64,000 bases of DNA, from assembly GCF_040729435.1 (NCBI RefSeq), contig NZ_CP160398.1, positions 4,383,001 through 4,447,000 of the forward strand. The letters run 5' to 3'. Below, piece by piece: positions 1-64,000 of this stretch (position 1 is its first letter; every line of letters starts with the position of its first letter). Both the position numbers and the translations under genes were made by a program. The notes under the pieces were generated by a model. It was not told the DNA's origin and did no database searches. It worked only from the letters and a program-made list of their open reading frames with translations. This stretch comes from Pseudomonas sp. HOU2. GTDB lineage: Bacteria; Pseudomonadota; Gammaproteobacteria; Pseudomonadales; Pseudomonadaceae.

Positions 1-470
1 CGCTGCAACAACTCGCGACAATCATTCGGATACAGCCGCCGACCGCCGCAGGGATCCAGCAGATGATCAGCACCGGGTACCCGCAGCAGGAAATGCCCGG
101 GGAAGTTCACCCCGACCAGCGGAATCTCCAGACCACGCGCCAGTTCCAGAGCAATCAAGGACAGGCTCAGCGGTTGGCCGCGACGGGTCTGCAGCACTTT
201 GTCCAACAACGCAACCTGCGGGCGCAGCGGCAGAAAATCGTCCTGAGAGAAGCCCAGGTCATTCATCCGCCGCAGCAACGGTTGCGCCAGTTCGCTGACC
301 GGCAGCATCGGCAAGCCGTAGCTGACGCGCTGTTGCAGCGCCTTGAAGTCTTGTTGCAGCGCTTCGACATCGAGACCTTTTTCGTGTTCAGCGGCCATCC
401 ACAACGCCGCTTCGAACAGCGCGGGCGGTGAACGGTGCAGACACTCGAAAAAACGTTGGCGCGGGCTCAT
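1..470 (-). CDS. SirB1/YchA-family protein (partial, C-terminus beyond window)
   Basis: Translating the minus strand from ATG at 470 gives an uninterrupted 156-residue N-terminal part that runs off the left edge. A GGAG Shine-Dalgarno lies 6 nt upstream. The stretch RRGQPLSLSLIALELA followed by GVNFPGHFLLR matches the transglutaminase-like core of the SirB1 (YchA) family. In that family a TPR-like segment normally follows, which here would lie outside the window. The biochemical role of this family is not established. The gene is divergent from the dehydrogenase that starts at 643, leaving about 170 bp for both promoters. Confidence 0.85.
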   Translation of the reverse strand, partial: MSPRQRFFECLHRSPPALFEAALWMAAEHEKGLDVEALQQDFKALQQRVSYGLPMLPVSELAQPLLRRMNDLGFSQDDFLPLRPQVALLDKVLQTRRGQPLSLSLIALELARGLEIPLVGVNFPGHFLLRVPGADHLLDPCGGRRLYPNDCRELLQ

Positions 471-642
471 CGCAATCTCCGGGGAATGCCTCGTTTTAGC
501 CCCGTCCGCGCCATTCGTCCAGTACCGACCAGGTTATGCCGCAAAGTCATCGTCGAAGCGGGCGCTTATTCCGGTGCGCTTCAGCAATTTTTGGGCGCAA
601 GCCTATACTGGCGTCTACCAGAAGTGATTCGGGAGCCTGCCG

Positions 643-1662
643 ATGTTCGCTCTCATGCAAAGCACTCGCCTGGAATCGCTGCACCTCAGCGTTGACCCGG
701 TCACCGGGTTGAAGGCGGTCATTGCCATTCATAACAGTCGCCTTGGCCCAGCCCTGGGCGGTTGCCGTTATCTCGCCTATCCCAACGACGAATCCGCAGT
801 CGAGGACGCCATTCGCCTCGCGCAGGGCATGAGCTACAAGGCTGCCCTGGCCGGGCTCGATCAGGGTGGCGGGGTGGCGGTGATTGTGCGCCCGGCGCAT
901 GTGGAAAACCGCGCGTCTTTGTTCGAAGCGTTTGGCCGCTGCATTGAGCAGCTCGACGGTCGCTACATCACCGCCATCGACAGCGGCACTTCGGTGGCGG
1001 ACATGGATTGCATCGCACAGCAGACCCAGCATGTCACCAGTACCACCTCGGCCGGCGACCCGGCACCGCATGCGGCGATGGGCGTGTTCACCGGGATTCG
1101 CGCTACCGCCATGGCGCGGCTGGGCAGCGACAATCTTGAAGGCTTGCGCGTGGCGATTCAGGGCTTGGGCAACGTCGGTTATGCACTGGCCGAGCAGTTG
1201 CACGCGGCGGGCGCGGAGTTGCTGGTCAGCGACATCGATCACGGCAAAGTGCAACTGGCGATGGAACAGCTCAATGCGCATCCGATCGCCAACGATGCCT
1301 TGCTCAGCACACCCTGTGACATCCTCGCGCCATGCGGCCTCGGCGGAGTGCTCAACAGCCACACGGTGACGCAACTGCGCTGCTCGGCGGTGGCGGGATC
1401 GGCGAACAATCAGCTGACGCATCTGGATGTGGCCGATCAACTGGAGCGGCGCGGCATTCTGTATGCGCCGGATTACGTGATCAATGCGGGCGGGTTGATT
1501 TATGTCTCGCTCAAGCATCGCGGAGAAGAACTGGGAACGATTACCGCGCACCTGTCGAAGATCAGTTCGCGACTGACCGAAGTCTTTGCCCATGCGCAGG
1601 CCGAGAAGCGTTCGCCGGCGCGGGTGGCGGATGAGTTGGCGGAGAAGGTTTTGTATCGTTGA
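643..1662 (+). CDS. Leucine/amino-acid dehydrogenase family protein (altered catalytic Lys)
   Basis: 339 aa, full length for the Glu/Leu/Phe/Val dehydrogenase family, which oxidatively deaminates branched-chain amino acids with NAD+. The N-terminal substrate domain has LGPALGGCR, MSYKAALAG (Lys66, equivalent to the substrate-binding Lys of leucine dehydrogenase) and YITAIDSGT with the conserved Asp. The C-terminal Rossmann domain has GLGNVG near residue 175. The glycine-rich catalytic motif normally reads GGGK(A/T)VI, but here it is GGGVAVI: the position of the catalytic lysine is Val78 (codon GTG at 874-876). Everything else looks intact, so the enzyme may have lost or changed its activity. 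It is a single gene, followed by a REPIN shared with yebG. Confidence 0.88.
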   Translation: MFALMQSTRLESLHLSVDPVTGLKAVIAIHNSRLGPALGGCRYLAYPNDESAVEDAIRLAQGMSYKAALAGLDQGGGVAVIVRPAHVENRASLFEAFGRCIEQLDGRYITAIDSGTSVADMDCIAQQTQHVTSTTSAGDPAPHAAMGVFTGIRATAMARLGSDNLEGLRVAIQGLGNVGYALAEQLHAAGAELLVSDIDHGKVQLAMEQLNAHPIANDALLSTPCDILAPCGLGGVLNSHTVTQLRCSAVAGSANNQLTHLDVADQLERRGILYAPDYVINAGGLIYVSLKHRGEELGTITAHLSKISSRLTEVFAHAQAEKRSPARVADELAEKVLYR

Positions 1663-1667
1663 AAAGC

Positions 1668-1745
1668 AAAAGATCGCAGCCTGCGGCAGCTCCTACATAT
1701 GGAATGCGTATTCCCTGTAGGAGCTGCCGCAGGCTGCGATCTTTT
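1668..1745. repeat. REPIN (AGGAGCTGCCGCAGGCTGCG family)
   Basis: Two inverted copies (1668-1697 and 1716-1745) of a 30-bp REP separated by 18 bp. It lies between the converging dehydrogenase and yebG genes and could fold into a long hairpin acting as a shared transcription end. Confidence 0.9.
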
Positions 1746-1759
1746 CGATTCAAACGTTG

Positions 1760-2098
1760 TTACTTGGCAGCTTTCGCCGCTTTTGTCGGTTTAGCCGGTG
1801 CTTCAGCAGGCTCTTCTGCATCAGCCACTTCCGCCACTGGTTCGGCCGGTGCATTGATCAGCTCCGACAGCGCATCAGGCTGGCTCTTGAAGGCCTTGGC
1901 GAACACATCGCGGTTCTTCGCCATGTAGATCCCGACTTCTTCAACCTGTTGCTCGTTCAGCGACGGCACGGCTTTCTGCAACACTTCGGACAGCATCTCG
2001 GCCAGTTCGAGCATTTTGTCATGACGGTCAGCTTCGGCTTTATCCATGAACAAGCGCTCCAGATCTCGGCTGCTGCGGTATACCACTTCGACGGCCAT
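1760..2098 (-). CDS. yebG: YebG family SOS-response protein
   Basis: 112 aa. The N-terminus MAVEVVYRSS...DKAEADRHDKMLELAEML matches the YebG family (E. coli YebG begins MAVEVKY and has a similar KKEADAYDKMLD segment). The C-terminal 30 residues are a low-complexity Ala/Glu/Lys tail, which is common in this family. YebG is a small DNA-damage-inducible protein of unclear function. A perfect LexA operator lies 44 bp upstream of the start, so the family assignment and the regulation agree. It is monocistronic and converges on the dehydrogenase gene. Confidence 0.93.
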   Translation of the reverse strand: MAVEVVYRSSRDLERLFMDKAEADRHDKMLELAEMLSEVLQKAVPSLNEQQVEEVGIYMAKNRDVFAKAFKSQPDALSELINAPAEPVAEVADAEEPAEAPAKPTKAAKAAK

Positions 2099-2141
2099 TC
2101 ACCACCTCACATGCCTTCACATTTAGTTGTCTTAGCGACTA

Positions 2142-2157
2142 CTGTATTTATATACAG
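2142..2157 (-). promoter_or_regulatory. LexA box (SOS operator) of yebG
   Basis: CTGTATTTATATACAG is a perfect CTGT-N8-ACAG palindrome with an AT-rich core, the consensus of gammaproteobacterial LexA boxes. It is centred about 50 bp upstream of the yebG start codon. Confidence 0.93.
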
Positions 2158-2248
2158 CGAAAGGATAAGCGAATCCCTGCGCTTTGGGTAGTGGCTTTTC
2201 AATGTAGACCGGATTCGGCGTTTTTCCTGATTCACGCCCCTCAAACAA

Positions 2249-2273
2249 AACGACCCGCACACGGCGGGTCGTT
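2249..2273 (-). terminator. Rho-independent terminator after the SDR gene
   Basis: On the minus strand a GC-rich stem (AACGACCCGC pairing with GCGGGTCGTT) is followed by TTTTGTTT. It lies 16 bp past the stop of the SDR gene and closes the luxI-afsA-OYE-SDR unit. Confidence 0.85.
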
Positions 2274-2288
2274 GGTTTTATTTTGATT

Positions 2289-3059
2289 TCAGAACTTGCC
2301 GCTGGCGTAACCCCCATCGATGGGCATGATCACACCCGTGACGTAAGCGGATTGATCGCTGAGCAGCCAGAGCACCGCGTTGGCCACTTCGTCCGCGGTG
2401 CCGAAACGCTTCATCGACGTCACGTTGATTTTGCGCTGGGTGTTTTCCGGTGCGGCTTTCAGGCGTGCCTCGCTGTTCATGCCGCCGAGGATCGGTCCCG
2501 GGGCGACCGCATTGACGCGAATGCAGCCGCCGTCTTCCAGTCGCGCATTTTCGATCGACGCCACCTGGGTCATGCCGTTGATCGCCTGCTTGCTGGCAAC
2601 ATAGGCGACCTGGCCGCCAATTGGCACCACGCCGGCACAGGATGAGGTGTTGACGATGGCCCCGGTGCCGCGGTCGAGCATCAGTTGCAGTTCATGACGC
2701 ATGCAGTGATAGGTGCCGTTGACGTTGATGTTCATCACCCTCATCCAGTCATCCGGGCACGATTGCGCGAGCGCTCCGTACTTGGCGGTTACGCCGGCGT
2801 TATTGAACGCGCAATCGAGACGGCCGTAGACCAAACGAATGCTCGCGAACGCCTGCTCGACCTGCACCGGATCCCCGACATCACAGGCGATGAAGCGGCA
2901 GTGTTCACCCAGCCGATCGGCCAGCGCCGCGCCTTTTTCTTCGTCCCGGCCGAACACGATCACATCGGCGCCGGCCTTGATCAGGCGTTCGCTGACGGTC
3001 TCGCCGATGCCACTGGTGCCGCCGGTGACCAGGCACACTTTTCCCAGAAAATCGTACAT
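2289..3059 (-). CDS. SDR-family NAD(P)-dependent oxidoreductase
   Basis: 256 aa classical short-chain dehydrogenase/reductase. Seen: cofactor motif TGGTSGIG (residues 12-19), NNAG (86-89), catalytic Ser in NTSS (about 139) and YVASK (Tyr153, Lys157). I chose ATG 3059 because AAGGAG sits 9 nt upstream; an in-frame ATG at 3068 would directly abut that ribosome site. It follows the flavin oxidoreductase by 13 bp and ends before a terminator, so it is the last gene of the afsA-like unit. By analogy with Streptomyces butanolide pathways, where an SDR reduces the side-chain ketone of a gamma-butyrolactone, it could be a tailoring ketoreductase; that role is inference. Confidence 0.9.
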   Translation of the reverse strand: MYDFLGKVCLVTGGTSGIGETVSERLIKAGADVIVFGRDEEKGAALADRLGEHCRFIACDVGDPVQVEQAFASIRLVYGRLDCAFNNAGVTAKYGALAQSCPDDWMRVMNINVNGTYHCMRHELQLMLDRGTGAIVNTSSCAGVVPIGGQVAYVASKQAINGMTQVASIENARLEDGGCIRVNAVAPGPILGGMNSEARLKAAPENTQRKINVTSMKRFGTADEVANAVLWLLSDQSAYVTGVIMPIDGGYASGKF

Positions 3060-3072
3060 ATGTCGCATCTCC

Positions 3073-4221
3073 TTATGCCAACGCGGGGCGTAAATATTTC
3101 GGGTTCACGCAGCAATACACCCGATCCAGTCGCGGATTGCTCTTGTCGCTGAAGCACTGACTGTCCCAGCGGCATTTGTGGATGTCGGCGGAACGGCCCT
3201 GCAGGGTTTTGTTGATCAGGTCATTGTCGGCGAACAGCGCTCGCGACATTCCTACCCAATCGCATACGCCATCGGCGAGCAACTGCTCGGCCTTGTCCAG
3301 CCCATCGATGAAACCGGCGTAACCCACCGGCACTGTCGACACGGATTTGATCGCCCGCACGCCGGCTTGCAGGTAGTGGTCCATGGTCTCGGAATGCACG
3401 ATCAACTGGCCGAACGTCGCGCCCATGCACATCGAACATTCCAGCGCGGCAACGCCGGCCTGACAGAGCGCCTGCACGGTTTCCTTGAGGTCCGTATATT
3501 GCAGCCCTTCAGCGCCCAGACGGTCGTCGATGCCCAGGCGAATGGTGACGATCAGTTGGCCCTGGGTACGCTCGCGGATGGCCCTGACCACTTCGAGCAA
3601 AAGCCGCGCACGGTTCTCTTCGCTGCCACCATACCGGTCGGTGCGCTTGTTGGTGTGCGGCGAGAGAAAACTGCTCAGCAGGTAGCCGTTGGACGCCTGC
3701 AACTGCACCAGACGCGCGCCGTTGGTCCAGGCCAGCCAGGCGGAATGGGCGAACTGCTCGATCACCAGAGCGATGTCGGTTTCGTCCATGATCCGCACGC
3801 GGTAATCCGGATCGAGTTTCGACACGCGCGGGCAGGGCACGCCACTCGGGGTCAGCACGGCAACGCCGGTGTGCGTGGTGGTGCCCTGACCACCGTAATG
3901 CTGCAGTTGCACACCCACCGGCGTGTTGACCTGCTCGGCCATCGCGAACATCGCCTTGAGCGATTCGCCCTGATGTTCCTCGAACAGGCCGAGCCCGGTG
4001 CTCTGCAGACGCGACTGCGGCGAGACCGTGGCGTTGCACAGAAACGCCATGGAGCAACCGCCCTCCATGATGCCCTGATAGAACTCGATCATGGCGGGCG
4101 TCACGCACCCGCTGTGATCGGCCAGGTCCACGCCCATCGACGCGAAGAACAGCCGATTGCGCAACTCCAGCCCGCCGGCCAGCCGCAGGGGCTCCAGCAC
4201 GTGGGGATAGCGCGGCATCAT
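3073..4221 (-). CDS. Old-yellow-enzyme family NADH:flavin oxidoreductase
   Basis: 382 aa FMN-binding TIM-barrel ene-reductase. Seen: N-terminal PLRLAGGLELRNR, QLQHYGGQ (about 105-112) and the family signature NGYLLSSFLSPHTNKRTDRYGG region (178-199). In old yellow enzymes a His and an Asn in HSANGYLL bind the substrate carbonyl; here the motif is QASNGYLL, so the His position is Gln175 while Asn178 is kept. The tail has several cysteines (CRWDSQC, YCC) reminiscent of, but not clearly matching, the Fe-S segment of dienoyl-CoA-reductase-like members. The start ATG overlaps the stop of the afsA-like gene by 4 bp (ATGA), indicating translational coupling. A plausible role is reduction of a butenolide-type C=C bond made by the upstream enzyme (inference). 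Confidence 0.9.
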   Translation of the reverse strand: MMPRYPHVLEPLRLAGGLELRNRLFFASMGVDLADHSGCVTPAMIEFYQGIMEGGCSMAFLCNATVSPQSRLQSTGLGLFEEHQGESLKAMFAMAEQVNTPVGVQLQHYGGQGTTTHTGVAVLTPSGVPCPRVSKLDPDYRVRIMDETDIALVIEQFAHSAWLAWTNGARLVQLQASNGYLLSSFLSPHTNKRTDRYGGSEENRARLLLEVVRAIRERTQGQLIVTIRLGIDDRLGAEGLQYTDLKETVQALCQAGVAALECSMCMGATFGQLIVHSETMDHYLQAGVRAIKSVSTVPVGYAGFIDGLDKAEQLLADGVCDWVGMSRALFADNDLINKTLQGRSADIHKCRWDSQCFSDKSNPRLDRVYCCVNPKYLRPALA

Positions 4222-5462
4222 GCTTCCTTCCTTTGTTCGGGCATCGCCGAGGCTTGATCGAAGGTCATCCACAACGGTTGTCCGAGGACGGGCGCCGGGG
4301 CCGGGGCGGTTTCTTCGTGGGAGAAGTAAGCGAATTGCTTGAGCACTTCGCGCCACTTGAAGCGCAGCGGCGAATCCAGTTCTGCCAGCTGCAGCTTGAG
4401 CGTGCCGGCCTTTGTCGCGTCGCAGGTGTGCAGCGATTGCAGCGGCAGGCTGAGCATGCCTTCGTTTTCCAGGTACAGGTAGACGTGGCCGCGCTCGGAG
4501 GCGTCGAGCGGGCTGTCGCATTGCACTTGCAGACCGGCCATCGACAGCAGCTCAAGACGAGCGGAGAGGTGACGCCCGGAATCCAGGCGCACCAGCACTT
4601 CATGGCGTATGCCCTTGAGCGGACGGAACCAGCAGGCGGGGTCGATGTTGATATTCCGCATACGCTTGAACACCGGCATCTTGATCACTTCGCCGTGCAG
4701 GCGAATGTCGGCCACCAGCTCGCCTCGCTGGAAGAATCGCGCACGCTTGTCGACCTTGCGCGCCCGCGGCGGCGCCATGCCTTCGTAGTCGCCGACCAGT
4801 ACATCCACCTGAAACGAAGACTCGGTGTACCGGGGAAAACTCGACAGCAGATCAACGATGGAAATCGACACCTCGCCGCGGGCGTAACCGCTGTGCTGGT
4901 AGAACTGCGCGTACATCGCCTGGCGTGCCGCTTCGATCAGCATCAGGCCCGGCACGTGTTCGTGGTGTTTGCGGTAAAAGAAGTAATTGGCGGTGTCGTT
5001 GAACAGGGTGAAATAGAGCAGGCCCTGTTGCGGGCAGCCGTCCAGAGCCTTCAGAACATCATGCACCTGTCGACGCTGATCAAGGCTCAGGCCATTGTCG
5101 CAACCGGGCAGTCGAGCCAGTTTGGCCTCGGTGCTTTCCAGCACCCAGACGCCGCTGAGGATCAGGTGGTCAGTGGTTTTCTCGTAGTTCGTCAGCAGCT
5201 CCGGCAGACAGTCGGCCAGGCCCGCCAGTTCGAGCTCCTCCAGGTCGATGATGGTTGGCAGCGAACGCAGCACCAGACGCTCGCTGTCGAGCCGATAGGC
5301 CTGATTGACGATCTCCAGATCCATTGGATCAAGGTTCGCCCGTTGCACGATGGCGGCCGGCAGCCAGGCTGGCAGCAAGTGGTGAGCGTCGTAAATCAGC
5401 ACGTCGTCATCGTGGCCCTTGTGGACGATGTCTTTGGCAACTTTCCTGTGCATGTCGATCAT
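4218..5462 (-). CDS. AfsA-type gamma-butyrolactone synthase homologue with C-terminal PilZ-like domain
   Basis: 414 aa. The N-terminal part has IVHKGHDDDVLIYD (12-25), resembling the start of AfsA-family proteins. The hotdog segment FFYRKHHEHVPGLMLIEAARQA (161-182) carries the HVPG-x3-(I/L)EAARQA hallmark. AfsA enzymes condense a beta-ketoacyl thioester with dihydroxyacetone phosphate to start gamma-butyrolactone signals. Residues about 285-380 (IRHEVLVRLDSGRHLSARLELLSMAGLQV...) look like a PilZ-type beta-barrel, with the usual D/N-x-S-x-x-G loop present as LLSMAG; the fusion call is moderate. Start ATG 5462 has AGAGGG 6 nt upstream; ATG 5468 is too close to it. It is 156 bp downstream of the luxI-like gene and overlaps the OYE gene by 4 bp. 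Substrates cannot be told from sequence. Confidence 0.82.
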   Translation of the reverse strand: MIDMHRKVAKDIVHKGHDDDVLIYDAHHLLPAWLPAAIVQRANLDPMDLEIVNQAYRLDSERLVLRSLPTIIDLEELELAGLADCLPELLTNYEKTTDHLILSGVWVLESTEAKLARLPGCDNGLSLDQRRQVHDVLKALDGCPQQGLLYFTLFNDTANYFFYRKHHEHVPGLMLIEAARQAMYAQFYQHSGYARGEVSISIVDLLSSFPRYTESSFQVDVLVGDYEGMAPPRARKVDKRARFFQRGELVADIRLHGEVIKMPVFKRMRNINIDPACWFRPLKGIRHEVLVRLDSGRHLSARLELLSMAGLQVQCDSPLDASERGHVYLYLENEGMLSLPLQSLHTCDATKAGTLKLQLAELDSPLRFKWREVLKQFAYFSHEETAPAPAPVLGQPLWMTFDQASAMPEQRKEA

Positions 5463-5576
5463 GATCATCCCTCTGTGTTGAACGTTGGTTGTAAGGCAGT
5501 TGCTATCCATGGCGTGAAATCGACCCACACCGAAAGGTGCTGCTCGACGCGTGTCGGCAGCTTCAGTTGATGTGTT

Positions 5577-5600
5577 TTCTTGTTTTCTTGTTTTCTTGTT
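5577..5600 (-). promoter_or_regulatory. Triple AACAAGAA motif (Hfq/Crc 'CA motif') between luxI and afsA-like gene
   Basis: On the minus strand the 8-mer AACAAGAA occurs three times in direct succession. Each copy fits AAnAAnAA, the A-rich motif bound by Hfq with Crc in Pseudomonas catabolite repression. It starts 19 bp after the luxI stop and lies about 115 nt upstream of the afsA-like start, so it would be in the intercistronic mRNA. It is also an 8-bp tandem repeat that could change copy number. Confidence 0.6.
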
Positions 5601-5618
5601 ATCGCGTGTCGGGCAGGG

Positions 5619-6173
5619 TTACTGCACCGTGATGTAGCAGGCGCCGAGGGTTCGGTTGTCCAGTACCTGCGGCGGTGCCAGCCATTTGTAGTCGATGCCG
5701 CCACGTTTGAGCAGGCGTCCGATCGCGACCGGTGACACCGACACCAGATGTGAAACGCCGCAGGTCCTGGCGTACTCCAGCGTGGCCATGAACAGGCCAA
5801 CGGTGTTTTCGTCGGACATCACCTGTTCGTTTTTGCCGCCCTCGGCATCGAGGTCCAGTGAGGTGAAGCGCGACAGCTCCCAGATGTCATCGCCGCACGG
5901 TGCAGGCTTGTCGCCGAGCAACGAGGTGAACACCTCACTCAGCAGATACGGCTGGGTGGTCGGCAGCAGGCGGGCGCATCCCTTGATGTTGCCGTCGTGT
6001 TCTTCGGCGACGATGTAGTGGGTGCCGCTGTGATCGAATTGATCGAACTCGAAATCGTCCGGCGTGGATAACTGCCAGCCGAGGCGTTCGACGAACACCT
6101 GATAGCGATATTGAGCCAAGCGTTGACGCTTTACTGTCGTCAACTCGTCATAACGTCCTGACAAGTAATCCAT
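5619..6173 (-). CDS. LuxI-family acyl-homoserine-lactone synthase
   Basis: 184 aa, typical length. The invariant residues of the family are present: Arg23 and Phe27 in YRYQVF, Trp33, Asp44 and Asp47 in FDQFD, Arg68 in CARLLP, Glu99 and Arg102 in WELSRF. The enzyme joins an acyl chain from acyl-ACP to S-adenosylmethionine to make a diffusible AHL; the acyl length cannot be read from sequence. ATG 6173 is preferred over the adjacent in-frame GTG 6176 (GGAA 6 nt upstream). It is divergent from its LuxR-type regulator with a lux box 62 bp upstream, and appears to head an operon continuing into the afsA-like, OYE and SDR genes. Confidence 0.95.
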   Translation of the reverse strand: MDYLSGRYDELTTVKRQRLAQYRYQVFVERLGWQLSTPDDFEFDQFDHSGTHYIVAEEHDGNIKGCARLLPTTQPYLLSEVFTSLLGDKPAPCGDDIWELSRFTSLDLDAEGGKNEQVMSDENTVGLFMATLEYARTCGVSHLVSVSPVAIGRLLKRGGIDYKWLAPPQVLDNRTLGACYITVQ

Positions 6174-6234
6174 CACAGATTCCGTTTAGTGATTGGTTGG
6201 GTGGCGATTAAAGTGCACACTGCGCTCGCATACT

Positions 6235-6254
6235 ACCTGTCACCCTTGACAGCT
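6235..6254. promoter_or_regulatory. lux box
   Basis: ACCTGTCACCCTTGACAGCT is a 20-bp dyad; the half sites ACCTGTC and GACAGCT differ from perfect symmetry at one position. It is centred in the 155-bp gap between divergent luxI (start 6173) and luxR (start 6329) and matches LuxR/LasR-type operator architecture, which predicts AHL-dependent positive feedback on luxI. Confidence 0.85.
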
Positions 6255-6328
6255 AGCGGAAACATTTGGAAATATGCTAGGCATGTTGGCAAGAGGCCGA
6301 CAGCATTAACTGTGGGAAAGGAATCTCT

Positions 6329-7048
6329 ATGTCATATTGGCAGGCTGAACTGTTGGAAAACGCCATGTCTGCAACGGATGTCGAGTTGTTGTTCGACAGT
6401 ATCAAGACCGTCGCCAGGCAGTTGGAGTTTGATTATGTGGCTTACGGGTCACGCCGACTTTTCCCCATCACCAAACCCTGTCTTTTTCTTGCCAATAATT
6501 ATTCGCCCGCCTGGCAAGCTGCCTATTCCGCCAATCGTTACCTGGACGTCGATCCTTACGTCCAGCGCGCAATGCGCAGCGTGAAACCGGTGCTGTGGGA
6601 CGCTGAACTCAAGGCTCAGATGCCCGAATTCTGGCAGGATGCGCAGGCTCACGGGCTCTCGGAGGGCTGGGGGCAGACGCTGCTCAACAGCGAAACTCAA
6701 GGGCTGGTGACCTTCGCCCGGGGCAGCGAGCCGATCACCGCGCTGGAACTCGAAACCAAACAGGCGCAGCTGTCCTGGCTGGCCCAGATTACTCACCTGG
6801 GGCTGACGCGCCTGCAGATGCGCGGCGCCGATTCGGTGCTCCCGGTGCCGATAGAACTGTCGCAGAGAGAAAAGGAAATCCTGCAATGGACCGCTGACGG
6901 AAAGTCATCGGACGATGTTTCGGTGATCCTCGGCATCAGCAAAAGGACGGTTAACTTCCATATAAACCATTGCCTGAAGAAGCTCGGTTGCCAAAACAAG
7001 ATCGCTGCTGCAGTTAAAGCTTCGCTGATGGGGCTGCTCTGGAAATAA
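6329..7048 (+). CDS. LuxR-family AHL-responsive transcriptional regulator
   Basis: 239 aa with the two-domain LuxR layout. The N-terminal autoinducer-binding domain contains the conserved cluster in YSPAWQAAYSANRYLDVDPYV (Trp62, Tyr66, Asp75, Pro76) and Trp90 in PVLWDAE. The C-terminal GerE-type helix-turn-helix is LSQREKEILQWTADGKSS...ISKRTVNFHINHCLKKLG (about 178-222). The keys for AHL binding are all there, so this is a true AHL receptor. ATG 6329 has AAGGAA about 7 nt upstream. It presumably activates the divergent luxI operon through the lux box. A short 7-bp inverted repeat (7052-7058/7076-7082) just after the stop may end the transcript. Confidence 0.95.
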   Translation: MSYWQAELLENAMSATDVELLFDSIKTVARQLEFDYVAYGSRRLFPITKPCLFLANNYSPAWQAAYSANRYLDVDPYVQRAMRSVKPVLWDAELKAQMPEFWQDAQAHGLSEGWGQTLLNSETQGLVTFARGSEPITALELETKQAQLSWLAQITHLGLTRLQMRGADSVLPVPIELSQREKEILQWTADGKSSDDVSVILGISKRTVNFHINHCLKKLGCQNKIAAAVKASLMGLLWK

Positions 7049-7373
7049 TTACACCAGTCATATATTGGATAACTAACTGGTGAATAACCGAGGTGAGTGT
7101 GCGCGAGTTCACAGATTGACCCGATTAATAATATTTCACTTATAAGCTAATGCCATTTCAAGCGTAACGAACTTATCAAGAAACTTCAGTTATACCGTCA
7201 TAATCATTCTTGTCGACGGTGCCTGTTCAACGGTGCGACCAAACGCCACGGCGCAGGTTTGATGCCGGCTCGCCATGATGCGTGGCCTCGTTTCTGCATG
7301 GCGCACAGCGCATACGGAAAACCGTCACGTCCAACCGGCATCATCCGCTCGCATCGGGCTAAGGAACATCATC
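7049..7373. other. Intergenic region without recognised gene
   Basis: About 325 bp between luxR and psiE, AT-richer than its surroundings in the first 150 bp. Apart from a weak inverted repeat at 7052-7082 (CACCAGT...ACTGGTG) I see no gene or clear regulatory element. Open frames here lack ribosome sites and run into psiE in another frame. Confidence 0.5.
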
Positions 7374-7874
7374 GTGAAAATAAACTGGGCCGAGAAACTG
7401 CGGCAAAACGTGCATCAGCTGGCCGAGTCCCTGGGCAACCTGTTCGTCGAGACCTTTCACTATCTGGCGCTGTTCGCCATTGGTGCGGTGACCGCGTGGG
7501 CGGCGGTGATGGAATTTCTCGGCATGCTCGAAGAAGGCCACATCAAGATCGATGACATTCTGTTGCTGTTTATCTATCTGGAACTGGGGGCGATGGTCGG
7601 GATTTACTTCAAGACCAACCACATGCCGGTGCGCTTCCTGATCTACGTGGCGATCACTGCGCTGACCCGCCTGCTGATCTCCAACGTCTCGCATCACAAC
7701 CCGCCGGACATGGGCATCATCTACCTGTGCGGCGGCATTCTGCTGCTGGCGTTCTCGATCCTGGTGGTGCGTTACGCCTCGTCGCAATTTCCATCGGTGA
7801 AGATCGAAAAACCGCAACGCAAACTTGGCGCCGGCTCCGGTGAGCACCCCGAGATCGAGAAGGGCGAACTCTAA
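7374..7874 (+). CDS. psiE: PsiE-family phosphate-starvation-inducible membrane protein
   Basis: 166 aa. I chose GTG 7374 because AAGGAA lies 7 nt upstream; longer in-frame starts have no ribosome site. About four hydrophobic segments are visible (near residues 25-45, 60-75, 85-105, 115-135), and IDDILLLFIYLELGAMVGIYFK...MPVRFLIYVAITALTRLLI is the conserved PsiE core. In E. coli psiE is induced by phosphate starvation; its biochemical role is unknown. It converges on the DUF3509 gene, and the two stop codons overlap. Confidence 0.88.
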   Translation: MKINWAEKLRQNVHQLAESLGNLFVETFHYLALFAIGAVTAWAAVMEFLGMLEEGHIKIDDILLLFIYLELGAMVGIYFKTNHMPVRFLIYVAITALTRLLISNVSHHNPPDMGIIYLCGGILLLAFSILVVRYASSQFPSVKIEKPQRKLGAGSGEHPEIEKGEL

Positions 7875-8188
7875 ATCCCGGCTGATGGTCGAGAGCGGCC
7901 GTCAATTGGCTGCGGTGGCGGGGGCAGGCCGTCGCCGCCGGTCATCGCTTCAAGGATCGCCATGGCGCTGTGGCCCTGTTCGATGGCAATACCGAACTGG
8001 ATGCTTTGCACCAGCCGTTTGAGCCGTACCGGGTCGTTGCGCTGTTCGGCGCTGATCATCCGTTTGGCGACGATTCGGCCGCTGTTGGACAAGGTCAGCA
8101 TGATGCTGCCGTCCAGTCCCTGAATGCTCAGGTTGATCTGATAGTCCGGCGCGAAGGCATCGGTAATGATCTGAAAAGGGTTGTCCAT
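7871..8188 (-). CDS. DUF3509 family protein
   Basis: 105 aa. MDNPFQIITDAF...YQINLSIQGLDGSIMLTLS...RMISAEQ is the typical sequence of the DUF3509 family, a small soluble Pseudomonas protein of unknown function. ATG 8188 has an AGGCGG-type ribosome site. The 3' end overlaps psiE tail to tail by 4 bp. The last 20 residues are Pro-rich and poorly conserved in kind. Confidence 0.85.
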   Translation of the reverse strand: MDNPFQIITDAFAPDYQINLSIQGLDGSIMLTLSNSGRIVAKRMISAEQRNDPVRLKRLVQSIQFGIAIEQGHSAMAILEAMTGGDGLPPPPQPIDGRSRPSAGI

Positions 8189-8296
8189 GATGCGTCACCG
8201 CCTGATTGAACGTGCAGTTGTTGACCGGCCGTGATCGGGTTGGTTCGCAATACCTGATCATCGGCGATTCCGTGGCCATTTCGCCAAGTGCTTCTG

Positions 8297-8410
8297 TGTA
8301 GGAGCTGCCGCAGGCTGCGATCTTTTGATTTGCGGCGTCTTGATGTGCGTCATGAAGATCAAAAGATCGCAGCCTCGTTGCACTCGACAGCTCCTACACA
8401 GCTCCTACAC
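8297..8410. repeat. REPIN (degenerate), AGGAGCTGCCGCAGGCTGCG family
   Basis: The left arm (8297-8325) is canonical. The right arm, from about 8360, is interrupted (AGCCTCGTTGCACTCGACAG) and ends in a duplicated AGCTCCTACAC, so this copy is decaying. Confidence 0.8.
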
Positions 8411-8465
8411 AGGGCTTAGCAAGGGCTGTGCCGGGAAAATTGCTGGACAATGGATACGGCATAAA

Positions 8466-8490
8466 AAAGGCGAGCCCATGGCTCGCCTTT
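8466..8490 (-). terminator. Rho-independent terminator of the serine-transporter gene
   Basis: AAAGGCGAGCC pairs with GGCTCGCCTTT around a 3-nt loop, followed on the minus strand by a T-run. It lies 17 bp after the transporter stop codon. Confidence 0.9.
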
Positions 8491-8507
8491 GTCATTTGTG
8501 GCCCGTT

Positions 8508-9809
8508 TCAGGGCAGAACCGAGTAGATGATCGCCGACAGTGCAATCAGGCCGATCAGCACCACGAACACGTTGGACGCCTGTCCCGAGTACTGGCGCAA
8601 GGCTGGCACACGGCGGATGGCGTACATCGGCATCAGGAACAACAGGCAGGCAATCACCGGTCCGCCGAGGGTTTCGATCATGCCCAGAATGCTCGGGTTG
8701 AAGGTGGCCACGGCCCAGCAACTGAGGATCATGAACAGCGCGGTCGCACGGTTCAGCCAGCTCGCCGACATCACCTTGCCACGACCGCGCAGGCTTTTGA
8801 CGATCATGCCCTGAAAGCCTTCGCTGGCGCCGATGTAGTGGCCGAGGAAGGATTTGGTGATCGCCACCAGCGCGATCAGCGGCGCGGCGTAAGCGATCAC
8901 CGGGGTCTGGAAGTGGTTGGCCAGGTACGACAGGATCGAAATGTTCTGCGCCTTGGCCGCGGCCAGATCCGCCGGCGACAGCGCCAGCACACAGCTGAAG
9001 CAGAAGAACATCACCGTCACCACCATCATCCCGTGGGCCATGGCGAGGATGCCGCTGCTCTTGCGCTCGGCCTGCTCGCCGTAGCGCTGTTTCTGGTCAA
9101 CCGCGAACGCAGAGATGATCGGCGAGTGGTTGAACGAGAACACCATCACCGGGATCGCCAGCCACATCGTCTTGAGGAACGTTGACAGCGGCATCGCCTC
9201 CTTGGCGCTGGCGAAGAACGCGCCGTTCCAGTTCGGGATCAGGCTCAAGCCGAGCAACAGCAGGGCAGCGACGAACGGGTAGACCAGCACGCTCATGGCT
9301 TTGACGATCACGTTCTGTCCGCAGCGCACGATAGCCATCAGGCCGAGGATCAGCACCAGCGACAGAATCGCCCGGGGTGGCGGGGCGATGTGCAACTGGT
9401 GTTCGAGAAAGCTGCTCAAGGTGTTGGTCAGCGCGACGCTGTAAACCAACAGGATCGGGAAAATCGCGAAGAAGTACAGCAGGGTGATCAGCTTGCCGGC
9501 ACCGATGCCGAAGTGTTCTTCGACGACTTCGGTGATGTCGCCCGAACGCCCGGACAGCACGAAGCGGGTCAGGCCGCGGTGGGCGAAGAAGGTCATCGGG
9601 AACGCCAGCAACGCCAGAATCAGCAACGGCCAGAAACCGCCGACACCGGCATTGATCGGCAGGAACAAGGTGCCGGCACCGATGGCGGTGCCGTACAGAC
9701 CGAGCATCCAGGTGGTGTCGGATTTGCTCCAGCCCTTGTGGGCAATTTCTGTATTGCGTGTGCGATCTACAGCGGGATTTTCGGCAGCAGGTGTACGTAC
9801 ATCGGTCAT
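8508..9809 (-). CDS. SdaC-type serine transporter (HAAAP family)
   Basis: 433 aa inner-membrane permease with about 11 hydrophobic segments. GTAIGAGTLFLPINAG near residue 40 is the hallmark of the hydroxy/aromatic amino acid permease family, and MVFSFNHSPIISAF matches SdaC-type serine/H+ symporters. ATG 9809 is used because CGAGG lies 9 nt upstream. It follows sdaA (serine deaminase) by 86 bp on the same strand, so uptake and deamination of serine are probably co-expressed. An A-rich AATAATAA sequence next to the ribosome site suggests Hfq/Crc control. It ends in a strong terminator. Confidence 0.9.
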   Translation of the reverse strand: MTDVRTPAAENPAVDRTRNTEIAHKGWSKSDTTWMLGLYGTAIGAGTLFLPINAGVGGFWPLLILALLAFPMTFFAHRGLTRFVLSGRSGDITEVVEEHFGIGAGKLITLLYFFAIFPILLVYSVALTNTLSSFLEHQLHIAPPPRAILSLVLILGLMAIVRCGQNVIVKAMSVLVYPFVAALLLLGLSLIPNWNGAFFASAKEAMPLSTFLKTMWLAIPVMVFSFNHSPIISAFAVDQKQRYGEQAERKSSGILAMAHGMMVVTVMFFCFSCVLALSPADLAAAKAQNISILSYLANHFQTPVIAYAAPLIALVAITKSFLGHYIGASEGFQGMIVKSLRGRGKVMSASWLNRATALFMILSCWAVATFNPSILGMIETLGGPVIACLLFLMPMYAIRRVPALRQYSGQASNVFVVLIGLIALSAIIYSVLP

Positions 9810-9822
9810 CGTTTTTGCCTCG

Positions 9823-9830
9823 TTATTATT
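9823..9830 (-). promoter_or_regulatory. Putative Hfq/Crc CA motif at the transporter ribosome site
   Basis: The minus strand reads AATAATAA (fits AAnAAnAA) directly before the CGAGG ribosome site of the serine transporter. Amino acid transporters are typical Hfq/Crc targets in Pseudomonas; binding here is inferred. Confidence 0.5.
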
Positions 9831-9895
9831 TTTGCTCGGGCTCACGGTTGGCAGGCCGCGGGTGTCGGCCTGCCGGGGCGCTCAGGGAGTGCGCG

Positions 9896-11272
9896 TCAGC
9901 ATTCCACCCAGCTCACGGCCAGGCCGCCCCGTGAAGTCTCTTTGTATTTGTCGTGCATGTCGGCGCCGGTATCGCGCATGGTGCGGATTACCCGGTCGAG
10001 GGAAATGAAATGTTTGCCGTCGCCGCGCAGGGCCATTTGCGTGGCGTTGATCGCCTTCACCGCGGCGATGGCATTGCGTTCGATGCAGGGCACCTGCACC
10101 AGACCGCCTACCGGGTCGCAGGTCAGGCCGAGGTTGTGTTCCAGGCCGATTTCGGCGGCGTTTTCCAGTTGCTCCGGGGTCGCGCCGAGCACTTCAGCGA
10201 GGCCCGCCGCCGCCATGGCGCAGGCCGAACCGACTTCGCCCTGGCAGCCGACTTCAGCGCCGGAGATCGAGGCATTTTTCTTACACAGAATGCCGACGGC
10301 GGCGGCGCCCATGAAGAACGCGACCACGTCATCGTCAGACGCGTCCGGATTGAATTTCATGTAGTAGTGCAGCACCGCCGGAATGATCCCGGCCGCGCCA
10401 TTGGTCGGAGCGGTGACCATGCGCCCGCCGGCAGCGTTCTCTTCGTTGACGGCGAGGGCGAACAGGTTGACCCATTCCATCGCCGACAGCGTCGAACTGA
10501 TGACGTTCGGCTTGCCGATTTCCAGCAAGCTGCGGTGCAATTTCGCCGCGCGGCGCGGCACGTTCAGCCCACCGGGCAGGATGCCTTCGTGACGCAGGCC
10601 CTGTTCGACACACTCGCGCATCACCGACCAGATGTGCAGCAAGCCGTTACGGATTTCAGCGTCGCTGCGCCAGGCCCGCTCGTTGGCCATCATCAGTTCC
10701 GACACGCGCAAGTTGTGCTGCTTGCACAGGCTCAGCAGTTCGGCGGCGCTGGAAAAATCGTACGGCAACACCACGTCGCCGGCCGGCGCCACACCGGACT
10801 CGGCTTCCGCCGCTTCGATGATGAAACCGCCGCCAATCGAGTAGTACGTTTGCGTGAACAGCTCGGCGCTTTCGCCGAAGGCTGTCAGCGACATGGCGTT
10901 GGGGTGGTAGGGCAGGCTTTCGTCCAGCAGCAGGAGATCGTGCTGCCAGTTGAAGGAAATTTCTCTGTGCCCGGCCAGCAGCAACAGGCCGCTTTCGCGC
11001 AGTTGCTGGATGCGTGGGTCGATGGTCGCCGGATCGATACTATCCGGCCATTCGCCCATCAGGCCCATGACCGTGGCGCGATCAGTGGCGTGACCGACAC
11101 CGGTGGCCGACAGCGAACCGTACAAACGAATCTCCACACGGCGCACATCGTTGAGCAGGCGATGGTCGATCAGCGCCAGGGCGAAGGTCGCGGCGGCGCG
11201 CATCGGGCCGACGGTGTGGGAACTGGACGGACCGATGCCGACTTTGAATAGATCGAAAACACTGATAGCCAT
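9896..11272 (-). CDS. sdaA: L-serine ammonia-lyase (serine deaminase), single-chain Fe-S type
   Basis: 458 aa, full length. It converts L-serine to pyruvate and ammonia in the cytoplasm. The N-terminal beta domain begins [20 protein letters not shown]. The alpha domain holds the cysteines of the oxygen-labile [4Fe-4S] cluster ([22 protein letters not shown] and [15 protein letters not shown]). It is transcribed away from a LysR regulator, with 135 bp between the starts, and precedes the serine transporter. Context and family agree. Confidence 0.96.
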
Positions 11273-11407
11273 GCTAAACCCTTACAAGCAATGGAGTAGG
11301 AATCGCTGCCATTTTTTGTAGGACAAGCGCAATGTCGGCGATACTGCCTACCTCGGTCCTACGTGACTAACGAAATTTCCTAAGTAAGCCTTTAGCAGGA
11401 CTAAACG

Positions 11408-12355
11408 ATGAGTCGTCAATTGCATGCCCAGACCTACGTCTGGCTGCAGGTGTTTTCCTGTGCCGCGCGGCACCTGTCGTTCACCCGTTGCGCGGAAGAG
11501 CTGCACATCACCCCGGGGGCGGTCAGCCAGCAGATTCGCCAACTGGAAGAGCGTCTGGGTTTTCGCCTGTTCCACCGACGAGCGCGGGGTGTCGAGTTGA
11601 GTGCGGAAGGCCAGCGACTGGCCATCACGGTTAACGAGGCCTACGGCAGCATCGATGCTGAATTGCGTCGTCTGGATGCCGGGATGATCAGCGGGATTCT
11701 GCGGGTGCGTTCGATCCCGTCGTTCTTGAGCAAATGGCTGACCCCGCGTTTGCCGCGCCTGCAACAGCGCTATCCGGACATCCAGTTGCGCCTGGTGGCC
11801 GAGGACAGCAGCGTGCCATTGCACGAGGGCGACTTTGATCTGGCAATCGACCTGAACGACGGCAGTTATCCGGGCCTGTTATCCACAGCCTTGCTCGACG
11901 AGCAGATTTTCCCGGTGTGCGCGCCGAGTTTGCTGCGCGGACGTCCGCCGCTGCATGGGCCGGCGGATCTGGTGCATTTCCCGTTGTTGCACGACATCAC
12001 CGCCTGGCGCGGCAGTTACGAATACGCGGAATGGGAGTTCTATCTGAACGCGATCGGCTTCGAAGGCGCCGACGTACGGCGTGGGCACACGTTCAACCGC
12101 AATCACCTGACCATCGAAGCCGCGATTGCCGGCATGGGCGTGGCGATTGCCCGGCGCACGTTGCTCAACGATGAGCTGGAGCGCGGGACGTTGATCGTGC
12201 CGTTCGGTCTGTCGGTGCCCAACCACAAACGCTACGTGCTGCTGTATGCGCCGGGGGCCTTGAGCCATCCAGGCGTGCGTGCGGTGCATGACTGGCTGGT
12301 GGAGGAGGCGGGGATTTTCCGTAGCTTGCACCCGTTGAACGACGGGCAATTGTGA
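11408..12355 (+). CDS. LysR-family transcriptional regulator
   Basis: 315 aa. The N-terminal winged HTH (FSCAARHLSFTRCAEELHITPGAVSQQIRQLEERLG, about 17-51) is of the GcvA/DsdC-like subgroup. The effector domain follows (LRVRSIPSFLSKWLTPRLPRLQQRYPDIQLRL...). ATG 11408 has AGCAGGA upstream. It is divergent from sdaA, and LysR proteins commonly control such neighbours, so it is probably the serine-responsive regulator of sdaA and the transporter. The effector is not readable from sequence. Confidence 0.92.
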   Translation: MSRQLHAQTYVWLQVFSCAARHLSFTRCAEELHITPGAVSQQIRQLEERLGFRLFHRRARGVELSAEGQRLAITVNEAYGSIDAELRRLDAGMISGILRVRSIPSFLSKWLTPRLPRLQQRYPDIQLRLVAEDSSVPLHEGDFDLAIDLNDGSYPGLLSTALLDEQIFPVCAPSLLRGRPPLHGPADLVHFPLLHDITAWRGSYEYAEWEFYLNAIGFEGADVRRGHTFNRNHLTIEAAIAGMGVAIARRTLLNDELERGTLIVPFGLSVPNHKRYVLLYAPGALSHPGVRAVHDWLVEEAGIFRSLHPLNDGQL

Positions 12356-12555
12356 GCAGATTTTGCAGGGTTGCGAGGCGACCCAACTCCCGACCTTACC
12401 AGTGACATGCTCGGTTGTCCGGCTTTTTTTGCGAATGAATATTTATCTTTTTTCAGGGGTTGAAATGTTCGCCGGTCGGGCCGATTGTTGTAACCAGGAG
12501 GTCAGGAAATCCAATTCAAGGCCTCTGGCGAGCTAGCTGAAATAAGGGATGAACT

Positions 12556-12960
12556 ATGCAAATCCAAGTCAACAGCGATAACCATATTCAAAGCAGTAAA
12601 CGACTGGAGGAGTGGGTACGTACAACCATTGAGAGCACGCTCGACCGTTATGAAGAAGACCTGACCCGTGTCGAAGTCCACCTGAGCGACGAGAACGGCG
12701 ACAAACCAGGTCCCCATGACTTGCGCTGCCAACTGGAAGCGCGGCCAAAAGGCCATCAACCGATTTCCGTCACCCATAAAGCCGATTCGCTGGAACAGGC
12801 GATCGACGGTGCAGCCGAAAAACTGGAACACGCGCTGGAGCATCTGTTTGGCAAACTGCGCGGCAAACCCCGCGCCGCCATCGTGCCATTCAGCAAGGCG
12901 AATGACGCACTGCTGGAGGAAGAATTTCTGGAGAACGAACAGGCAGCGATCAACAGTTGA
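12556..12960 (+). CDS. HPF/RaiA-family ribosome-associated protein
   Basis: 134 aa. MQIQVNSDNHIQSSKRLEEWVRTTIESTLDRYEEDLTRVEVHLSDENG resembles the beta-alpha-beta fold of ribosome hibernation-promoting factor/RaiA proteins. The acidic C-terminal extension (LLEEEFLENEQ) is unlike short HPF. AAGGGA precedes ATG 12556. A strong terminator follows, so it is monocistronic. It probably binds the 30S subunit under stress, but this is a side branch of the family and the role is inferred. Confidence 0.85.
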   Translation: MQIQVNSDNHIQSSKRLEEWVRTTIESTLDRYEEDLTRVEVHLSDENGDKPGPHDLRCQLEARPKGHQPISVTHKADSLEQAIDGAAEKLEHALEHLFGKLRGKPRAAIVPFSKANDALLEEEFLENEQAAINS

Positions 12961-12989
12961 TGCGCTGATTTTTCAAGCCACCCCATGAG

Positions 12990-13018
12990 AACGGGCCTGC
13001 GCAAGCAGGCCCGTTTTT
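12990..13018 (+). terminator. Rho-independent terminator after the HPF-like gene
   Basis: AACGGGCCTGC and GCAGGCCCGTT pair around GCAA, followed by TTTTTT. Confidence 0.95.
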
Positions 13019-13037
13019 TGTTTGTGTTGCTGAGCAG

Positions 13038-13158
13038 TGTGGCGAGGGAGCTTGCTCCCGCCGGGCTGCGAAGCGGCCCCAAAAATCTGCAACAAGACTG
13101 CATCCGCGGGAGTTACGGCTGCTTCGCAGCCGAGCGGGAGCAAGCTCCCTCGCCACAG
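13038..13158. repeat. REPIN (GCGAGGGAGCTTGCTCCCGC family)
   Basis: Inverted REP arms at both ends enclose a second imperfect inverted pair (GGGCTGCGAAGC/GCTTCGCAGCC). It lies between the HPF-like terminator and the 3' end of the converging fecA-like gene. Confidence 0.9.
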
Positions 13159-13163
13159 TTTTC

Positions 13164-15494
13164 TTAGAAAGCTACAGAGGTTTGTACATACACCGTGCGC
13201 GGCTCACCCACGTACTTGCCCTTGTTGTTGTCATCGAACGAGCGGGTGAAATACTGGGTGTTGAAGATGTTCTTCACCCCCACCGCCACGTTCAGATCCG
13301 ACAATTGCGGGCCGAAGTCGTAACCGGCGCGGCTGCTGAACAGCATGTAGCCGGGGATCTTGCCGGTGCTGCCGTCGGCGCTTTCCCTGGAGGTGTTGGC
13401 GTTGTCGGCGAACTGGTCGCTCTGGAAGCTGCTGTCGACGTTGAGTTTCCATGGCCCTTCGGTGTAACCGACACCAATCGTGCCTTTGTGTTTCGAGGAG
13501 AACGGCACGCGATTGCCTTTGTTCGGCCCGTCTTCGCGGATGGTCGCGTCAACATAGGCATAAGTGGCGTACACATCGAAACCGGCCAGTGCCGGGCTCA
13601 AGTCATCCAGCGCATAGTTGACGCTGGTCTCGATACCCTGATGGCGGGTCTCGCCACGGGCAATCACCGAATCGTTGGTCTGATTGCTTTCGTACTGGTT
13701 GTCGAAGTTGATCAGGAACGCACCGATCTCCGCGCGCAGGGCGCCGTTGTCATAACGGGTACCGAGTTCCCAGGTGCGGGCCTTCTCCGGTTTCACTTCG
13801 CCGCTGCTCACGCGGTTGGGCATCTGACTGTATTGCACACTGCCGAACGAACCTTCGGTGTTGGCGTACAGGTTCCAGCTGTCAGTCAGGTGGTACAGCA
13901 CGTTCAATGCCGGCAGCGCGGTGTTGTAGTCGCCCTTGTATTTGACATTGGTCAGGTTGTTGGTCTGCTGCGATTCGATCATCTCGTAGCGTACGCCCGG
14001 GGTGATGGTCCACTTGCCGATGTCGATGCGATCGTCGACGAAGAACGCATTGGCTTCGGTGCCACCGCGGGTGTCGCGGTCATTGCGGCTGTCGGTGGTC
14101 GGGTATTGGTTGCTGCTGATCGGCGTGCGATAGCGCAATTCGTGGCCGGCCTCGTTGATGTAGCGGTAGCCGACGCCGACTTCGTGGCTGGTCGGGCCGA
14201 GGTCGAAGCCCTGGGCGAAACGGGTTTCGAAACCGCGCACCCAATACTCGCGTGGCGACAGTGAGAGGAACGTGCCCTGATCCAGATAGCCGCTGCGCAA
14301 GGTCTTGGTGAAGAAGGTGTTGGCGGTGAATTCGCGGCGATCCTCCTGATAGCGATAGCCGAAGTTGAACATCGTACGGCGGCCCCAGAACTGGTCTTTC
14401 GGGCGCGTCGACTGGTAAGGATCGGCATCGTAATCGGCGACGTTGAGGCCGCCGGGCATGTCGGCCTTGCCCTCGTAATACTGGGCCATGGCGTTGAAAC
14501 TGTTGGCCTCGTCGAGCTGGTATTTGCCCTTGAGGATCAGGTCGTCGATCTCGCTGTCGCTGTGTTCACGCCAGTCGCCGCCACGGGTGCCGGAATACAG
14601 TAGCGCGCCGCCCAGACCATTTTCATTGGTGCCGCCGGCCAGCAGGTTGGCGCTGGTCTTGAAGCCGTCATGGCTCGACGACGGGCTGGTTTCGGTCTGG
14701 AAACCACCCTTGACCGTCGGCGCGTCGGGAATGGCACGGGTCACGAAGTTGACCACACCGCCGACGTTCTGCGGGCCGTAACGCACCGCGCCGCCGCCAC
14801 GCACCACGTCCACGGCATCCATGTTGCCCATGCTGATCGGCGCGAACGACAACTGCGGCTGGCCGTACGGTGCGAAGGGTACGGGAATGCCGTCCATCAG
14901 TACGGTCGAGCGCGCCGCCAGTCGTGGATTGAGGCCACGGATACCAAAGTTCAGCGCCATGTCGTGGCTACCGGTGCCGTTGTTTTCCGGAGCATTGACC
15001 CCGGGGATGCGGTTGAGTACGTCGCGTGCCTGAGTCGCGCCCTGACGTTCGAAGTCTTCGCGGCGGATCACATCGCGGGCACCCGGGTGTTCGAACACGT
15101 TGACCTGCGCCGCGTCACCGAGCCAGTCGCCGACGACTTTCGAGGTGTCCAGCTCTAGCGCCGTGTCGCCGACCGGTTGCAGGCTGAACGCATTGTTGCC
15201 TTCGGCGCGAGCTTGCAGGCCGGTGCCTTCGAGCAGCGCATCGAGACCTTGTGCGGCGCTGTAGCTGCCTTCCAGGCCACGGCTTTGCACGCCGCTGGTG
15301 ACTTGCGAACCGAAGGAAATCAGCACGCCGGCTTCACGACCAAACTGGTTGAGGGCGTTTTCCAGTGACGCCGGGGCGATGTGGTAAACCTTGGTTTCGG
15401 CGGCCATGGTTGGCAGAGCGCTGAGGCTCAGGCTGGCGCCCAGTACGAGGTTGCGCAGGCTGCGGGCCAGTGGCGTGAGGCGGGTGGGGTGCAT
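13164..15494 (-). CDS. fecA: TonB-dependent ferric-citrate-type receptor (FecA-like, with STN domain)
   Basis: 776 aa. ATG 15494 starts a signal peptide (MHPTRLTPLARSLRNLVLGASLSLSALPTMAA). Then comes an STN signalling domain (about 35-110), a plug domain and a 22-strand barrel ending in the outer-membrane signature ...VYVQTSVAF. MGNMDAVDVVRGGGAVRYGPQNVGGVVNFVTRAIP is almost the FecA plug sequence, which favours a ferric dicitrate or similar receptor. The open frame continues 76 codons upstream through a REPIN, but those have no coding character. It follows fecI-fecR on the same strand; the STN domain would signal through the anti-sigma factor. Confidence 0.93.
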   Translation of the reverse strand: MHPTRLTPLARSLRNLVLGASLSLSALPTMAAETKVYHIAPASLENALNQFGREAGVLISFGSQVTSGVQSRGLEGSYSAAQGLDALLEGTGLQARAEGNNAFSLQPVGDTALELDTSKVVGDWLGDAAQVNVFEHPGARDVIRREDFERQGATQARDVLNRIPGVNAPENNGTGSHDMALNFGIRGLNPRLAARSTVLMDGIPVPFAPYGQPQLSFAPISMGNMDAVDVVRGGGAVRYGPQNVGGVVNFVTRAIPDAPTVKGGFQTETSPSSSHDGFKTSANLLAGGTNENGLGGALLYSGTRGGDWREHSDSEIDDLILKGKYQLDEANSFNAMAQYYEGKADMPGGLNVADYDADPYQSTRPKDQFWGRRTMFNFGYRYQEDRREFTANTFFTKTLRSGYLDQGTFLSLSPREYWVRGFETRFAQGFDLGPTSHEVGVGYRYINEAGHELRYRTPISSNQYPTTDSRNDRDTRGGTEANAFFVDDRIDIGKWTITPGVRYEMIESQQTNNLTNVKYKGDYNTALPALNVLYHLTDSWNLYANTEGSFGSVQYSQMPNRVSSGEVKPEKARTWELGTRYDNGALRAEIGAFLINFDNQYESNQTNDSVIARGETRHQGIETSVNYALDDLSPALAGFDVYATYAYVDATIREDGPNKGNRVPFSSKHKGTIGVGYTEGPWKLNVDSSFQSDQFADNANTSRESADGSTGKIPGYMLFSSRAGYDFGPQLSDLNVAVGVKNIFNTQYFTRSFDDNNKGKYVGEPRTVYVQTSVAF

Positions 15495-15600
15495 GAAGGT
15501 TGATCCTGAGAAGGTTGAATCAAGGGGGCTTTCCTTCTCTGTCACGCCAGATCTGAAAAACGGCTCACGGTTTACGAATATTTTTTTGAATGACTGATTT

Positions 15601-15695
15601 TGTGGCGAGGGAGCTTGCTCCCGTTGGGGCGCGAAGCGGCCCCCGTATTGAGGGCCTGCTGCGCAGGCCAGCGGGAGCAAGCTCCCTCGCCACAG
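15601..15695. repeat. REPIN (GCGAGGGAGCTTGCTCCCGC family)
   Basis: Inverted REP pair in the gap between fecR and fecA. It would lie in the fecA leader if the genes are co-transcribed, or just upstream of a separate fecA promoter. Confidence 0.88.
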
Positions 15696-15702
15696 TTTTG
15701 TT

Positions 15703-16635
15703 TTAAACCCGGGCCTCGACACTCACCCAATAACGGGTAAACCGCCGCACTTTCACCGGCAGACTGATTTGCAGCAGATCAAGAATCCGCTCGCTGTCGT
15801 CCAGTGGATAAGTCCCGGAGATCAGCAGGTCGGCCACCTTCGCATCACAATGCAACTGCCCCCGACGATAACGGGCGAGTTCATCGAGGAAGTCGCCCAG
15901 ACGCATGTGCGCGGCAACCAGCATGCCCTCGGCCCAGGCGCCGCTGTTGGCATCCAAGGGTCTGGATTCGCTGATCGCTGTCGAGCTGAAGCTCAGCTGA
16001 CGGGCGACGGACAATGACATTGGTGCGCGGCCATGGGCGATGAGTTCGGCCTGACCTTCAAACAACGCCACCTGCGTGCGATCGGCAAATTGCCGGACGT
16101 TGAGTCGGGCAGCGTTTGTTTTCAATACACCTTGGGCCGTGCGCACTTCGAACGCGTGTACGGTGCTGAGCAGAATCTCGCCTTCCAGCAAACGGATCAG
16201 CCGTTGTCCGACATCCACATCTGCCGCGCTCGCGGTATTGAGCTGCAACTGGCTGCCCGCGCCCAGCGCAACCTTGCGTCGCTCCCCCAGCGGACTGCGG
16301 TAATCGGCGAGCAGCGTCGGCAGCGGATTGTGCTCGCGCATGCCCCAGGTGACGGCAGAACCGGCACCGAGAAGCAGCAGCAATTTGAGCGCCTGACGGC
16401 GACTGGAAGACTTCGGCCCGTTCAACGCGGAGTGGGCCAATGGCGACGCCACGCCGCGCAAGCGCTGGTTGACCCGCTGCATGTGCTCCCACGCGCGACG
16501 ATGTTCGCTGTGGGCGTCCAGCCATTGTTGCCAGGCCTGTTGCTGGCGTGGGGAGAGCGTGCCTTGCTGCATTTCCAACAGCCAGTGCACGGCCTGTTCG
16601 GCCACTTGCGCAGAGAAATCCGGAGCGCGATTCAT
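15703..16635 (-). CDS. fecR: FecR-type anti-sigma factor
   Basis: 310 aa. It has an N-terminal cytoplasmic sigma-binding region (VAEQAVHWLLEMQQGTLSPRQQQAWQQWLDAHSEHRRAWEHM), one membrane segment (ALKLLLLLGAGSAVTWGM, about 90-107), and a periplasmic FecR domain (YRSPLGERRKVALGAGSQLQLNTASAADV). The ATG overlaps the fecI stop by 4 bp, so the two are translationally coupled. FecR senses the STN domain of the receptor and controls FecI. Confidence 0.93.
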   Translation of the reverse strand: MNRAPDFSAQVAEQAVHWLLEMQQGTLSPRQQQAWQQWLDAHSEHRRAWEHMQRVNQRLRGVASPLAHSALNGPKSSSRRQALKLLLLLGAGSAVTWGMREHNPLPTLLADYRSPLGERRKVALGAGSQLQLNTASAADVDVGQRLIRLLEGEILLSTVHAFEVRTAQGVLKTNAARLNVRQFADRTQVALFEGQAELIAHGRAPMSLSVARQLSFSSTAISESRPLDANSGAWAEGMLVAAHMRLGDFLDELARYRRGQLHCDAKVADLLISGTYPLDDSERILDLLQISLPVKVRRFTRYWVSVEARV

Positions 16636-17120
16636 AGGGCGAAGTAGCAGCGCAGGGCGGCTTTTTGCAGATGACGTTTGACCGTGGCCACCGAGATGCC
16701 CAGTTCGACGGCGATTTGCGGATAAGTCAGGCCATCGACCTGCGCCAGCAAAAAGGCGCGCTTGACCAGACGTGGCAAGCCATCGAGCAACTGATCCAGT
16801 TCGATCAGGGTCTGCAGGATGATCGCTTTGTCTTCTTCCGATGGCGCAACCATTTCCGGCATCTGCGCCAGGGTATCGAGGTAGGCGCGTTCCAGGTCCT
16901 GGCGGCGGTAATGATTGAACAGCACGCGTTTGGCGAGGGTGGTCAGGAACGCGCGCGGTTCGATGATCGTCACGGGTTCGCGGGCGCTGAGCACGCGGAT
17001 GAACGTGTCTTGCGCCAGATCCGCCGCGCTGTCCGGGCAGCCGAGCCTGCGCCGCAACCAGCCGGTGAGCCAGCTGTGGTGGTCGTGGTAGAGCGATTCG
17101 ACGGGATGGGCGGACGACAA
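16632..17120 (-). CDS. fecI: FecI-type ECF sigma factor
   Basis: 162 aa. It contains sigma region 2 (DSAADLAQDTFIRVLSAREP...RAFLTTLAKRVLFNHYRR) and region 4 (LPRLVKRAFLLAQVDGLTYPQIAVELGISVATVKRHLQKA). The likely start is TTG 17120 with GGAG 8 nt upstream; no ATG is available in frame nearby. First gene of fecI-fecR-fecA. A Fur-box-like sequence lies about 100 bp upstream in the gap shared with the divergent DUF3649 gene, so iron repression is expected. Confidence 0.92.
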   Translation of the reverse strand: MSSAHPVESLYHDHHSWLTGWLRRRLGCPDSAADLAQDTFIRVLSAREPVTIIEPRAFLTTLAKRVLFNHYRRQDLERAYLDTLAQMPEMVAPSEEDKAIILQTLIELDQLLDGLPRLVKRAFLLAQVDGLTYPQIAVELGISVATVKRHLQKAALRCYFAL

Positions 17121-17220
17121 GGGTATTACTCCGGGCGCATGATCGATGCGTTAGAGAACAAGAACTGTTCGCATTGTAGGGGCGGGCGAGGGTGTCCGGC
17201 AATCAGATGCTTTTGCGTAT

Positions 17221-17239
17221 GAGAATATTTATCATTAAT
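17221..17239. promoter_or_regulatory. Fur-box-like sequence
   Basis: GAGAATATTTATCATTAAT matches 13 of 19 positions of GATAATGATAATCATTATC. It lies in the divergent gap between fecI (minus) and the DUF3649 gene (plus), where it could repress both iron modules. Confidence 0.65.
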
Positions 17240-17297
17240 ATTGCTCGTCTGTTGGTTCGGCTTGTCGGCCGGACGTTTTTCGTTTCAGGGTCGAAAC

Positions 17298-17603
17298 ATG
17301 AAAGGCAAACTCGCCTCACTTCCCATGTCCTATCGTCTGGCCGTCACCTCGCGGGTGCTGGCGGCGGTGTTCGGCGGCTATCTGGTCGCGGCGCTGGCCA
17401 GTGTCGCGCTGACGATGTGGCTGCCGTTGAGCCGCGCCGAGGCGGTGGTGACCGGCATGACCATTTCCTTTCTGGTCTATCTCGTTGCGGTGCTGTGGTG
17501 CTTCGCTTGCCGCACGGCGTGGTCGGCGTGGGTCGGTTTGCTGGTGCCCAGCGTAATTCTGGCGACGGTGTCCGGCGCCGCACGGGGCTTGGGCTACGCA
17601 TGA
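17298..17603 (+). CDS. DUF3649 family membrane protein
   Basis: 101 aa with three hydrophobic segments (about 17-40, 46-66, 70-92). Start ATG 17298 follows a weak purine-rich site. DUF3649 proteins are small inner-membrane proteins typically found next to PepSY 'iron-regulated' membrane proteins, exactly as here. The stop overlaps the next start (ATGA). Function unknown; association with iron acquisition rests on context. Confidence 0.83.
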   Translation: MKGKLASLPMSYRLAVTSRVLAAVFGGYLVAALASVALTMWLPLSRAEAVVTGMTISFLVYLVAVLWCFACRTAWSAWVGLLVPSVILATVSGAARGLGYA

Positions 17604-19183
17604 AAGAGGGCTTTCGTCAGTCGATGGCCTGGCTGCACACCTGGACGGGGCTGGTGTTCGGCTGGCTGCTGTTTGCGATTTTCCTCACCGGGACGCTGGC
17701 CTATTTCAAGGATGAGATCAGCCACTGGATGCAGCCGGAAATTCCCGCGCGGCCCATCAATGCCGAAGCCAGCCTGACCCTGGCGCAAAGTTACCTGCAA
17801 CAACACGCCACCGGTGCCTCGCGCTGGCTGATCGACTTGCCCGACGCCCGCGATCCCGGTCTGACGGTGCGCTGGCAGCAGGCGCCGAATACACCGGGCG
17901 AGCGCGGCAAGTTCGAATCCAGAACACTCGACGCGCAGACCGGCAGCGAAGTCCAGGCCCGCGAAAGCCTGGGCGGCGAGTTCTTCTACCGCTTCCATTT
18001 TCAGCTGCAAATGCCCTATCCGTGGGGCCGTTGGCTGGCGACGATGGCGGCGATGGTGATGTTCGTCGGGCTGATCACCGGCATCATCACCCACAAGAAA
18101 ATCTTCAAGGACTTCTTCACCTTTCGCCCGCGCAAAGGCCAGCGTTCATGGCTCGACGGGCATAACGCGGTCGGCGTGCTGGTGTTGCCGTTTCACTTGA
18201 TGATCACCTACAGCAGCCTGGTGATTTTCATGGCGATGGTTATGCCGGCGAGCATTCTGGCGTCCTATAACGGCGACGTGCGCGCCTTTTACGACGAAGT
18301 TTTCCCGGCATCGAGGACCCCTGAGCCAGCCAACCGGGTGGCGCCGCTGAGCCCGATGGCACCACTGCTGGCCAAGGCCAGCGAGCAGTGGGCGGGAGGC
18401 AGCACCACGCGGCTGACGGTGAACAACCCGGGGGACGCGAATGCCTCGGTGGTGCTGTCGCGCCGTGGCGACCGCGTCGTCCACGATTTCGGGCGCGCGG
18501 TGACGTTCAATGGCGTCACCGGCGAGCGCCTGGGCAACACCCCGGAGCAGCCAGTGGCGATGGCGGTCGGCGGCACGTTCTACGGTTTACACATGGGCCA
18601 CTTTGCCGGGGCGACATTGCGCTGGCTGTATTTCATCTGCGGTCTGGTGAGTACCGCGATGATCGGCACCGGGCTGGTGATCTGGCTTGGCAAGCGTCAG
18701 CTCAAACACGCCAAGAGCGGCGTGATGCCGTTCGAATTGCGTCTGGTGGAAGTGCTGAACATCGCCAGCATGGCCGGGCTGGTGGTAGCGGTGGCGGTGT
18801 TCTTTTTGGCCAATCGCCTGTTGCCGGCAGATCTGGCCGGGCGCGCCGATCAGGAAGTAAATGCGTTTTTTATTGCCTGGGCGTTGAGCGTGGTGCATGC
18901 GTTGCTGCGCAAAGGACGCAAGGCCTGGGTCGAACAGCTCGCGCTGGCTGCCGTGCTGTTTGTCGCGGTGCAGCTGATCAATCTGACCACGCCATGGAAT
19001 CTCGGCGTAACGCTGGTGCAAGGTGACTGGACGCTGGCGGGTTTTGATCTGACGTGCCTGGGCGCAGGCCTGTTCCTCGGCTGGGCCGCATGGAAAATGC
19101 AGCGTGCCGGCAGCGCCGTCAGCGTGAAAAAAACACCCCGGGAAAAGCCGCGACCGATCGCGCTCGAGCAGGAGGCCAGCTGA
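17600..19183 (+). CDS. PepSY-domain, iron-regulated membrane protein
   Basis: 527 aa. MAWLHTWTGLVFGWLLFAIFLTGTLAYFKDEI is the characteristic first helix of PepSY-TM proteins. Further helices lie near 145-170, 195-225, 345-370, 395-420 and later, with large soluble loops and several conserved His (HTWTG, HFQLQ, HKK, HNAVG). Members of this family are implicated in periplasmic reduction of ferric siderophores; FoxB and PiuB are relatives. It is part of an overlapping run DUF3649-PepSY-DUF3325 that leads into a second sigma/anti-sigma/receptor set. Confidence 0.88.
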   Translation: MKEGFRQSMAWLHTWTGLVFGWLLFAIFLTGTLAYFKDEISHWMQPEIPARPINAEASLTLAQSYLQQHATGASRWLIDLPDARDPGLTVRWQQAPNTPGERGKFESRTLDAQTGSEVQARESLGGEFFYRFHFQLQMPYPWGRWLATMAAMVMFVGLITGIITHKKIFKDFFTFRPRKGQRSWLDGHNAVGVLVLPFHLMITYSSLVIFMAMVMPASILASYNGDVRAFYDEVFPASRTPEPANRVAPLSPMAPLLAKASEQWAGGSTTRLTVNNPGDANASVVLSRRGDRVVHDFGRAVTFNGVTGERLGNTPEQPVAMAVGGTFYGLHMGHFAGATLRWLYFICGLVSTAMIGTGLVIWLGKRQLKHAKSGVMPFELRLVEVLNIASMAGLVVAVAVFFLANRLLPADLAGRADQEVNAFFIAWALSVVHALLRKGRKAWVEQLALAAVLFVAVQLINLTTPWNLGVTLVQGDWTLAGFDLTCLGAGLFLGWAAWKMQRAGSAVSVKKTPREKPRPIALEQEAS

Positions 19184-19509
19184 TGTTGCTGGCATTGTTG
19201 CTGTGCTACGCCGGGTTCAGCGCGTTGTGTCTGTCGATGCCTCGGCACCACGATGAGCTGCTTGGCAACAAACCCTCGGCCCGACGCGCACGGATTCTGA
19301 AACTCGCCGGTTGGCTGTTGCTCGGGCTGTCGCTTTGGGCGGCAGTCGGGGCAAACGGCTGGAGTTTCGGTCTGGTCGACTGGTTCGCGGTACTCATGCT
19401 CAGCGCCTTGGCGTTGGTGCTGTTGCTGCCGTATCGCCCACGTCTTGCCCTCGCGCTGGCCGGGTTGAGCCTGCTGGCCAGCCCGGTCGCCGCCTGGGCG
19501 CAGTGCTGA
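19183..19509 (+). CDS. DUF3325 family membrane protein
   Basis: 108 aa, with a 1-bp overlap with the PepSY gene (TGATG) and GGAGG upstream. Three hydrophobic segments; the motif CLSMPRHHDELLG near residue 20 is typical of DUF3325. These proteins accompany PepSY and DUF3649 genes in iron loci. Function unknown. Confidence 0.83.
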   Translation: MLLALLLCYAGFSALCLSMPRHHDELLGNKPSARRARILKLAGWLLLGLSLWAAVGANGWSFGLVDWFAVLMLSALALVLLLPYRPRLALALAGLSLLASPVAAWAQC

Positions 19510-19510
19510 C

Positions 19511-20077
19511 ATGCTGATCGGTCATCCCCCGGAATCCCGCGACGACGAACCACATGGGGCGCGTGCGCATTTTCTTCAGGTGTTCCTGTCGCAGCGCTCG
19601 CAGATGGAAGCGCTGGTGAACCGGCGTGTCGGTTGCCGGGCCACGGCGGCGGATCTGGTGCAGGATCTGTTTCTGCGTTTCTGGCGGCGGCCGCTGGTGC
19701 AAGTCGAAGAACTCAGCACCTACCTTTTGCGCTGCGCCGGCAACATCGCCATCGATCATTTGCGCAGCGAAGGCACGCGCGTGCGGGTCAACGAGGGCTG
19801 GCAACCGGACGCGCCGGACAGCCACGGCAGCGAGCCGCAAGCCGCGCTCGAAGCGGGCAATGATCTGCGCCATGTCGAAGCGGCATTGCGCGCCTTGCCC
19901 GAGCGCACCCGGCAGATCTTTTTGCTCAATCGCATCCACGGCCGCAAGTACGCGGACATCGCCAAAGCCATGGGCCTGTCCCAAAGCGCCGTGGAAAAAC
20001 ATATGATGCGCGCCCTCGAGGCCTGCAAGGCCAGCCTGCGCGAGCCCGCGCCACGCCTGCCAGGGAAAGCACCGTGA
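19511..20077 (+). CDS. FecI-like ECF sigma factor (second module)
   Basis: 188 aa. Region 2 is ATAADLVQDLFLRFWRRP...LLRCAGNIAIDHLR and region 4 is LPERTRQIFLLNRIHGRKYADIAKAMGLSQSAVEKHMMRAL. It begins 2 bp after DUF3325 and its stop overlaps the next start (GTGA). It should direct transcription of the downstream siderophore receptor gene. Confidence 0.92.
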   Translation: MLIGHPPESRDDEPHGARAHFLQVFLSQRSQMEALVNRRVGCRATAADLVQDLFLRFWRRPLVQVEELSTYLLRCAGNIAIDHLRSEGTRVRVNEGWQPDAPDSHGSEPQAALEAGNDLRHVEAALRALPERTRQIFLLNRIHGRKYADIAKAMGLSQSAVEKHMMRALEACKASLREPAPRLPGKAP

Positions 20078-21063
20078 ATCACACCGACCGCGTCACCCCG
20101 ACGCCCGCTCAGGAACAGGCCGCGCTCGCCTGGCTGAGCCTGTTGCACGACCACCCGAGCACCGGCGATCAACTGACCTTCAGCCAATGGCTGCGCGCTG
20201 ACCCGGCCCATGCCGAGGCTTATGCCCAGGCGCAAGTGCTCTGGGAGTTGAGCGAAAGCCCGGCGCGTACCTTGGCCGCTGAAGACGCATTGGCGTTGCA
20301 GGGTTACCTGAATGCGATGGATCGTCCGCGTCGCCCGGCACTTGTGCGCTGGTCGGGCGCGTTGGCGATGGCCGCGTGCCTGTTGCTGATGGTCAGCCTC
20401 GGCACGGGCTGGCAACCGCAGCGCTGGATCGATGATCTGGGTGCCGATTACGTTTCGGCACCGGGCGAGATCCGCACCGTAACACTGGCCGATCAATCAC
20501 AAGTCACGCTGGACGCCGACAGCGCTATCGCGGTGGATTTCAGCCATGGCGAGCGGCGGGTGCAGTTGCGACGCGGCGCCGGGTTTTTCAGTGTGACGCA
20601 CACCGGCGAGCCGTTCGTGGTCGAAGCCGAGAAAGGCCAGGCGCGAGTGCTCGGCACGCAATTCGAAGTACGCCTGCAACCCCATGGCGCGCAGGTCACG
20701 GTGCTGTCGGGGCGCGTTGGCGTGACGGCGAATCGCAACGCGCAACAGCAGATTCTGACCGCCGGCCAGCAAGTGGCTTACGGGCAGGGCAGTGCAGAAA
20801 AACTGCACGCGGTGGACAGCGAAGCGCAACTGGCCTGGCGTCAGGGCTGGCTGAATTACTACAAGGCGTCGCTGGCCGATGTGGTGGAGGACTTGCGGCG
20901 CTATTATCCGGGGCGGATTGTTGTGCTCAATGATGAATTGGCGGCACGCAAGGTCAGCGGCAGTTTTCCGAGCAAGGATCCGCAGGCGGTGTTGAGTTCG
21001 TTGCAGGGTGTGCTGGGGTTTGAGCAGCATCAGGTGTTGGGGCATCTGATTATTCTGCGCTGA
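20074..21063 (+). CDS. FecR-family anti-sigma factor (second module)
   Basis: 329 aa, GTG start overlapping the sigma-factor stop. The N-terminal DUF4880-like region (QAALAWLSLLHDHPSTGDQLTFSQWLRADPAHAEAYAQA) binds the sigma factor. It is followed by one membrane helix (LAMAACLLLMVSLGTGW) and a periplasmic FecR domain (YVSAPGEIRTVTLADQSQVTLDADSAI) plus a C-terminal STN-like half (VVEDLRRYYPGRIVVLNDELAARKVSGSF). It presumably pairs with the receptor that follows. Confidence 0.92.
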   Translation: MNHTDRVTPTPAQEQAALAWLSLLHDHPSTGDQLTFSQWLRADPAHAEAYAQAQVLWELSESPARTLAAEDALALQGYLNAMDRPRRPALVRWSGALAMAACLLLMVSLGTGWQPQRWIDDLGADYVSAPGEIRTVTLADQSQVTLDADSAIAVDFSHGERRVQLRRGAGFFSVTHTGEPFVVEAEKGQARVLGTQFEVRLQPHGAQVTVLSGRVGVTANRNAQQQILTAGQQVAYGQGSAEKLHAVDSEAQLAWRQGWLNYYKASLADVVEDLRRYYPGRIVVLNDELAARKVSGSFPSKDPQAVLSSLQGVLGFEQHQVLGHLIILR

Positions 21064-21072
21064 ATCAACGTC

Positions 21073-21148
21073 AAAAGATCGCAGCCTGCGGCAGCTCCTA
21101 CAGGGGATCGCGTATACCTGTAGGAGCTGCCGCAGGCTGCGATCTTTT
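21073..21148. repeat. REPIN (AGGAGCTGCCGCAGGCTGCG family)
   Basis: Near-perfect inverted REP pair directly after the fecR-like gene; it could attenuate read-through into the receptor gene. Confidence 0.9.
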
Positions 21149-21262
21149 GCTTCTGAAAAATATTTTCAAATGAGTGGTGAGGTAAACCACAGCCCCATCC
21201 GTGTAGTGACTGAAACTGCGAGTCATTCGCATCCGTTGCGGTTCTACACAGGTCATTGAGCA

Positions 21263-23692
21263 ATGAAGTCCAGGGCAAAATCGGGTTCGGTCAAACAGTG
21301 GTTGGGCGTTTCGGCATTGAGTTTTTCGGCATTGGCGCTATTGCCGATGAGCGTGGTTCTCGCCGCTGAAACCGTCAGCAGCCCGACGCAGAAGCAGTTC
21401 ATTTTTTCCCTGAGCGCCAAACCGCTGCCGCAAGCCCTGAGCGATTTCAGCCGCGTCACCGGGCAGAGCGTGGTCTACACCGATGAGGCGCCGTACGGCA
21501 TTAACGCCCCGGCCGTCAGCGGCCAGATGAGTGCCGAACAAGCGCTGCAACACCTGCTCAGCGGCTCCGGCATGACCTTCCGCCGCACCGACAGCCATAC
21601 CCTGGCGCTGGAACCGCAGCCCACCGAAGGGGCGCTGAATCTCGGCGCAACCACCATCACCTCGATGCGCGACGACTCGATGAGCTACCAGCCGCCGCAA
21701 ACCAGTTCGGTGATGCGCTCTTCGGCTTCGCTGCAGGAAATTCCGCAGACCGTCAACGTGATCCCGGCCCAGGTGATCCGCGATCAGACCCCGCGCAATC
21801 TCGACGATGCGCTGGCCAACGTCAGCGGCATCACTCAGGGCAACACCTTGGGCAGCACCCAGGATTCGGTGATGACCCGCGGTTTCGGCGACAACCGCAA
21901 TGGCTCGATCATGCGCGACGGCATGCCGATCGTGCAGGGCCGCGGGATGAACGAAACCGTTGATCGCGTCGAAGTGCTCAAGGGCCCGGCCTCGTTGCTT
22001 TACGGAATCCAGGACCCGGGCGGGGTGGTCAACCTGGTCAGCAAGAAACCCGAACTGACCCAATACAACGCCCTGACCCTGCGTGGCTCCACCTACGGCG
22101 ACGGCAAGAACGGCAGCGGCGGCAGCTTCGACAGCACCGGCGCGCTGGGCGATTCCGGCCTGGCGTATCGCATGGTGCTGGATCACGAAGACGAAGATTA
22201 CTGGCGCAATTTCGGCACTCACCGCGAGACGCTGATCGCGCCATCGCTGGCCTGGTACGGCGAACGCACCAAGCTGTTGTTCTCCTACGAACACCGTGAG
22301 TTTCTCACGCCGTTCGACCGTGGCACGCTGATCGATCCGCGCACCAACCACCCGCTGGACATCTCGCGCAACGAGCGTCTGGACGAGCCGTTCAACGACA
22401 TGGAAGGCCGCTCGGACCTGTACCATTTCGAGGCCGACCACGAACTCAATGACGACTGGAAAGCTCACTTCGGCTACAGCTGGAACCGCGAGACCTACGA
22501 CGCCAGCCAGGTGCGCGTGACCGCTATCGACACCAAGAAAGGCACGCTGACCCGCAGCATGGACGGCACGCAAGGCGCGATCAGCACTGACCGTTTCACC
22601 ACCGCCAGCCTCGAAGGCAAGGTCAATGTGCTGGGCATGCAGCATGACCTGGTGTTCGGCGTCGACGACGAGTACCGCAAGATCTACCGCGCCGACCTGA
22701 TCCGCCAGAAAAGCCTGAGCACCTTCAGCTACGTCAATCCGGTGTATGGCCGTGAAGTCGAAGGCACCACCGTCAGCGCGGCGGACAGCGCGCAGACCGA
22801 TCTGCTGCGCAGCGATTCGGTGTTTCTGCAGGACTCGATCCATCTCAATGATCAGTGGATTCTGGTCGCCGGCGGACGCTTCCAGGAGTACGACCAGTAC
22901 GCCGGCAAAGGCGTGCCGTTCAAGGCCAACACCGACAGCGACGGGCAGAAGTTCGTACCGCGTGCGGGCCTGGTGTATCGCTACACCGACGAGTTGTCGT
23001 TCTACGGCAGCTACACCGAATCGTTCAAACCCAACTCGACCATTGCCCCGCTCAGCGGCAGCAGCACCGTGCTCGACGGCAGCATCGCGCCGGAAGAAGC
23101 CAAGTCGTGGGAGCTGGGGGCGCGGCTGGATATTCCAGGGCGCATCACCGGCAACATTGCGCTGTTCGACATCAAGAAACGCAACGTGCTGGTGGCCAAC
23201 GCCGAAGGCCCGACCACGATCTACAGCGCCGCCGGCGAAGTGCGTTCCCGGGGTCTTGAACTGGACCTGACCGGTCAACTGACCGACCGCTGGAGCCTGA
23301 TCGGCGCCTATGCCTACACCGATGCCGAGGTCACCGAAGACCCGGACTACAAAGGCAATCGCCTGCAAAACGTGGCGAAGAACAGCGGCTCATTGTCGGC
23401 GGTGTATGACTTCGGCAGCGTGATCGGTGGTGATCAACTGCGGGTCGGTGCCGGGGCGCGGTATGTCGGCGAACGCGCGGGCAATGCGGTGAATGATTTC
23501 GACCTGCCGAGCTACACCGTGGCCGATGCGTTTGCCACTTACGACACCAGACTCGAAGGGCAGAAGGTCAAGTTCCAGCTCAACGTGAAGAACCTGTTCG
23601 ACCGCACCTACTACACCTCGGCGGCGAGCCGGTTCTTTGTGTCGATGGGCGATTCGCGGCAGATTTCGCTCTCCAGTACGCTGGAGTTCTGA
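21263..23692 (+). CDS. TonB-dependent siderophore receptor with STN signalling domain
   Basis: 809 aa. It has a signal peptide (to about residue 31), an STN domain (FIFSLSAKPLPQALSDFSRVTGQSVVYTDEAPYG..., 35-110), a plug (SLQEIPQTVNVIPAQVIRDQTPRNLDDALANVSGI...VEVLKGPASLLYGIQDPGGVVNLVSKKP) and a barrel ending LSSTLEF. The LYG...PGGVVN signature is typical of siderophore rather than haem receptors. The specific siderophore cannot be told; it is probably a xenosiderophore, because no biosynthesis genes adjoin. Transcription is likely driven by the sigma factor at 19511. Confidence 0.92.
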   Translation: MKSRAKSGSVKQWLGVSALSFSALALLPMSVVLAAETVSSPTQKQFIFSLSAKPLPQALSDFSRVTGQSVVYTDEAPYGINAPAVSGQMSAEQALQHLLSGSGMTFRRTDSHTLALEPQPTEGALNLGATTITSMRDDSMSYQPPQTSSVMRSSASLQEIPQTVNVIPAQVIRDQTPRNLDDALANVSGITQGNTLGSTQDSVMTRGFGDNRNGSIMRDGMPIVQGRGMNETVDRVEVLKGPASLLYGIQDPGGVVNLVSKKPELTQYNALTLRGSTYGDGKNGSGGSFDSTGALGDSGLAYRMVLDHEDEDYWRNFGTHRETLIAPSLAWYGERTKLLFSYEHREFLTPFDRGTLIDPRTNHPLDISRNERLDEPFNDMEGRSDLYHFEADHELNDDWKAHFGYSWNRETYDASQVRVTAIDTKKGTLTRSMDGTQGAISTDRFTTASLEGKVNVLGMQHDLVFGVDDEYRKIYRADLIRQKSLSTFSYVNPVYGREVEGTTVSAADSAQTDLLRSDSVFLQDSIHLNDQWILVAGGRFQEYDQYAGKGVPFKANTDSDGQKFVPRAGLVYRYTDELSFYGSYTESFKPNSTIAPLSGSSTVLDGSIAPEEAKSWELGARLDIPGRITGNIALFDIKKRNVLVANAEGPTTIYSAAGEVRSRGLELDLTGQLTDRWSLIGAYAYTDAEVTEDPDYKGNRLQNVAKNSGSLSAVYDFGSVIGGDQLRVGAGARYVGERAGNAVNDFDLPSYTVADAFATYDTRLEGQKVKFQLNVKNLFDRTYYTSAASRFFVSMGDSRQISLSSTLEF

Positions 23693-23713
23693 TCGGGGAC
23701 CGCGTCATCGTTC

Positions 23714-23799
23714 ATCGCTGGCAAGCCAGCTCCCACAGGTTCACGGTCGAGCAAAAATGTTTTGAACGGAGACATTGTGGGAGCTGGCTTGCCAGCGAT
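23714..23799. repeat. REPIN (GGGAGCTGGCTTGCCAGCG family)
   Basis: Two inverted arms (ATCGCTGGCAAGCCAGCTCCCACA and its complement) between the convergent receptor and AraC genes. Confidence 0.9.
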
Positions 23800-23831
23800 A
23801 AGGCCCTGACAGACAGCGAAAACATTCGCCT

Positions 23832-24707
23832 CTAGCGCAAAAACGCCTGCCGATATTCCCCCGGCGTCCCACCCAATACCTGCCGAAACCGGTTGGTGAA
23901 ATGGCTGGCACTGGCAAACCCGCACGCCAGTGCAATCTCCCCCAGCGGCAACGCCGTGCCGCGCAACAATTCCCGCGCCCGGCTCAAGCGCCGTGCCAGC
24001 ACGTACTGATGCGGCGGCAAACCGAAGCTCACGCGAAACATCCGCGCAAAGTGGTATTCCGACAGCGCACACAATCCGGCCAGTTGCCCGAGGCTGATCG
24101 GCTCGGCCAACTGATTGTCGATGAACTCGACCAGTTGCCGCCGCTGATGGGGCGCCAGTCCGCCCTTGAGGCGCAAACCCTGCCGGGCGCCGACCTGGCT
24201 GAGCAGGGTATGGCTGATCAATTCATGGGCGATGCTGCTGGTCAGCAAGCGTTCGGCAGGTTCGTCCCAATTCAGCGTCAGTAACTGCCGAAAGCGTCCG
24301 GCCTGCTGTGGATCTTCCAGAAAGGTCTGCTCACGCAGTTGCATCTCTCGCGGCTCGCGATCGAGCAAGGTGACGCACCCCAACGCAAACTGCTCGGCAC
24401 TGAAATACAGATGAGCGAGGCGGATATCGCCGTTGATCACCCAACCGGATTCATGATCCGCCGGCAGGATGCACAGCTTGTCCGGCCCACCCTTGCGCCC
24501 CGGTTGACCGCGACGAAACGTCCCGGTGCCACCGGCGATGTAGCAGGACAGGGTGTGGTGGCTCGGCGCTGCGTATTCCTGGGCGTCGTGGTGGTTGGTC
24601 CACAGGGCCGCAGACAAGCCGTCACCGAGCTCGGCGCTGTGCACAAGGCGTGCGTTCGGCGAGCGGTTGAGGGCTTGAAAGACTTGCAGGGTATCGATAG
24701 CGGCCAT
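23832..24707 (-). CDS. AraC-family transcriptional regulator
   Basis: 291 aa. The C-terminal double HTH (FIDNQLAEPISLGQLAGLCALSEYHFARMFRVSFGLPPHQYVLARRLSRARELL...EIALACGFASASHFTNRFRQVLGGTPGEYRQAF) is complete. The N-terminus is a cupin-like sensor of unknown ligand. It is divergent from a DMT-family exporter at 24961, which it may control, with a REPIN between them. There are no other neighbours to hint at the ligand. Confidence 0.92.
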   Translation of the reverse strand: MAAIDTLQVFQALNRSPNARLVHSAELGDGLSAALWTNHHDAQEYAAPSHHTLSCYIAGGTGTFRRGQPGRKGGPDKLCILPADHESGWVINGDIRLAHLYFSAEQFALGCVTLLDREPREMQLREQTFLEDPQQAGRFRQLLTLNWDEPAERLLTSSIAHELISHTLLSQVGARQGLRLKGGLAPHQRRQLVEFIDNQLAEPISLGQLAGLCALSEYHFARMFRVSFGLPPHQYVLARRLSRARELLRGTALPLGEIALACGFASASHFTNRFRQVLGGTPGEYRQAFLR

Positions 24708-24841
24708 GTGCGGTTCTCTCCAACGCCTTGCATCCTACTCCGTAGCCGGCGCGCTGCCAGCCTGTCGAGCGACAAAAGCGCAAGAATCTGCAAGCGCCCC
24801 GCTCCTGCCTGCTGCACCCTGAATTTCCATTCAACACAACC

Positions 24842-24932
24842 CTGTGGCGAGGGAGCTTGCTCCCGCCGGGCTGCGCAGCAGCCCATCAGTGAGTGCTGTG
24901 CACTCAAGCGCGAGCAAGCTCGCTCGCCACAG
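24842..24932. repeat. REPIN (GCGAGGGAGCTTGCTCCCGC family)
   Basis: Inverted REP pair in the divergent gap between the AraC and EamA genes. The right arm carries a compensated variant (GCGAGCAAGCTCGCTCGCCAC). Confidence 0.88.
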
Positions 24933-24960
24933 AGTGTCCGGTGTCCTCAGGAGTCTCGTC

Positions 24961-25863
24961 ATGAACCTTTCGCTGTATCTGCTGACCGTGCTGATCTGGG
25001 GCACCACCTGGATTGCCCTGAAATGGCAATTGGGCGTGGTCGCGATACCGGTGTCGATCGTCTATCGCTTCGGTCTCGCCGCGCTGGTGCTGTTTGCGCT
25101 GTTGCTGCTCAGTCGGCGGCTGCAACCGATGAACCGGCGGGGGCATCTGATCTGCGTGGCGCAGGGCTTGTGTCTGTTCTGCGTCAACTTCATGTGCTTT
25201 CTGACCGCCAGCCAGTGGATTCCCAGCGGACTGGTGGCGGTGGTGTTTTCCACAGCCACTTTGTGGAACGCGCTCAATGCCCGGGTGTTCTTCGGTCAGC
25301 GCATCGCCCGTAACGTGCTGATGGGCGGGGCGCTCGGTTTGTTCGGTCTGGGAATGCTGTTCTGGCCGGAACTGGCCGGCCATCACGCCAGCCCCGAAAC
25401 GTTGCTGGGTCTTGGCTTGGCGCTGTGCGGCACTCTGTGTTTCTCGGCGGGCAATATGCTCTCGAGCCTGCAGCAGAAGGCCGGTCTGAAACCCTTGACC
25501 ACCAACGCCTGGGGCATGGCCTATGGCGCGGCGATGTTGTCGGTGTGGTGCCTGGTCAAAGGCATTCCATTCGATATGGACTGGTCGCCGCGTTATGTCG
25601 GGGCGCTGCTGTATCTGGTGATCCCGGGTTCGGTGATCGGGTTTACCGCGTACCTGACGCTGGTCGGGCGCATGGGGCCGGAGCGCGCCGCTTACTGCAC
25701 GGTGCTGTTCCCGGTGGTGGCGCTGAACGTGTCAGCGTTTGCTGAAGGTTATCAGTGGACGGCACCGGCGTTGCTCGGGCTGGTGTTGGTGATGCTGGGT
25801 AATGTCTTGGTGTTTCGTAAGCCGAAAACGCTGGTGGCGCCGGTGCAGGGGAAGTTGGTATGA
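24961..25863 (+). CDS. EamA/DMT-family transporter
   Basis: 300 aa, about ten transmembrane helices in two EamA halves (MNLSLYLLTVLIWGTTWIALKWQLG... and ALCGTLCFSAGNMLSSL...), the layout of drug/metabolite exporters such as RhaT/YdcZ relatives. AGGAG lies 8 nt before ATG 24961; the open frame upstream is REPIN sequence. Substrate unknown. It is divergent from the AraC regulator. Confidence 0.9.
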   Translation: MNLSLYLLTVLIWGTTWIALKWQLGVVAIPVSIVYRFGLAALVLFALLLLSRRLQPMNRRGHLICVAQGLCLFCVNFMCFLTASQWIPSGLVAVVFSTATLWNALNARVFFGQRIARNVLMGGALGLFGLGMLFWPELAGHHASPETLLGLGLALCGTLCFSAGNMLSSLQQKAGLKPLTTNAWGMAYGAAMLSVWCLVKGIPFDMDWSPRYVGALLYLVIPGSVIGFTAYLTLVGRMGPERAAYCTVLFPVVALNVSAFAEGYQWTAPALLGLVLVMLGNVLVFRKPKTLVAPVQGKLV

Positions 25864-25882
25864 AACAAACGATCACTGAACA

Positions 25883-26392
25883 TCAGCGCTCGACTTTCAA
25901 GGTGATGTAAATCATCACCGGCAACATGAAGTCTACGATATGCCGGGCCCAGTCTTTGGCATTCCATGATTGTGAAGTGTCCATGTCAAACCATTCCACA
26001 CCCACGGTTTGCAGGCACACGTAATAAATGAATATTGCCGCCAGTATTCCCATGATCGAGAACTTTTTTGCCTCGTGGAATACCTCTGCAGGCGCGTTGA
26101 TGTGCCGATAGAGTTGATAGGTGCCTATCAGGCACAACGTCGTATACGTTACTTCCAGCGTGATGATGAACCAATAGATCCGGTGATGAATCATTGGCGA
26201 GTCAATGGCTCGGTATTTTATGGACTCACTGGCGGCGGTAGTGTCCATGCTCAGGATATGAGCCACGTACGTGTAGTTCGAATCATAGTCGGTAAAGTTA
26301 TGAATCATTACCAATACACCAAAGAAGCTGATGTAAGTCATCAATATAACTTTGCTGTAGCGAATAATTTTGTCGGTTGTCAGATTGTTCAC
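25883..26392 (-). CDS. DUF2165 family membrane protein
   Basis: 169 aa, GTG start with GGAG 10 nt upstream. Four hydrophobic segments (about 13-31, 72-92, 110-130, 148-164). The pattern YVAHILSMDT...ITSP-like DSPMIHHRIYWFIITLEV...AKKFSIMGILAAIFIYYVCLQTVGVEWFDM is typical of DUF2165 predicted small integral membrane proteins. Its base composition is visibly AT-richer than the flanking genes, suggesting separate origin. Function unknown. Confidence 0.82.
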   Translation of the reverse strand: MNNLTTDKIIRYSKVILMTYISFFGVLVMIHNFTDYDSNYTYVAHILSMDTTAASESIKYRAIDSPMIHHRIYWFIITLEVTYTTLCLIGTYQLYRHINAPAEVFHEAKKFSIMGILAAIFIYYVCLQTVGVEWFDMDTSQSWNAKDWARHIVDFMLPVMIYITLKVER

Positions 26393-26502
26393 GGTATTAG
26401 CTCTCCATAGCAGTGGTCGATACTTCGATTGCCAGGCAGAGCTTATAATGCTGTTGTTTAATTGGCTTTGTTGTTCAATTTCAAGTTATGTAGTGCGGCA
26501 AC

Positions 26503-26536
26503 TAACGGGTAAGTGCGGTTCTGCACTTGCCCGTTA
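26503..26536. terminator. Strong hairpin near the end of the 2-hydroxyacid dehydrogenase gene
   Basis: A 14-bp stem (TAACGGGTAAGTGC/GCACTTGCCCGTTA, one wobble) with a 6-nt loop. The T-run (ATTTTTTA) is on the plus-strand side, yet the gene that ends here is on the minus strand. It is probably still the terminator of that gene or bidirectional; orientation is odd. Confidence 0.6.
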
Positions 26537-26540
26537 TTTT

Positions 26541-27515
26541 TTATCCGCGCCAGACTTGCGGATTGACCAGGTCCTGCGGGCGTTCGCCGAGCAGCGCGCT
26601 GCGCAGATTGGCCAGTGCACGATTGGCCATGGCTTCGCGCGTTTCATTCGTGGCGGAGCCGATATGCGGCAATGTCACAGCATTTTTCAACTGGAACAGC
26701 GGCGACTCGGCCAGTGGTTCTTTTTCGTAGACGTCCAGTCCGGCGCCACGGATGCGATTGTTTTGCAGGGCTTCGATCAGGGCCGGCTCGTCGACCACCG
26801 GGCCACGGGAGATGTTGACCAGAATCGCACCTGGCTTCATCAGCGCCAGTTCGCGGTGGCTGATGAGGTGTCGGGTCTTGTCGCTGAGCGGCACCACCAG
26901 GCAAACGAAGTCGGCTTCGGCCAGCAGTTGGTCGAGGCTGCGAAATTGCGCGCCGAGTTGTTGTTCCAGTTCCGGCTTGCGGCTGTTGCCGCTGTAGAGG
27001 ATCGGCATGTTGAAACCGAAATGGCCCCGGCGGGCGACGGCGGCGCCGATGTTGCCCATGCCGACGATGCCCAGGGTCTTGCCGTGGACGTCACAACCGA
27101 ACAGCGGCGCGCCGACGCTGGCTTGCCATTGGCCGGCCTTGGTCCAGGCGTCGAGTTCGGCGACGCGGCGGGCGCTGCTCATGATCAGGGCGAAGGCGAG
27201 GTCGGCGGTGCTTTCAGTGAGCACGTCCGGGGTGTTGGTGAGCATGATCCCGCGTTCATTGAAGTAGTCGAGGTCGTAGTTGTCGTAGCCGACGGAGACG
27301 CTGGAGACCACTTCGAGTTTTTCGGCGGTTTCGAGTTGGGCTTTGCCGAGTTTGCGGCCGACGCCGATCAGGCCGTGGGCGTGGGGGAGGGCTTCGTTGA
27401 ATTGGGCGTTGATGTCGCCGTTCTTTGGGTTGGGGACGATGACATCGAACTCTTGCTGCAGGCGCTCGATCATGGGCGGGGTGATGCGGCTGAAGGCCAG
27501 GACTGTTTTTTTCAT
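26541..27515 (-). CDS. D-isomer-specific 2-hydroxyacid dehydrogenase (glyoxylate/2-ketogluconate reductase type)
   Basis: 324 aa. It has NAD(P)-binding GMGNIGAAVARR (about 152-163), the catalytic triad Arg in NISRGPVVDE, Glu in DVYEKEP and His in LPHIGSAT, all at the expected spacing. It closely resembles GhrB/TkrA enzymes that reduce 2-ketogluconate, hydroxypyruvate or glyoxylate. ATG 27515 is followed by KKTVLAFSRITP. It is a single gene with no sugar-catabolic neighbours. Confidence 0.92.
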   Translation of the reverse strand: MKKTVLAFSRITPPMIERLQQEFDVIVPNPKNGDINAQFNEALPHAHGLIGVGRKLGKAQLETAEKLEVVSSVSVGYDNYDLDYFNERGIMLTNTPDVLTESTADLAFALIMSSARRVAELDAWTKAGQWQASVGAPLFGCDVHGKTLGIVGMGNIGAAVARRGHFGFNMPILYSGNSRKPELEQQLGAQFRSLDQLLAEADFVCLVVPLSDKTRHLISHRELALMKPGAILVNISRGPVVDEPALIEALQNNRIRGAGLDVYEKEPLAESPLFQLKNAVTLPHIGSATNETREAMANRALANLRSALLGERPQDLVNPQVWRG

Positions 27516-27639
27516 CGCTATGGGCTCGGCTTCGGGGCTTTATTGCCAAGCAAGCTAACATTTCTGTTTTGGGTTGTCTTGGCGGCCTCTGGGCCGACCA
27601 TGTTTTGGGTTGATGGGGGGCATATCCGTTGCTTCGGGT

Positions 27640-27930
27640 GTTGCGGCTGACGGTTTCGCTCTTACAGCGAGTCACTTTTCCAGACGCCGAAAAGTAACCA
27701 AAAGGCTTGGCCCCGGCGTACGGCCCTCGCTTAGGCTCGGGTTCCTTCGCTGCGGGATTCATCCGGGGGCATCGCCTCCGGTTTGCTTCGCTGCACCTCC
27801 TCTCGATGTATGCGGCTTCGCCGCATGGCGCTGCGCGCCTACCCCCGGATAAACCCCTCCACTCAGCCTGCCGATGGGGCCGGCACGGCAAGATCAAAAG
27901 CTTTCGGCGAGCTGACACTCGGCCATTTGA
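27640..27930. repeat. Long intergenic repeat-like element
   Basis: About 290 bp with several internal palindromes (GCGGCTTCGCCGC near 27811, GGGGGCATCGCCTCC near 27771) and the phrases GCGAGTCACTTTTCCAGACG and GAAAAGTAACCAAAAGGC. From memory, sequences of this wording recur between genes in many fluorescent pseudomonads. It has no coding character and ends near GGCAAGATCAAAAGC. Confidence 0.6.
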
Positions 27931-27971
27931 GTGGTGAAGAGCATGCGGTCTGTCTGGACTGCTTTGCTTTT

Positions 27972-28262
27972 CTGTAGGAGTGAGCCTGCTCGCGATGGCG
28001 GCCTGACAGCCGACCTGGATCTAACTGAATTCACTCAATCCCTGTGGGAGCTGGCTTGCCAGCGATGGCGGCCTGACAGCCGAGCAGACTTCAACTGAAT
28101 GCATCCAGTCACTGTGGAAGCTGGCTTGCCAGCGATAGCGGCCTACGAGCCGACCAGTCTCCAACTGAACACAGTCATTCCAACTGTGGGAGCGAGCCTG
28201 CTCGCGAAAGCGGTGTGTCAGGCACCAAAAATATTGAATGGGCTGACGCTTTCGCGAGCAGG
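27972..28262. repeat. Tandem array of four REP-bearing units (70-72 bp period)
   Basis: Units start at 27972, 28042, 28112 and 28184. Each begins CTGT(A/G)G(G/A)AG, continues with a GAGCCTGCTCGCGA or GCTGGCTTGCCAGCGAT palindrome, GGCGGCCTGACAGCCGA and a CAACTGAA-like spacer. Two palindrome sub-types (GCCTGCTCGC and GGCTTGCC) alternate, and a final inverted arm ends at 28262. Confidence 0.85.
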
Positions 28263-28266
28263 GGGA

Positions 28267-28641
28267 TTAGTTGTGTGTTGAAGACTGCGAGATTTCGTGG
28301 TTATCCAGCACCCGATTCACCGCCAGCTCGGCCAGCATGATGATTTGCTGGATCGCCAGTATCGTCTGTCGCTGCGGGCTTTCGACATAGGCCGCAATGT
28401 CGCTGGTCATGATGCTTGCCGAGGCCAGTGATTCGCAGGCGTGGACCAGCAGGCTTTCGTTGTCCATGTCGGGGGCGACCTGGAACATGCTGCTGGGTTT
28501 GTGGAATCTCACCGCGGCGGCGGAAGGTTTCAGGTAGTGGTCGAGGGCGCGTTCGGCGGCGTCGTGGAGTTTTTTTGAATCGAGGGATTCGTAGGGGGAG
28601 GTGCTTTCCGCTTGGGGCGGATTGGGTGTGGGTTTGATCAT
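28267..28641 (-). CDS. DUF6124 (formerly DUF3077) family protein
   Basis: 124 aa. TPNPP...SPYESLDSKKLHDAAERALDHYL and the later ...FQVAPDMDNESLLVHACESLASAS...DIAAYVESPQRQTILAIQQIIMLAELAVNRVLD are typical of this small helical family, which fluorescent pseudomonads carry in many copies. Function unknown. The GGAG ribosome site of ATG 28641 lies inside a hairpin (see the leader entry), so translation may be regulated. Confidence 0.85.
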   Translation of the reverse strand: MIKPTPNPPQAESTSPYESLDSKKLHDAAERALDHYLKPSAAAVRFHKPSSMFQVAPDMDNESLLVHACESLASASIMTSDIAAYVESPQRQTILAIQQIIMLAELAVNRVLDNHEISQSSTHN

Positions 28642-28706
28642 GGTGGAACTCCATTCGGGATGTGGAGTTCGCCACGTACTGCGACCAAGCAATAGGGGTG
28701 GCGAAC
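28642..28706 (-). promoter_or_regulatory. Structured leader with two mutually exclusive hairpins upstream of the DUF6124 gene
   Basis: On the minus strand GTTCGCCAC (28706-28698) is complementary to GTGGCGAAC (28675-28667). The last four bases of the latter are the first four of GAACTCCA (28670-28663), which is complementary to TGGAGTTC (28653-28646). That last element contains the ribosome site GGAG, 7 nt before the ATG. Pairing one way hides the site, pairing the other frees it. Inferred from base complementarity only. Confidence 0.6.
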
Positions 28707-28923
28707 CGTACGCAGGTTGGTCGACCAGGGAATGGAAACCCGGCAGGGCCAAGGCCCTCCCACGCACAGCTCGCCATTAAGCAAGCTTGAAAAGTGCGCC
28801 ATTCTAAACCCGGACGACCAAGTCCGGTCGTTGATTCGTCAACGACCCCCTGAGCCTATCCACCCCACTTCCGACCCACAACCGTCAAAACCTGTCGGAA
28901 AACTCCCTCCAAATCACCGCTTC

Positions 28924-29003
28924 TGTAGGAGCTGCCGTAGGCTGCGATCTTTTGATTTTTAAACATCAAGGTCAAAAGATCGCAGCCTGCGGCAGCTCCT
29001 ACA
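28924..29003. repeat. REPIN (AGGAGCTGCCGCAGGCTGCG family)
   Basis: Inverted REP pair between the LysR 3' end and the DUF6124 leader. Confidence 0.9.
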
Positions 29004-29024
29004 GTGAACACTGTGTGTTGAAAA

Positions 29025-29993
29025 TCAGTTGGCGACGCGGGCTCCGGCGAGGCTGCCGCTTAACTCGTAGGCGGCCAGTTCTGCCTGATGCGCGGCGAGG
29101 ATTTCCGGCAGTGACCCGCGCAAATACTCGACCCAGGTCTTGATCTTCGCATCCAGGTACTGCCGCGACGGGTAGATCGCGTACAGGTTGAGTTCCTGCG
29201 AGCGGTAGTTGGGCATCATCCGTACCAGCGTGCCGTTGCGCAGCCCTTCAATGGCGGCGTACACCGGCAGGACGCCGACGCCCATGCCGCTGATGATCGC
29301 GGCTTTCATCGCGTCGGCGGAGTTCACCAGGAACGGCGAGCTGTTGATGGTGACCATTTCCTGGCCGTCGGGGCCGTTGAAGGCCCACTTTTCCAGGGGG
29401 ATCACCGGGCTGACGAGGCGCAGGCAGGCGTGGTTCAGCAGGTCGCTGGGTTTTTGCGCGCAACCGTTGGCTTTCACGTAGGCCGGGGAGGCGCAGACGA
29501 TGCTGTAGGTGATGCCCAGGCGTTGCGAGACGAAGCCCGAGTCCGGCAGTTCGCTGGCCAGCACGATGGACACGTCGTAGCCCTCGTCGAGCAGGTCCGG
29601 CACGCGGTTGGCCATGGTCAGGTCGAAGGTCACGTCCGGGTGGGTCTTGCGGTAGCGGGCGATGGCGTCGATCACGAAGTGCTGGCCGATGCCGGTCATG
29701 GTGTGCACTTTCAACTGGCCGGCGGGGCGCGCGTGGGCCTGGCTGGCCTCGGCTTCGGCTTCTTCGACATAGGCCAGGATCTGTTCGCAGCGCAGCAGGT
29801 AGCGCTTGCCGGCCTCGGTCAGGGCGATGCGCCGGGTCGTGCGATTGAGCAGGCGGGTTTGCAGGTGGGCTTCCAGGTTGGAGACCGCGCGCGAGACGTT
29901 GGCCGTGGTGGTGTCGAGTTGCACGGCGGCGGCGGTGAAGCTGCCGGCTTCGGCCACGCAACTGAAGGCGCGCATGTTTTGCAATGTGTCCAT
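29025..29993 (-). CDS. LysR-family transcriptional regulator
   Basis: 322 aa. HTH at about 3-60 (MRAFSCVAEAGSFTAAAVQLDTTTANVSRAVSNLEAHLQTRLLNRTTRRIALTEAG), then the effector domain (QLKVHTMTGIGQHFVIDAIARYRKTHPDVTFDL). It is of the AaeR/DhcR-like branch. It is divergent from the efflux operon that starts at 30275, with 281 bp and a REPIN between, which matches the arrangement of LysR regulators next to aaeXAB-type aromatic-acid exporters. Confidence 0.92.
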   Translation of the reverse strand: MDTLQNMRAFSCVAEAGSFTAAAVQLDTTTANVSRAVSNLEAHLQTRLLNRTTRRIALTEAGKRYLLRCEQILAYVEEAEAEASQAHARPAGQLKVHTMTGIGQHFVIDAIARYRKTHPDVTFDLTMANRVPDLLDEGYDVSIVLASELPDSGFVSQRLGITYSIVCASPAYVKANGCAQKPSDLLNHACLRLVSPVIPLEKWAFNGPDGQEMVTINSSPFLVNSADAMKAAIISGMGVGVLPVYAAIEGLRNGTLVRMMPNYRSQELNLYAIYPSRQYLDAKIKTWVEYLRGSLPEILAAHQAELAAYELSGSLAGARVAN

Positions 29994-30144
29994 GGGGTGC
30001 TCTCAAGGGAGATGGCAAATTGTGACACGAAGTTTCAGGGGCTGAGACCCCCGACCAAGGGATTATCTCGTTAACGGTAACAAAGATTCACAGGAATCCC
30101 AGCTTATCGCCGTTCAGGCCGCCCCCTAGAATTGCGCCGTTCCC

Positions 30145-30230
30145 TGTAGGAGCTGCCGAAGGCTGCGATCTTTTGATTTTGTTTTAAGGGAATCAAGATC
30201 AGAAGATCGCAGCCTGCGGCAGCTCCTACA
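30145..30230. repeat. REPIN (AGGAGCTGCCGCAGGCTGCG family)
   Basis: Inverted REP pair in the promoter gap between the LysR regulator and the efflux operon; the left arm has one substitution (GCCGAAGG). Confidence 0.9.
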
Positions 30231-30274
30231 GAGGGAGCACGCCCCGCCTTATCCTCTTTCAGGAATTCGCAGCT

Positions 30275-31774
30275 GTGCCGCGTCGCATCATCAGAGCGCT
30301 TTTGCCGCTCAGTGTTCTGGCTTTTACCCTGGGTCTCAGCGGCTGCATCTCAACGCAAGGAATTGCCCCGCATAGCACGGCATTGGAAGCCGACGCACTG
30401 GCCACTGACGACGCCATCGCCCATGCCGCCCGTGACGCACACTGGCCCACCGCACAATGGTGGCAAGCCTACGGCGACCCGCAACTCAATCACTGGATCG
30501 ATCTTGCCGTGCAGGGCAGCCCGAGCATGGCCATGGCCGCTGCGCGAGTGCGTCAGGCCAAGGCCATGGCCGGTGTCGCCGAAGCGGCCGAGTCGTTGCA
30601 GATCAAGGGCGAGTCGACGCTCAAGCGCCACAACTGGCCGACCGATCAGTTCTACGGTCCGGGCGAGCTGGCCAACACCACCACCTGGGACAACAACGCC
30701 GCGCTGGGCTTCAGCTACGCCCTCGACCTCTGGGGCCGCGAAAGCAACGCCAGCGAGCGCGCGGTGGATCTGGCGCACATGAGCGCCGCCGAAGCGCGGC
30801 TGGCGCAGCTGGAATTGCAGAGCAATATCGTGCGCGCCTACATCGAGTTGTCGCTGCATTACGCCCAGCGCGACATCGTCGCCGCGACGCTCAAGCAACA
30901 ACAGCAGATTCTCGACCTGGCGCAGAAGCGACTGGACGGCGGCATCGGCACGCACTTCGAAGTCAGCCAGGCCGAAACGCCATTGCCGGAAACCCATCGG
31001 CAACTGGATGCGCTGGACGAAGAAATTGCCCTGAGCCGTAACCAGATCGCCGCGCTGGCGGGCAAAGGCCCGGGCGACGGGGCGAAGTTGCAGCGGCCGA
31101 CTCTGGCGCTGGGTGCTGCGTTGAAACTGCCATCGGCCTTGCCTGCCGAGCTGCTCGGTCAGCGCCCGGACGTGGTTGCCAGTCGCTGGCAAGTAGCGGC
31201 GCAGGCACGCGGTATCGATGTGGCGCATGCCGGGTTTTATCCCAACGTCGATCTGGTCGGCAGCCTCGGCTACATGGCCACCGGTGGCGGGGCGCTGGAG
31301 TTTTTGACCGGCAAGAAGCTCAACTACAACGTCGGCCCGGCGATCTCGCTGCCGATCTTCGACGGTGGGCGTTTGCGCAGTGAGCTGGGCGAAGCGTCCG
31401 CCGGGTATGACATCGCCGTGGCGCATTACAACCAGACGCTGGTCAATGCGCTGAAGAACATCTCCGACCAGTTGATCCGCCGCGAGTCGATGGACAAGCA
31501 GCAAGCCTTCGCCGCCGAATCCGTGGCCACCGCGCAGAAGACTTACGACATCGCGATGATCGCTTATGAGCGCGGCCTTACTGACTACCTCAACGTGCTC
31601 AATGCGCAGACCTTGTTGTTCAAGCAACAGCAAGTGCAGCAGCAGGTGCAGGCCGCGCGCTTGAGTGCGCATGCGGAACTGGTGACGGCGCTGGGTGGCG
31701 GCCTCGGGGCTGGCAACGACGTGCCGACTGCCGAGCAAACGGCAGCCCCGAAAACCCCGGCCCTGCTGCGGTGA
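30275..31774 (+). CDS. NodT-family outer-membrane efflux lipoprotein
   Basis: 499 aa, GTG start with AGGA about 10 nt upstream. A lipoprotein signal ends in LSGC (Cys24). Two repeats of the TolC-type coiled-coil/beta domain follow (WWQAYGDPQLNHWIDLAVQGSPSMAMAAARVRQAKA... and ...RPDVVASRWQVAAQARGIDVAHAGFYPNVDL). It forms the outer-membrane channel of the exporter encoded by the next genes. First gene of a four-gene set, separated from the second by a REPIN. Confidence 0.92.
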   Translation: MPRRIIRALLPLSVLAFTLGLSGCISTQGIAPHSTALEADALATDDAIAHAARDAHWPTAQWWQAYGDPQLNHWIDLAVQGSPSMAMAAARVRQAKAMAGVAEAAESLQIKGESTLKRHNWPTDQFYGPGELANTTTWDNNAALGFSYALDLWGRESNASERAVDLAHMSAAEARLAQLELQSNIVRAYIELSLHYAQRDIVAATLKQQQQILDLAQKRLDGGIGTHFEVSQAETPLPETHRQLDALDEEIALSRNQIAALAGKGPGDGAKLQRPTLALGAALKLPSALPAELLGQRPDVVASRWQVAAQARGIDVAHAGFYPNVDLVGSLGYMATGGGALEFLTGKKLNYNVGPAISLPIFDGGRLRSELGEASAGYDIAVAHYNQTLVNALKNISDQLIRRESMDKQQAFAAESVATAQKTYDIAMIAYERGLTDYLNVLNAQTLLFKQQQVQQQVQAARLSAHAELVTALGGGLGAGNDVPTAEQTAAPKTPALLR

Positions 31775-31800
31775 ACACTATCCCGACGGCATGCGCAAAC

Positions 31801-31897
31801 CTGTGGCGAGGGAGCTTGCTCCCGCTGGGCTGCGCAGCAGCCCCAAAAATCTTGTGAGCGCTGCGCACTCAAGCGGGAGCAAGCTCCCTCGCCACAG
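31801..31897. repeat. REPIN (GCGAGGGAGCTTGCTCCCGC family)
   Basis: Inverted REP pair inside the efflux operon, between the outer-membrane channel and FUSC genes; it may tune relative expression. Confidence 0.9.
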
Positions 31898-31945
31898 GAA
31901 TTGCGTGATTCACAGACTTTTCCTTCATTTATCGAGCAAGTCCAA

Positions 31946-34111
31946 ATGACTCCCTTGCCCGCACCTCTACGCTGGCTCTACTCCCTGGAATGGCGTCGGG
32001 GTTTGTTTGACTGGGCGCGCAGCGATGGCGTGACCTGGGTCTACATCTTCAAGGTCTTGCTCGCCGCGTTCCTCACGCTGTGGCTGGCGATGCGCCTGGA
32101 GTTGCCGCAACCGCGTACGGCGATGATCACCGTGTTCATCGTCATGCAGCCGCAGAGCGGCCAGGTGTTCGCCAAGAGTTTCTATCGTTTCCTCGGCACG
32201 CTGGCCGGGTCGGCGATGATGGTCACGCTGATCGCGCTGTTCGCGCAGAACACCGAGTTGTTCCTCGGTTCGCTGGCGATCTGGGTCGGCATCTGCTCGG
32301 CCGGTGCGGCACGTTGCCGTAACTTTCGCGCCTACGGTTTTGTCCTTGCCGGCTACACCGCAGCGATGGTCGGATTGCCGGCGCTGGCGCACCCGGACGG
32401 CGCGTTCATGGCCGCCGTGTGGCGGGTGCTGGAGATCTCGCTGGGGATTCTCTGCTCGACCGTGGTCAGCGCCGCGATCCTGCCGCAAACCGCCAGCGCG
32501 GCGATGCGCAACGCGCTGTATCAGCGCTTCGGTGTATTCGCGCTGTTCGTCACCGATGGCCTGCGCGGGCGCAGCAAAGCCGAGTCGTTCGAAGCGAGCA
32601 ACGTGCGCTTTATCGCCGAAGCGGTGGGCCTGGAAGGGCTGCGCAGCGTGACCGTGTTCGAAGACCCGCACATGCGTCGGCGCAACGGTCGCCTCAGCCG
32701 CTTGAACAGCGAATTCATGGGCATCACCACCCGCTTCAACGCGCTGCATCAGTTGCTCGAACGTCTGCGTGGCAATGGTGAAGAACACGTGGTGGCCGCG
32801 ATCCGGCCGGGTCTGCAGGATCTGGCCGAAGTGCTCGACGGCTTCAGTGGCCGCGCCCTCACCAGCCCGGATGCCGCACGTCTGGCGACGGCATTGGCCG
32901 CGTACAAGGAAGGCCTGCCGACGCGCGTGCGAACCTTGCGCGGTATTTTCCAGGAAACCGATCCGAGTGAAGCCGAACAACTGGATTTCCATACCGCGTA
33001 CGAGCTGCTCTATCGCTTCGTCGATGACCTGCACAGTTATGCACAGACCCACGCGTCGCTGGCCGATCACCGCCACGAACGCGAGCGCTGGGACGAGCCG
33101 TTCACCCCGCAAACCAACTGGTGGGCCGCTGCCGCTTCAGGTATTCGCGCGTCGTTCATCCTGATCGTGCTCGGCAGTTACTGGGTCGCCACCGCGTGGC
33201 CGAGCGGCGCGACCATGACCCTGATCGCTGCCGCCACCGTGGGCCTGTCCGCCGCCACGCCGAACCCGAAACGCATGGCTTTTCAAATGGCCTGCGGGAC
33301 GTTCCTCGGGGCGCTGATCGGCTTCGTCGAGATGTTTTTCATCTTCCCGTGGATCGACGGTTTTCCGCTGCTGTGCGTGATGCTCGCGCCGGTGATCGTG
33401 CTCGGCTCGTTCCTCGCTTCGCGGCCGAAATATGCCGGGGTCGGTCTCGGTTTGTTGATCTTCTTCAGCACCGGTTCGGTGCCGGACAACCTGACCATCT
33501 ACAACCCCTACACCTTCATCAATGACTACATCGCCATGGTCATGGGCATGCTGGTGTGCGCGGCGGCGGGGGCGATCATTCTGCCGCCGAACAGCCGCTG
33601 GTTGTGGAAGCGCCTGGAGCAGGATCTGCGTGAGCAAGTGGTCTATGCGATCAGCGGCAAACTCAAGGGCCTGGCGTCAAGTTTCGAGAGTCGTACCCGT
33701 GATCTGCTGCACCAGGCTTACGGTCTGGCGGCAGGTCAGCCGACCGTGCAGAAAAACCTGCTGCGCTGGATGTTCGTGGTGCTGGAAGTCGGCCACGCGA
33801 TCATCGAGTTGCGCAAGGAACAGGCGATCCTCCCGGTGCACCCGGCGTACGCCGAATCGCAGCCGTGGCGTCAGGCGATTCGTGTGATGGGCCGGGCGCT
33901 GGTGCGGCTGTTCCTGCAACCGAACCCGAGCAATCTGGAGCGCGCACTGGTGGCGGTCGATCACGCGATCAGCCGGGTCGCCGCGACCGATGAGCCGTTC
34001 GCGCCGCATTTCGACACGTCCGCGCTGCGCCGGGTGAAGAGCTACCTGCACTTTATCCGCACCTCATTGCTCGACCCGCAATCACCACTCGCCGCCTATG
34101 CCGTCGCCTAG
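31946..34111 (+). CDS. FUSC/AaeB-family inner-membrane transporter
   Basis: 721 aa. Two copies of a five-to-six-helix FUSC membrane domain (about 25-170 and 380-530) are separated and followed by large cytoplasmic helical regions, the layout of AaeB (p-hydroxybenzoate efflux) proteins. ATG 31946 is favoured because the sequence from MTPLPAPLRWLYSLEWRRGLFDWARSDG is family-like, whereas the preceding 15 in-frame codons are not; the ribosome site is weak. With the DUF1656 and HlyD proteins downstream it makes a PET-type exporter, probably for aromatic acids or drugs. Confidence 0.9.
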   Translation: MTPLPAPLRWLYSLEWRRGLFDWARSDGVTWVYIFKVLLAAFLTLWLAMRLELPQPRTAMITVFIVMQPQSGQVFAKSFYRFLGTLAGSAMMVTLIALFAQNTELFLGSLAIWVGICSAGAARCRNFRAYGFVLAGYTAAMVGLPALAHPDGAFMAAVWRVLEISLGILCSTVVSAAILPQTASAAMRNALYQRFGVFALFVTDGLRGRSKAESFEASNVRFIAEAVGLEGLRSVTVFEDPHMRRRNGRLSRLNSEFMGITTRFNALHQLLERLRGNGEEHVVAAIRPGLQDLAEVLDGFSGRALTSPDAARLATALAAYKEGLPTRVRTLRGIFQETDPSEAEQLDFHTAYELLYRFVDDLHSYAQTHASLADHRHERERWDEPFTPQTNWWAAAASGIRASFILIVLGSYWVATAWPSGATMTLIAAATVGLSAATPNPKRMAFQMACGTFLGALIGFVEMFFIFPWIDGFPLLCVMLAPVIVLGSFLASRPKYAGVGLGLLIFFSTGSVPDNLTIYNPYTFINDYIAMVMGMLVCAAAGAIILPPNSRWLWKRLEQDLREQVVYAISGKLKGLASSFESRTRDLLHQAYGLAAGQPTVQKNLLRWMFVVLEVGHAIIELRKEQAILPVHPAYAESQPWRQAIRVMGRALVRLFLQPNPSNLERALVAVDHAISRVAATDEPFAPHFDTSALRRVKSYLHFIRTSLLDPQSPLAAYAVA

Positions 34112-34127
34112 CCCGAAGGACTTGCCC

Positions 34128-34328
34128 ATGCCTCGTGAAATCGCCTTCCACGGCGTGTACATGCCGACCATGACCCTGATGTTTTTTGTCGCTGCGGCGC
34201 TGGCCTGGGCGCTGGACCGGTTCCTGTCGGGGTTTGATCTGTACCGTTTTTTCTGGCACCCGGCGTTGCTGCGCCTGAGTCTGTTTACCTGTCTGTTCGG
34301 CGCCATGGCGCTGACTGTCTACCGTTGA
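34128..34328 (+). CDS. DUF1656 family small membrane protein (AaeX-like)
   Basis: 66 aa, ATG 34128 with GAAGGA upstream. Two hydrophobic helices (VYMPTMTLMFFVAAALAWALD and LRLSLFTCLFGAMALTVY). DUF1656/AaeX genes regularly sit between the FUSC and HlyD genes of such exporters, as here (16 bp after FUSC, 10 bp before HlyD). Role unknown. Confidence 0.88.
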   Translation: MPREIAFHGVYMPTMTLMFFVAAALAWALDRFLSGFDLYRFFWHPALLRLSLFTCLFGAMALTVYR

Positions 34329-34338
34329 GAACGCTCTG

Positions 34339-35202
34339 ATGAAAAAGTTTTTCAGCCTGCTCGCGACCCTGCTGGTGCTGGCCCTGGCGCTGTGGATCGG
34401 CCGGACCCTGTGGGAGCACTACATGAATACGCCGTGGACCCGTGACGGCCGCGTTCGTGCCGACATCATCAACGTCGCCGCCGACGTCACCGGTGAAGTC
34501 ATTGATGTGCCGGTGCGCGACAACCAGTTGGTGAAGAAGGGCGACCTGCTGATGCAGATCGACCCGGAGCACTACCGCATCGCGGTCAAGAAGGCGCAGT
34601 CGCTGGTGGCTTCGCGCAAGTCGACCTGGGAGATGCGCAAGGTCAATGCGCATCGCCGCGCCGACCTCGACAATCTGGTGATCTCCAAGGAAAACCGCGA
34701 CGACGCCAGCAACATCGCCGACGCCGCGCTGGCCGATTATCAACACGCACAAGCGCAACTGGAAGCCGCCGAACTCAACCTCAAACGCACTGAAGTGCGC
34801 GCAGCGGTGGATGGCTACGTGACCAACCTCAACGTGCATCGCGGCGACTACGCGCGCATCGGCGAAGCGAAAATGGCCGTGGTCGACATGAACTCGTTCT
34901 GGGTCTACGGCTTCTTCGAAGAGACCAAACTGCCGCACGTGCGCGTAGGTGACAAGGCCGACATGCAACTGATGAGCGGCGAAGTATTGAAGGGCCACGT
35001 GGAGAGCATCTCTCGCGGCATCTACGACCGCGACAACCCGGAAAGCCGTGAGCTGATCGCCGACGTCAACCCGACGTTCAACTGGGTACGTCTGGCGCAG
35101 CGAGTGCCGGTGCGCATTCACATTGATGAAGTGCCGGAGGGGGTGTTGTTGGCGGCGGGGATTACTTGCACGGTGGTGGTGAAGCAAGACGCTGTCGAGT
35201 AA
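34339..35202 (+). CDS. HlyD/AaeA-family periplasmic adaptor
   Basis: 287 aa. It has one N-terminal membrane anchor (FFSLLATLLVLALALWIG), a lipoyl-like half (VRADIINVAADVTGEVIDVPVRDNQLVKKGDLLMQID), an alpha hairpin, the second half (LKRTEVRAAVDGYVTNLNVHRGDYA) and a beta barrel. It links the FUSC pump to the outer-membrane channel. Last gene of the set; a REPIN follows. Confidence 0.92.
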   Translation: MKKFFSLLATLLVLALALWIGRTLWEHYMNTPWTRDGRVRADIINVAADVTGEVIDVPVRDNQLVKKGDLLMQIDPEHYRIAVKKAQSLVASRKSTWEMRKVNAHRRADLDNLVISKENRDDASNIADAALADYQHAQAQLEAAELNLKRTEVRAAVDGYVTNLNVHRGDYARIGEAKMAVVDMNSFWVYGFFEETKLPHVRVGDKADMQLMSGEVLKGHVESISRGIYDRDNPESRELIADVNPTFNWVRLAQRVPVRIHIDEVPEGVLLAAGITCTVVVKQDAVE

Positions 35203-35206
35203 CCCA

Positions 35207-35337
35207 GTGGTGAGGGAGCTTGCTCCCGCTGGGCTGCGCAGCAGCCCCAAACCTGCTCGCCAGTGAGGTCAGACACACCGCGTAGACAGGTTTGGCGACT
35301 GCTACGCAGCCGAGCGGGAGCAAGCTCCCTCGCCACA
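35207..35337. repeat. REPIN (GCGAGGGAGCTTGCTCCCGC family)
   Basis: Inverted REP pair between the convergent HlyD and NTF2-like genes. Confidence 0.88.
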
Positions 35338-35348
35338 ATGGGATTCCA

Positions 35349-35747
35349 TCAACCTTGGCAAAACGTCTCCTGCAAATGCCGCCACAGCACCCGCCCGTCC
35401 TGGCTCTTTTCAAACACCACCGTCGACCGGCGATCGGTGTGCAACCCGCTCGCATCGCTCTGCTGCTCGCGATAACTCAGCGTCGCGCCATGCGCATGCA
35501 GGGCAATCCCGCGCAGCTCACTGAGCTCGATCCTGAACCCGGGCTTGTTCCCGCCCGCCGCCTGAAACAGCCCGCGCAAGGCTTCGATATCCAGCACCCG
35601 GCCCAGCGGCGTGACCATGGAAAAATCCGCCGAGAACCGACTCAGCAAGCGCGCAAGTTCCGCCGGATCCTGTTCCACGGCAAACCATCGTTCGATGACC
35701 AGGTGGGCCTGGATCACTTCATCAAAATATTCGTTGTAGTCAGTCAT
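35349..35747 (-). CDS. NTF2-like (SnoaL/DUF4440-type) protein
   Basis: 132 aa. EVIQAHLVIERWFAVEQ...LLSRFSADFSMVTPLGRVLD...GFRIELSELRGIALHAHGATLSYREQQ fits the cone-like NTF2 fold common to SnoaL and DUF4440 proteins. No catalytic residues can be assigned. ATG 35747 overlaps the MFS stop by 4 bp (ATGA), so it is co-translated with the exporter; a role in handling the exported compound is possible but unproven. Confidence 0.8.
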   Translation of the reverse strand: MTDYNEYFDEVIQAHLVIERWFAVEQDPAELARLLSRFSADFSMVTPLGRVLDIEALRGLFQAAGGNKPGFRIELSELRGIALHAHGATLSYREQQSDASGLHTDRRSTVVFEKSQDGRVLWRHLQETFCQG

Positions 35748-37114
35748 GTGGATTTTTCCTGGAGGGAAGGTGAGCTCAAAAGGGCGAGCACTTTGGAGGC
35801 GTCGAAACGCAGCACGGCTATCATGGGCAGCAAGGTGAGCAAGGCCGCCGCGACAAAGCAGTATTTGAATCCGTTGCCGCCCAGTGCGCCCAACAGCGAA
35901 CTGAGCAGCGCCGCGCCGAGACAGAAACCGAGCTGGCGATTGATGTTCCACAGAGCGCTGGAATGCCCCATTTTTTCTGGCGCGACGCCGACAAACGCCA
36001 GGCTCTGCGCGGTTACGCTGCACAGGCTGCCGCCCAGTCCCATCAAGGCATAGGCAATGACCAGCGGCGCGGCGGCGGGTTGTTCGATGCGCATCAGCAG
36101 GACAATCCCCAGGCACTGCAAAAGCATCCCGGTGATCAGTAACGGTTTGGGGCCAATGCGGTTGAAACTGCGTTTGCCGAGCATGATCGCCACCCCCGAT
36201 GCGGCCGCCCAGGACAGCATCAGCGCACCGGTCTGCGCGGCGCCGAAACCGAGGTCGTGCAGGTACAACACGGCAATCATGTTGGTGCCGGTAAACACCC
36301 CGGGCACGAACAGGTAGATCAACATCGCCAGGCGCAACGACGGACTCTTGAGCAGTTGCAGGTCGAGCACCGCGTCAGGTTTGTGCCAGCCATCACGCAG
36401 GTACAGCCCCAAGGTGACGGCGCCGAGCAGCAGAACGCCGCCGGCGAGGTGACGGGTAGCGGCGGCGCTTGCCAGGCTCACGGCAATCAACAACAGACTC
36501 AGGGCTGTCACAGCCAGCAGCAAACCGCGCACATCCAGTGTCGGGCGTTGCGTACCGGGTTGATCCGCTTTCAACCACAGCAGACCCAGACCGAACGCGA
36601 GCAGCGCCATTGGCATGTTCAGGTAGAAAATCCAGCGCCACGACAACGCCTCGACGATCAGGCCACCCGCCGCCGGTGACAGGGCCGGCACCATTAACGC
36701 GACCATCAGCACTACGCCGGTCAGGTGCGCGCGTTGCGCCGCTGGAAATTGCCGATAGGCCAAGGCCTGACCGATCGGCAACAACAAGCCGCCACCGAGC
36801 CCTTGCAGCAAACGCCAGCCGATCAGGCTTTCAATCGACCCGGCCTGGGCCACCAGCCCCGAGGCGATGCCGAACAGCAGCAGCGAGCCGAGTATCAACC
36901 GCCGCTCGCCCAGCCGCGCTGCCAGCCACACGCTCAGCGGAATGACCAGCGTCAGCCCGAGCATGTAGGCGTTGGTGATCCACGCCAATTGCGTCACCGA
37001 GGCCTGTAATTCCCGGGCGATGTCCGGGTAGGCAATGCTCGAGGCGAACATGTTCAACAGGTCGAGGGCGAACCCGAACAGATACACCAGCGCGACTTTC
37101 GAGCGATAGGCCAT
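35744..37114 (-). CDS. MFS transporter, DHA2 (drug:H+ antiporter) family
   Basis: 456 aa, about 14 hydrophobic segments. It has the DHA2-type motif WITNAYMLGLTLVIPLSVWLAARLGERR (motif A region), GWRLLQGLGGGLLLPIGQAL (motif B/C) and WRWIFYLNMP. It probably exports a toxic organic compound. It is divergent from a LysR regulator with a palindromic operator between, a standard repressor/exporter arrangement. Confidence 0.92.
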   Translation of the reverse strand: MAYRSKVALVYLFGFALDLLNMFASSIAYPDIARELQASVTQLAWITNAYMLGLTLVIPLSVWLAARLGERRLILGSLLLFGIASGLVAQAGSIESLIGWRLLQGLGGGLLLPIGQALAYRQFPAAQRAHLTGVVLMVALMVPALSPAAGGLIVEALSWRWIFYLNMPMALLAFGLGLLWLKADQPGTQRPTLDVRGLLLAVTALSLLLIAVSLASAAATRHLAGGVLLLGAVTLGLYLRDGWHKPDAVLDLQLLKSPSLRLAMLIYLFVPGVFTGTNMIAVLYLHDLGFGAAQTGALMLSWAAASGVAIMLGKRSFNRIGPKPLLITGMLLQCLGIVLLMRIEQPAAAPLVIAYALMGLGGSLCSVTAQSLAFVGVAPEKMGHSSALWNINRQLGFCLGAALLSSLLGALGGNGFKYCFVAAALLTLLPMIAVLRFDASKVLALLSSPSLQEKST

Positions 37115-37189
37115 GGCAGCTTCCCTGTGATGAGACGTGCAGGGTAGGGCGCTTGTGGCGTTAGGAAAACGCTGGTTTGCCTGCTAGTT

Positions 37190-37208
37190 TGTCAAAATTA
37201 TTTTGACA
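37190..37208. promoter_or_regulatory. Perfect palindrome in the LysR/MFS divergent promoter
   Basis: TGTCAAAATTATTTTGACA, 8-bp arms around TTA, 16 bp before the LysR start and 75 bp before the MFS start. A likely binding site for the LysR protein or overlapping promoter elements. Confidence 0.7.
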
Positions 37209-37223
37209 GAGAGCGCACTGGAC

Positions 37224-38105
37224 ATGGTCAGCCTGGACCGTTTTGACACTTTCAAAGCCGTGGTCGAGGCCGGGTCGTTGACGGCTGCCGCCGATACTCT
37301 GGGCCAGACCCGGGCGGTGGTGAGCTTCAATCTCAAGCGCCTGGAAGAAGAACTGGGCGTCACCTTGCTCACGCGCAACACCCGGCAACTGGCCCTGACC
37401 GATGCCGGCGAGCGCTTCTATCGGCGCTGCCTGCGCACCCTCGACGAAGCGCGACTGGCGATCGAGGAGGCGCGCTCGGAGCACTCGCAACTCAAGGGTA
37501 CGCTGCGCATCACCACCACCGTGGAATTTGCCCTGGCCCAGGTGGTGCCGGCGCTGGAAGTGTTTCGCCAGCAACAGCCGCAATTGAACATTCACCTGTC
37601 GACGTCCTCGACCCACGCCGATCTGATCTCCGAACGCTTCGACATGGCGATCCGTCTGGGGCGCATGCACGATTCCAACCTGCGCGCGGTGCAGTTGTCG
37701 ACGTTCGAAGTGTTTGCGGTGGCCGCGCCGCAGCTGGTCGAGCGCTTTGCGCCGGTTGCCACGCTGGCGACGCTGGAGTCGATGCCGACGCTGGGCCATG
37801 GCCGCGTCCCGGAAATGACCGTTACCGACCCGACCGGCAGCGAGCATGTCTACCAGCCAAAACCGGGAACCACCGCCATCGTCGCCGACAACTCGGCGAC
37901 GCTCAGAGCGTTTGCGCTGACCGGGCAAGGCGTGGCGATTTTGCCGCAGTGGTTGATTCAGGAGGATCTGCAGGCGGGGCGATTGGTGCGATTGCTCGCC
38001 GATTACCGCTTTGCCCAACAGGGTGTTTACGCGTTGTACCCGGATACCCGGCATTTGCCGCTGAAGGTGCGGGCGTTTATTGATTTCATGAAGGGTTGGG
38101 GCTGA
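37224..38105 (+). CDS. LysR-family transcriptional regulator
   Basis: 293 aa from ATG 37224. The HTH (FDTFKAVVEAGSLTAAADTLGQTRAVVSFNLKRLEEELGVTLLTRNTRQLALTDAG) is complete, and a full effector domain ends DTRHLPLKVRAFIDFMKGW, typical of the CrgA-like subgroup. An in-frame TTG at 37203 exists but lies within the palindrome. It probably controls the divergent MFS exporter/NTF2-like pair. Confidence 0.92.
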   Translation: MVSLDRFDTFKAVVEAGSLTAAADTLGQTRAVVSFNLKRLEEELGVTLLTRNTRQLALTDAGERFYRRCLRTLDEARLAIEEARSEHSQLKGTLRITTTVEFALAQVVPALEVFRQQQPQLNIHLSTSSTHADLISERFDMAIRLGRMHDSNLRAVQLSTFEVFAVAAPQLVERFAPVATLATLESMPTLGHGRVPEMTVTDPTGSEHVYQPKPGTTAIVADNSATLRAFALTGQGVAILPQWLIQEDLQAGRLVRLLADYRFAQQGVYALYPDTRHLPLKVRAFIDFMKGWG

Positions 38106-38132
38106 GGATCTCGAGTGATTGTTCCGGCCTCT

Positions 38133-38225
38133 TCGCGGGCAAGCCACGCTCCCACAGTTTTTGTGTCGCTCTGGATATCCGTGTACACCGCAAAACCCTG
38201 TGGGAGCGTGGCTTGCCCGCGATAG
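38133..38225. repeat. REPIN (GGGAGCGTGGCTTGCCCGCG variant)
   Basis: Inverted arms CGCGGGCAAGCCACGCTCCCACA and complement, a sub-type of the GGCTTGCC family, between the convergent LysR and SDR genes. Confidence 0.85.
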
Positions 38226-38238
38226 GAGCACCTCGGTC

Positions 38239-39063
38239 TCAGAGCTGGCCGCGCAACCCGAACCGTTTCATCAACGTCGACTCCAGCAACCCCTTGGGCA
38301 ACAACGTCGCCAGCAACGGCAACGCGCGGCTGCCATTGCCAATGCGGATCAATCTTGGCGGCGTGCCCTGCTGCACAGCCTTGAGTAATTGCGCCGCAAA
38401 CTCAGTGGCCGGCGTCGGTTTGTCCTGCGAGGCCTTGGCCCGCGCGCGAATCCCCTCACGCAATGGAAACCACGGCGACTGTTCGTTGATCAGTTGCTCG
38501 GCCTCATGCCCGGCATTCTTGGCGAAGCTCGACTGGATCGCCCCCGGCTGTACCTCCATCACGCGAATGCCGAACGGCGCCAGCTCCATGCGCAACGCAT
38601 CGCTCAAGGCATGCACCGCCGCTTTCGAAGCGCAGTAGGCGCCGGCGAACGGCGTCACCAGAACCCCCGACACACTGCCGATATTCACCACCAGCCCCTT
38701 GGCCCGGCGCAGCACCGGGAACAGTGCACGAGTCACGCCGACAATCGAGAACACATTGGTTTCGAACTGACGCTGCATGGCCGGCACGCCGCCATCGAGC
38801 AGCGGCCCCATCGCGCCATAACCGGCATTATTGATCAGCACGTCGAGGCCGCCGTGTTGCTGGTTGATGCGCTCGGCGAGTTGTTCCAGCGCCACGCTGT
38901 CATTGACATCCAGCGCGATGGCGGTGAACCCGGCAGCGGCGAGGGTCGCAACATCATCAGGCTTGCGCGCACTGGCCCAGACTTCGTAACCGGCGGCTTT
39001 GAACGCATCGGCGAGGGCGCGGCCAATGCCGCTGGAGCAACCGGTAATCAACGCAACGGGCAT
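38239..39063 (-). CDS. SDR-family oxidoreductase
   Basis: 274 aa. TGCSSGIG (7-14), NNAG, a Ser in VNIGSVSG and YCASK are all in place for a classical SDR; the extended C-terminus (PRLIRIGNGSRALPLLATLLPKGL) resembles retinol/17-beta-hydroxysteroid-dehydrogenase-like members. ATG 39063 has AAGGAA 6 nt upstream. Substrate unknown; the gene stands 35 bp downstream of a small membrane protein gene and may be co-transcribed with it. Confidence 0.9.
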   Translation of the reverse strand: MPVALITGCSSGIGRALADAFKAAGYEVWASARKPDDVATLAAAGFTAIALDVNDSVALEQLAERINQQHGGLDVLINNAGYGAMGPLLDGGVPAMQRQFETNVFSIVGVTRALFPVLRRAKGLVVNIGSVSGVLVTPFAGAYCASKAAVHALSDALRMELAPFGIRVMEVQPGAIQSSFAKNAGHEAEQLINEQSPWFPLREGIRARAKASQDKPTPATEFAAQLLKAVQQGTPPRLIRIGNGSRALPLLATLLPKGLLESTLMKRFGLRGQL

Positions 39064-39098
39064 GGCGCATTCCTTGTGCAAAAAAGTGGGGAAGGGGA

Positions 39099-39563
39099 TC
39101 AGTCGGAGAAACTGCCCTGCAAGCGCTCGGCGCGAAACTCCAGGGTTTGCGGACGGTAACCGGGGCGCAGCGGTGGCATCGGCAAGCAGTCTTCCCAGTC
39201 GCCGCCGGCCTGCAATTCACCGGGGCCGCGATAGCGTGGCGCGGTGTATTGGTTGTCGGCCAGATTCACCGTGTCACCCGGCGCATAGGCTGCGATGCGC
39301 CAGCGCAGTTCGGTCAAAGGCACGTCGTTGCCGTTTTTCATTTTCAGTTGCAACGGGCGATCCGCCGGGCACTGTTCAGGGGCGTAGGCAATGCGCATCT
39401 CCAGACGCGCCAGTTGCTTGAGTTCGCGGTTGTCCAGCCACACCACCCACACGGCCACCAGGCCCAGACCGATAGCCGCGGCCACGGAGACCGGCACAGC
39501 CTTGGCGGGATAGCGCAGCAGCAGAATCAACCAGGTGATGATCAGCAGGATGCCGATGAACAT
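39099..39563 (-). CDS. Small membrane-anchored protein of unknown function
   Basis: 154 aa, GGAG 9 nt before ATG 39563. Two N-terminal helices (FIGILLIITWLILLLRY and VSVAAAIGLGLVAVWVVWL) precede a soluble domain of beta character (LEMRIAYAPEQCPADRPLQLKMKNGNDVPLTELRWRI...) with two cysteines. I recognise no family with a known role; similar proteins in pseudomonads are often loosely labelled multidrug transporter, which this topology does not support. Confidence 0.75.
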   Translation of the reverse strand: MFIGILLIITWLILLLRYPAKAVPVSVAAAIGLGLVAVWVVWLDNRELKQLARLEMRIAYAPEQCPADRPLQLKMKNGNDVPLTELRWRIAAYAPGDTVNLADNQYTAPRYRGPGELQAGGDWEDCLPMPPLRPGYRPQTLEFRAERLQGSFSD

Positions 39564-39741
39564 GAGGGAACGCTCCTTGGTTCGTGAGTACCATCCTACC
39601 GGAGGGCCGGCACAATGGACATTCGCGCGTATTCCGAATGTACCGTCAGTCGATACTGTAATTTCTGACAGTTGAAAATCGCAAAGCGCGGATGCTCTGA
39701 TGCCCAGAAGCATGGTTAACGGTAGTGCCGGGAGCAAGCTG

Positions 39742-42594
39742 ATGAACAAGCATGGCAAAACACCGACGCTTTCGGTAAGCGACCCGCGCGGATTGCAGAT
39801 TCGGACGGTTGGTTATTGGCGTGCCGAAGACCTTTGCCCTGCTCAAGCCCGCATCAATCGCACGATGCGTGACGCTGCCGGAAGGGTTGTTGAACAGTGG
39901 GATCCGCGCCTGTGGGCACTGCAAACGACCGAGCCGCTGACGCCTGCGAATCTGCGCACCCTTTATTCGTTGATCGGGCAAACGCTGCGCTCCGACAGCG
40001 TCGATGCCGGTACGCAGCTGGCGTTGTACGGGCCAGGTGCCGAGACGCTGTACGACTGGGACAGTCGAGAAACCTGGCGCGAGGTGCAACACGACCCGCT
40101 GCTGCGTCCGATTGCCGTGTTCGAAGAAGGTGCATCCGAGCCTCGGCGGTGCGTCGAACGTCTCACTTACGGTCAGCCCGGCGCGGGTGATACCTCGCGG
40201 AATCAGCTGGGCCAGTTGATTCGGCACGATGATCCGGCGGGTAGTGTGTGCTCGCAAAGCTTTGCAATCAGTGGGCAATGCATTGAAAGCACACGGCACT
40301 TCACCCTCGACCACAGCGTCGCCGATTGGCCGCAAAACGTTGATGACCGCCAGCGCTTGCTGGAACCCGGCGACGGTGCCAAGACCCGCTGGCGCTTCGG
40401 GCCGCTGGGGCAGGTACTCGAACAAGTCGATGCGCGTGATAATCACCATGGCCGCGAGTTGACGCTCGACGGTCAGTTGCGCGCCTGCCATCTGCAATTG
40501 CGGCACCAGACCAAAGCGCTAACGCTGGTGAGCGACATTCGTTACAACGCTGATGGGCAAGTCACTCAGGAACTGGCGGGCAATGGTGTGCTGACGACGC
40601 TGACCTATCAGCCCGAGGACGGTCTTCTGCTAACCCGCCATGCGAGGAAAGCCGGGGCCGAGATATTGCAACATCTGATCTACGACTATGACCCGATGGG
40701 CAACTTGCTGAGCATCGAGGACAAGGCACTGCCGATCCGGTATTTCGCCAACCAGCGTATCGATCCTGTCAGTCGTTTCGACTACGACAGCTTCTACCAG
40801 TTGTATGTGGCCACCGGTTGGAAAGCAGGTGCTGCTACTCAAGGTCCGGCGTCCATCGGACGTGACGATCCGGCAGCAGTGAGCAATTATCGACAGACCT
40901 TCAACTACGATGAATCCGGCAATCTGCTGCTGCTGACGCATGTTGGCGCGCGCAATGGCCGCGAGCTCAAAGCTGCGCGATCAAGTAATCGCTGTTTGCC
41001 TTACCGTAATGGCGTGCCACCGACGGAAGAGGAGATTGCCGCGGCGTTCGATCCCCGTGGCAATTTGCGAGCGCTGTATGCGGGGAGTTCATTGACGTGG
41101 AATCTGCGTAATCAGTTGCAATCGGTCACGCCGGTCGAACGTGCCAGCGGACCCAATGACCGTGAACACTATTACTACGACGGTGCCGGCCAACGTGTGC
41201 GCAAGATTCGCTCACTCCAGACGAATGCCCGCGGCGTCACGGCCCAGGTGCGCTATTTGCCTGGGCTGGAGCTACGCACCGACACGGCCACCGGTGAGCA
41301 ACTGCAAGTGATCTGCGTCGAGGGCCACATCAGCCGTGTACACGTGCTGCACTGGGAAAGTGCTCCGCCCACCGGTTCCAATGACCATTATCGGTACACG
41401 CTGACGGATCATCTCGGATCGACCTGCCTGGAACTGGGCGAGGATGCCCGGCTCATCAGTCAAGAAACATTCTTCCCGTTCGGTGAAACGGCGTGGAGCA
41501 AGGACACCGAGGCCAGTTACAAAACCCTGCGTTATTCGGGCAAGGAACGCGATGCCACAGGTCTCTATTATTATGGCTATCGCTATTACATGCCGTGGTT
41601 GCAGCGCTGGTTGAATCCTGACCCGAAAGGCTTTATCGACGGGCCGAACCTGTACCAGATGGTGGGTAACTCGCCCATGGGCCATGTCGACACCGATGGT
41701 GGCGGAAAGACCGCCACATCTGAATTGGCTGACAGTGTGCAAAAGCAGCAGGCATTAATGAGCACGATGACCTCGGCGGCAGCGGACGTCAGAAATTCAT
41801 TGCTTAATCACACTCAGGCGCGACACCGGTTTCAGGCCCTTGTCAGGCGCGTCGGGACGCAACTGGCCAGCAGCATGTTCAGCGCAGGCGCTCAAGCCGC
41901 AGGGGGCACGATTGGCACTGCAATGGGCAACGTGTTCGGACCGGTAGCCGGTTCTCTTGGGGGCAAGATTGGCACCAAGGTCGGCGATAAGTTGGCGGGT
42001 GCAGCCATCGACAAATTGGTGGACACCTATCAGTTGAACCGACCTATCCATTTCAAAGGCAGCGAATTGAATCCCAAGGCTTTGGTTGAAAGCGTCGAGC
42101 CGAAAAAGAAGCTGAGTCTTGCCACAGTGAAACTGGAATTGGCAGCGCATGATCCGCGCACAGCCGACGGTCGATCACGTTTGACCAAAATGGCGCGCGC
42201 CAAGGTCGAGGACAAGGTGATCGAGGCAGTCTCTGAAAAACTGGGAGCGCAAACTCGGGGGCTGTTCCAGACGGGAAGGGAATTCATCGATGCAGCGCAG
42301 GGGATGAATGCCGAGGCGTTAAGCAACACTTACGAACATCTTTCGGCAGACATCGACATGGTCGAGTTCAGGACGCAAGCCATCCTGACCGAGCTGGCAA
42401 CCACCGGCAGCTCGGATCCGGAGCTTTTCGAAGCGGTCTCCGACTTGTCGATGCAAACGTCCAGTACGGTGCAGGGCCTGCAGCGGACCCAGGACTTTAT
42501 CGGACTGCTCGCACCGGCTCCTTACGCGGGAAGGCAGCAATCACTGGGGGGACATTCCCGGCCAAGGCTGACTCGACAACATTCGTTGAGTTGA
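39742..42594 (+). CDS. Rhs/TccC-like protein with variable C-terminal domain
   Basis: 950 aa. ATG 39742 is chosen (GGGAG 8 nt upstream) over ATG 39700. The N-terminal two thirds have YD-repeat-like segments (YDPMGNLLSIED, YDESGNLLLLTHVG, FDPRGNLRAL, YDGAGQRVRKI). The conserved Rhs core end is LRYSGKERDATGLYYYGYRYYMPWLQRW...DPKGFIDGPNLYQMVGNSP, at about residues 600-645. The remaining ~300 residues are a distinct helix-rich tail with a Gly-zipper stretch (about 41880-42010). The core resembles TccC insecticidal-toxin components, in which the tail is the toxin delivered from a hollow shell. No tcA/tcB, VgrG, PAAR or immunity gene adjoins. Confidence 0.88.
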   Translation: MNKHGKTPTLSVSDPRGLQIRTVGYWRAEDLCPAQARINRTMRDAAGRVVEQWDPRLWALQTTEPLTPANLRTLYSLIGQTLRSDSVDAGTQLALYGPGAETLYDWDSRETWREVQHDPLLRPIAVFEEGASEPRRCVERLTYGQPGAGDTSRNQLGQLIRHDDPAGSVCSQSFAISGQCIESTRHFTLDHSVADWPQNVDDRQRLLEPGDGAKTRWRFGPLGQVLEQVDARDNHHGRELTLDGQLRACHLQLRHQTKALTLVSDIRYNADGQVTQELAGNGVLTTLTYQPEDGLLLTRHARKAGAEILQHLIYDYDPMGNLLSIEDKALPIRYFANQRIDPVSRFDYDSFYQLYVATGWKAGAATQGPASIGRDDPAAVSNYRQTFNYDESGNLLLLTHVGARNGRELKAARSSNRCLPYRNGVPPTEEEIAAAFDPRGNLRALYAGSSLTWNLRNQLQSVTPVERASGPNDREHYYYDGAGQRVRKIRSLQTNARGVTAQVRYLPGLELRTDTATGEQLQVICVEGHISRVHVLHWESAPPTGSNDHYRYTLTDHLGSTCLELGEDARLISQETFFPFGETAWSKDTEASYKTLRYSGKERDATGLYYYGYRYYMPWLQRWLNPDPKGFIDGPNLYQMVGNSPMGHVDTDGGGKTATSELADSVQKQQALMSTMTSAAADVRNSLLNHTQARHRFQALVRRVGTQLASSMFSAGAQAAGGTIGTAMGNVFGPVAGSLGGKIGTKVGDKLAGAAIDKLVDTYQLNRPIHFKGSELNPKALVESVEPKKKLSLATVKLELAAHDPRTADGRSRLTKMARAKVEDKVIEAVSEKLGAQTRGLFQTGREFIDAAQGMNAEALSNTYEHLSADIDMVEFRTQAILTELATTGSSDPELFEAVSDLSMQTSSTVQGLQRTQDFIGLLAPAPYAGRQQSLGGHSRPRLTRQHSLS

Positions 42595-42599
42595 AAAAA

Positions 42600-42650
42600 G
42601 CCCCCGCCCAACCCACTGCGGATAGGGGACGCAGCGGGCTGGACGGGGGC
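42600..42650 (-). terminator. Bidirectional terminator between rhs and algA
   Basis: A long GC-rich stem (GCCCCCGCCCAACCC... pairing with ...CTGGACGGGGGC) has T-rich flanks on both sides: TTTTTT in the algA direction, TTCTTGTT in the rhs direction. It ends the alginate operon. Confidence 0.85.
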
Positions 42651-42668
42651 TTCTTGTTCTGCAGATCG

Positions 42669-44120
42669 TTACTGCGCGATGGTTTTCACCGACACGCCGC
42701 GTTCGATCGGGGTGGAGCGACCGTAGATATCTTCGAAGCGTTCGATATCGTCTTCACCCAGGTACGAACCGGACTGCACTTCGATGATTTCCAGCGGGAT
42801 CTTGCCCGGGTTGCGCAGGCGGTGCACCGAGGCGATCGGGATGTAGGTCGATTGGTTTTCGCAGAGCAGGAACACATTTTCATCGCAGGTCACTTCAGCG
42901 GTGCCGCTGACCACGATCCAGTGCTCGGCGCGGTGGTGGTGCATCTGCAGCGACAGGCAAGCGCCCGGTTTGACCGAGATGTGCTTGACCTGGAAACGCC
43001 CGCCCATGTCCACCGAGTCATACGAGCCCCACGGACGGTAGACCTCGCAGTGGTTCTGGGTTTCGCTGCGGCCCTGCTCGTTGAGGGTGTTGACCATCTG
43101 CTTGACGCCCTGAACCTTGTCTTTGTGGGCGATCATCATCGCGTCCTTGGTTTCGACCACGACGATGTTTTCCAGACCGATCACCGACACCAGTTTGCCG
43201 TTGCCGTGGATCATGCAGTTCTTGCTGTCCTGGATCACCACGTCGCCTTTGCTGACGTTGCCGTTGGCGTCTTTCTCGTTGACTTCCCACAGCGACGACC
43301 AGCAGCCGACATCGCTCCAGCCAGCGGTCAGTGGCACCACGCAGGCGCGTTGGGTTTTTTCCATGACGGAGTAGTCGATGGAATTGTCCGGGCAGCAGGC
43401 GAAGGTGGCTTCGTCAAAGGTGATGGTGTCGGCGTCCTGCTGGCTGCGCTCGAGGGTCAGCAGGCAGGTGTCGTAGATGTCCGGATCGTGCTTTTTCAGC
43501 TCTTCGAGGAAGCGGCTGGCGCGGAACAGGAACATGCCGCTGTTCCAGTAGTAGCCGCCGGATTCGACGTATTCGGTGGCGCGTTTGACGTCAGGTTTCT
43601 CGACGAAGTGCGAAACGCGGCTGACGCCTTCAGGCAGCAACGAATCGCCGGTGGATTTGATGTAGCCGTAACCGGTTTCCGGTTTGGTCGCCGGCACGCC
43701 GAACAGCACCATCTCACCGTTTTCGGCGGCGACGGTGGCCAGGGCGAGGGCGCGTTGCAGGGCTTTCTGGTCTTCCAGCACGTGGTCGGCCGGCAGCACC
43801 AGCATCAGTTCGTCGCGACCTTCATTGACCAGCATCATCGCGGTCAGCGCCACCGCCGGCGCGGTGTTGCGGCCGAACGGCTCCATGAGGATGCGCTGGC
43901 ATTCGAGGTTACGGTTGGCCAGCTGTTCGTTGACGATAAAACGGTGATCCTTGTTGCAGACCACGATCGGCGTGTCCATGCCTTCGAACACCAGACGTTC
44001 CAGGGTTTGCTGGAACAGCGTGTGTTCACCGGTCAGGGCGAGGAATTGTTTAGGGAATTGCTTACGCGAAAGCGGCCAAAGACGTGAACCGCTACCACCT
44101 GACAAGATCACCGGAATCAT
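42669..44120 (-). CDS. algA: AlgA: mannose-6-phosphate isomerase / mannose-1-phosphate guanylyltransferase
   Basis: 483 aa, bifunctional. N-terminal nucleotidyltransferase domain with MIPVILSGGSGSRLWPLSRKQFPKQFL (GGXGXRLWPLSR motif at 8-20) and FVEKP; C-terminal type II phosphomannose isomerase cupin with RPWGSYDSVDMGGRFQVKHISVKPGACLSLQMHHHRAEHW. It makes GDP-mannose for AlgD in the cytoplasm. ATG 44120 has GGAG 8 nt upstream. Last gene of the alginate operon, separated from algF by a REPIN. Confidence 0.97.
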   Translation of the reverse strand: MIPVILSGGSGSRLWPLSRKQFPKQFLALTGEHTLFQQTLERLVFEGMDTPIVVCNKDHRFIVNEQLANRNLECQRILMEPFGRNTAPAVALTAMMLVNEGRDELMLVLPADHVLEDQKALQRALALATVAAENGEMVLFGVPATKPETGYGYIKSTGDSLLPEGVSRVSHFVEKPDVKRATEYVESGGYYWNSGMFLFRASRFLEELKKHDPDIYDTCLLTLERSQQDADTITFDEATFACCPDNSIDYSVMEKTQRACVVPLTAGWSDVGCWSSLWEVNEKDANGNVSKGDVVIQDSKNCMIHGNGKLVSVIGLENIVVVETKDAMMIAHKDKVQGVKQMVNTLNEQGRSETQNHCEVYRPWGSYDSVDMGGRFQVKHISVKPGACLSLQMHHHRAEHWIVVSGTAEVTCDENVFLLCENQSTYIPIASVHRLRNPGKIPLEIIEVQSGSYLGEDDIERFEDIYGRSTPIERGVSVKTIAQ

Positions 44121-44213
44121 ATTGTTTACTCCATAAAATCGATTGGTTAGAGGCACGAACGTTGTGTCGTTTCACTCTTGTTTTTGTCTCGTTCTGAACG
44201 TTCACCTCGGTCC

Positions 44214-44304
44214 CTGTGGGAGCCTGGCTTGCCAGCGATGGCATCACCTCGGTGTATCTGCAGAACCGAGGTGTCTGCATCGCTGGCAAGCCAGCTCCCA
44301 CAGG
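44214..44304. repeat. REPIN (GGGAGCTGGCTTGCCAGCG family) in the algF-algA gap
   Basis: Inverted arms with an additional inner inverted repeat (ACCTCGGTGT/ACCGAGGTGT), inside the alginate operon. Confidence 0.9.
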
Positions 44305-44329
44305 GAGCCGGGTCAGTTCGGAAAATCTG

Positions 44330-44986
44330 TTAGCGAGTCGACACCGGGCGTTTCACCCAGACTGGCGACAGGCTGCTGCCGGAACCGGTGACGTACAGCA
44401 CCGCTGCTTCACCGCGCTCCAGCGCGACCGGTTTCACGTCGCCGACTTTCTTGTCGCCTTCGTACAGCGCCAGGCTGACTTTCACCGGGTTGATTTCACG
44501 CTCGCCACGGCCCTTGGCGGCCACGTTCGGCACCACGTCGGTCTTGCCGTCGGCGGTCTTCAGGGTCAGCGGCTTGTCGCTGAGGTTCTGCACGCGCACC
44601 AGGGATTTCTGCTTGTTCTTGAACGGTGGTTCTTCGATCAGTTGCGGCGCGCCGGATGCGTTGTTGACCAGGGTGTAGTAGTGGTCGCCGGCGAGTTTGA
44701 CCGGCAGGGTCTGGCTGCCGATCTTGGCGCTGTAGTCACCGCCCGGCATGAAGCTGAAGTCGCTGCTGGCCAGTGGTGCAACGTCGCTCAGGTTGGTGCT
44801 GCCGACGGTGGCGCTGACTTCGGCGTTGCTGGCGTTGTAGACACGCACGAAGGTCGAGCCTTTCGGCGCGGTCGGGCCGTACAGCGCGGCGTCACCACCG
44901 GCGAAAGCCTGGACCGACAGCACGCTCAGACCAGCAACCAGTGCGAAGCGTTTTGCGAGACGACGAGGAGTAGTTGTGAAAGTCAT
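44330..44986 (-). CDS. algF: AlgF: alginate O-acetylation protein
   Basis: 218 aa with a signal peptide (MTFTTTPRRLAKRFALVAGLSVLSVQAFA). The mature part (GGDAALYGPTAPKGSTFVRVYNASN...LSPVWVKRPV) is the AlgF family, a periplasmic protein needed with AlgI and AlgJ to acetylate mannuronate residues. It follows algJ by 15 bp. Confidence 0.96.
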   Translation of the reverse strand: MTFTTTPRRLAKRFALVAGLSVLSVQAFAGGDAALYGPTAPKGSTFVRVYNASNAEVSATVGSTNLSDVAPLASSDFSFMPGGDYSAKIGSQTLPVKLAGDHYYTLVNNASGAPQLIEEPPFKNKQKSLVRVQNLSDKPLTLKTADGKTDVVPNVAAKGRGEREINPVKVSLALYEGDKKVGDVKPVALERGEAAVLYVTGSGSSLSPVWVKRPVSTR

Positions 44987-45001
44987 GGTGTTACCTCTCT
45001 T

Positions 45002-46174
45002 TCAGTTTTGCGCCCGATCGGGCGTCTCGGATTTAGTGTTGATGGCTACGTTTTGTTGGCGAGCACCGGCTTGTTTGAGCTCTGCGACCCACTGTGGGTC
45101 GGCGTCGCCGATTTCGTTGTTCACAGGCAGATATCGTTCAGGAAACTCCCAGATCAGCACCTGTGGCGGGCTGTTCTTGAAGTCATCGCTTTTCAGGTAG
45201 CTGAGCATCGGCAGGATCGGGCCGTGGCCGTCTTCGGCGTAATTCACGACGTCGCTGTGCAGCGCCTGTTTCAGCGCACCGACGAAGTTCCAGTTGGGGT
45301 TGGCGCTGTAGCTGGTGCCGATCAGTGCGACCGGTACTTCGCTGCTGGCGAACAGTGCGTCGTCACCGGCAGGTTGCTCGGCGGCCACGGTGTTGCGCTT
45401 TTGCAGCGGCTCTTGTGTCGGCATCAAGTTTTCGAACAGCGGGTCCAGCGGCAGGAACAGACGCAGGTCGCCCTTGTGCGTGACCTTCTCCGCTGGCGTG
45501 GTGACGAAGCGTTGCGGCTCGCCGCTGAGCGGGAACTTGTCGGCAATGGTTTTCGCCAGGGTGTTGGCCGCGATCTCGGCGCCTTCCGGGGTCCAGTGGG
45601 TGTCGGTGCGCAGGAACACTTGCTGACCGTTCTGCTTGGCTTTTTGCAGCGGGCCGAGCAGATCCGGGGCGAGGATCTTGTCTGCCGCGACACGGGCGTG
45701 GAAGTCCTGATAGAGGTTGGCGTGGATGCTCGCCGGCTTCACTTCACCCAGGTGTTCCGGGTACAGGCGCACCTTGGCCGGCACGATCGCCATCACCAGT
45801 TTCACGCCTTTCTCTTTCAGGGTCTGGCGCACGCCTTCGACCAGCGCGTAGTTGCCTTGCAGGTTCAGCTCTTCGTTGACGATCGGGTTGAATTCCTCGT
45901 CGCTGTACAGCCACTGATCGCGACCAAGCACTACGCCCGGACGACCTTCGTTGAACAGTTTGAAATCCAGCGCCGCCCAGAGGTTGGTGCCCAGACGCTT
46001 GATCGGAAACTGATCGTCGTAGTGGGTTTCCACGGCTTTGGTCCAGCGACCGTTAAGCACGGTCGCATCGGCGTTGGTGCTGAAGCCGAAGAAGCTGCGC
46101 ACCGACCACAGACCGAGCACCAGCAGGGTCACCAGAAACAGCGCGATGTAGAAGATGCGTAATGAGCGGGTCAT
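45002..46174 (-). CDS. algJ: AlgJ: alginate O-acetyltransferase
   Basis: 390 aa, with one N-terminal membrane anchor (LRIFYIALFLVTLLVLGLW) and a periplasmic SGNH-like acetylesterase/transferase domain. The Asp-His pair is in FLRTDTHWTPEGAE and the Ser nucleophile in ALIGTSYSANPNWNF. It receives acetyl groups relayed through AlgI. It lies 10 bp after algI. Confidence 0.96.
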   Translation of the reverse strand: MTRSLRIFYIALFLVTLLVLGLWSVRSFFGFSTNADATVLNGRWTKAVETHYDDQFPIKRLGTNLWAALDFKLFNEGRPGVVLGRDQWLYSDEEFNPIVNEELNLQGNYALVEGVRQTLKEKGVKLVMAIVPAKVRLYPEHLGEVKPASIHANLYQDFHARVAADKILAPDLLGPLQKAKQNGQQVFLRTDTHWTPEGAEIAANTLAKTIADKFPLSGEPQRFVTTPAEKVTHKGDLRLFLPLDPLFENLMPTQEPLQKRNTVAAEQPAGDDALFASSEVPVALIGTSYSANPNWNFVGALKQALHSDVVNYAEDGHGPILPMLSYLKSDDFKNSPPQVLIWEFPERYLPVNNEIGDADPQWVAELKQAGARQQNVAINTKSETPDRAQN

Positions 46175-46184
46175 GTCAGATCCC

Positions 46185-47750
46185 TCAGAACTGGAAGTAA
46201 AGGAACGGCGAGAAGCTTTGCGCCGAGAGTTTGAGAATCGAGGCGATGAACAGCAGCAGGATCAGCCCGCGCATCACGTAGCGTGACCAGTCCGCCGTCC
46301 AGTAGGCCGGTTGCACCTGGGCTTCGACGCCGACGGTGTAGCCAGGCTCGTGGATGCTCGCCGGGTTTTCGCCAGGCGCGGCTTTGATCATGCCCGGGGT
46401 CGCGGTGGCAGGGCCGTTGGCCTCGACGTTGACTTCAGGTTTGCTCTTCACCGGAGGCTGGTTGGTGTACAGATCACGCAGGCCGAAGAACGCCAGGGTT
46501 GCGTACGCCACCACCAGGGTTGCCACTTGCAGACCGGTGAGGCTGGCGCGGTTGAGTTCCGACAGCGACCAGTCGCTGAAGCTGAACATCGCGCCGTACA
46601 TGCGCCCGGCGACGTGCAGGTTTTCGGCACGGAAGATCACCCAGCCCATCACCACCAGCAGGAAGGTCAGCGCCCAGCGAATCGGGTTGAGGCTGCGCGG
46701 CGAGGTGTTGATGCCGAGCATTTTTTCGATCGCCAGCCACATGCCGTGCCAGGCGCCCCAGACGATGTAAGTGATGTTCGCGCCGTGCCACAGACCACCG
46801 AGGAGCATGGTCAGGAACAGGTTGCGATAAGTCATCAGCGTGCCTTTGCGGTTACCGCCGAGGGTGATGTACAGGTAGTCACGCAGCCAGGTCGACAGGC
46901 TGATGTGCCAGCGCCGCCAGAACTCGGTGATCGACTGGCTGATGTACGGCTGCTTGAAGTTTTCCATGAAGCGGAAACCCATCATCAGGCCCAGACCGAT
47001 GGCCATGTCGCTGTAGCCGGAGAAGTCGAAATACAGCTGTGCGGTGTACGCCAGCGCGCCGAGCCAGGCGTCACCCGTGGTCGGGTTTTGCAGGGCGAAG
47101 CAGTGGTCGGCGACCACCGCGAGGGTGTCGGCGATGAAGACCTTCTTGATGAAACCCTGCATGAACCGCGTGCAACCTTCGGAGAACTTGTCGAGGGTGT
47201 GGGTGCGGTTGTTGAACTGATCGGCGAGGTCGCGAAAGCGCAGGACCGGGCCGGCAATCAGGTGCGGGAAAATCGCCACGAACGCCGCGAAGTCGATCAG
47301 GTTGCGCGTGGCCGGGGTGTCGCCGCGATACACGTCGATGATGTAGCTGATCGACTCGAAGATGTAGAACGAGATACCGATCGGCAGCAGCACGTGGGTC
47401 AGGATAAACGGCTCCAGACCGAACGAGGTCATGATCGCGTTGATGCTGTCCACGCCGAAGTTGGCGTACTTGAAGTAGCCGAGGATGCACAGGTCGACCG
47501 CCACGCCGAGCAGCAGCCAGCGCTGTGCCGGTTTGGTGCGCACGCCGGCGGCACCGACTTTCAGGCCGATCCAGTAGTTCCACAGGGTGACGCCGGCGAA
47601 CAGCGCCAGGAAGTCCACCCGCCACCACGCGTAGAACACGTAGCTGGCGATCAGCAGCAACAGGTTGCGATAGCGTTGCCCGCTCAGGTAGTACAAGCCG
47701 AGAAAGATCGGCAAGAACAGAAACAGGAACACGTTGGATGAAAATACCAT
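46185..47750 (-). CDS. algI: AlgI: MBOAT-family acetyl transporter for alginate acetylation
   Basis: 521 aa, about 10 or more membrane segments. ATG 47750 (MVFSSNVFLFLFLPIFLGLYYL) is the family start and has GGAGAG upstream. The MBOAT active region LGGLWHGANITYIVWGAWHG carries the conserved His, and FWRRWHISLSTWLRDYLYI is intact. The upstream in-frame stretch is REPIN sequence. It passes acetyl groups across the inner membrane to AlgJ. Confidence 0.96.
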   Translation of the reverse strand: MVFSSNVFLFLFLPIFLGLYYLSGQRYRNLLLLIASYVFYAWWRVDFLALFAGVTLWNYWIGLKVGAAGVRTKPAQRWLLLGVAVDLCILGYFKYANFGVDSINAIMTSFGLEPFILTHVLLPIGISFYIFESISYIIDVYRGDTPATRNLIDFAAFVAIFPHLIAGPVLRFRDLADQFNNRTHTLDKFSEGCTRFMQGFIKKVFIADTLAVVADHCFALQNPTTGDAWLGALAYTAQLYFDFSGYSDMAIGLGLMMGFRFMENFKQPYISQSITEFWRRWHISLSTWLRDYLYITLGGNRKGTLMTYRNLFLTMLLGGLWHGANITYIVWGAWHGMWLAIEKMLGINTSPRSLNPIRWALTFLLVVMGWVIFRAENLHVAGRMYGAMFSFSDWSLSELNRASLTGLQVATLVVAYATLAFFGLRDLYTNQPPVKSKPEVNVEANGPATATPGMIKAAPGENPASIHEPGYTVGVEAQVQPAYWTADWSRYVMRGLILLLFIASILKLSAQSFSPFLYFQF

Positions 47751-47847
47751 CCCGATCTCTCCATGTTTGAACCAACAGTCAAGGGCCAAAGCCCCCCCAA
47801 ACCCCCCACGAAAAACGGGGTGGTTGTATTGCATGCTGCGCACTTGC

Positions 47848-47982
47848 CTGTGGCGAGGGAGCTTGCTCCCGCTGGGGTGCGAAGCGCCCCTGAAAACCTG
47901 ATCACACGGTGTGTCAGTCAATCCGTGTTCACTGGGTTACGACTGCTTCGCAGCCGAGCGGGAGCAAGCTCCCTCGCCACAG
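47848..47982. repeat. REPIN (GCGAGGGAGCTTGCTCCCGC family) in the algL-algI gap
   Basis: Inverted REP pair with inner GGGTGCGAAGCGCC/GGCTTCGCAGCC-like arms; splits the alginate operon between algL and algI. Confidence 0.9.
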
Positions 47983-47998
47983 GGGAATATCGTCAGCC

Positions 47999-49123
47999 TT
48001 ACGAACCCTTGTTGCCCTTTTCGTGCGACGGGTCGTAGACCTTGGTCAGGTCGCCACCCAGGCGGAAGGTCTTGAACGGTTGCATGCCGTGCTTCTTCTC
48101 GATCACATCCGCCGGGCAGGTGTAGAGCGTGCAGAACGGTTCGAGCCAGGCGAATTTCATGTCCTCTTTCAAGTCGGTCATGTCCTGCTCTTTGCCGTTC
48201 TTCTTCTCGAACTGGTCCGGGTCTTTCACCCCGGCCAGCACCCGATCTCCCAGACGCTTGAGCGCGCTGTTGTTTTCCTGACGCAAATCGACACCGTTGA
48301 CCTGGGCGAAACTGGCGATCATCGCCAGTGGCGGCAGGGCGTAGTTGTGATAGGCGAGGGCGCGTTGCTGGCGCTTGAGTTCGTTGGGCAGGAAGCCGTC
48401 GGCGTCGATTTGATTGACCCCGACCTTGTATTCCTTCACCGCCCAATCAAACAGGTCGCGGCGGTTGGTGGCGACGGCGGTAGCCATCACCGACCAGGCG
48501 GCCCAGTACGAGTGGTTGTTGGTTTTTTCCAGCGGCAGGTTGTCCCAGTCGCTGACCACCTGATCGGCCATCTTGCTGAACCACGCCTCGATCTGCTGCG
48601 CTTCTTGCTGATGCGTGGCCAGCGGATGCGAGTCGGAGAACTTCAGGCGAATGTACGAAGAGGCCATGCTGCCCAGCGCCCATTTGCGCATCGACTTGCC
48701 GGTGTGGTTGAAGTCTTTCGACATCAACGCATCGGCCTTGGCCCACGCGGTCAGCCAGTTCAGCGTGCAGTCGAGCTGCTCCGGACGACCGTCGCGCATG
48801 AACTGCATGACGCGTTTGGCGGTGCCGCGCTCCAGGGTGGTGATGTCCTTGGTGGTGTCGCGGAAGGCTTTTTCCGACTGCACGTTCAGGGTCGCGCGGG
48901 CCTTGTCCGAGCCTTCGTACTTGCTGCGAAATTGCAGCGGCCCGGTGTACGGCGCCGGCATTGCATCGCAGCCTTCGCTGTTGTCGCCGCTCTTGAATTT
49001 ATCCACCGGCGCAAAGTAGCCCTGTGGCGGACGCAGTGGCGCGGCGGCCTGAGTGGCCCCGGCGAACATCGCCAGAGTCAGCAGGGATGGCGCAAGCAAG
49101 TGTTTGATCGTTCGATTTCGCAT
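47999..49123 (-). CDS. algL: AlgL: periplasmic alginate lyase
   Basis: 374 aa with a signal peptide (to about ATQAAA). Family PL5: the catalytic [15 protein letters not shown] segment (Asn-His with a later Tyr/Arg) is intact. It degrades alginate that misfolds into the periplasm and is needed for normal secretion. I prefer ATG 49123 (GAGG 6 nt upstream) to ATG 49135, which overlaps the algX stop but has no ribosome site. Confidence 0.96.
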
Positions 49124-49131
49124 AGCAGACC

Positions 49132-50592
49132 TCATTGCCCGAGCTGAGCGGTTTGTGGCCCAGCGCCCGGGAATACGTTGCGTTTGCAGATTTTCGCTTC
49201 GACTTTTTGTGGCGCGGTGCCCGCTTCCGGGCCCTGGACTTCGACTGCCAGCAGGTTTTGCGAGGCCCAGTCTTCGTCCGTGCGCAACTCAAAGGCGAAA
49301 CGACCGTCGGTGTCGGAGGTTTCCGGTTTCTCGATCTTGATGTCCTCGTGGCGACCGTTCATGTACCAGAGGGTGGCTTGCAGGGTTTTCACCGAGGTGT
49401 CGGCGAAGCGGATGTCGACCTGATGGCTGCTGTTCTGCAGGTTCAGGTTCTTGCTGTTGACCAGCAGTTCCTGTTTGCCGCCAGGCTTGAGCGTGGTGCT
49501 GGCGGACATTTGCGTGTCTTTGCCTTCGCAGCCGTTGTCGAGCAGCGACATCATCTGGCGGTAGATGGTCTCCTGGTCGAGGCGGTACAGCGGCGAGAAT
49601 TCCCAGATCAGAATCTTCGGCGGAGTCTTCTGGAATTCATCGCTACCGAGGTACTGCAGCATCGAGCCTTCCAGACCACCGCCGGGGAAGGCGACGTTGA
49701 GAATGTCGGCGCCAATGGCCTCTTCGAGGAAGCCGGCGAAGTTGTAGTTCTTGCCGCTGTGCGAGGTGCCCACGAGGGTGATCTGCGGGTTGCCGGAATC
49801 ACCGAACAGGTCGCCGTCACCGGCCTCGCCTTTCGGCTCGGTGGTGAACTGGTCCATGTACTGGATCGCGTAACTGGTGCCGCACAGTTGCCCGGCCATG
49901 TTGTGCAGGGTGCCGGTCTTGCCCATGCGCCCGGTGCGCTTGGTCTCGAATTCACGCTTGGGAATGTCGGCGAAGGCCGGGATCTGCTTGACCTTCTCGG
50001 CGACGATTTTCGCTGTGCGCTGAGCGCCGTACGGGGTCCAGTGCTGGTCGCCACGGAAGTAGAAATCGTGGGCGGGCAGGGTGTCCGGCAGCGATTCGTT
50101 GGTCAGCGGCGAGAGGTCCGGCACCACGTAACCCATCTGCGCGAAACGCCCGAGCATGGTCTTGTAGTTGCCCAGCGCTTTCTCGTAATCGAACGCGGCT
50201 TTTTCCTGTGGGTTGAGCTTGTTGCGGTTCACCAGGCCACGGGTCGGCTGGTAGACGATCACTAGTTCGACGCCTTTGGCCTTGAACGCATCGTGCAGCT
50301 GTTGCAGGCGTTTGTAGCCGGCCGGGGTGGTATTGAACTCGGTGCGCAAATCTTCCTGGGTACGGAATAGCCAGTCGCCCTGCGCCTGCACCAGGGTGGT
50401 GAAGTTCTGCTGGTAGCGCGTGGTGTAGTTCTTCGCATCGTGCGCGGCCGGGCACAGGCTGCAGCACGGTTCGGCGCTGAATTTTGGCGGCGTGGCGCCC
50501 GCCGCTTCATCGGCGCGGGCGCCTTGACTGGCCGCCAGAATGCCCACGGTCAGGGCCGACAGGCTGAGTAATTTGATCAAGTGTGGGTGCAT
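49132..50592 (-). CDS. algX: AlgX: alginate O-acetyltransferase/secretion protein
   Basis: 486 aa, signal peptide to about ARA. The SGNH-like domain has the Asp-His of [13 protein letters not shown] and Ser of [13 protein letters not shown], followed by a C-terminal carbohydrate-binding module. AlgX performs the final acetyl transfer to the polymer and belongs to the periplasmic AlgK-AlgX scaffold. It is 10 bp after algG. Confidence 0.96.
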
Positions 50593-50602
50593 AAAATTAT
50601 CC

Positions 50603-52174
50603 TCAGTCCCGCAGTTCGGTCTGGCGTTCGACAGGGTCGATCAGTACGGCTTTCTGCTGGCGCACCAGCAGGTCGAGAATTTCATCCTGGCGCTCGCCGA
50701 GGATGCCGTTGAAGCTGATGCCGCTGGATTTGGTCGGCGCCAGCATCGATACCCGATACAGCTCGACGCTCAACGGCGAGTCGATGGCCATCGGCCCGCT
50801 GCCGTTGGCCGCCAGTTCACCGCCGACCACGATCAGCGAGACTTGCGCGTCGAACGGGTCGAGCTTGATGTCACGGTCGGTGTCGGTCAGATCCTTGATG
50901 TGGCCGTAGACGCCGGTCAGGCCGTTGGCCATGGCGACGTTTTCGTAGAGGCGGATGTTCACGCTGTTACGAATGCGGATGCCGTGGCGCTTGTTGCTGA
51001 TGACCTTGTTGCCCCACAGCAGGTTGTCGGCGGACTCGTAAAGCGTGATGCCGTCGGTGTGGTTCTTGTAGATCTCGTTGTAGGCGATGATGTTGTTGAC
51101 GCTGTTACGGTCGATCACCAGGCCCGAGAGATGGTTGTCGTAGCTCTTGTTGTTGAAGATGAAGCTGTCGTTCACTTCGCGGGAAATGATGATGCCGTGC
51201 TTCTTCTTCGTACCGTGGACGGTGTTCTCGGCAATGATCAGACCGTGGGAACGGTCGTGCGGGTCGATGCCGTAGACGATGTTGTCCTTGTAGGTGTTGC
51301 CCTTGACCACGAAGTCGCGGGTCTCGTAGCAGTAGAAGCCGTACCACATGTCGGAGAATTCGGAGCCGACGATCCAGCCGGTCGGTTCAGGGCGCTTGAG
51401 CACCTTGGCCATGTTCGGCGTGTACTGGGAAATACTCACCCCGTACGACTTGCTGTTGGCGTAGCCGAAACTGGCCATCTTGCTGTTGACGATGTAGGTC
51501 TCGGTGCCGCCCCAGGCCAGCAGGAACGGACGGAATTCCTTCGGCGAACGGAAGGTTGCCGGGCCGTTGTCCTTCTCGCGCCAGCCAGTGACTTTGGTGT
51601 CACGCACGAACAGCTGACCGTCGTTGACCAGGAACGAACCGGCCTCTTGCGACAGACGCAACTCCTGGGTCTGGCCGTCGATTTCGAGGATGCCTTTGCG
51701 GCCGACCACGATCGGCAGCTTCGCCAGGTACACGCCCGGCGAGGTCTCGCTGAAGTACTGCTTGGGCAGCTTCTGCGCCAGATCCTTGAGGTTCAGGTAA
51801 CCGTCGTCGACGAAGATCGCCTGCGGGATGCCGTGCTGACGCACCACCCATTCGGCCATCTTGTTGTCGCCGCCGATGAAGTCCTTCAGCGCGTCTTCCT
51901 GCATCATCCGGCGCACGCTGATCTTGCCCGGTTTGCTGCGATTGATCTTCGCGGCAGCGGCCTCGGCGGTGAAGCCGGACAGGTCGGGCAGTTTCGGCTT
52001 GGCCAGTTCCAGCGCCTCGGTCGGCGCGCTGCTGACGGTGTAGGTCTTGGCTTGTTGCAGCTCTTTGGCGGTGGTCACAGGCTTGGCCGGTTCCACCGTG
52101 GCGAACGCGCCAGCGGAGGCCAGCAGCATGGCGCCGGCCAACAGGCTGAGCGAGCCTTTCCTTGCATGGTGCAT
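50603..52174 (-). CDS. algG: AlgG: mannuronan C-5-epimerase
   Basis: 523 aa from ATG 52174 (AGGGAG 9 nt upstream); signal peptide MHHARKGSLSLLAGAMLLASAGAFA. Right-handed beta-helix of CASH/parallel-beta repeats with the catalytic motif VYGIDPHDRSHG (DPHDR) intact. It converts D-mannuronate to L-guluronate in the polymer and is part of the trans-periplasmic complex. Confidence 0.97.
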   Translation of the reverse strand: MHHARKGSLSLLAGAMLLASAGAFATVEPAKPVTTAKELQQAKTYTVSSAPTEALELAKPKLPDLSGFTAEAAAAKINRSKPGKISVRRMMQEDALKDFIGGDNKMAEWVVRQHGIPQAIFVDDGYLNLKDLAQKLPKQYFSETSPGVYLAKLPIVVGRKGILEIDGQTQELRLSQEAGSFLVNDGQLFVRDTKVTGWREKDNGPATFRSPKEFRPFLLAWGGTETYIVNSKMASFGYANSKSYGVSISQYTPNMAKVLKRPEPTGWIVGSEFSDMWYGFYCYETRDFVVKGNTYKDNIVYGIDPHDRSHGLIIAENTVHGTKKKHGIIISREVNDSFIFNNKSYDNHLSGLVIDRNSVNNIIAYNEIYKNHTDGITLYESADNLLWGNKVISNKRHGIRIRNSVNIRLYENVAMANGLTGVYGHIKDLTDTDRDIKLDPFDAQVSLIVVGGELAANGSGPMAIDSPLSVELYRVSMLAPTKSSGISFNGILGERQDEILDLLVRQQKAVLIDPVERQTELRD

Positions 52175-52200
52175 GTCGGGCACTCCCTTGGCGGTTTGCA

Positions 52201-53682
52201 TCAGAAGCGCCAGATCACGTCGATGAACGCGCGGTGCATGTACGAATCGACCTGGCTGCCATAGGCATCACCGGGCTTGAACACGCCGCCACGGAAACGC
52301 ACCAGCGCCGACGGTTCGTCGATCGACTGGCTCAGGGCCGCTGGCAGCAAGCCTTGCTTGAAGTACTTGGTCACCACCAGGTCCATTTCCTGACCCAGGT
52401 CCTTGTTGCCATCCTGCAGTGGCAGCGAGGTGCTGGAGAGGATTGCGCCGGTGACGTCGTCGGTGTTGTTTTCCACGGCGTTGATGCCGTTGCTGCCTAC
52501 CGGTTTGTTGCCGTCCACGCGCCAGAACTTGTGGTAGATCAGGCTGGCGTCGTACTGGTCGTTGAGCATCCACGAACCGAACAGGGTGGCAGTCTGCATG
52601 TTGTTCATTTCGCCACGGAACGCTTCGCCGAAGCGGTGCACGCGCGAGCGGGTACCGGTGTAGTTGGAGCGGTTGCTCTCCAGACCGTTCTGCTGGTAAT
52701 CGGCGCTGGCGCGGGCGTAGGCCGCACCGACCTGCCACTGCGGATCGAGGCGCAGACGCACGCCAAGGTCGGTGGCCCAGCCGTTGATGTCATCGCTGTG
52801 TTTGGCCTGTGCCGGGCGGCTGCCATCGGCGTTCAGCGGGTTGACCGAATCGAGGTCGCCGCTCATGCCGGTGATGCTGCCCCAGTAGTTGACGGTGTTG
52901 GTGTTGCGCCAGTTGTAGGCGTCGCTGTCGGCAGTCAGGCCGAGCCAGCTGATATCGCCGTTCTGGGTTTTGTCGAGGGTGTCACGGGGCACGCCCGGTT
53001 CGGCGTAATCGAGCTTGCCGTTGTCGTGGGTGTGATGACCGCGAATGCCGACCCAGTTGCCCGGTGTCCACTGGTAGGCGGCATCGGCGTAAGCGTGCAG
53101 GCGATCCTTGTCTTTGGGCGCCAGCTCTTTGAGGTCGGTGCGGTATTCGCTGAAGCGTTCGGCGACACCGACGTTGGCACGCAACAGGGTGGTGTCGAAG
53201 GTCCAGTTCAGCGCTTCGATGTTGGTGTCGCGCCATTGCCCGTCGTCATTGCGCAGACGCTGGCGACCGAACTTGAGCATCTCGCCCGGGTACGGCGTGA
53301 AGCCGCTGTAGCCGACCCAGAATTCGCGCATCGCCAGGTAGTTTTTCTTGGTCTGGCGGTCACCGCTGTCGGTGGTTTCGGCGCCATCGGACTGCTGCAG
53401 GGTGTCGGTCTCGATGATGTCGGTCGAGGTCACGGCCTGACCCATGGCGTAGGCACTCCACGCACCGCTTTCGCCGTAGATCCAAGGACGCAGGTCCAGG
53501 CCCACACCGTTGACGTCGCCGCCGCTGGCGGTGCCGAGGTCGCGGTCGTCTTCGGACTGGCCGGTGATTTTCACTTCCAGGCCGAAGTTCTTGGTTTCAG
53601 TGATCGCGGCCAGTGTCGGGCAAGACCAGATCAGCGCGAACGTGAGGCCAATGCCGGCCTTCACAAAGGGATTCAACTTCAT
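52201..53682 (-). CDS. algE: AlgE: outer-membrane alginate export porin
   Basis: 493 aa; signal peptide ending PTLAA. The sequence is beta-barrel-like with alternating aromatic strands ([21 protein letters not shown]) and ends [11 protein letters not shown], an outer-membrane C-terminal signature. It forms an 18-stranded barrel through which alginate leaves the cell. Its ATG overlaps the algK stop by 4 bp. Confidence 0.96.
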
Positions 53683-55184
53683 AGGGATTCCTCGCCGTCT
53701 TCTTCTTGCAGGGCGTGCAGTTGCAGCGTGTTCTGGTTCAGGGCGCCACGGCTGGCCTGTTCCTGTTGCAGCAGACGCTGGGCTTCGGCCAGATGCTCGG
53801 GCGGCAATTGCGCGGCCAGGGTGGTGGCCAGTTCATCAGCTTGCGGGGTGTTCTGCGCCTTGGCCAACTGGCTGAACACGTAGGCGTTGAGCGGGTCGGG
53901 CTTGGTGCCCTTGCCTTGGGAAAACAGTTGGGCGATGGCGAAATCGGCGCTGTTCTGGCCGTTGCGCGCAGCGGTCAGCAGATGGTCGAGAGCCTTTTGC
54001 GGGTAGACCTTGCCCAGGTAACCACGGCGATAGATCTGGCCGAGGTAGTAGTCGGCGGCGACTTCGCGGCCGACGGCTTTCTGGAAGTGTTCTTCGGCGA
54101 CTTTCGCGTCGGCCGGTACCAGTTTGCCTTCGTAGTAGAGCTTGCCCAGCAACAGTTCGGCGCGCGGCTGGTCGGCGGCGCGGCCGTTGTCGAGGTATTT
54201 CATCATCTGATCGACGTCGCCCAGTTCCGGGAAGTCGTAGAGCAGCTGCGCGAGGGTCACCCACGACGCCGGGTAGCCCGGGGCGATCGGTTCGAGCAGC
54301 GACTGCGCGGTTTTCTCGTCGGTCTTGCCCAGGGTCGAATCGGCCAGCACGCGGGCCACCGAATCGACGCGCTGCGCACTGACCGTGCCACGGCTGTAAC
54401 CGGCCTGCATCTGCTTGATCAGCTCGGCCTGTTGCTCAGGCTGGGCACGTTTCTGATAGACCGTGGCCAGTTCGACGTAGCAGATGTCGGTGGTGTTGAG
54501 CGCGGCTTTGCAGATCTTCTCCACGTCATCCAGATGCTGGTCGTAAGTGCCCTGAGTGCGATACAGCAGCACCTGCGCCAGACCGGCTTCCGGGTAGCCG
54601 GACTTGCGCCACTGATCGATCTGCTGCTGTGCGTTGATGTTCGGGAAGCTGTGCGGAAATTGCAGGTACAGCATCGCCAGCGGGATCAACGTGTTGCCTT
54701 CGCCATTGGCGGCGGCTTTTTTCAGCAGGCTTTCGGCTTCGTGGTGCTCGGCTTCGGTGGAACCCGGTTTGGCTACCAGCAGGCGACCGAGACGGGCCTG
54801 GGCCCGTGGCGAAACATCGGCGGCGGCGCGGTAGGTGGCCTCGGCCTGTTTGATCTGCTCGGGGTCGCGGCTGTCGACCTGGATATCGGCGAGACCGACT
54901 TGCGCCTCGCTGTAACCCAGATCCGCCAGCGCGCGGTAGTTCTGCGCGGCGGTGGCGGTGTCGCCACGCTTGAGCGCTTCGTTGGCCAGACGCTGGTCGG
55001 GCAGGCCGGCGCAACCGGCCAGACTGACGGCCAAAGCCAGCGAGCACACCATATGACCTTTGTGGGAGCTGGCTTGCCAGCGATTCAGGCGACTCGGTGT
55101 GTCAGACAGACCGCAGTGATCCAATCGCTGGCAAGCCAGCTCCCACAGGGATCGCGGTGTTCTCAGGAGACTGATGATGGTCAC
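53679..55184 (-). CDS. algK: AlgK: TPR lipoprotein of the alginate secretion complex (5' end altered by a REPIN)
   Basis: The body is standard AlgK: Sel1/TPR-like repeats ([59 protein letters not shown]). The lipobox LAGC is followed by [22 protein letters not shown]. The 5' end is unusual: a full REPIN (55061-55148) is read in frame, placing about 40 residues between the first codons and the hydrophobic [13 protein letters not shown] core. GTG 55184 has GAGG 8 nt upstream; ATG 55190 is too close to it. ATG 55052, with AAAGG 4 nt upstream derived from the REPIN edge, would give a very short signal peptide. Which start is used is unclear. Confidence 0.88.
55061..55148. repeat. REPIN (GGGAGCTGGCTTGCCAGCG family) within the 5' part of algK
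   Basis: Canonical arms TGTGGGAGCTGGCTTGCC.../...GGCAAGCCAGCTCCCACA, located between the alg44-proximal start codons and the lipobox codons of algK. Confidence 0.92.
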
Positions 55185-55199
55185 AGGCATGTCCTCGAC

Positions 55200-56369
55200 T
55201 TAAAGACCGGCAGCCATGGCTTTGTCGATCAGCCAGTTCAGGTTCGGGCCACGGTCGCTGTTCACTTCCACCGGGCGCCCGGCGAAGCTGCTGTCCAGCG
55301 GTTCGTCCGGCTGGATCTGCACGCGGATGTCGGAGGACAGGTCGGCGCTTTTCAGGCTGGTGCTGCTGACGATCTTGCCGGTGCGGGTCTGGTCTTCGCC
55401 GGCGATCTGGAAGCTCACCGGGGTGCCCGGACGCACGTCGCCGAACTGGCGATAGGAGAAGCGTGCATCGACGGTGGCCTGGGTGTTGCGCGGCACCAGG
55501 GTGAAGATCACGTCGCCCTTGCTCGCGTACTGACCGTCAGCCACCAGTTGCTGGGCCACGGTGCAATCACACGGCGAAGTCAGGGTGCCGGTCATTTGTT
55601 TGCCGAACAGTTCTTCGACCTTGGCCGGTTGCAACTGGTCTTCGTCGAGATGGCCCTTGAGTACGTCGAGCATGCTGGTGCTGAAGGTCGCCAGCGGCGC
55701 GCCTTTGGCGGCGACGCCGTCGGACTTGACCAGGCTCTGCACGGTGCCGTCACGCGGCATGGTGATGTTCATCCCCGGCACGCTGACCAGACCTGCTTGC
55801 GCGTGGCTGACGAAGTACATGCCGTACACCGACTTGAAGACGAAACCGAACGCCACCAGGCCGATGGCGAAAATACCGGCGCTGAAGGTCACGGCTTTTA
55901 GCCGCCCGAACGGGGTCATGCCGCTGCCGCCGTCCTTGACCTTGCGCGCCTTGGTGAAGTTATCGCGCTGCAGGGTCGCCAACACTTCACCCATGCTGAC
56001 GATGTCGCCGGCCAGGTGCGAAGTGATCAGGTGGCGCAGGGTGGAAATATCCTGCGGTTCCAGGTTCTGGAACTGGCAACCGGCGCGGCCGCTCTGGCGA
56101 TCGTAGGAGCGCACTTGCAGTTCGACGTCCATGGCCAGGCCGAGGTTGTCGATGACGAATTGCAGGCGTGCCTTGTACACCTCGCCGAGGGTCAGCGGCA
56201 GTTGCCCGGCGTTGAACGCCAGACCCCCGGCGGACAGGTCCAGGACCCGCGCTTCGACCGGCGTCCGGTCCGGGCCGAAGAAGCGCAGTTTGGCCGGGAT
56301 TTTCACTCGGGCGTGCTGACGCTGGGCTTCGGATTCATGCACTACGTTGGCGTTGACGGCGGTATTCAT
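55200..56369 (-). CDS. alg44: Alg44: c-di-GMP-binding alginate copolymerase subunit
   Basis: 389 aa. The N-terminal PilZ domain has its Arg residues in QRQHARVKIPAKLRF and the D-x-S-x-x-G loop as LDLSAGGLAF, so c-di-GMP binding is expected. One membrane helix (AGIFAIGLVAFGFVFKSVYGMYF, about 165-187) leads to a HlyD-like periplasmic domain (SVPGMNITMPRDGTVQSLVKSDGVAAKGAPLATF). It activates Alg8 when c-di-GMP rises. Confidence 0.97.
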   Translation of the reverse strand: MNTAVNANVVHESEAQRQHARVKIPAKLRFFGPDRTPVEARVLDLSAGGLAFNAGQLPLTLGEVYKARLQFVIDNLGLAMDVELQVRSYDRQSGRAGCQFQNLEPQDISTLRHLITSHLAGDIVSMGEVLATLQRDNFTKARKVKDGGSGMTPFGRLKAVTFSAGIFAIGLVAFGFVFKSVYGMYFVSHAQAGLVSVPGMNITMPRDGTVQSLVKSDGVAAKGAPLATFSTSMLDVLKGHLDEDQLQPAKVEELFGKQMTGTLTSPCDCTVAQQLVADGQYASKGDVIFTLVPRNTQATVDARFSYRQFGDVRPGTPVSFQIAGEDQTRTGKIVSSTSLKSADLSSDIRVQIQPDEPLDSSFAGRPVEVNSDRGPNLNWLIDKAMAAGL

Positions 56370-56404
56370 GGGGGCGATTTCCTTGTTAATTCAATAGGGG
56401 CAGG

Positions 56405-57886
56405 TCAGACCATCATCAGCAGCACGGCGACGAAAATGCTGCCGGCGGAGAAGGTCATGGTCCGAGACGACCAGGTGTTGAACCAACGTTGAAAGCTGGC
56501 GAGATCACGGGTCAGGGAAGTGGGTTGGCGTGTCCAGGATTGTTGGTCGAGGCGGAAGAACACGTAGATCTTCACCAGCGCACCGACGATCTGGTTGTAA
56601 TACAGAATCACCGGGTAAGCCGGGCCGATCCGGTGACCGGAGCACGACAGCAACAGGGTCAGAATCAGGCGGGTGATGCCGATCCACAGCAGGTAGGCGA
56701 GGATGAACGCACCGCCGTACTTGAAGCTGGCGATGATCGCCACGGTCAGGCCCAGCAGCGAGGTCCACATCGACACGCGCTGGTCGAACAGCACCACCGA
56801 GGTGAAAGCGCCGAGGCGTTTCACACCCAGGCCCAGCGCTCGCGAGTTCTGGCGCAGGTTGTTGCCGTACCAGCGGAACATCAGTTTGCGGCTGGCCTTG
56901 ATGAAGCTCTTTTCCGGCGGATGCTCAACGGTGTTGATCGCGGCGTCCGGCACGTAGAAGGTGTCGTAACCCAGGCGCATCAGGCTGAACCAGCTCGACT
57001 TGTCGTCGCCGGTGAGAAACTTGAAACGGCCCAGGCGCCAGTGCTGCAGCGAGTCGCTTTCGACGTCGGCGATGAACTCCGGATCGGTCACCACGGTGGC
57101 GCGGAACACCGACATGCGCCCGGTCATGGTCAGCACGCGCTTGGACAGGGCCATCGAGCACATGTTGATGTGGCGCTGGGCGAAACGCAGCTTGTGCCAT
57201 TCGCTCATGATGTAGCCGCCGCGCACTTCGCAGAACTCGTTGGTGGTCAGGCCGCCGACATTGCCGAACAGCTGGAACCACGGCACGGTCTTGCGCACGG
57301 TGCCTTCGCCGAGCACGGTGTCGCCGTCGATCACCGCCACCACAGCGCGGTCGTCCGGCAGGTGGCGGGAGATCGCGCGGAAACCGTAAGCCAGGCCATC
57401 ACGCTTGCCGGTGCCGGGAATGCGCACGAAGTCGAGCTTCACGCGGTCTGGCGGATTCATCCGCGCCCACAGCGCCTTGACCAGCAGCTCATCGGACATT
57501 TCGACGATCGAGCAGACCACGGTGGTCGGCAGTTCGCAGTCGATGGCTTCGCGGATCACCGAGCTGTAGACCTGCGCGGTGGTGAGCGCGTCGATACGGA
57601 AACTGGTGACCATCAGAAACACATGCGACGGATCCGCCGCCTTACCCAGCTTGCGCACTTTGCGGCGCAGATGCGGGTAAACGATGTAGAGAAAAATCAT
57701 GCCGCGCACAAAGTGCGTTGCACCCATCGAGTAGCGCCAGATACCCACGGCGCCAATCAGGAAAATAAAGTCCTTCGACTCGGAGTCGAACGTGGACGTG
57801 GGCAGCATCAAGGCCAGGCCCAACAACACACTGAGGTAAAACAGCCAACCGGCGGCCTGAAGTAGGCCGTGCTTTAGCCTGTGCAT
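56405..57886 (-). CDS. alg8: Alg8: alginate polymerase (GT2 glycosyltransferase)
   Basis: 493 aa from ATG 57886 ([10 protein letters not shown]); an in-frame ATG at 57895 is also possible. N-terminal helices, then a cytosolic GT2 domain with [13 protein letters not shown] (DxD-type), [11 protein letters not shown] and the QxxRW-like [13 protein letters not shown], then C-terminal helices. It polymerises GDP-mannuronate at the inner membrane together with Alg44. Confidence 0.96.
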
Positions 57887-57980
57887 AATCTGCATCCGTC
57901 TCTATCTCGGGCCGGGCCCGATGGGGTTAAGGCAGGCTTACAAAGAACTGCAATGTCACGCGCAATTCGGACGAACCCTG

Positions 57981-58077
57981 TGTAGGAGCTGCCGAAGGCT
58001 GCGATCTTTTGATCTTCCCCGGTTCACTCAGGACTCAAGTGCGCCGGGTAAAGATCGCAGCCTGCGGCAGCTCCTGC
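57981..58077. repeat. REPIN (AGGAGCTGCCGCAGGCTGCG family) in the algD-alg8 gap
   Basis: Inverted arms with one substitution in the left arm (GCCGAAGG) and one in the right (CTCCTGCA); lies in the 248-bp gap between algD and alg8. Confidence 0.9.
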
Positions 58078-58134
58078 ATTTGGGTTCACAGAGGTCGCGC
58101 GGCGTCGCGGATGCGGCGCCGTGCAACGTCTGCT

Positions 58135-59451
58135 TTACCAGCAGATACCTTCAGTGCGAGTACCTGGGTTGGTGGCTTTGGCCATGAAGCCGACCAGGTC
58201 GATGACCTGTTTGCCCTGCGGTGCTTCCTGGGCCAGCGAGCGGAACTTCTCGTCGCGGTTGCCGAGGATGATCACGTCGGAGTTGTCGATCACCGAATCG
58301 AAGTCCGAGTTGAGCAGGGACGATACGTGCGGGATCTTCGACTCGATGTAGTCCTTGTTCGCGCCGTGAACACGGGCGTACTCGACGTTGCTGTCGTAGA
58401 TGCTCAGGTCGTAACCCTTGCCGATCAGCATTTCGGCCAGTTCCACCAGCGGACTTTCGCGCAGGTCGTCGGTACCGGCCTTGAAGCTCAGGCCGAGCAG
58501 GGCGACTTTACGTTTGTCGTGGCTTTCAACGATGTCGAAGGCGTTCTGCACTTGCGATTCGTTGCTGCGCATCAGCGAGTTGAGCAGCGGCGCTTCGACG
58601 TCCAGCGAACCGGCGCGGTAGGTCAGGGCGCGCACGTCTTTCGGCAGGCACGAACCACCGAAGGCGAAGCCTGGGCGCATGTAGTACTGGGACAGGTTGA
58701 GGGTCTTGTCCTGGCAGACCACGTCCATCACTTCACGACCATCGACGCCGACCGCTTTGGCGATGTTGCCGATCTCGTTGGCGAAGGTCACTTTGGTCGC
58801 GTGCCAGACGTTGCAGGTGTACTTGATCATCTCGGCGACCGCGATGTCCTTGCGGATGATCGGCGCGTCGAGTTCTTCGTACAGCGATTGCAGAACGTCA
58901 CCCGAGGCCTTGTCGAACTCGCCGATGACGGTCATCGGTGGCAGGTCGTAGTCCTTGATCGCGGTGGATTCACGCAGGAATTCCGGGTTGACCGCGACGC
59001 CGAAGTCGACGCCGGCCTTCTTGCCCGAGCAGTCTTCGAGGATCGGGATCACCACGTTGGCGACGGTGCCCGGCAACACGGTGCTGCGCACGACGATGGT
59101 GTGGCGGGTGGTTTTCTCGCGCAGCACGAAACCGATCTCGCGGCACACGGCCTCGATGTAGTTCAGTTCCAGGTCGCCGTTCTTCTTGCTCGGCGTACCG
59201 ACGCAGATCATCGACAGGTCGGTGTCACGGATCGCCTCGGCGAAGTTGGTTGTACCGCGCAGACGACCGGTCTCGATACCTTGAGCCAGAAGTTCGCCCA
59301 GACCCGGTTCAACGATCGGCGATTTACCGGCGTTGATCATGTCGATCTTGTCTTTGGCAACATCGACGCCAACCACGTCATGGCCCCGTGCAGACAGGCA
59401 ACCGGCACACACTGCGCCAACGTAACCCAAACCAAATATGCTGATGCGCAT
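58135..59451 (-). CDS. algD: AlgD: GDP-mannose 6-dehydrogenase
   Basis: 438 aa, full length. N-terminal NAD-binding MRISIFGLGYVGAVCAGCL, central AVNPEFLRES, and the catalytic cysteine in FAFGGSCLPKDVRAL (about residue 268). It oxidises GDP-mannose to GDP-mannuronate, the committed step of alginate synthesis. First gene of the operon, behind a long non-coding region that should hold the AlgU-dependent promoter. Confidence 0.98.
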   Translation of the reverse strand: MRISIFGLGYVGAVCAGCLSARGHDVVGVDVAKDKIDMINAGKSPIVEPGLGELLAQGIETGRLRGTTNFAEAIRDTDLSMICVGTPSKKNGDLELNYIEAVCREIGFVLREKTTRHTIVVRSTVLPGTVANVVIPILEDCSGKKAGVDFGVAVNPEFLRESTAIKDYDLPPMTVIGEFDKASGDVLQSLYEELDAPIIRKDIAVAEMIKYTCNVWHATKVTFANEIGNIAKAVGVDGREVMDVVCQDKTLNLSQYYMRPGFAFGGSCLPKDVRALTYRAGSLDVEAPLLNSLMRSNESQVQNAFDIVESHDKRKVALLGLSFKAGTDDLRESPLVELAEMLIGKGYDLSIYDSNVEYARVHGANKDYIESKIPHVSSLLNSDFDSVIDNSDVIILGNRDEKFRSLAQEAPQGKQVIDLVGFMAKATNPGTRTEGICW

Positions 59452-59924
59452 CGCAATTACCTCTGTGTTTTATCAAGCCATTAGATGGCCGGAGTTAATG
59501 GTGTTCAGCGGTCATAGTGCACTCGAAAGTGCGGCATACAGGCGCCACAATGCCGTGTGCAGGCATACTAAGTTCCGAGTGTCTAAATAAGTGCACTCAA
59601 GATGTGCGCAACTAGGCCTTAGTTGTTATGACTTGCCCTGTTATGCAGCGGATCTTCTTTGTGGAAGACTCTGGTGCATGTGTCTTGTCCGCTTGATGTC
59701 GGACGTAACGCCCGTAGATCAAGGGATTGGGTGCTCAGGCGAGCACGTTTACAGGGGCGCAGCCTTGGCCTTGTAGAGGATGTTTATGGTGCGTATCACC
59801 TATCCATCGTTAATCGATCAGATGAGTGAACCATCTAGGCAAGTTGCTGTGACAACTTGGTTACATGGTTCTCCGCTCTGCGTAAGTTATCTCGTACAAA
59901 ATCGGCGAGAATCGTTACCGGTGG

Positions 59925-59951
59925 TATGAGCTATGCATTTGGACATAGTTC
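59925..59951 (-). promoter_or_regulatory. Candidate AlgU (sigma-22) promoter of algD
   Basis: The minus strand has GAACTA (59951-59946), a 16-nt spacer and TCATA (59929-59925), close to the AlgU consensus GAACTT-N16/17-TCnnA. It would give a leader of about 470 nt. Another GGAACTT at 59576-59570 lacks a good -10. Confidence 0.45.
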
Positions 59952-60075
59952 CTACCCGCTCATCGCGAAATCTGAAATTTTTTGAAATATTGCCAAAGAT
60001 GGCACTGGTCTCAATTTGATAGCACTTTCGATTTGGGCCTTTGTTAATCGGTGCGTAATCGAGCTAGATAGTTTT

Positions 60076-60125
60076 GTGCCACTACCGTAAAAAAATTTAC
60101 GTGCCACTACTGAAAAAAAGTGCGG
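60076..60125. repeat. Two 25-bp direct repeats upstream of algD
   Basis: Units at 60076 and 60101 both begin GTGCCACTAC and continue with an A7 run. Possible protein-binding sites about 630 bp upstream of algD and about 140 bp downstream of the yaaA stop (on the other side). Confidence 0.6.
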
Positions 60126-60262
60126 CTGTCGAGTGAAACTAAAATTAGAATCGGGGAGGACGATTTTATGGCGCCAATAAAGCGGCGAAATGTGGCGAGG
60201 GATTTTTGACGTCGTGCGAGCTGCACGACTCCTTCTATAAAGAGTCGTGCAATGGGCATGCT

Positions 60263-61042
60263 TTATTCCGGGGCGTGGTCGCGCAGAAACACCAGATTGT
60301 CCGGTTTCGATTGCTCGGCGCTGTAGCGATAACCCTGCACATCAAACTGCTTGAGCTGGGCGGGATCGTTGATTTTTTCCTGGATCACGAAGCGGCTCAT
60401 CAGGCCACGGGCCTTTTTCGCGTAGAAACTGATGATCTTGTACTGACCGTTCTTCAGATCCTTGAAATCAGTGTTGATGATCCGCGCGTTCAGTGCGCTG
60501 CGCTTGACCGCCGAGAAGTACTCGTTGGAGGCCAGGTTCAGCAGCACGTCATCGCCTTGTTCGGCCAGCGCTTCGTTGAGCCATTCGCTGATGCGCGTGC
60601 CCCAGAACGCGTACAGATCCTTGCCACGGGCGTTGGCCAGTTTGGTGCCCATTTCCAGACGATACGGCTGCATCAGATCCAGCGGACGCAGCAAGCCATA
60701 AAGGCCGGAGAGCATGCGCAGGTGCTTTTGCGCGTAGTCGAACTGAGCTTCGCTGAACGATTGCGCATCGAGGCCGGTGTACACGTCACCCTTGAACGCG
60801 AGCAGGGCCTGCTTGGCGTTTTCCGGGGTGAAGGCGGGCGTCCAGCTACCGAAACGCGCTGCGTTGAGGCCGCCGATCTTGTCGGACACGTGCATCAGTT
60901 CGCTGATTTGCGCCGGGCTCAGTTCGCGCAGTTGCTGAATAAGCTCCTGGGAATGATCGAGGTATTGCGGCTGGGTAAAACGTTGTGTGGCCGGCGGTGT
61001 TTCATAATCGAGGGTCTTGGCGGGGGAAATCACCATCAGCAT
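60263..61042 (-). CDS. yaaA: YaaA family peroxide-stress protein
   Basis: 259 aa. [55 protein letters not shown] and [23 protein letters not shown] are the YaaA (UPF0246/DUF328) family. E. coli YaaA lowers free iron during peroxide stress. ATG 61042 has GGAG 8 nt upstream; a longer open frame upstream is non-coding repeat. Monocistronic. Confidence 0.94.
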
Positions 61043-61157
61043 GAAGTCGTCTCCTTTAATCGTGGGGGCGATTCTAGGGGGTTGGCCGGGTTGACTCCAG
61101 CTATGAGGGTAATAGGTATCAGGAAGCTCGGGCATTTGCGACGGCTGGTGGATTTTT

Positions 61158-61303
61158 CCCTCACCCCAGCCCTCTCCCGGAGGGAGAGGGAGCTGACCGC
61201 GTTGTTCTCGAGTCATACATCGACCTGAAATATCCAGTCGAACTCAGGTTTGAAAACATGAAGATCGGCTCCCTCTCCCTCCGGGAGAGGGCTGGGGTGA
61301 GGG
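61158..61303. repeat. Long inverted repeat (CCCTCACCCCAGCCC family)
   Basis: Arms of about 33 bp (CCCTCACCCCAGCCCTCTCC at 61158 and its complement ending 61303), each itself containing CTCTCCCGGAGGGAGAG palindromes. It lies between the divergent yaaA and deacetylase genes. A commonly repeated intergenic type in pseudomonads, by recollection. Confidence 0.85.
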
Positions 61304-61367
61304 CAGCGTCCTTGAAGCTTACACATCAGCTATAGTGCCGCGCGGGTTTGGTAATGGAGACACCCCT

Positions 61368-62492
61368 TTGCGCATTGTTCTTTTATTCACCGCGTGGCTG
61401 TTGAGCTTCGGGGCCATGGCGGCGCCGGGTGATGTGGCGACGCTGGATCGCAGCACCTGGCCTGAACAACTGAGCAGCCCGACGCTGTTCGACGTCGCCT
61501 CGCGCGCGGAAATCCTCATGTTCGCCCGTGGGCTGCTGGGCACCGAGGCGCTGGACGAGGCTGCGCTGGCCCAGCGTCTGGGGCTGCGCACGATCAACGT
61601 CGACGCGATCAGCCGCCTGCGGCAGCGGCTTTGGGAACGTCTGTTGGCCAACTACAACTTCGCCCAGCAGAGCTGCGATCAGGACGCCTCGTTCTGCTTC
61701 CTTGTCGAAGACCTGCCGACCCTGCGCGAGCAGGCCGCCAAGTTCGTGGTCAGCGACGACAGCTATTACACCAAGTGGGCCGAGCCGAGCCGGCTGTTTC
61801 ACTTGCAGTACCTCGACGAGCTGATGCGCAAGGCTGCGCTGTCGCCGCAGACCAGCAGCGAAGTCGATCGTTTTGGCGACTACGAGCGCAGTGGCGACGA
61901 GATGCACGACCGGCTGTTTCTGCTGAGTTTCGACAGCGCCGCCAATCTGCAGCCGGACAACACCGACTGGATTGCCGACTACCTGCGCAAATCCAGCCTC
62001 AGCGGTACGTTCTTTCTGTTGGGCAAGGATGTGCAGGCGCGGCTGGCGGATCGCTCGGTGAGCAACCTGCAATCGGAGTTCTCGAAACAGTGTGTGGGCG
62101 TGCAGGGTTGGGAGTTCCGTTCCCACAGCTATTGGCAGGACTGGCAGGACTCGGTGCGCCGCAGCGCCGATCTGGTGAAGAACAAGTTGCCGGAAAACTA
62201 CGTGCCGCTGTTCCGTCCGCCGGAGGGTCAGCGCCGCCCTGATGCCGGCAGCTTCTTCCGCAATCAGGGCCTGCAAGTGGCGCTGTGGGATATCGATGCC
62301 CAGGACGGCGCCGGCAAGCTCAAGGGCGCACAGAGCGCGCAGCGGGTGCTGACCCTGATGCTGTTGTGGCGTCACGGAGTGATCAATTTCAACATGAAAC
62401 AGGACGCAGTGAAGACAGCGATGCCGTGGCTGATCACGCAAACTGCGCAAAGCGGCATCGGCTTTGAAGACTGTCAGGACGGGTTTCGCTGA
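61368..62492 (+). CDS. NodB-like polysaccharide deacetylase-family protein with degenerate motifs
   Basis: 374 aa, TTG start 61368 with GGAG 8 nt upstream (a GTG at 61335 is in frame but without a site). Signal peptide LRIVLLFTAWLLSFGAMA, a helical N-terminal region, then a NodB-like fold. The five family motifs appear altered: LSFDSA instead of TFDDG, RSHSYWQ instead of H-x3-H, FRPPEG close to RxPYG, ALWDIDAQD kept, and VINFNMK where a catalytic His is usual. Metal binding and deacetylation are therefore doubtful. Periplasmic; no polysaccharide genes are immediately next to it, but the alginate operon is 2 kb away. Confidence 0.8.
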   Translation: MRIVLLFTAWLLSFGAMAAPGDVATLDRSTWPEQLSSPTLFDVASRAEILMFARGLLGTEALDEAALAQRLGLRTINVDAISRLRQRLWERLLANYNFAQQSCDQDASFCFLVEDLPTLREQAAKFVVSDDSYYTKWAEPSRLFHLQYLDELMRKAALSPQTSSEVDRFGDYERSGDEMHDRLFLLSFDSAANLQPDNTDWIADYLRKSSLSGTFFLLGKDVQARLADRSVSNLQSEFSKQCVGVQGWEFRSHSYWQDWQDSVRRSADLVKNKLPENYVPLFRPPEGQRRPDAGSFFRNQGLQVALWDIDAQDGAGKLKGAQSAQRVLTLMLLWRHGVINFNMKQDAVKTAMPWLITQTAQSGIGFEDCQDGFR

Positions 62493-62829
62493 CAAACGGC
62501 AAAAGCCCGGAAACATTGGGCTTGGGGCGATTTTTCTAGAGAATTCGATGCAGGCGGACTTCCGACTTTAGCGGGGTCTGGACGGTCCGCCAAGGGCTTT
62601 TCGTCACTCTGCAAAATAAACTTAAAAAAACCGTCAAAGTGCTTTTTTATGTCATGGGTTTTGGAGTATTACGAAGACAGACCGCCGAAACCTGCAACAC
62701 AGGTGGCGTCTTCCAAGACTCCTTTTGTGTGCAGTTCATCCAGGCCCTCGTGGATGAATTCGGCAGTCACTTCGAGGCGCAGCACCGCCCAGGTATTGCG
62801 TCGAATGGCTCCCACAAAGGTGACCGAGT
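62493..62829. other. Region before phoH; possible small minus-strand ORF
   Basis: About 340 bp. A minus-strand open frame (stop 62669, continuing up to 62911 into the 5' end of phoH) would encode a protein containing HPYSVTFVGAIRRNTWAVLR and AEFIHEGLDELHTKG, which reads like real protein, but I see no clear ribosome site or terminator and cannot assign a family. The first 150 bp contain A/T-rich tracts and no gene. Confidence 0.35.
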
Positions 62830-64000
62830 ATGGATGATCACGGACGTAGCCCTTCTTCCAACCAGCCAATCCTTTATGTACTCGATACCAACGTATTGAT
62901 TCACGATCCAAATGCCCTGCTGAATTTCGAAGAACACCACGTCGCGATCCCGATGACCGTGCTTGAAGAGCTGGACAAGCTCAAGAGCGGCCATCACAGC
63001 GTTGCTGCCGAATGCCGTCAGGCCATCCGGCTGATCGACAAGACCCTGGGCGATGCCTCCCCCGAGGACGTCGAGCTGGGTGTGCCGATCCAGCGCGGCA
63101 AGGGCGGGCCAAAGGGCTTGCTGTCAATTCTGATGAGCAAACAGGCCGAGTCGAACCTGATTCTGCCCGAGCATCTGAACGACAACAAAATCATCAACCA
63201 GTTGATCGATCTGCACACCCGTGATCCGAAGAAGGCCGTGGTGCTGGTCACCAAAGACATCAACATGCGCCTGAAGGCGCGCGCCTGCGGCATCGATGCC
63301 GAGGACTACAGCACCGACCAGTTGGTCGATGACGTGTCCCTGCTGCCCAACGGCTACCACAACATGACCGGCTCCTTCTGGGACCGCGTCAGCAAAGTCG
63401 AAACCCGTCAGGATCACGGCCGCACCTGGCATCAGGTGCAGTTGATCGACAACCTGCCGGCGGTGCACATCAACGAGTTCATCATTGACGAACAAGGCTT
63501 TGTCGGCTGGATCAAGGAAATTCAGGAAGACAGGCTGCTGATCCTCGATTTGCATCAGGAACCGCTGTTGCATCAGGAAGCCTGGGGTCTCAAACCACGG
63601 GACATCTACCAGAGTCTGGCGCTGTACGCCTTGCTGGATCCGGACATTCACCTGGTCAACCTTTCGGGTGCAGCGGGTTCCGGTAAAACCATTCTGGCGC
63701 TGGCCGCAGCGATTGAGCAGACCATGGTCAGCAAACGCTATCGCCGGATCATCGCGACCCGCAGCGTGCAGGGCCTGGATCAGGAAATCGGCTTCCTGCC
63801 CGGCACCGAAGCGGAAAAAATGGAGCCTTGGCTGGGCGCCATCACCGACAACCTCGAAGCCTTGCACATGGATGACGAAAACACCCATGGCAGCGTCGAC
63901 TACATCCTCAGCAAAGTGCCGTTGCAGTTCAAATCGCTCAACTACATTCGCGGTCGCAGCTTCCAGCAGAGCCTGATCCTGATCGACGAATGCCAGAACC
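62830..64000 (+). CDS. PhoH-family ATPase with N-terminal PIN domain (partial, C-terminus beyond window)
   Basis: 390 residues are visible from ATG 62830 (AGGTGA about 7 nt upstream), open to the window end. The N-terminal PIN-like RNase domain begins ILYVLDTNVLIHDPNALLNFEEHHVAIPMTVLEELD with conserved acidic residues. The PhoH ATPase domain follows, with Walker A SGAAGSGKT at about 278-286 and Walker B LILIDECQN at the very end. PIN-PhoH (PhoH2) proteins are thought to be RNA helicase/RNases. No neighbours after it can be seen. Confidence 0.93.
   Translation, partial: MDDHGRSPSSNQPILYVLDTNVLIHDPNALLNFEEHHVAIPMTVLEELDKLKSGHHSVAAECRQAIRLIDKTLGDASPEDVELGVPIQRGKGGPKGLLSILMSKQAESNLILPEHLNDNKIINQLIDLHTRDPKKAVVLVTKDINMRLKARACGIDAEDYSTDQLVDDVSLLPNGYHNMTGSFWDRVSKVETRQDHGRTWHQVQLIDNLPAVHINEFIIDEQGFVGWIKEIQEDRLLILDLHQEPLLHQEAWGLKPRDIYQSLALYALLDPDIHLVNLSGAAGSGKTILALAAAIEQTMVSKRYRRIIATRSVQGLDQEIGFLPGTEAEKMEPWLGAITDNLEALHMDDENTHGSVDYILSKVPLQFKSLNYIRGRSFQQSLILIDECQN

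Follow-up and report, generated by a model that had tools for sequence, protein, structure and literature searches.

Genes for an AfsA-type hotdog/PilZ protein, a flavin reductase and an SDR next to luxI/luxR in Pseudomonas sp. HOU2: a putative AHL-switched biosynthetic operon

What does a LuxI/LuxR pair control when the genes beside it resemble a pathway to another lactone? This question is raised by a locus of the soil bacterium Pseudomonas sp. HOU2, which lies in the window, i.e., the whole 64-kb stretch of DNA analysed here (positions 4,383,001-4,447,000 of a single-contig 6.05-Mb genome). With a probability of roughly one half, we read it as a horizontally acquired, AHL-switched biosynthetic operon, which would build a butenolide out of DHAP and a beta-ketoacyl thioester and then reduce it. 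The features are, in window coordinates:

1760-2098 and about 7374-7874: yebG and psiE, the genes flanking the insertion
about 2227-7230 (~5.0 kb): insertion with the five genes, from flank alignments to uninserted relatives
2249-2273, minus strand: terminator-like hairpin 3' of the SDR gene, 10 pairs, both strands with T-rich tails
2289-3059, minus strand: short-chain dehydrogenase/reductase (SDR); PF13561 (adh_short_C2) 182 bits, also PF00106
3073-4221, minus strand: old-yellow-enzyme-type (OYE) flavin reductase; PF00724 153 bits
4218-5462, minus strand: AfsA-type hotdog protein; PF03756 39.5 bits, cut-off 24
4323-4640, minus strand: PilZ-coding part of the afsA-like gene (residues 275-380, PilZ fold match)
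5619-6173, minus strand: luxI-type AHL synthase; PF00765 94.9 bits, cut-off 24, sole PF00765 match in the genome
6235-6254, luxR-luxI gap: lux-box-like palindrome ACCTGTCACCCTTGACAGCT
6329-7048, plus strand: luxR-type AHL receptor/activator; PF03472 100 bits, PF00196 (GerE) 66 bits

The original prediction described a divergent luxR and luxI around one lux box, followed on the luxI strand by an AfsA homolog, an OYE and an SDR and closed by a terminator. Profile matches and coordinates bear this out: the OYE gene overlaps the afsA-like gene by 4 bp, 13 bp separate the SDR and OYE genes (the SDR searches used the span 2289-3056, with the start codon left out), and luxI and the afsA-like gene are 156 bp apart. 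The LuxI protein can be aligned with the solved AHL synthases 3p2f and LasI, and its product can be assumed from the family to be an AHL. Beside these genes, neither another LuxI nor another AfsA domain was found in the genome, which holds one further autoinducer-binding protein. Scored against the lux box consensus, the palindrome agrees at 11 of 12 positions and is the sole such match in the 64 kb, where eight sites reach at least 10 and a Markov model of the window leads one to expect 0.13 sites at 11 or more. It is identical in seven of the eight aligned loci of the divergent arrangement described below (window counted) and altered in L021. Judged from site and layout, LuxR together with the AHL would bind here and switch on luxI and the three genes behind it, and the arrangement is compatible with the one control unit that was postulated. 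The scan for terminator-like sites found none on the minus strand of the luxI-afsA gap; one minus-strand site (4070-4047) lies inside the OYE gene, and the region has 11 such sites vs 4.9 in shuffles. No integrase gene was seen in the unit.

Three observations go beyond the original prediction, namely that the unit is an insertion, that the AfsA-OYE-SDR trio occurs in many other Proteobacteria, and that the AfsA protein carries a PilZ fold.

The five-gene block is a discrete insertion between yebG and psiE. Alignments of the flanks with uninserted relatives stop and restart at window positions 2226/7231 (L109), 2223/7228 (L110) and 2218/7232 (L112). Among 38 genomes searched, 23 others of the genus have a psiE match; yebG adjoins psiE in 19 of them, where the five genes would not fit, and is absent from the 1.5 kb examined in the remaining four. 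The unit occupies the same site in L010, L017, L018 and L022, and it probably lies elsewhere in L019-L021, because the stretch examined there shows neither a yebG- nor a psiE-type match. G+C content varies between 0.545 and 0.643 along the unit, and a sharp break is absent.

Among 84,980 species genomes scanned, 31 named loci proved to carry relatives of the AfsA protein, with hosts including Pseudomonas, Methylosinus, Paracoccus, Roseobacter, Xenorhabdus, Gilliamella, Rhizobium, Pseudoalteromonas, Photobacterium and a Legionellaceae MAG; the closest, at 96%, come from Pseudomonas parakoreensis (L017) and Pseudomonas sp. RIT288 (L022). A relative from Providencia (P0023) is 46% identical. All three genes (AfsA, OYE and SDR) are present in 28 of these loci, the exceptions being L036 with AfsA alone and L042 and L046 with AfsA and a distant SDR, and it is therefore likely that the three proteins share a pathway. 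The trio is a sporadic proteobacterial cassette. The AfsA protein was matched in eight of 298 Pseudomonas genomes drawn, six of them with the trio and an adjacent luxI, one (G055) with the trio without luxI, and one (G286) in which the match is weak and lies within a long frame. A class-wide draw gave two matches in 369 genomes (the window's own and a weak one), and neither 72,556 plasmid records nor viral contigs contained a match to this protein. Gene order by chance was considered and rejected on the recurrence of the trio and on the presence of luxI in all 12 named Pseudomonas loci.

The AfsA domain ascribed to the 4218-5462 protein is present: its PF03756 score lies above the cut-off, and the motif residues H169, P171, G172, E177, R180 and Q181 are invariant in 79 of 79 relatives. 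Streptomyces-type AfsA proteins have two hotdog repeats in tandem, whereas this protein has one hotdog, which is split by an insert of about 115 residues (approximately residues 31-145, the limits being our reading) and fused to a C-terminal PilZ fold. In the structure model (pLDDT 85.9, with low confidence at residues 164-168 adjoining the motif), fold matching to FabZ and PilZ spreads the hotdog over residues 4-263, of which some 120-140 positions align, and puts the PilZ fold after it. A second hotdog was found neither by Pfam, which gives one stretch, nor in the model. The ScbA/BarX equivalog NF041195 matches only residues 151-253, at 40 bits vs a cut-off of 200. An ordinary two-hotdog synthase was rejected on this score, the model, and the single hotdog with its PilZ fold. 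When PDB sequences were searched with the AfsA alignment, the two matches obtained (E 0.016 and 0.15) were both to other kinds of proteins. The fusion is an unusual enzyme build, with a c-di-GMP-receptor fold on a putative lactone synthase; no description of an AfsA-PilZ fusion was found in the open-access literature, among the matches listed.

PilZ receptors of c-di-GMP carry the motifs RxxxR and (D/N)xSxxG. Both are missing in the window PilZ, where the aligned positions read W..L and L.S..G, and PF07238 (PilZ) has no match in the window protein at E <= 1; at E <= 0.05 this profile does recognise 12 of 33 relatives. Probably the fold is structural here, or binds a ligand other than c-di-GMP. 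Among the 79 relatives, (D/N)xSxxG occurs in 28, RxxxR in three and both in three. A relative with the two motifs is P0065.

How far could these genes follow the A-factor/SCB route of Streptomyces, with AfsA/ScbA, BprA, a ketoreductase and ArpA/ScbR, as the original prediction proposed? The idea holds in that both combine an AfsA domain with an ene-reductase and a ketoreductase, so that the same three steps are possible, and in that OYE and SDR travel with AfsA; the AfsA protein itself is not of the Streptomyces type. As family, motif and the gladiostatin precedent discussed below suggest, the hotdog enzyme would condense a beta-ketoacyl-ACP or -CoA with DHAP to a phosphorylated 2-acyl-3-hydroxymethylbutenolide. 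The OYE may then reduce the doubly activated ring C=C, which in Streptomyces is the step of BprA, a protein of a different family, and the SDR may reduce the side-chain ketone. As had been noted, a phosphatase gene is absent from the unit, and a housekeeping phosphatase of the host would presumably remove the phosphate. The YxxxK motif of the SDR is kept in all 34 aligned rows; in the OYE, Gln stands in place of the first active-site His in 29 of 32 rows, including that of the window, and the relatives of this protein with solved structures are NADPH dehydrogenases and chromate reductases. The absent phosphatase gene, the non-Streptomyces hotdog build, the low-confidence stretch of the model, the Gln in the OYE and the occurrence of the trio without luxI count against the main reading.

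The pathway would thus end in a gamma-butyrolactone or a butenolide, serving as a signal, an inhibitor of competitors or in another role. The original prediction spoke of a second lactone signal or product. Unlike Streptomyces, the unit has LuxI/LuxR in front and its genome no ScbR-type receptor above the cut-off: the ArpA/ScbR profile NF041196 gives 23 genome matches, none over the cut-off (best 75.9 vs 150 bits), and it gives such below-cut-off matches in 13 of 14 control genomes too. For want of this receptor, a second signal is just one option, and a product stays as the other.

Gram-negative AfsA domains are known from several systems. The AfsA-like (PBS) domain of the gladiostatin polyketide synthase of Burkholderia gladioli condenses 3-ketothioesters with DHAP in vitro (PMC7756379); unlike the present protein it is part of a polyketide synthase with an antibiotic as product, and the accessible part of that report does not mention a link to luxI or an OYE. 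In Ruegeria pomeroyi DSS-3, a putative GBL cluster with an AfsA domain is required for killing and also for the greater part of its own transcription; it is likewise thought to be horizontally acquired and has a density-dependent effect, but comes with its own regulators and transporter (PMC7426152). The AfsA-type gene of Chromobacterium subtsugae is reported to be quorum-sensing-regulated, as is proposed here, but its neighbors encode a HAD hydrolase, a DUF2165 protein, a MarR regulator and an efflux pump, and the sections available do not mention an adjoining luxI or OYE gene (PMC12114271). The 'A-factor-like' cluster of Pseudomonas Ps664 also has an AfsA-like gene, but this goes with a hydrolase, a P450 and an MFS protein and is said to be without the reductase, luxI being unmentioned in the excerpt available (PMC8719888).

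A possible, though rather unlikely, alternative is an AHL-switched operon whose hotdog enzyme catalyses a different acyl transfer or condensation, joining an acyl thioester with another acceptor before reduction by OYE and SDR, and so leads to a non-lactone lipid, a furan or another compound. The single hotdog with its insert and PilZ fold, far from ScbA in score, would suit it, as would the KASIII, acyl-activating, PPTase or asparagine-synthase-like genes that neighbor the relatives in L043-L046, L015 and L042, and AfsA-type intermediates also give furans and methylbutenolides (PMC7756379). The invariant motif residues argue against it, however, and so does the gladiostatin domain, which is single and Gram-negative and yet uses DHAP (PMC7756379).

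Is the trio then under AHL control at all? The co-occurrence across Pseudomonas, which the original prediction proposed as a check, is complete among the named loci: a LuxI profile, built from the 120 listed of 319 LuxI relatives, detected luxI at every one of the 12 Pseudomonas loci but at no other locus among the remaining 19, and luxR adjoins luxI in each. The absence of luxI is weaker evidence in L029, L034, L035, L037, L040, L042 and L046, because their stretches are short on one or both sides; L034 has a distant LuxR-like gene without luxI. Any match to the window LuxI occurs in 61 of the 298 Pseudomonas genomes. Three pairs of AfsA and LuxI relatives, each apparently from one genome (P0015/P0086, P0016/P0092, P0019/P0091), suggest that the link extends further. 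Since luxI is absent from the 19 non-Pseudomonas loci and from G055, the trio does not need AHL.

Two arrangements occur. In the divergent one (window, L010, L017-L022), luxR and luxI diverge and luxI lies 34-187 nt from afsA; in the tandem one (L012, L023-L025, L027, L030, L031), luxR and luxI stand in tandem and the distance is 1,250-1,340 nt, a stretch that in L024 holds Flavodoxin_2 and DUF2867 genes. In both, luxI is upstream of afsA on the same strand. Seven aligned loci of the tandem type have [AC]CCTGCC-type sites between luxR and luxI that agree at 9-10 of 12 positions, a score that other places there reach equally.

It is unlikely that luxI-luxR and the trio are mere co-travellers and that the trio uses its own promoter in the luxI-afsA gap, without AHL control. 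This gap, with its 156 bp in the window and 34-187 nt in seven relatives, could house such a promoter, and the trio without luxI in other taxa and in G055 fits as well; against it stand the gap free of minus-strand terminator-like sites, the same-strand order in both arrangements and the link kept in all 12 named Pseudomonas loci. It is very improbable that the trio serves degradation, or alters the AHL or its acyl-thioester precursors, without a second compound being made: degradation offers no obvious task for an enzyme that condenses thioesters, and the trio occurs without luxI in the stretches examined of 16 distant loci, even if OYE and SDR are broad families and the acyl or 3-oxoacyl thioester substrates of LuxI and AfsA overlap.

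In the two arrangements, luxI was likely recruited separately; the pattern would equally agree with an old luxI that was lost several times. A joined AfsA, OYE and SDR tree of 32 rows (omitting L011, L013 and L014, apparent copies of L024, L027 and L030, further L016 and L036, and L042 and L046, which are without OYE) sets the two luxI-bearing groups apart and rejects a single clade (p-AU 2e-100). This rejection is weakened, because distant, long-branched rows drive it: with 19 rows and the distant ones left out p is 0.34, and with L034 added it is 6e-5. Single-gene trees of 30 rows (without L035 and L037) gave 0.074 for AfsA, 5e-6 for OYE and 0.021 for SDR. The LuxI tree (75 rows; duplicates L053, L060, L063 and L064 omitted and every fourth listed protein used from P0093 on) gave p 0.105, which does not decide on one clade.

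Each ingredient of the unit is already known. LuxI/LuxR-controlled clusters such as that of phenazine (PhzI/PhzR) likewise have an AHL circuit adjoining possible target genes, but here the candidate targets resemble a pathway to another lactone. In line with the original prediction, to whose author no such system was known, no description of a luxI-luxR pair joined to AfsA-OYE-SDR was found in the open-access literature, among the matches listed. If the main reading is true, the AHL language of Gram-negative bacteria and the Streptomyces-type butyrolactone/butenolide language would be joined in one transcription unit as a directly testable cascade, and luxI-afsA-OYE-SDR would be a genome-mining handle for unknown Pseudomonas metabolites. 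A more speculative picture, which we hold only tentatively and rather doubt, is that two Pseudomonas lineages separately joined an AHL circuit to the AfsA-PilZ/OYE/SDR cassette, so that one lactone signal (the AHL) would induce a second lactone; in relatives with the PilZ motifs, c-di-GMP would gate the AfsA-type synthase and so connect a hormone-like product with a second messenger, and in the window's lineage this gate would have been swapped for cell density.

The window's lineage carries the trio in a stripped form, without the extras that are frequent beside it elsewhere, which are a second SDR gene, a Flavodoxin_2 gene and a DUF2867 gene. Among 38 stretches, the Flavodoxin_2 cluster was found in 14 and the DUF2867 gene in eight; these stretches contain duplicates, and the ORF caller missed some ORFs in them.

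An AfsA-domain match of some kind is present in 34 of the 298 genomes sampled from the genus Pseudomonas, and many of the Pseudomonas matches lie within a frame that is roughly 1,150 residues long and holds two AfsA stretches (loci L088, L092, L099 and L102, among others). These long frames constitute an AfsA family of Pseudomonas that is distinct from, and commoner than, that of the window; in the part of the L092 frame that was scanned, AfsA was the sole domain detected. Some Pseudomonas genomes contain a frame of 342-385 residues (L080-L083), also with two AfsA stretches, which is similar to the two-hotdog layout of Streptomyces, and L080 has an AfsA score of 147.5 bits. Distant AfsA relatives, in loci L015 and L042-L046, are accompanied by genes for KASIII, AMP-ligase, PPTase, MFS or asparagine-synthase-like proteins, whereby the neighbours were typed in L044, L043 and L015 and grouped through similarity clusters in the remaining loci. 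These neighbourhoods look like a larger biosynthetic cluster of unknown kind.

A distant LuxR-like gene (L034:7114-7851, minus strand; 25% identical) is divergent from the AfsA-OYE-SDR trio of a Deltaproteobacteria MAG, and no luxI was found in the 14 kb covered around this trio. The genome of the window (G000) itself encodes a second autoinducer-binding LuxR-type protein at C1:2392922-2393299, for which no second luxI was found in G000 as a partner, and which is possibly a LuxR solo.

Within the unit, the luxI-afsA gap harbors about three ACAAGAAAA-like units in tandem (window 5573-5600, minus strand). Furthermore, a GATCGCAGCCTGCGGCAGCTCCTACA-like intergenic repeat occurs next to the flanking genes in inverted copies, at about 1670-1750 and 8290-8410 of the window, and pieces of it can be aligned at additional places in the related loci.
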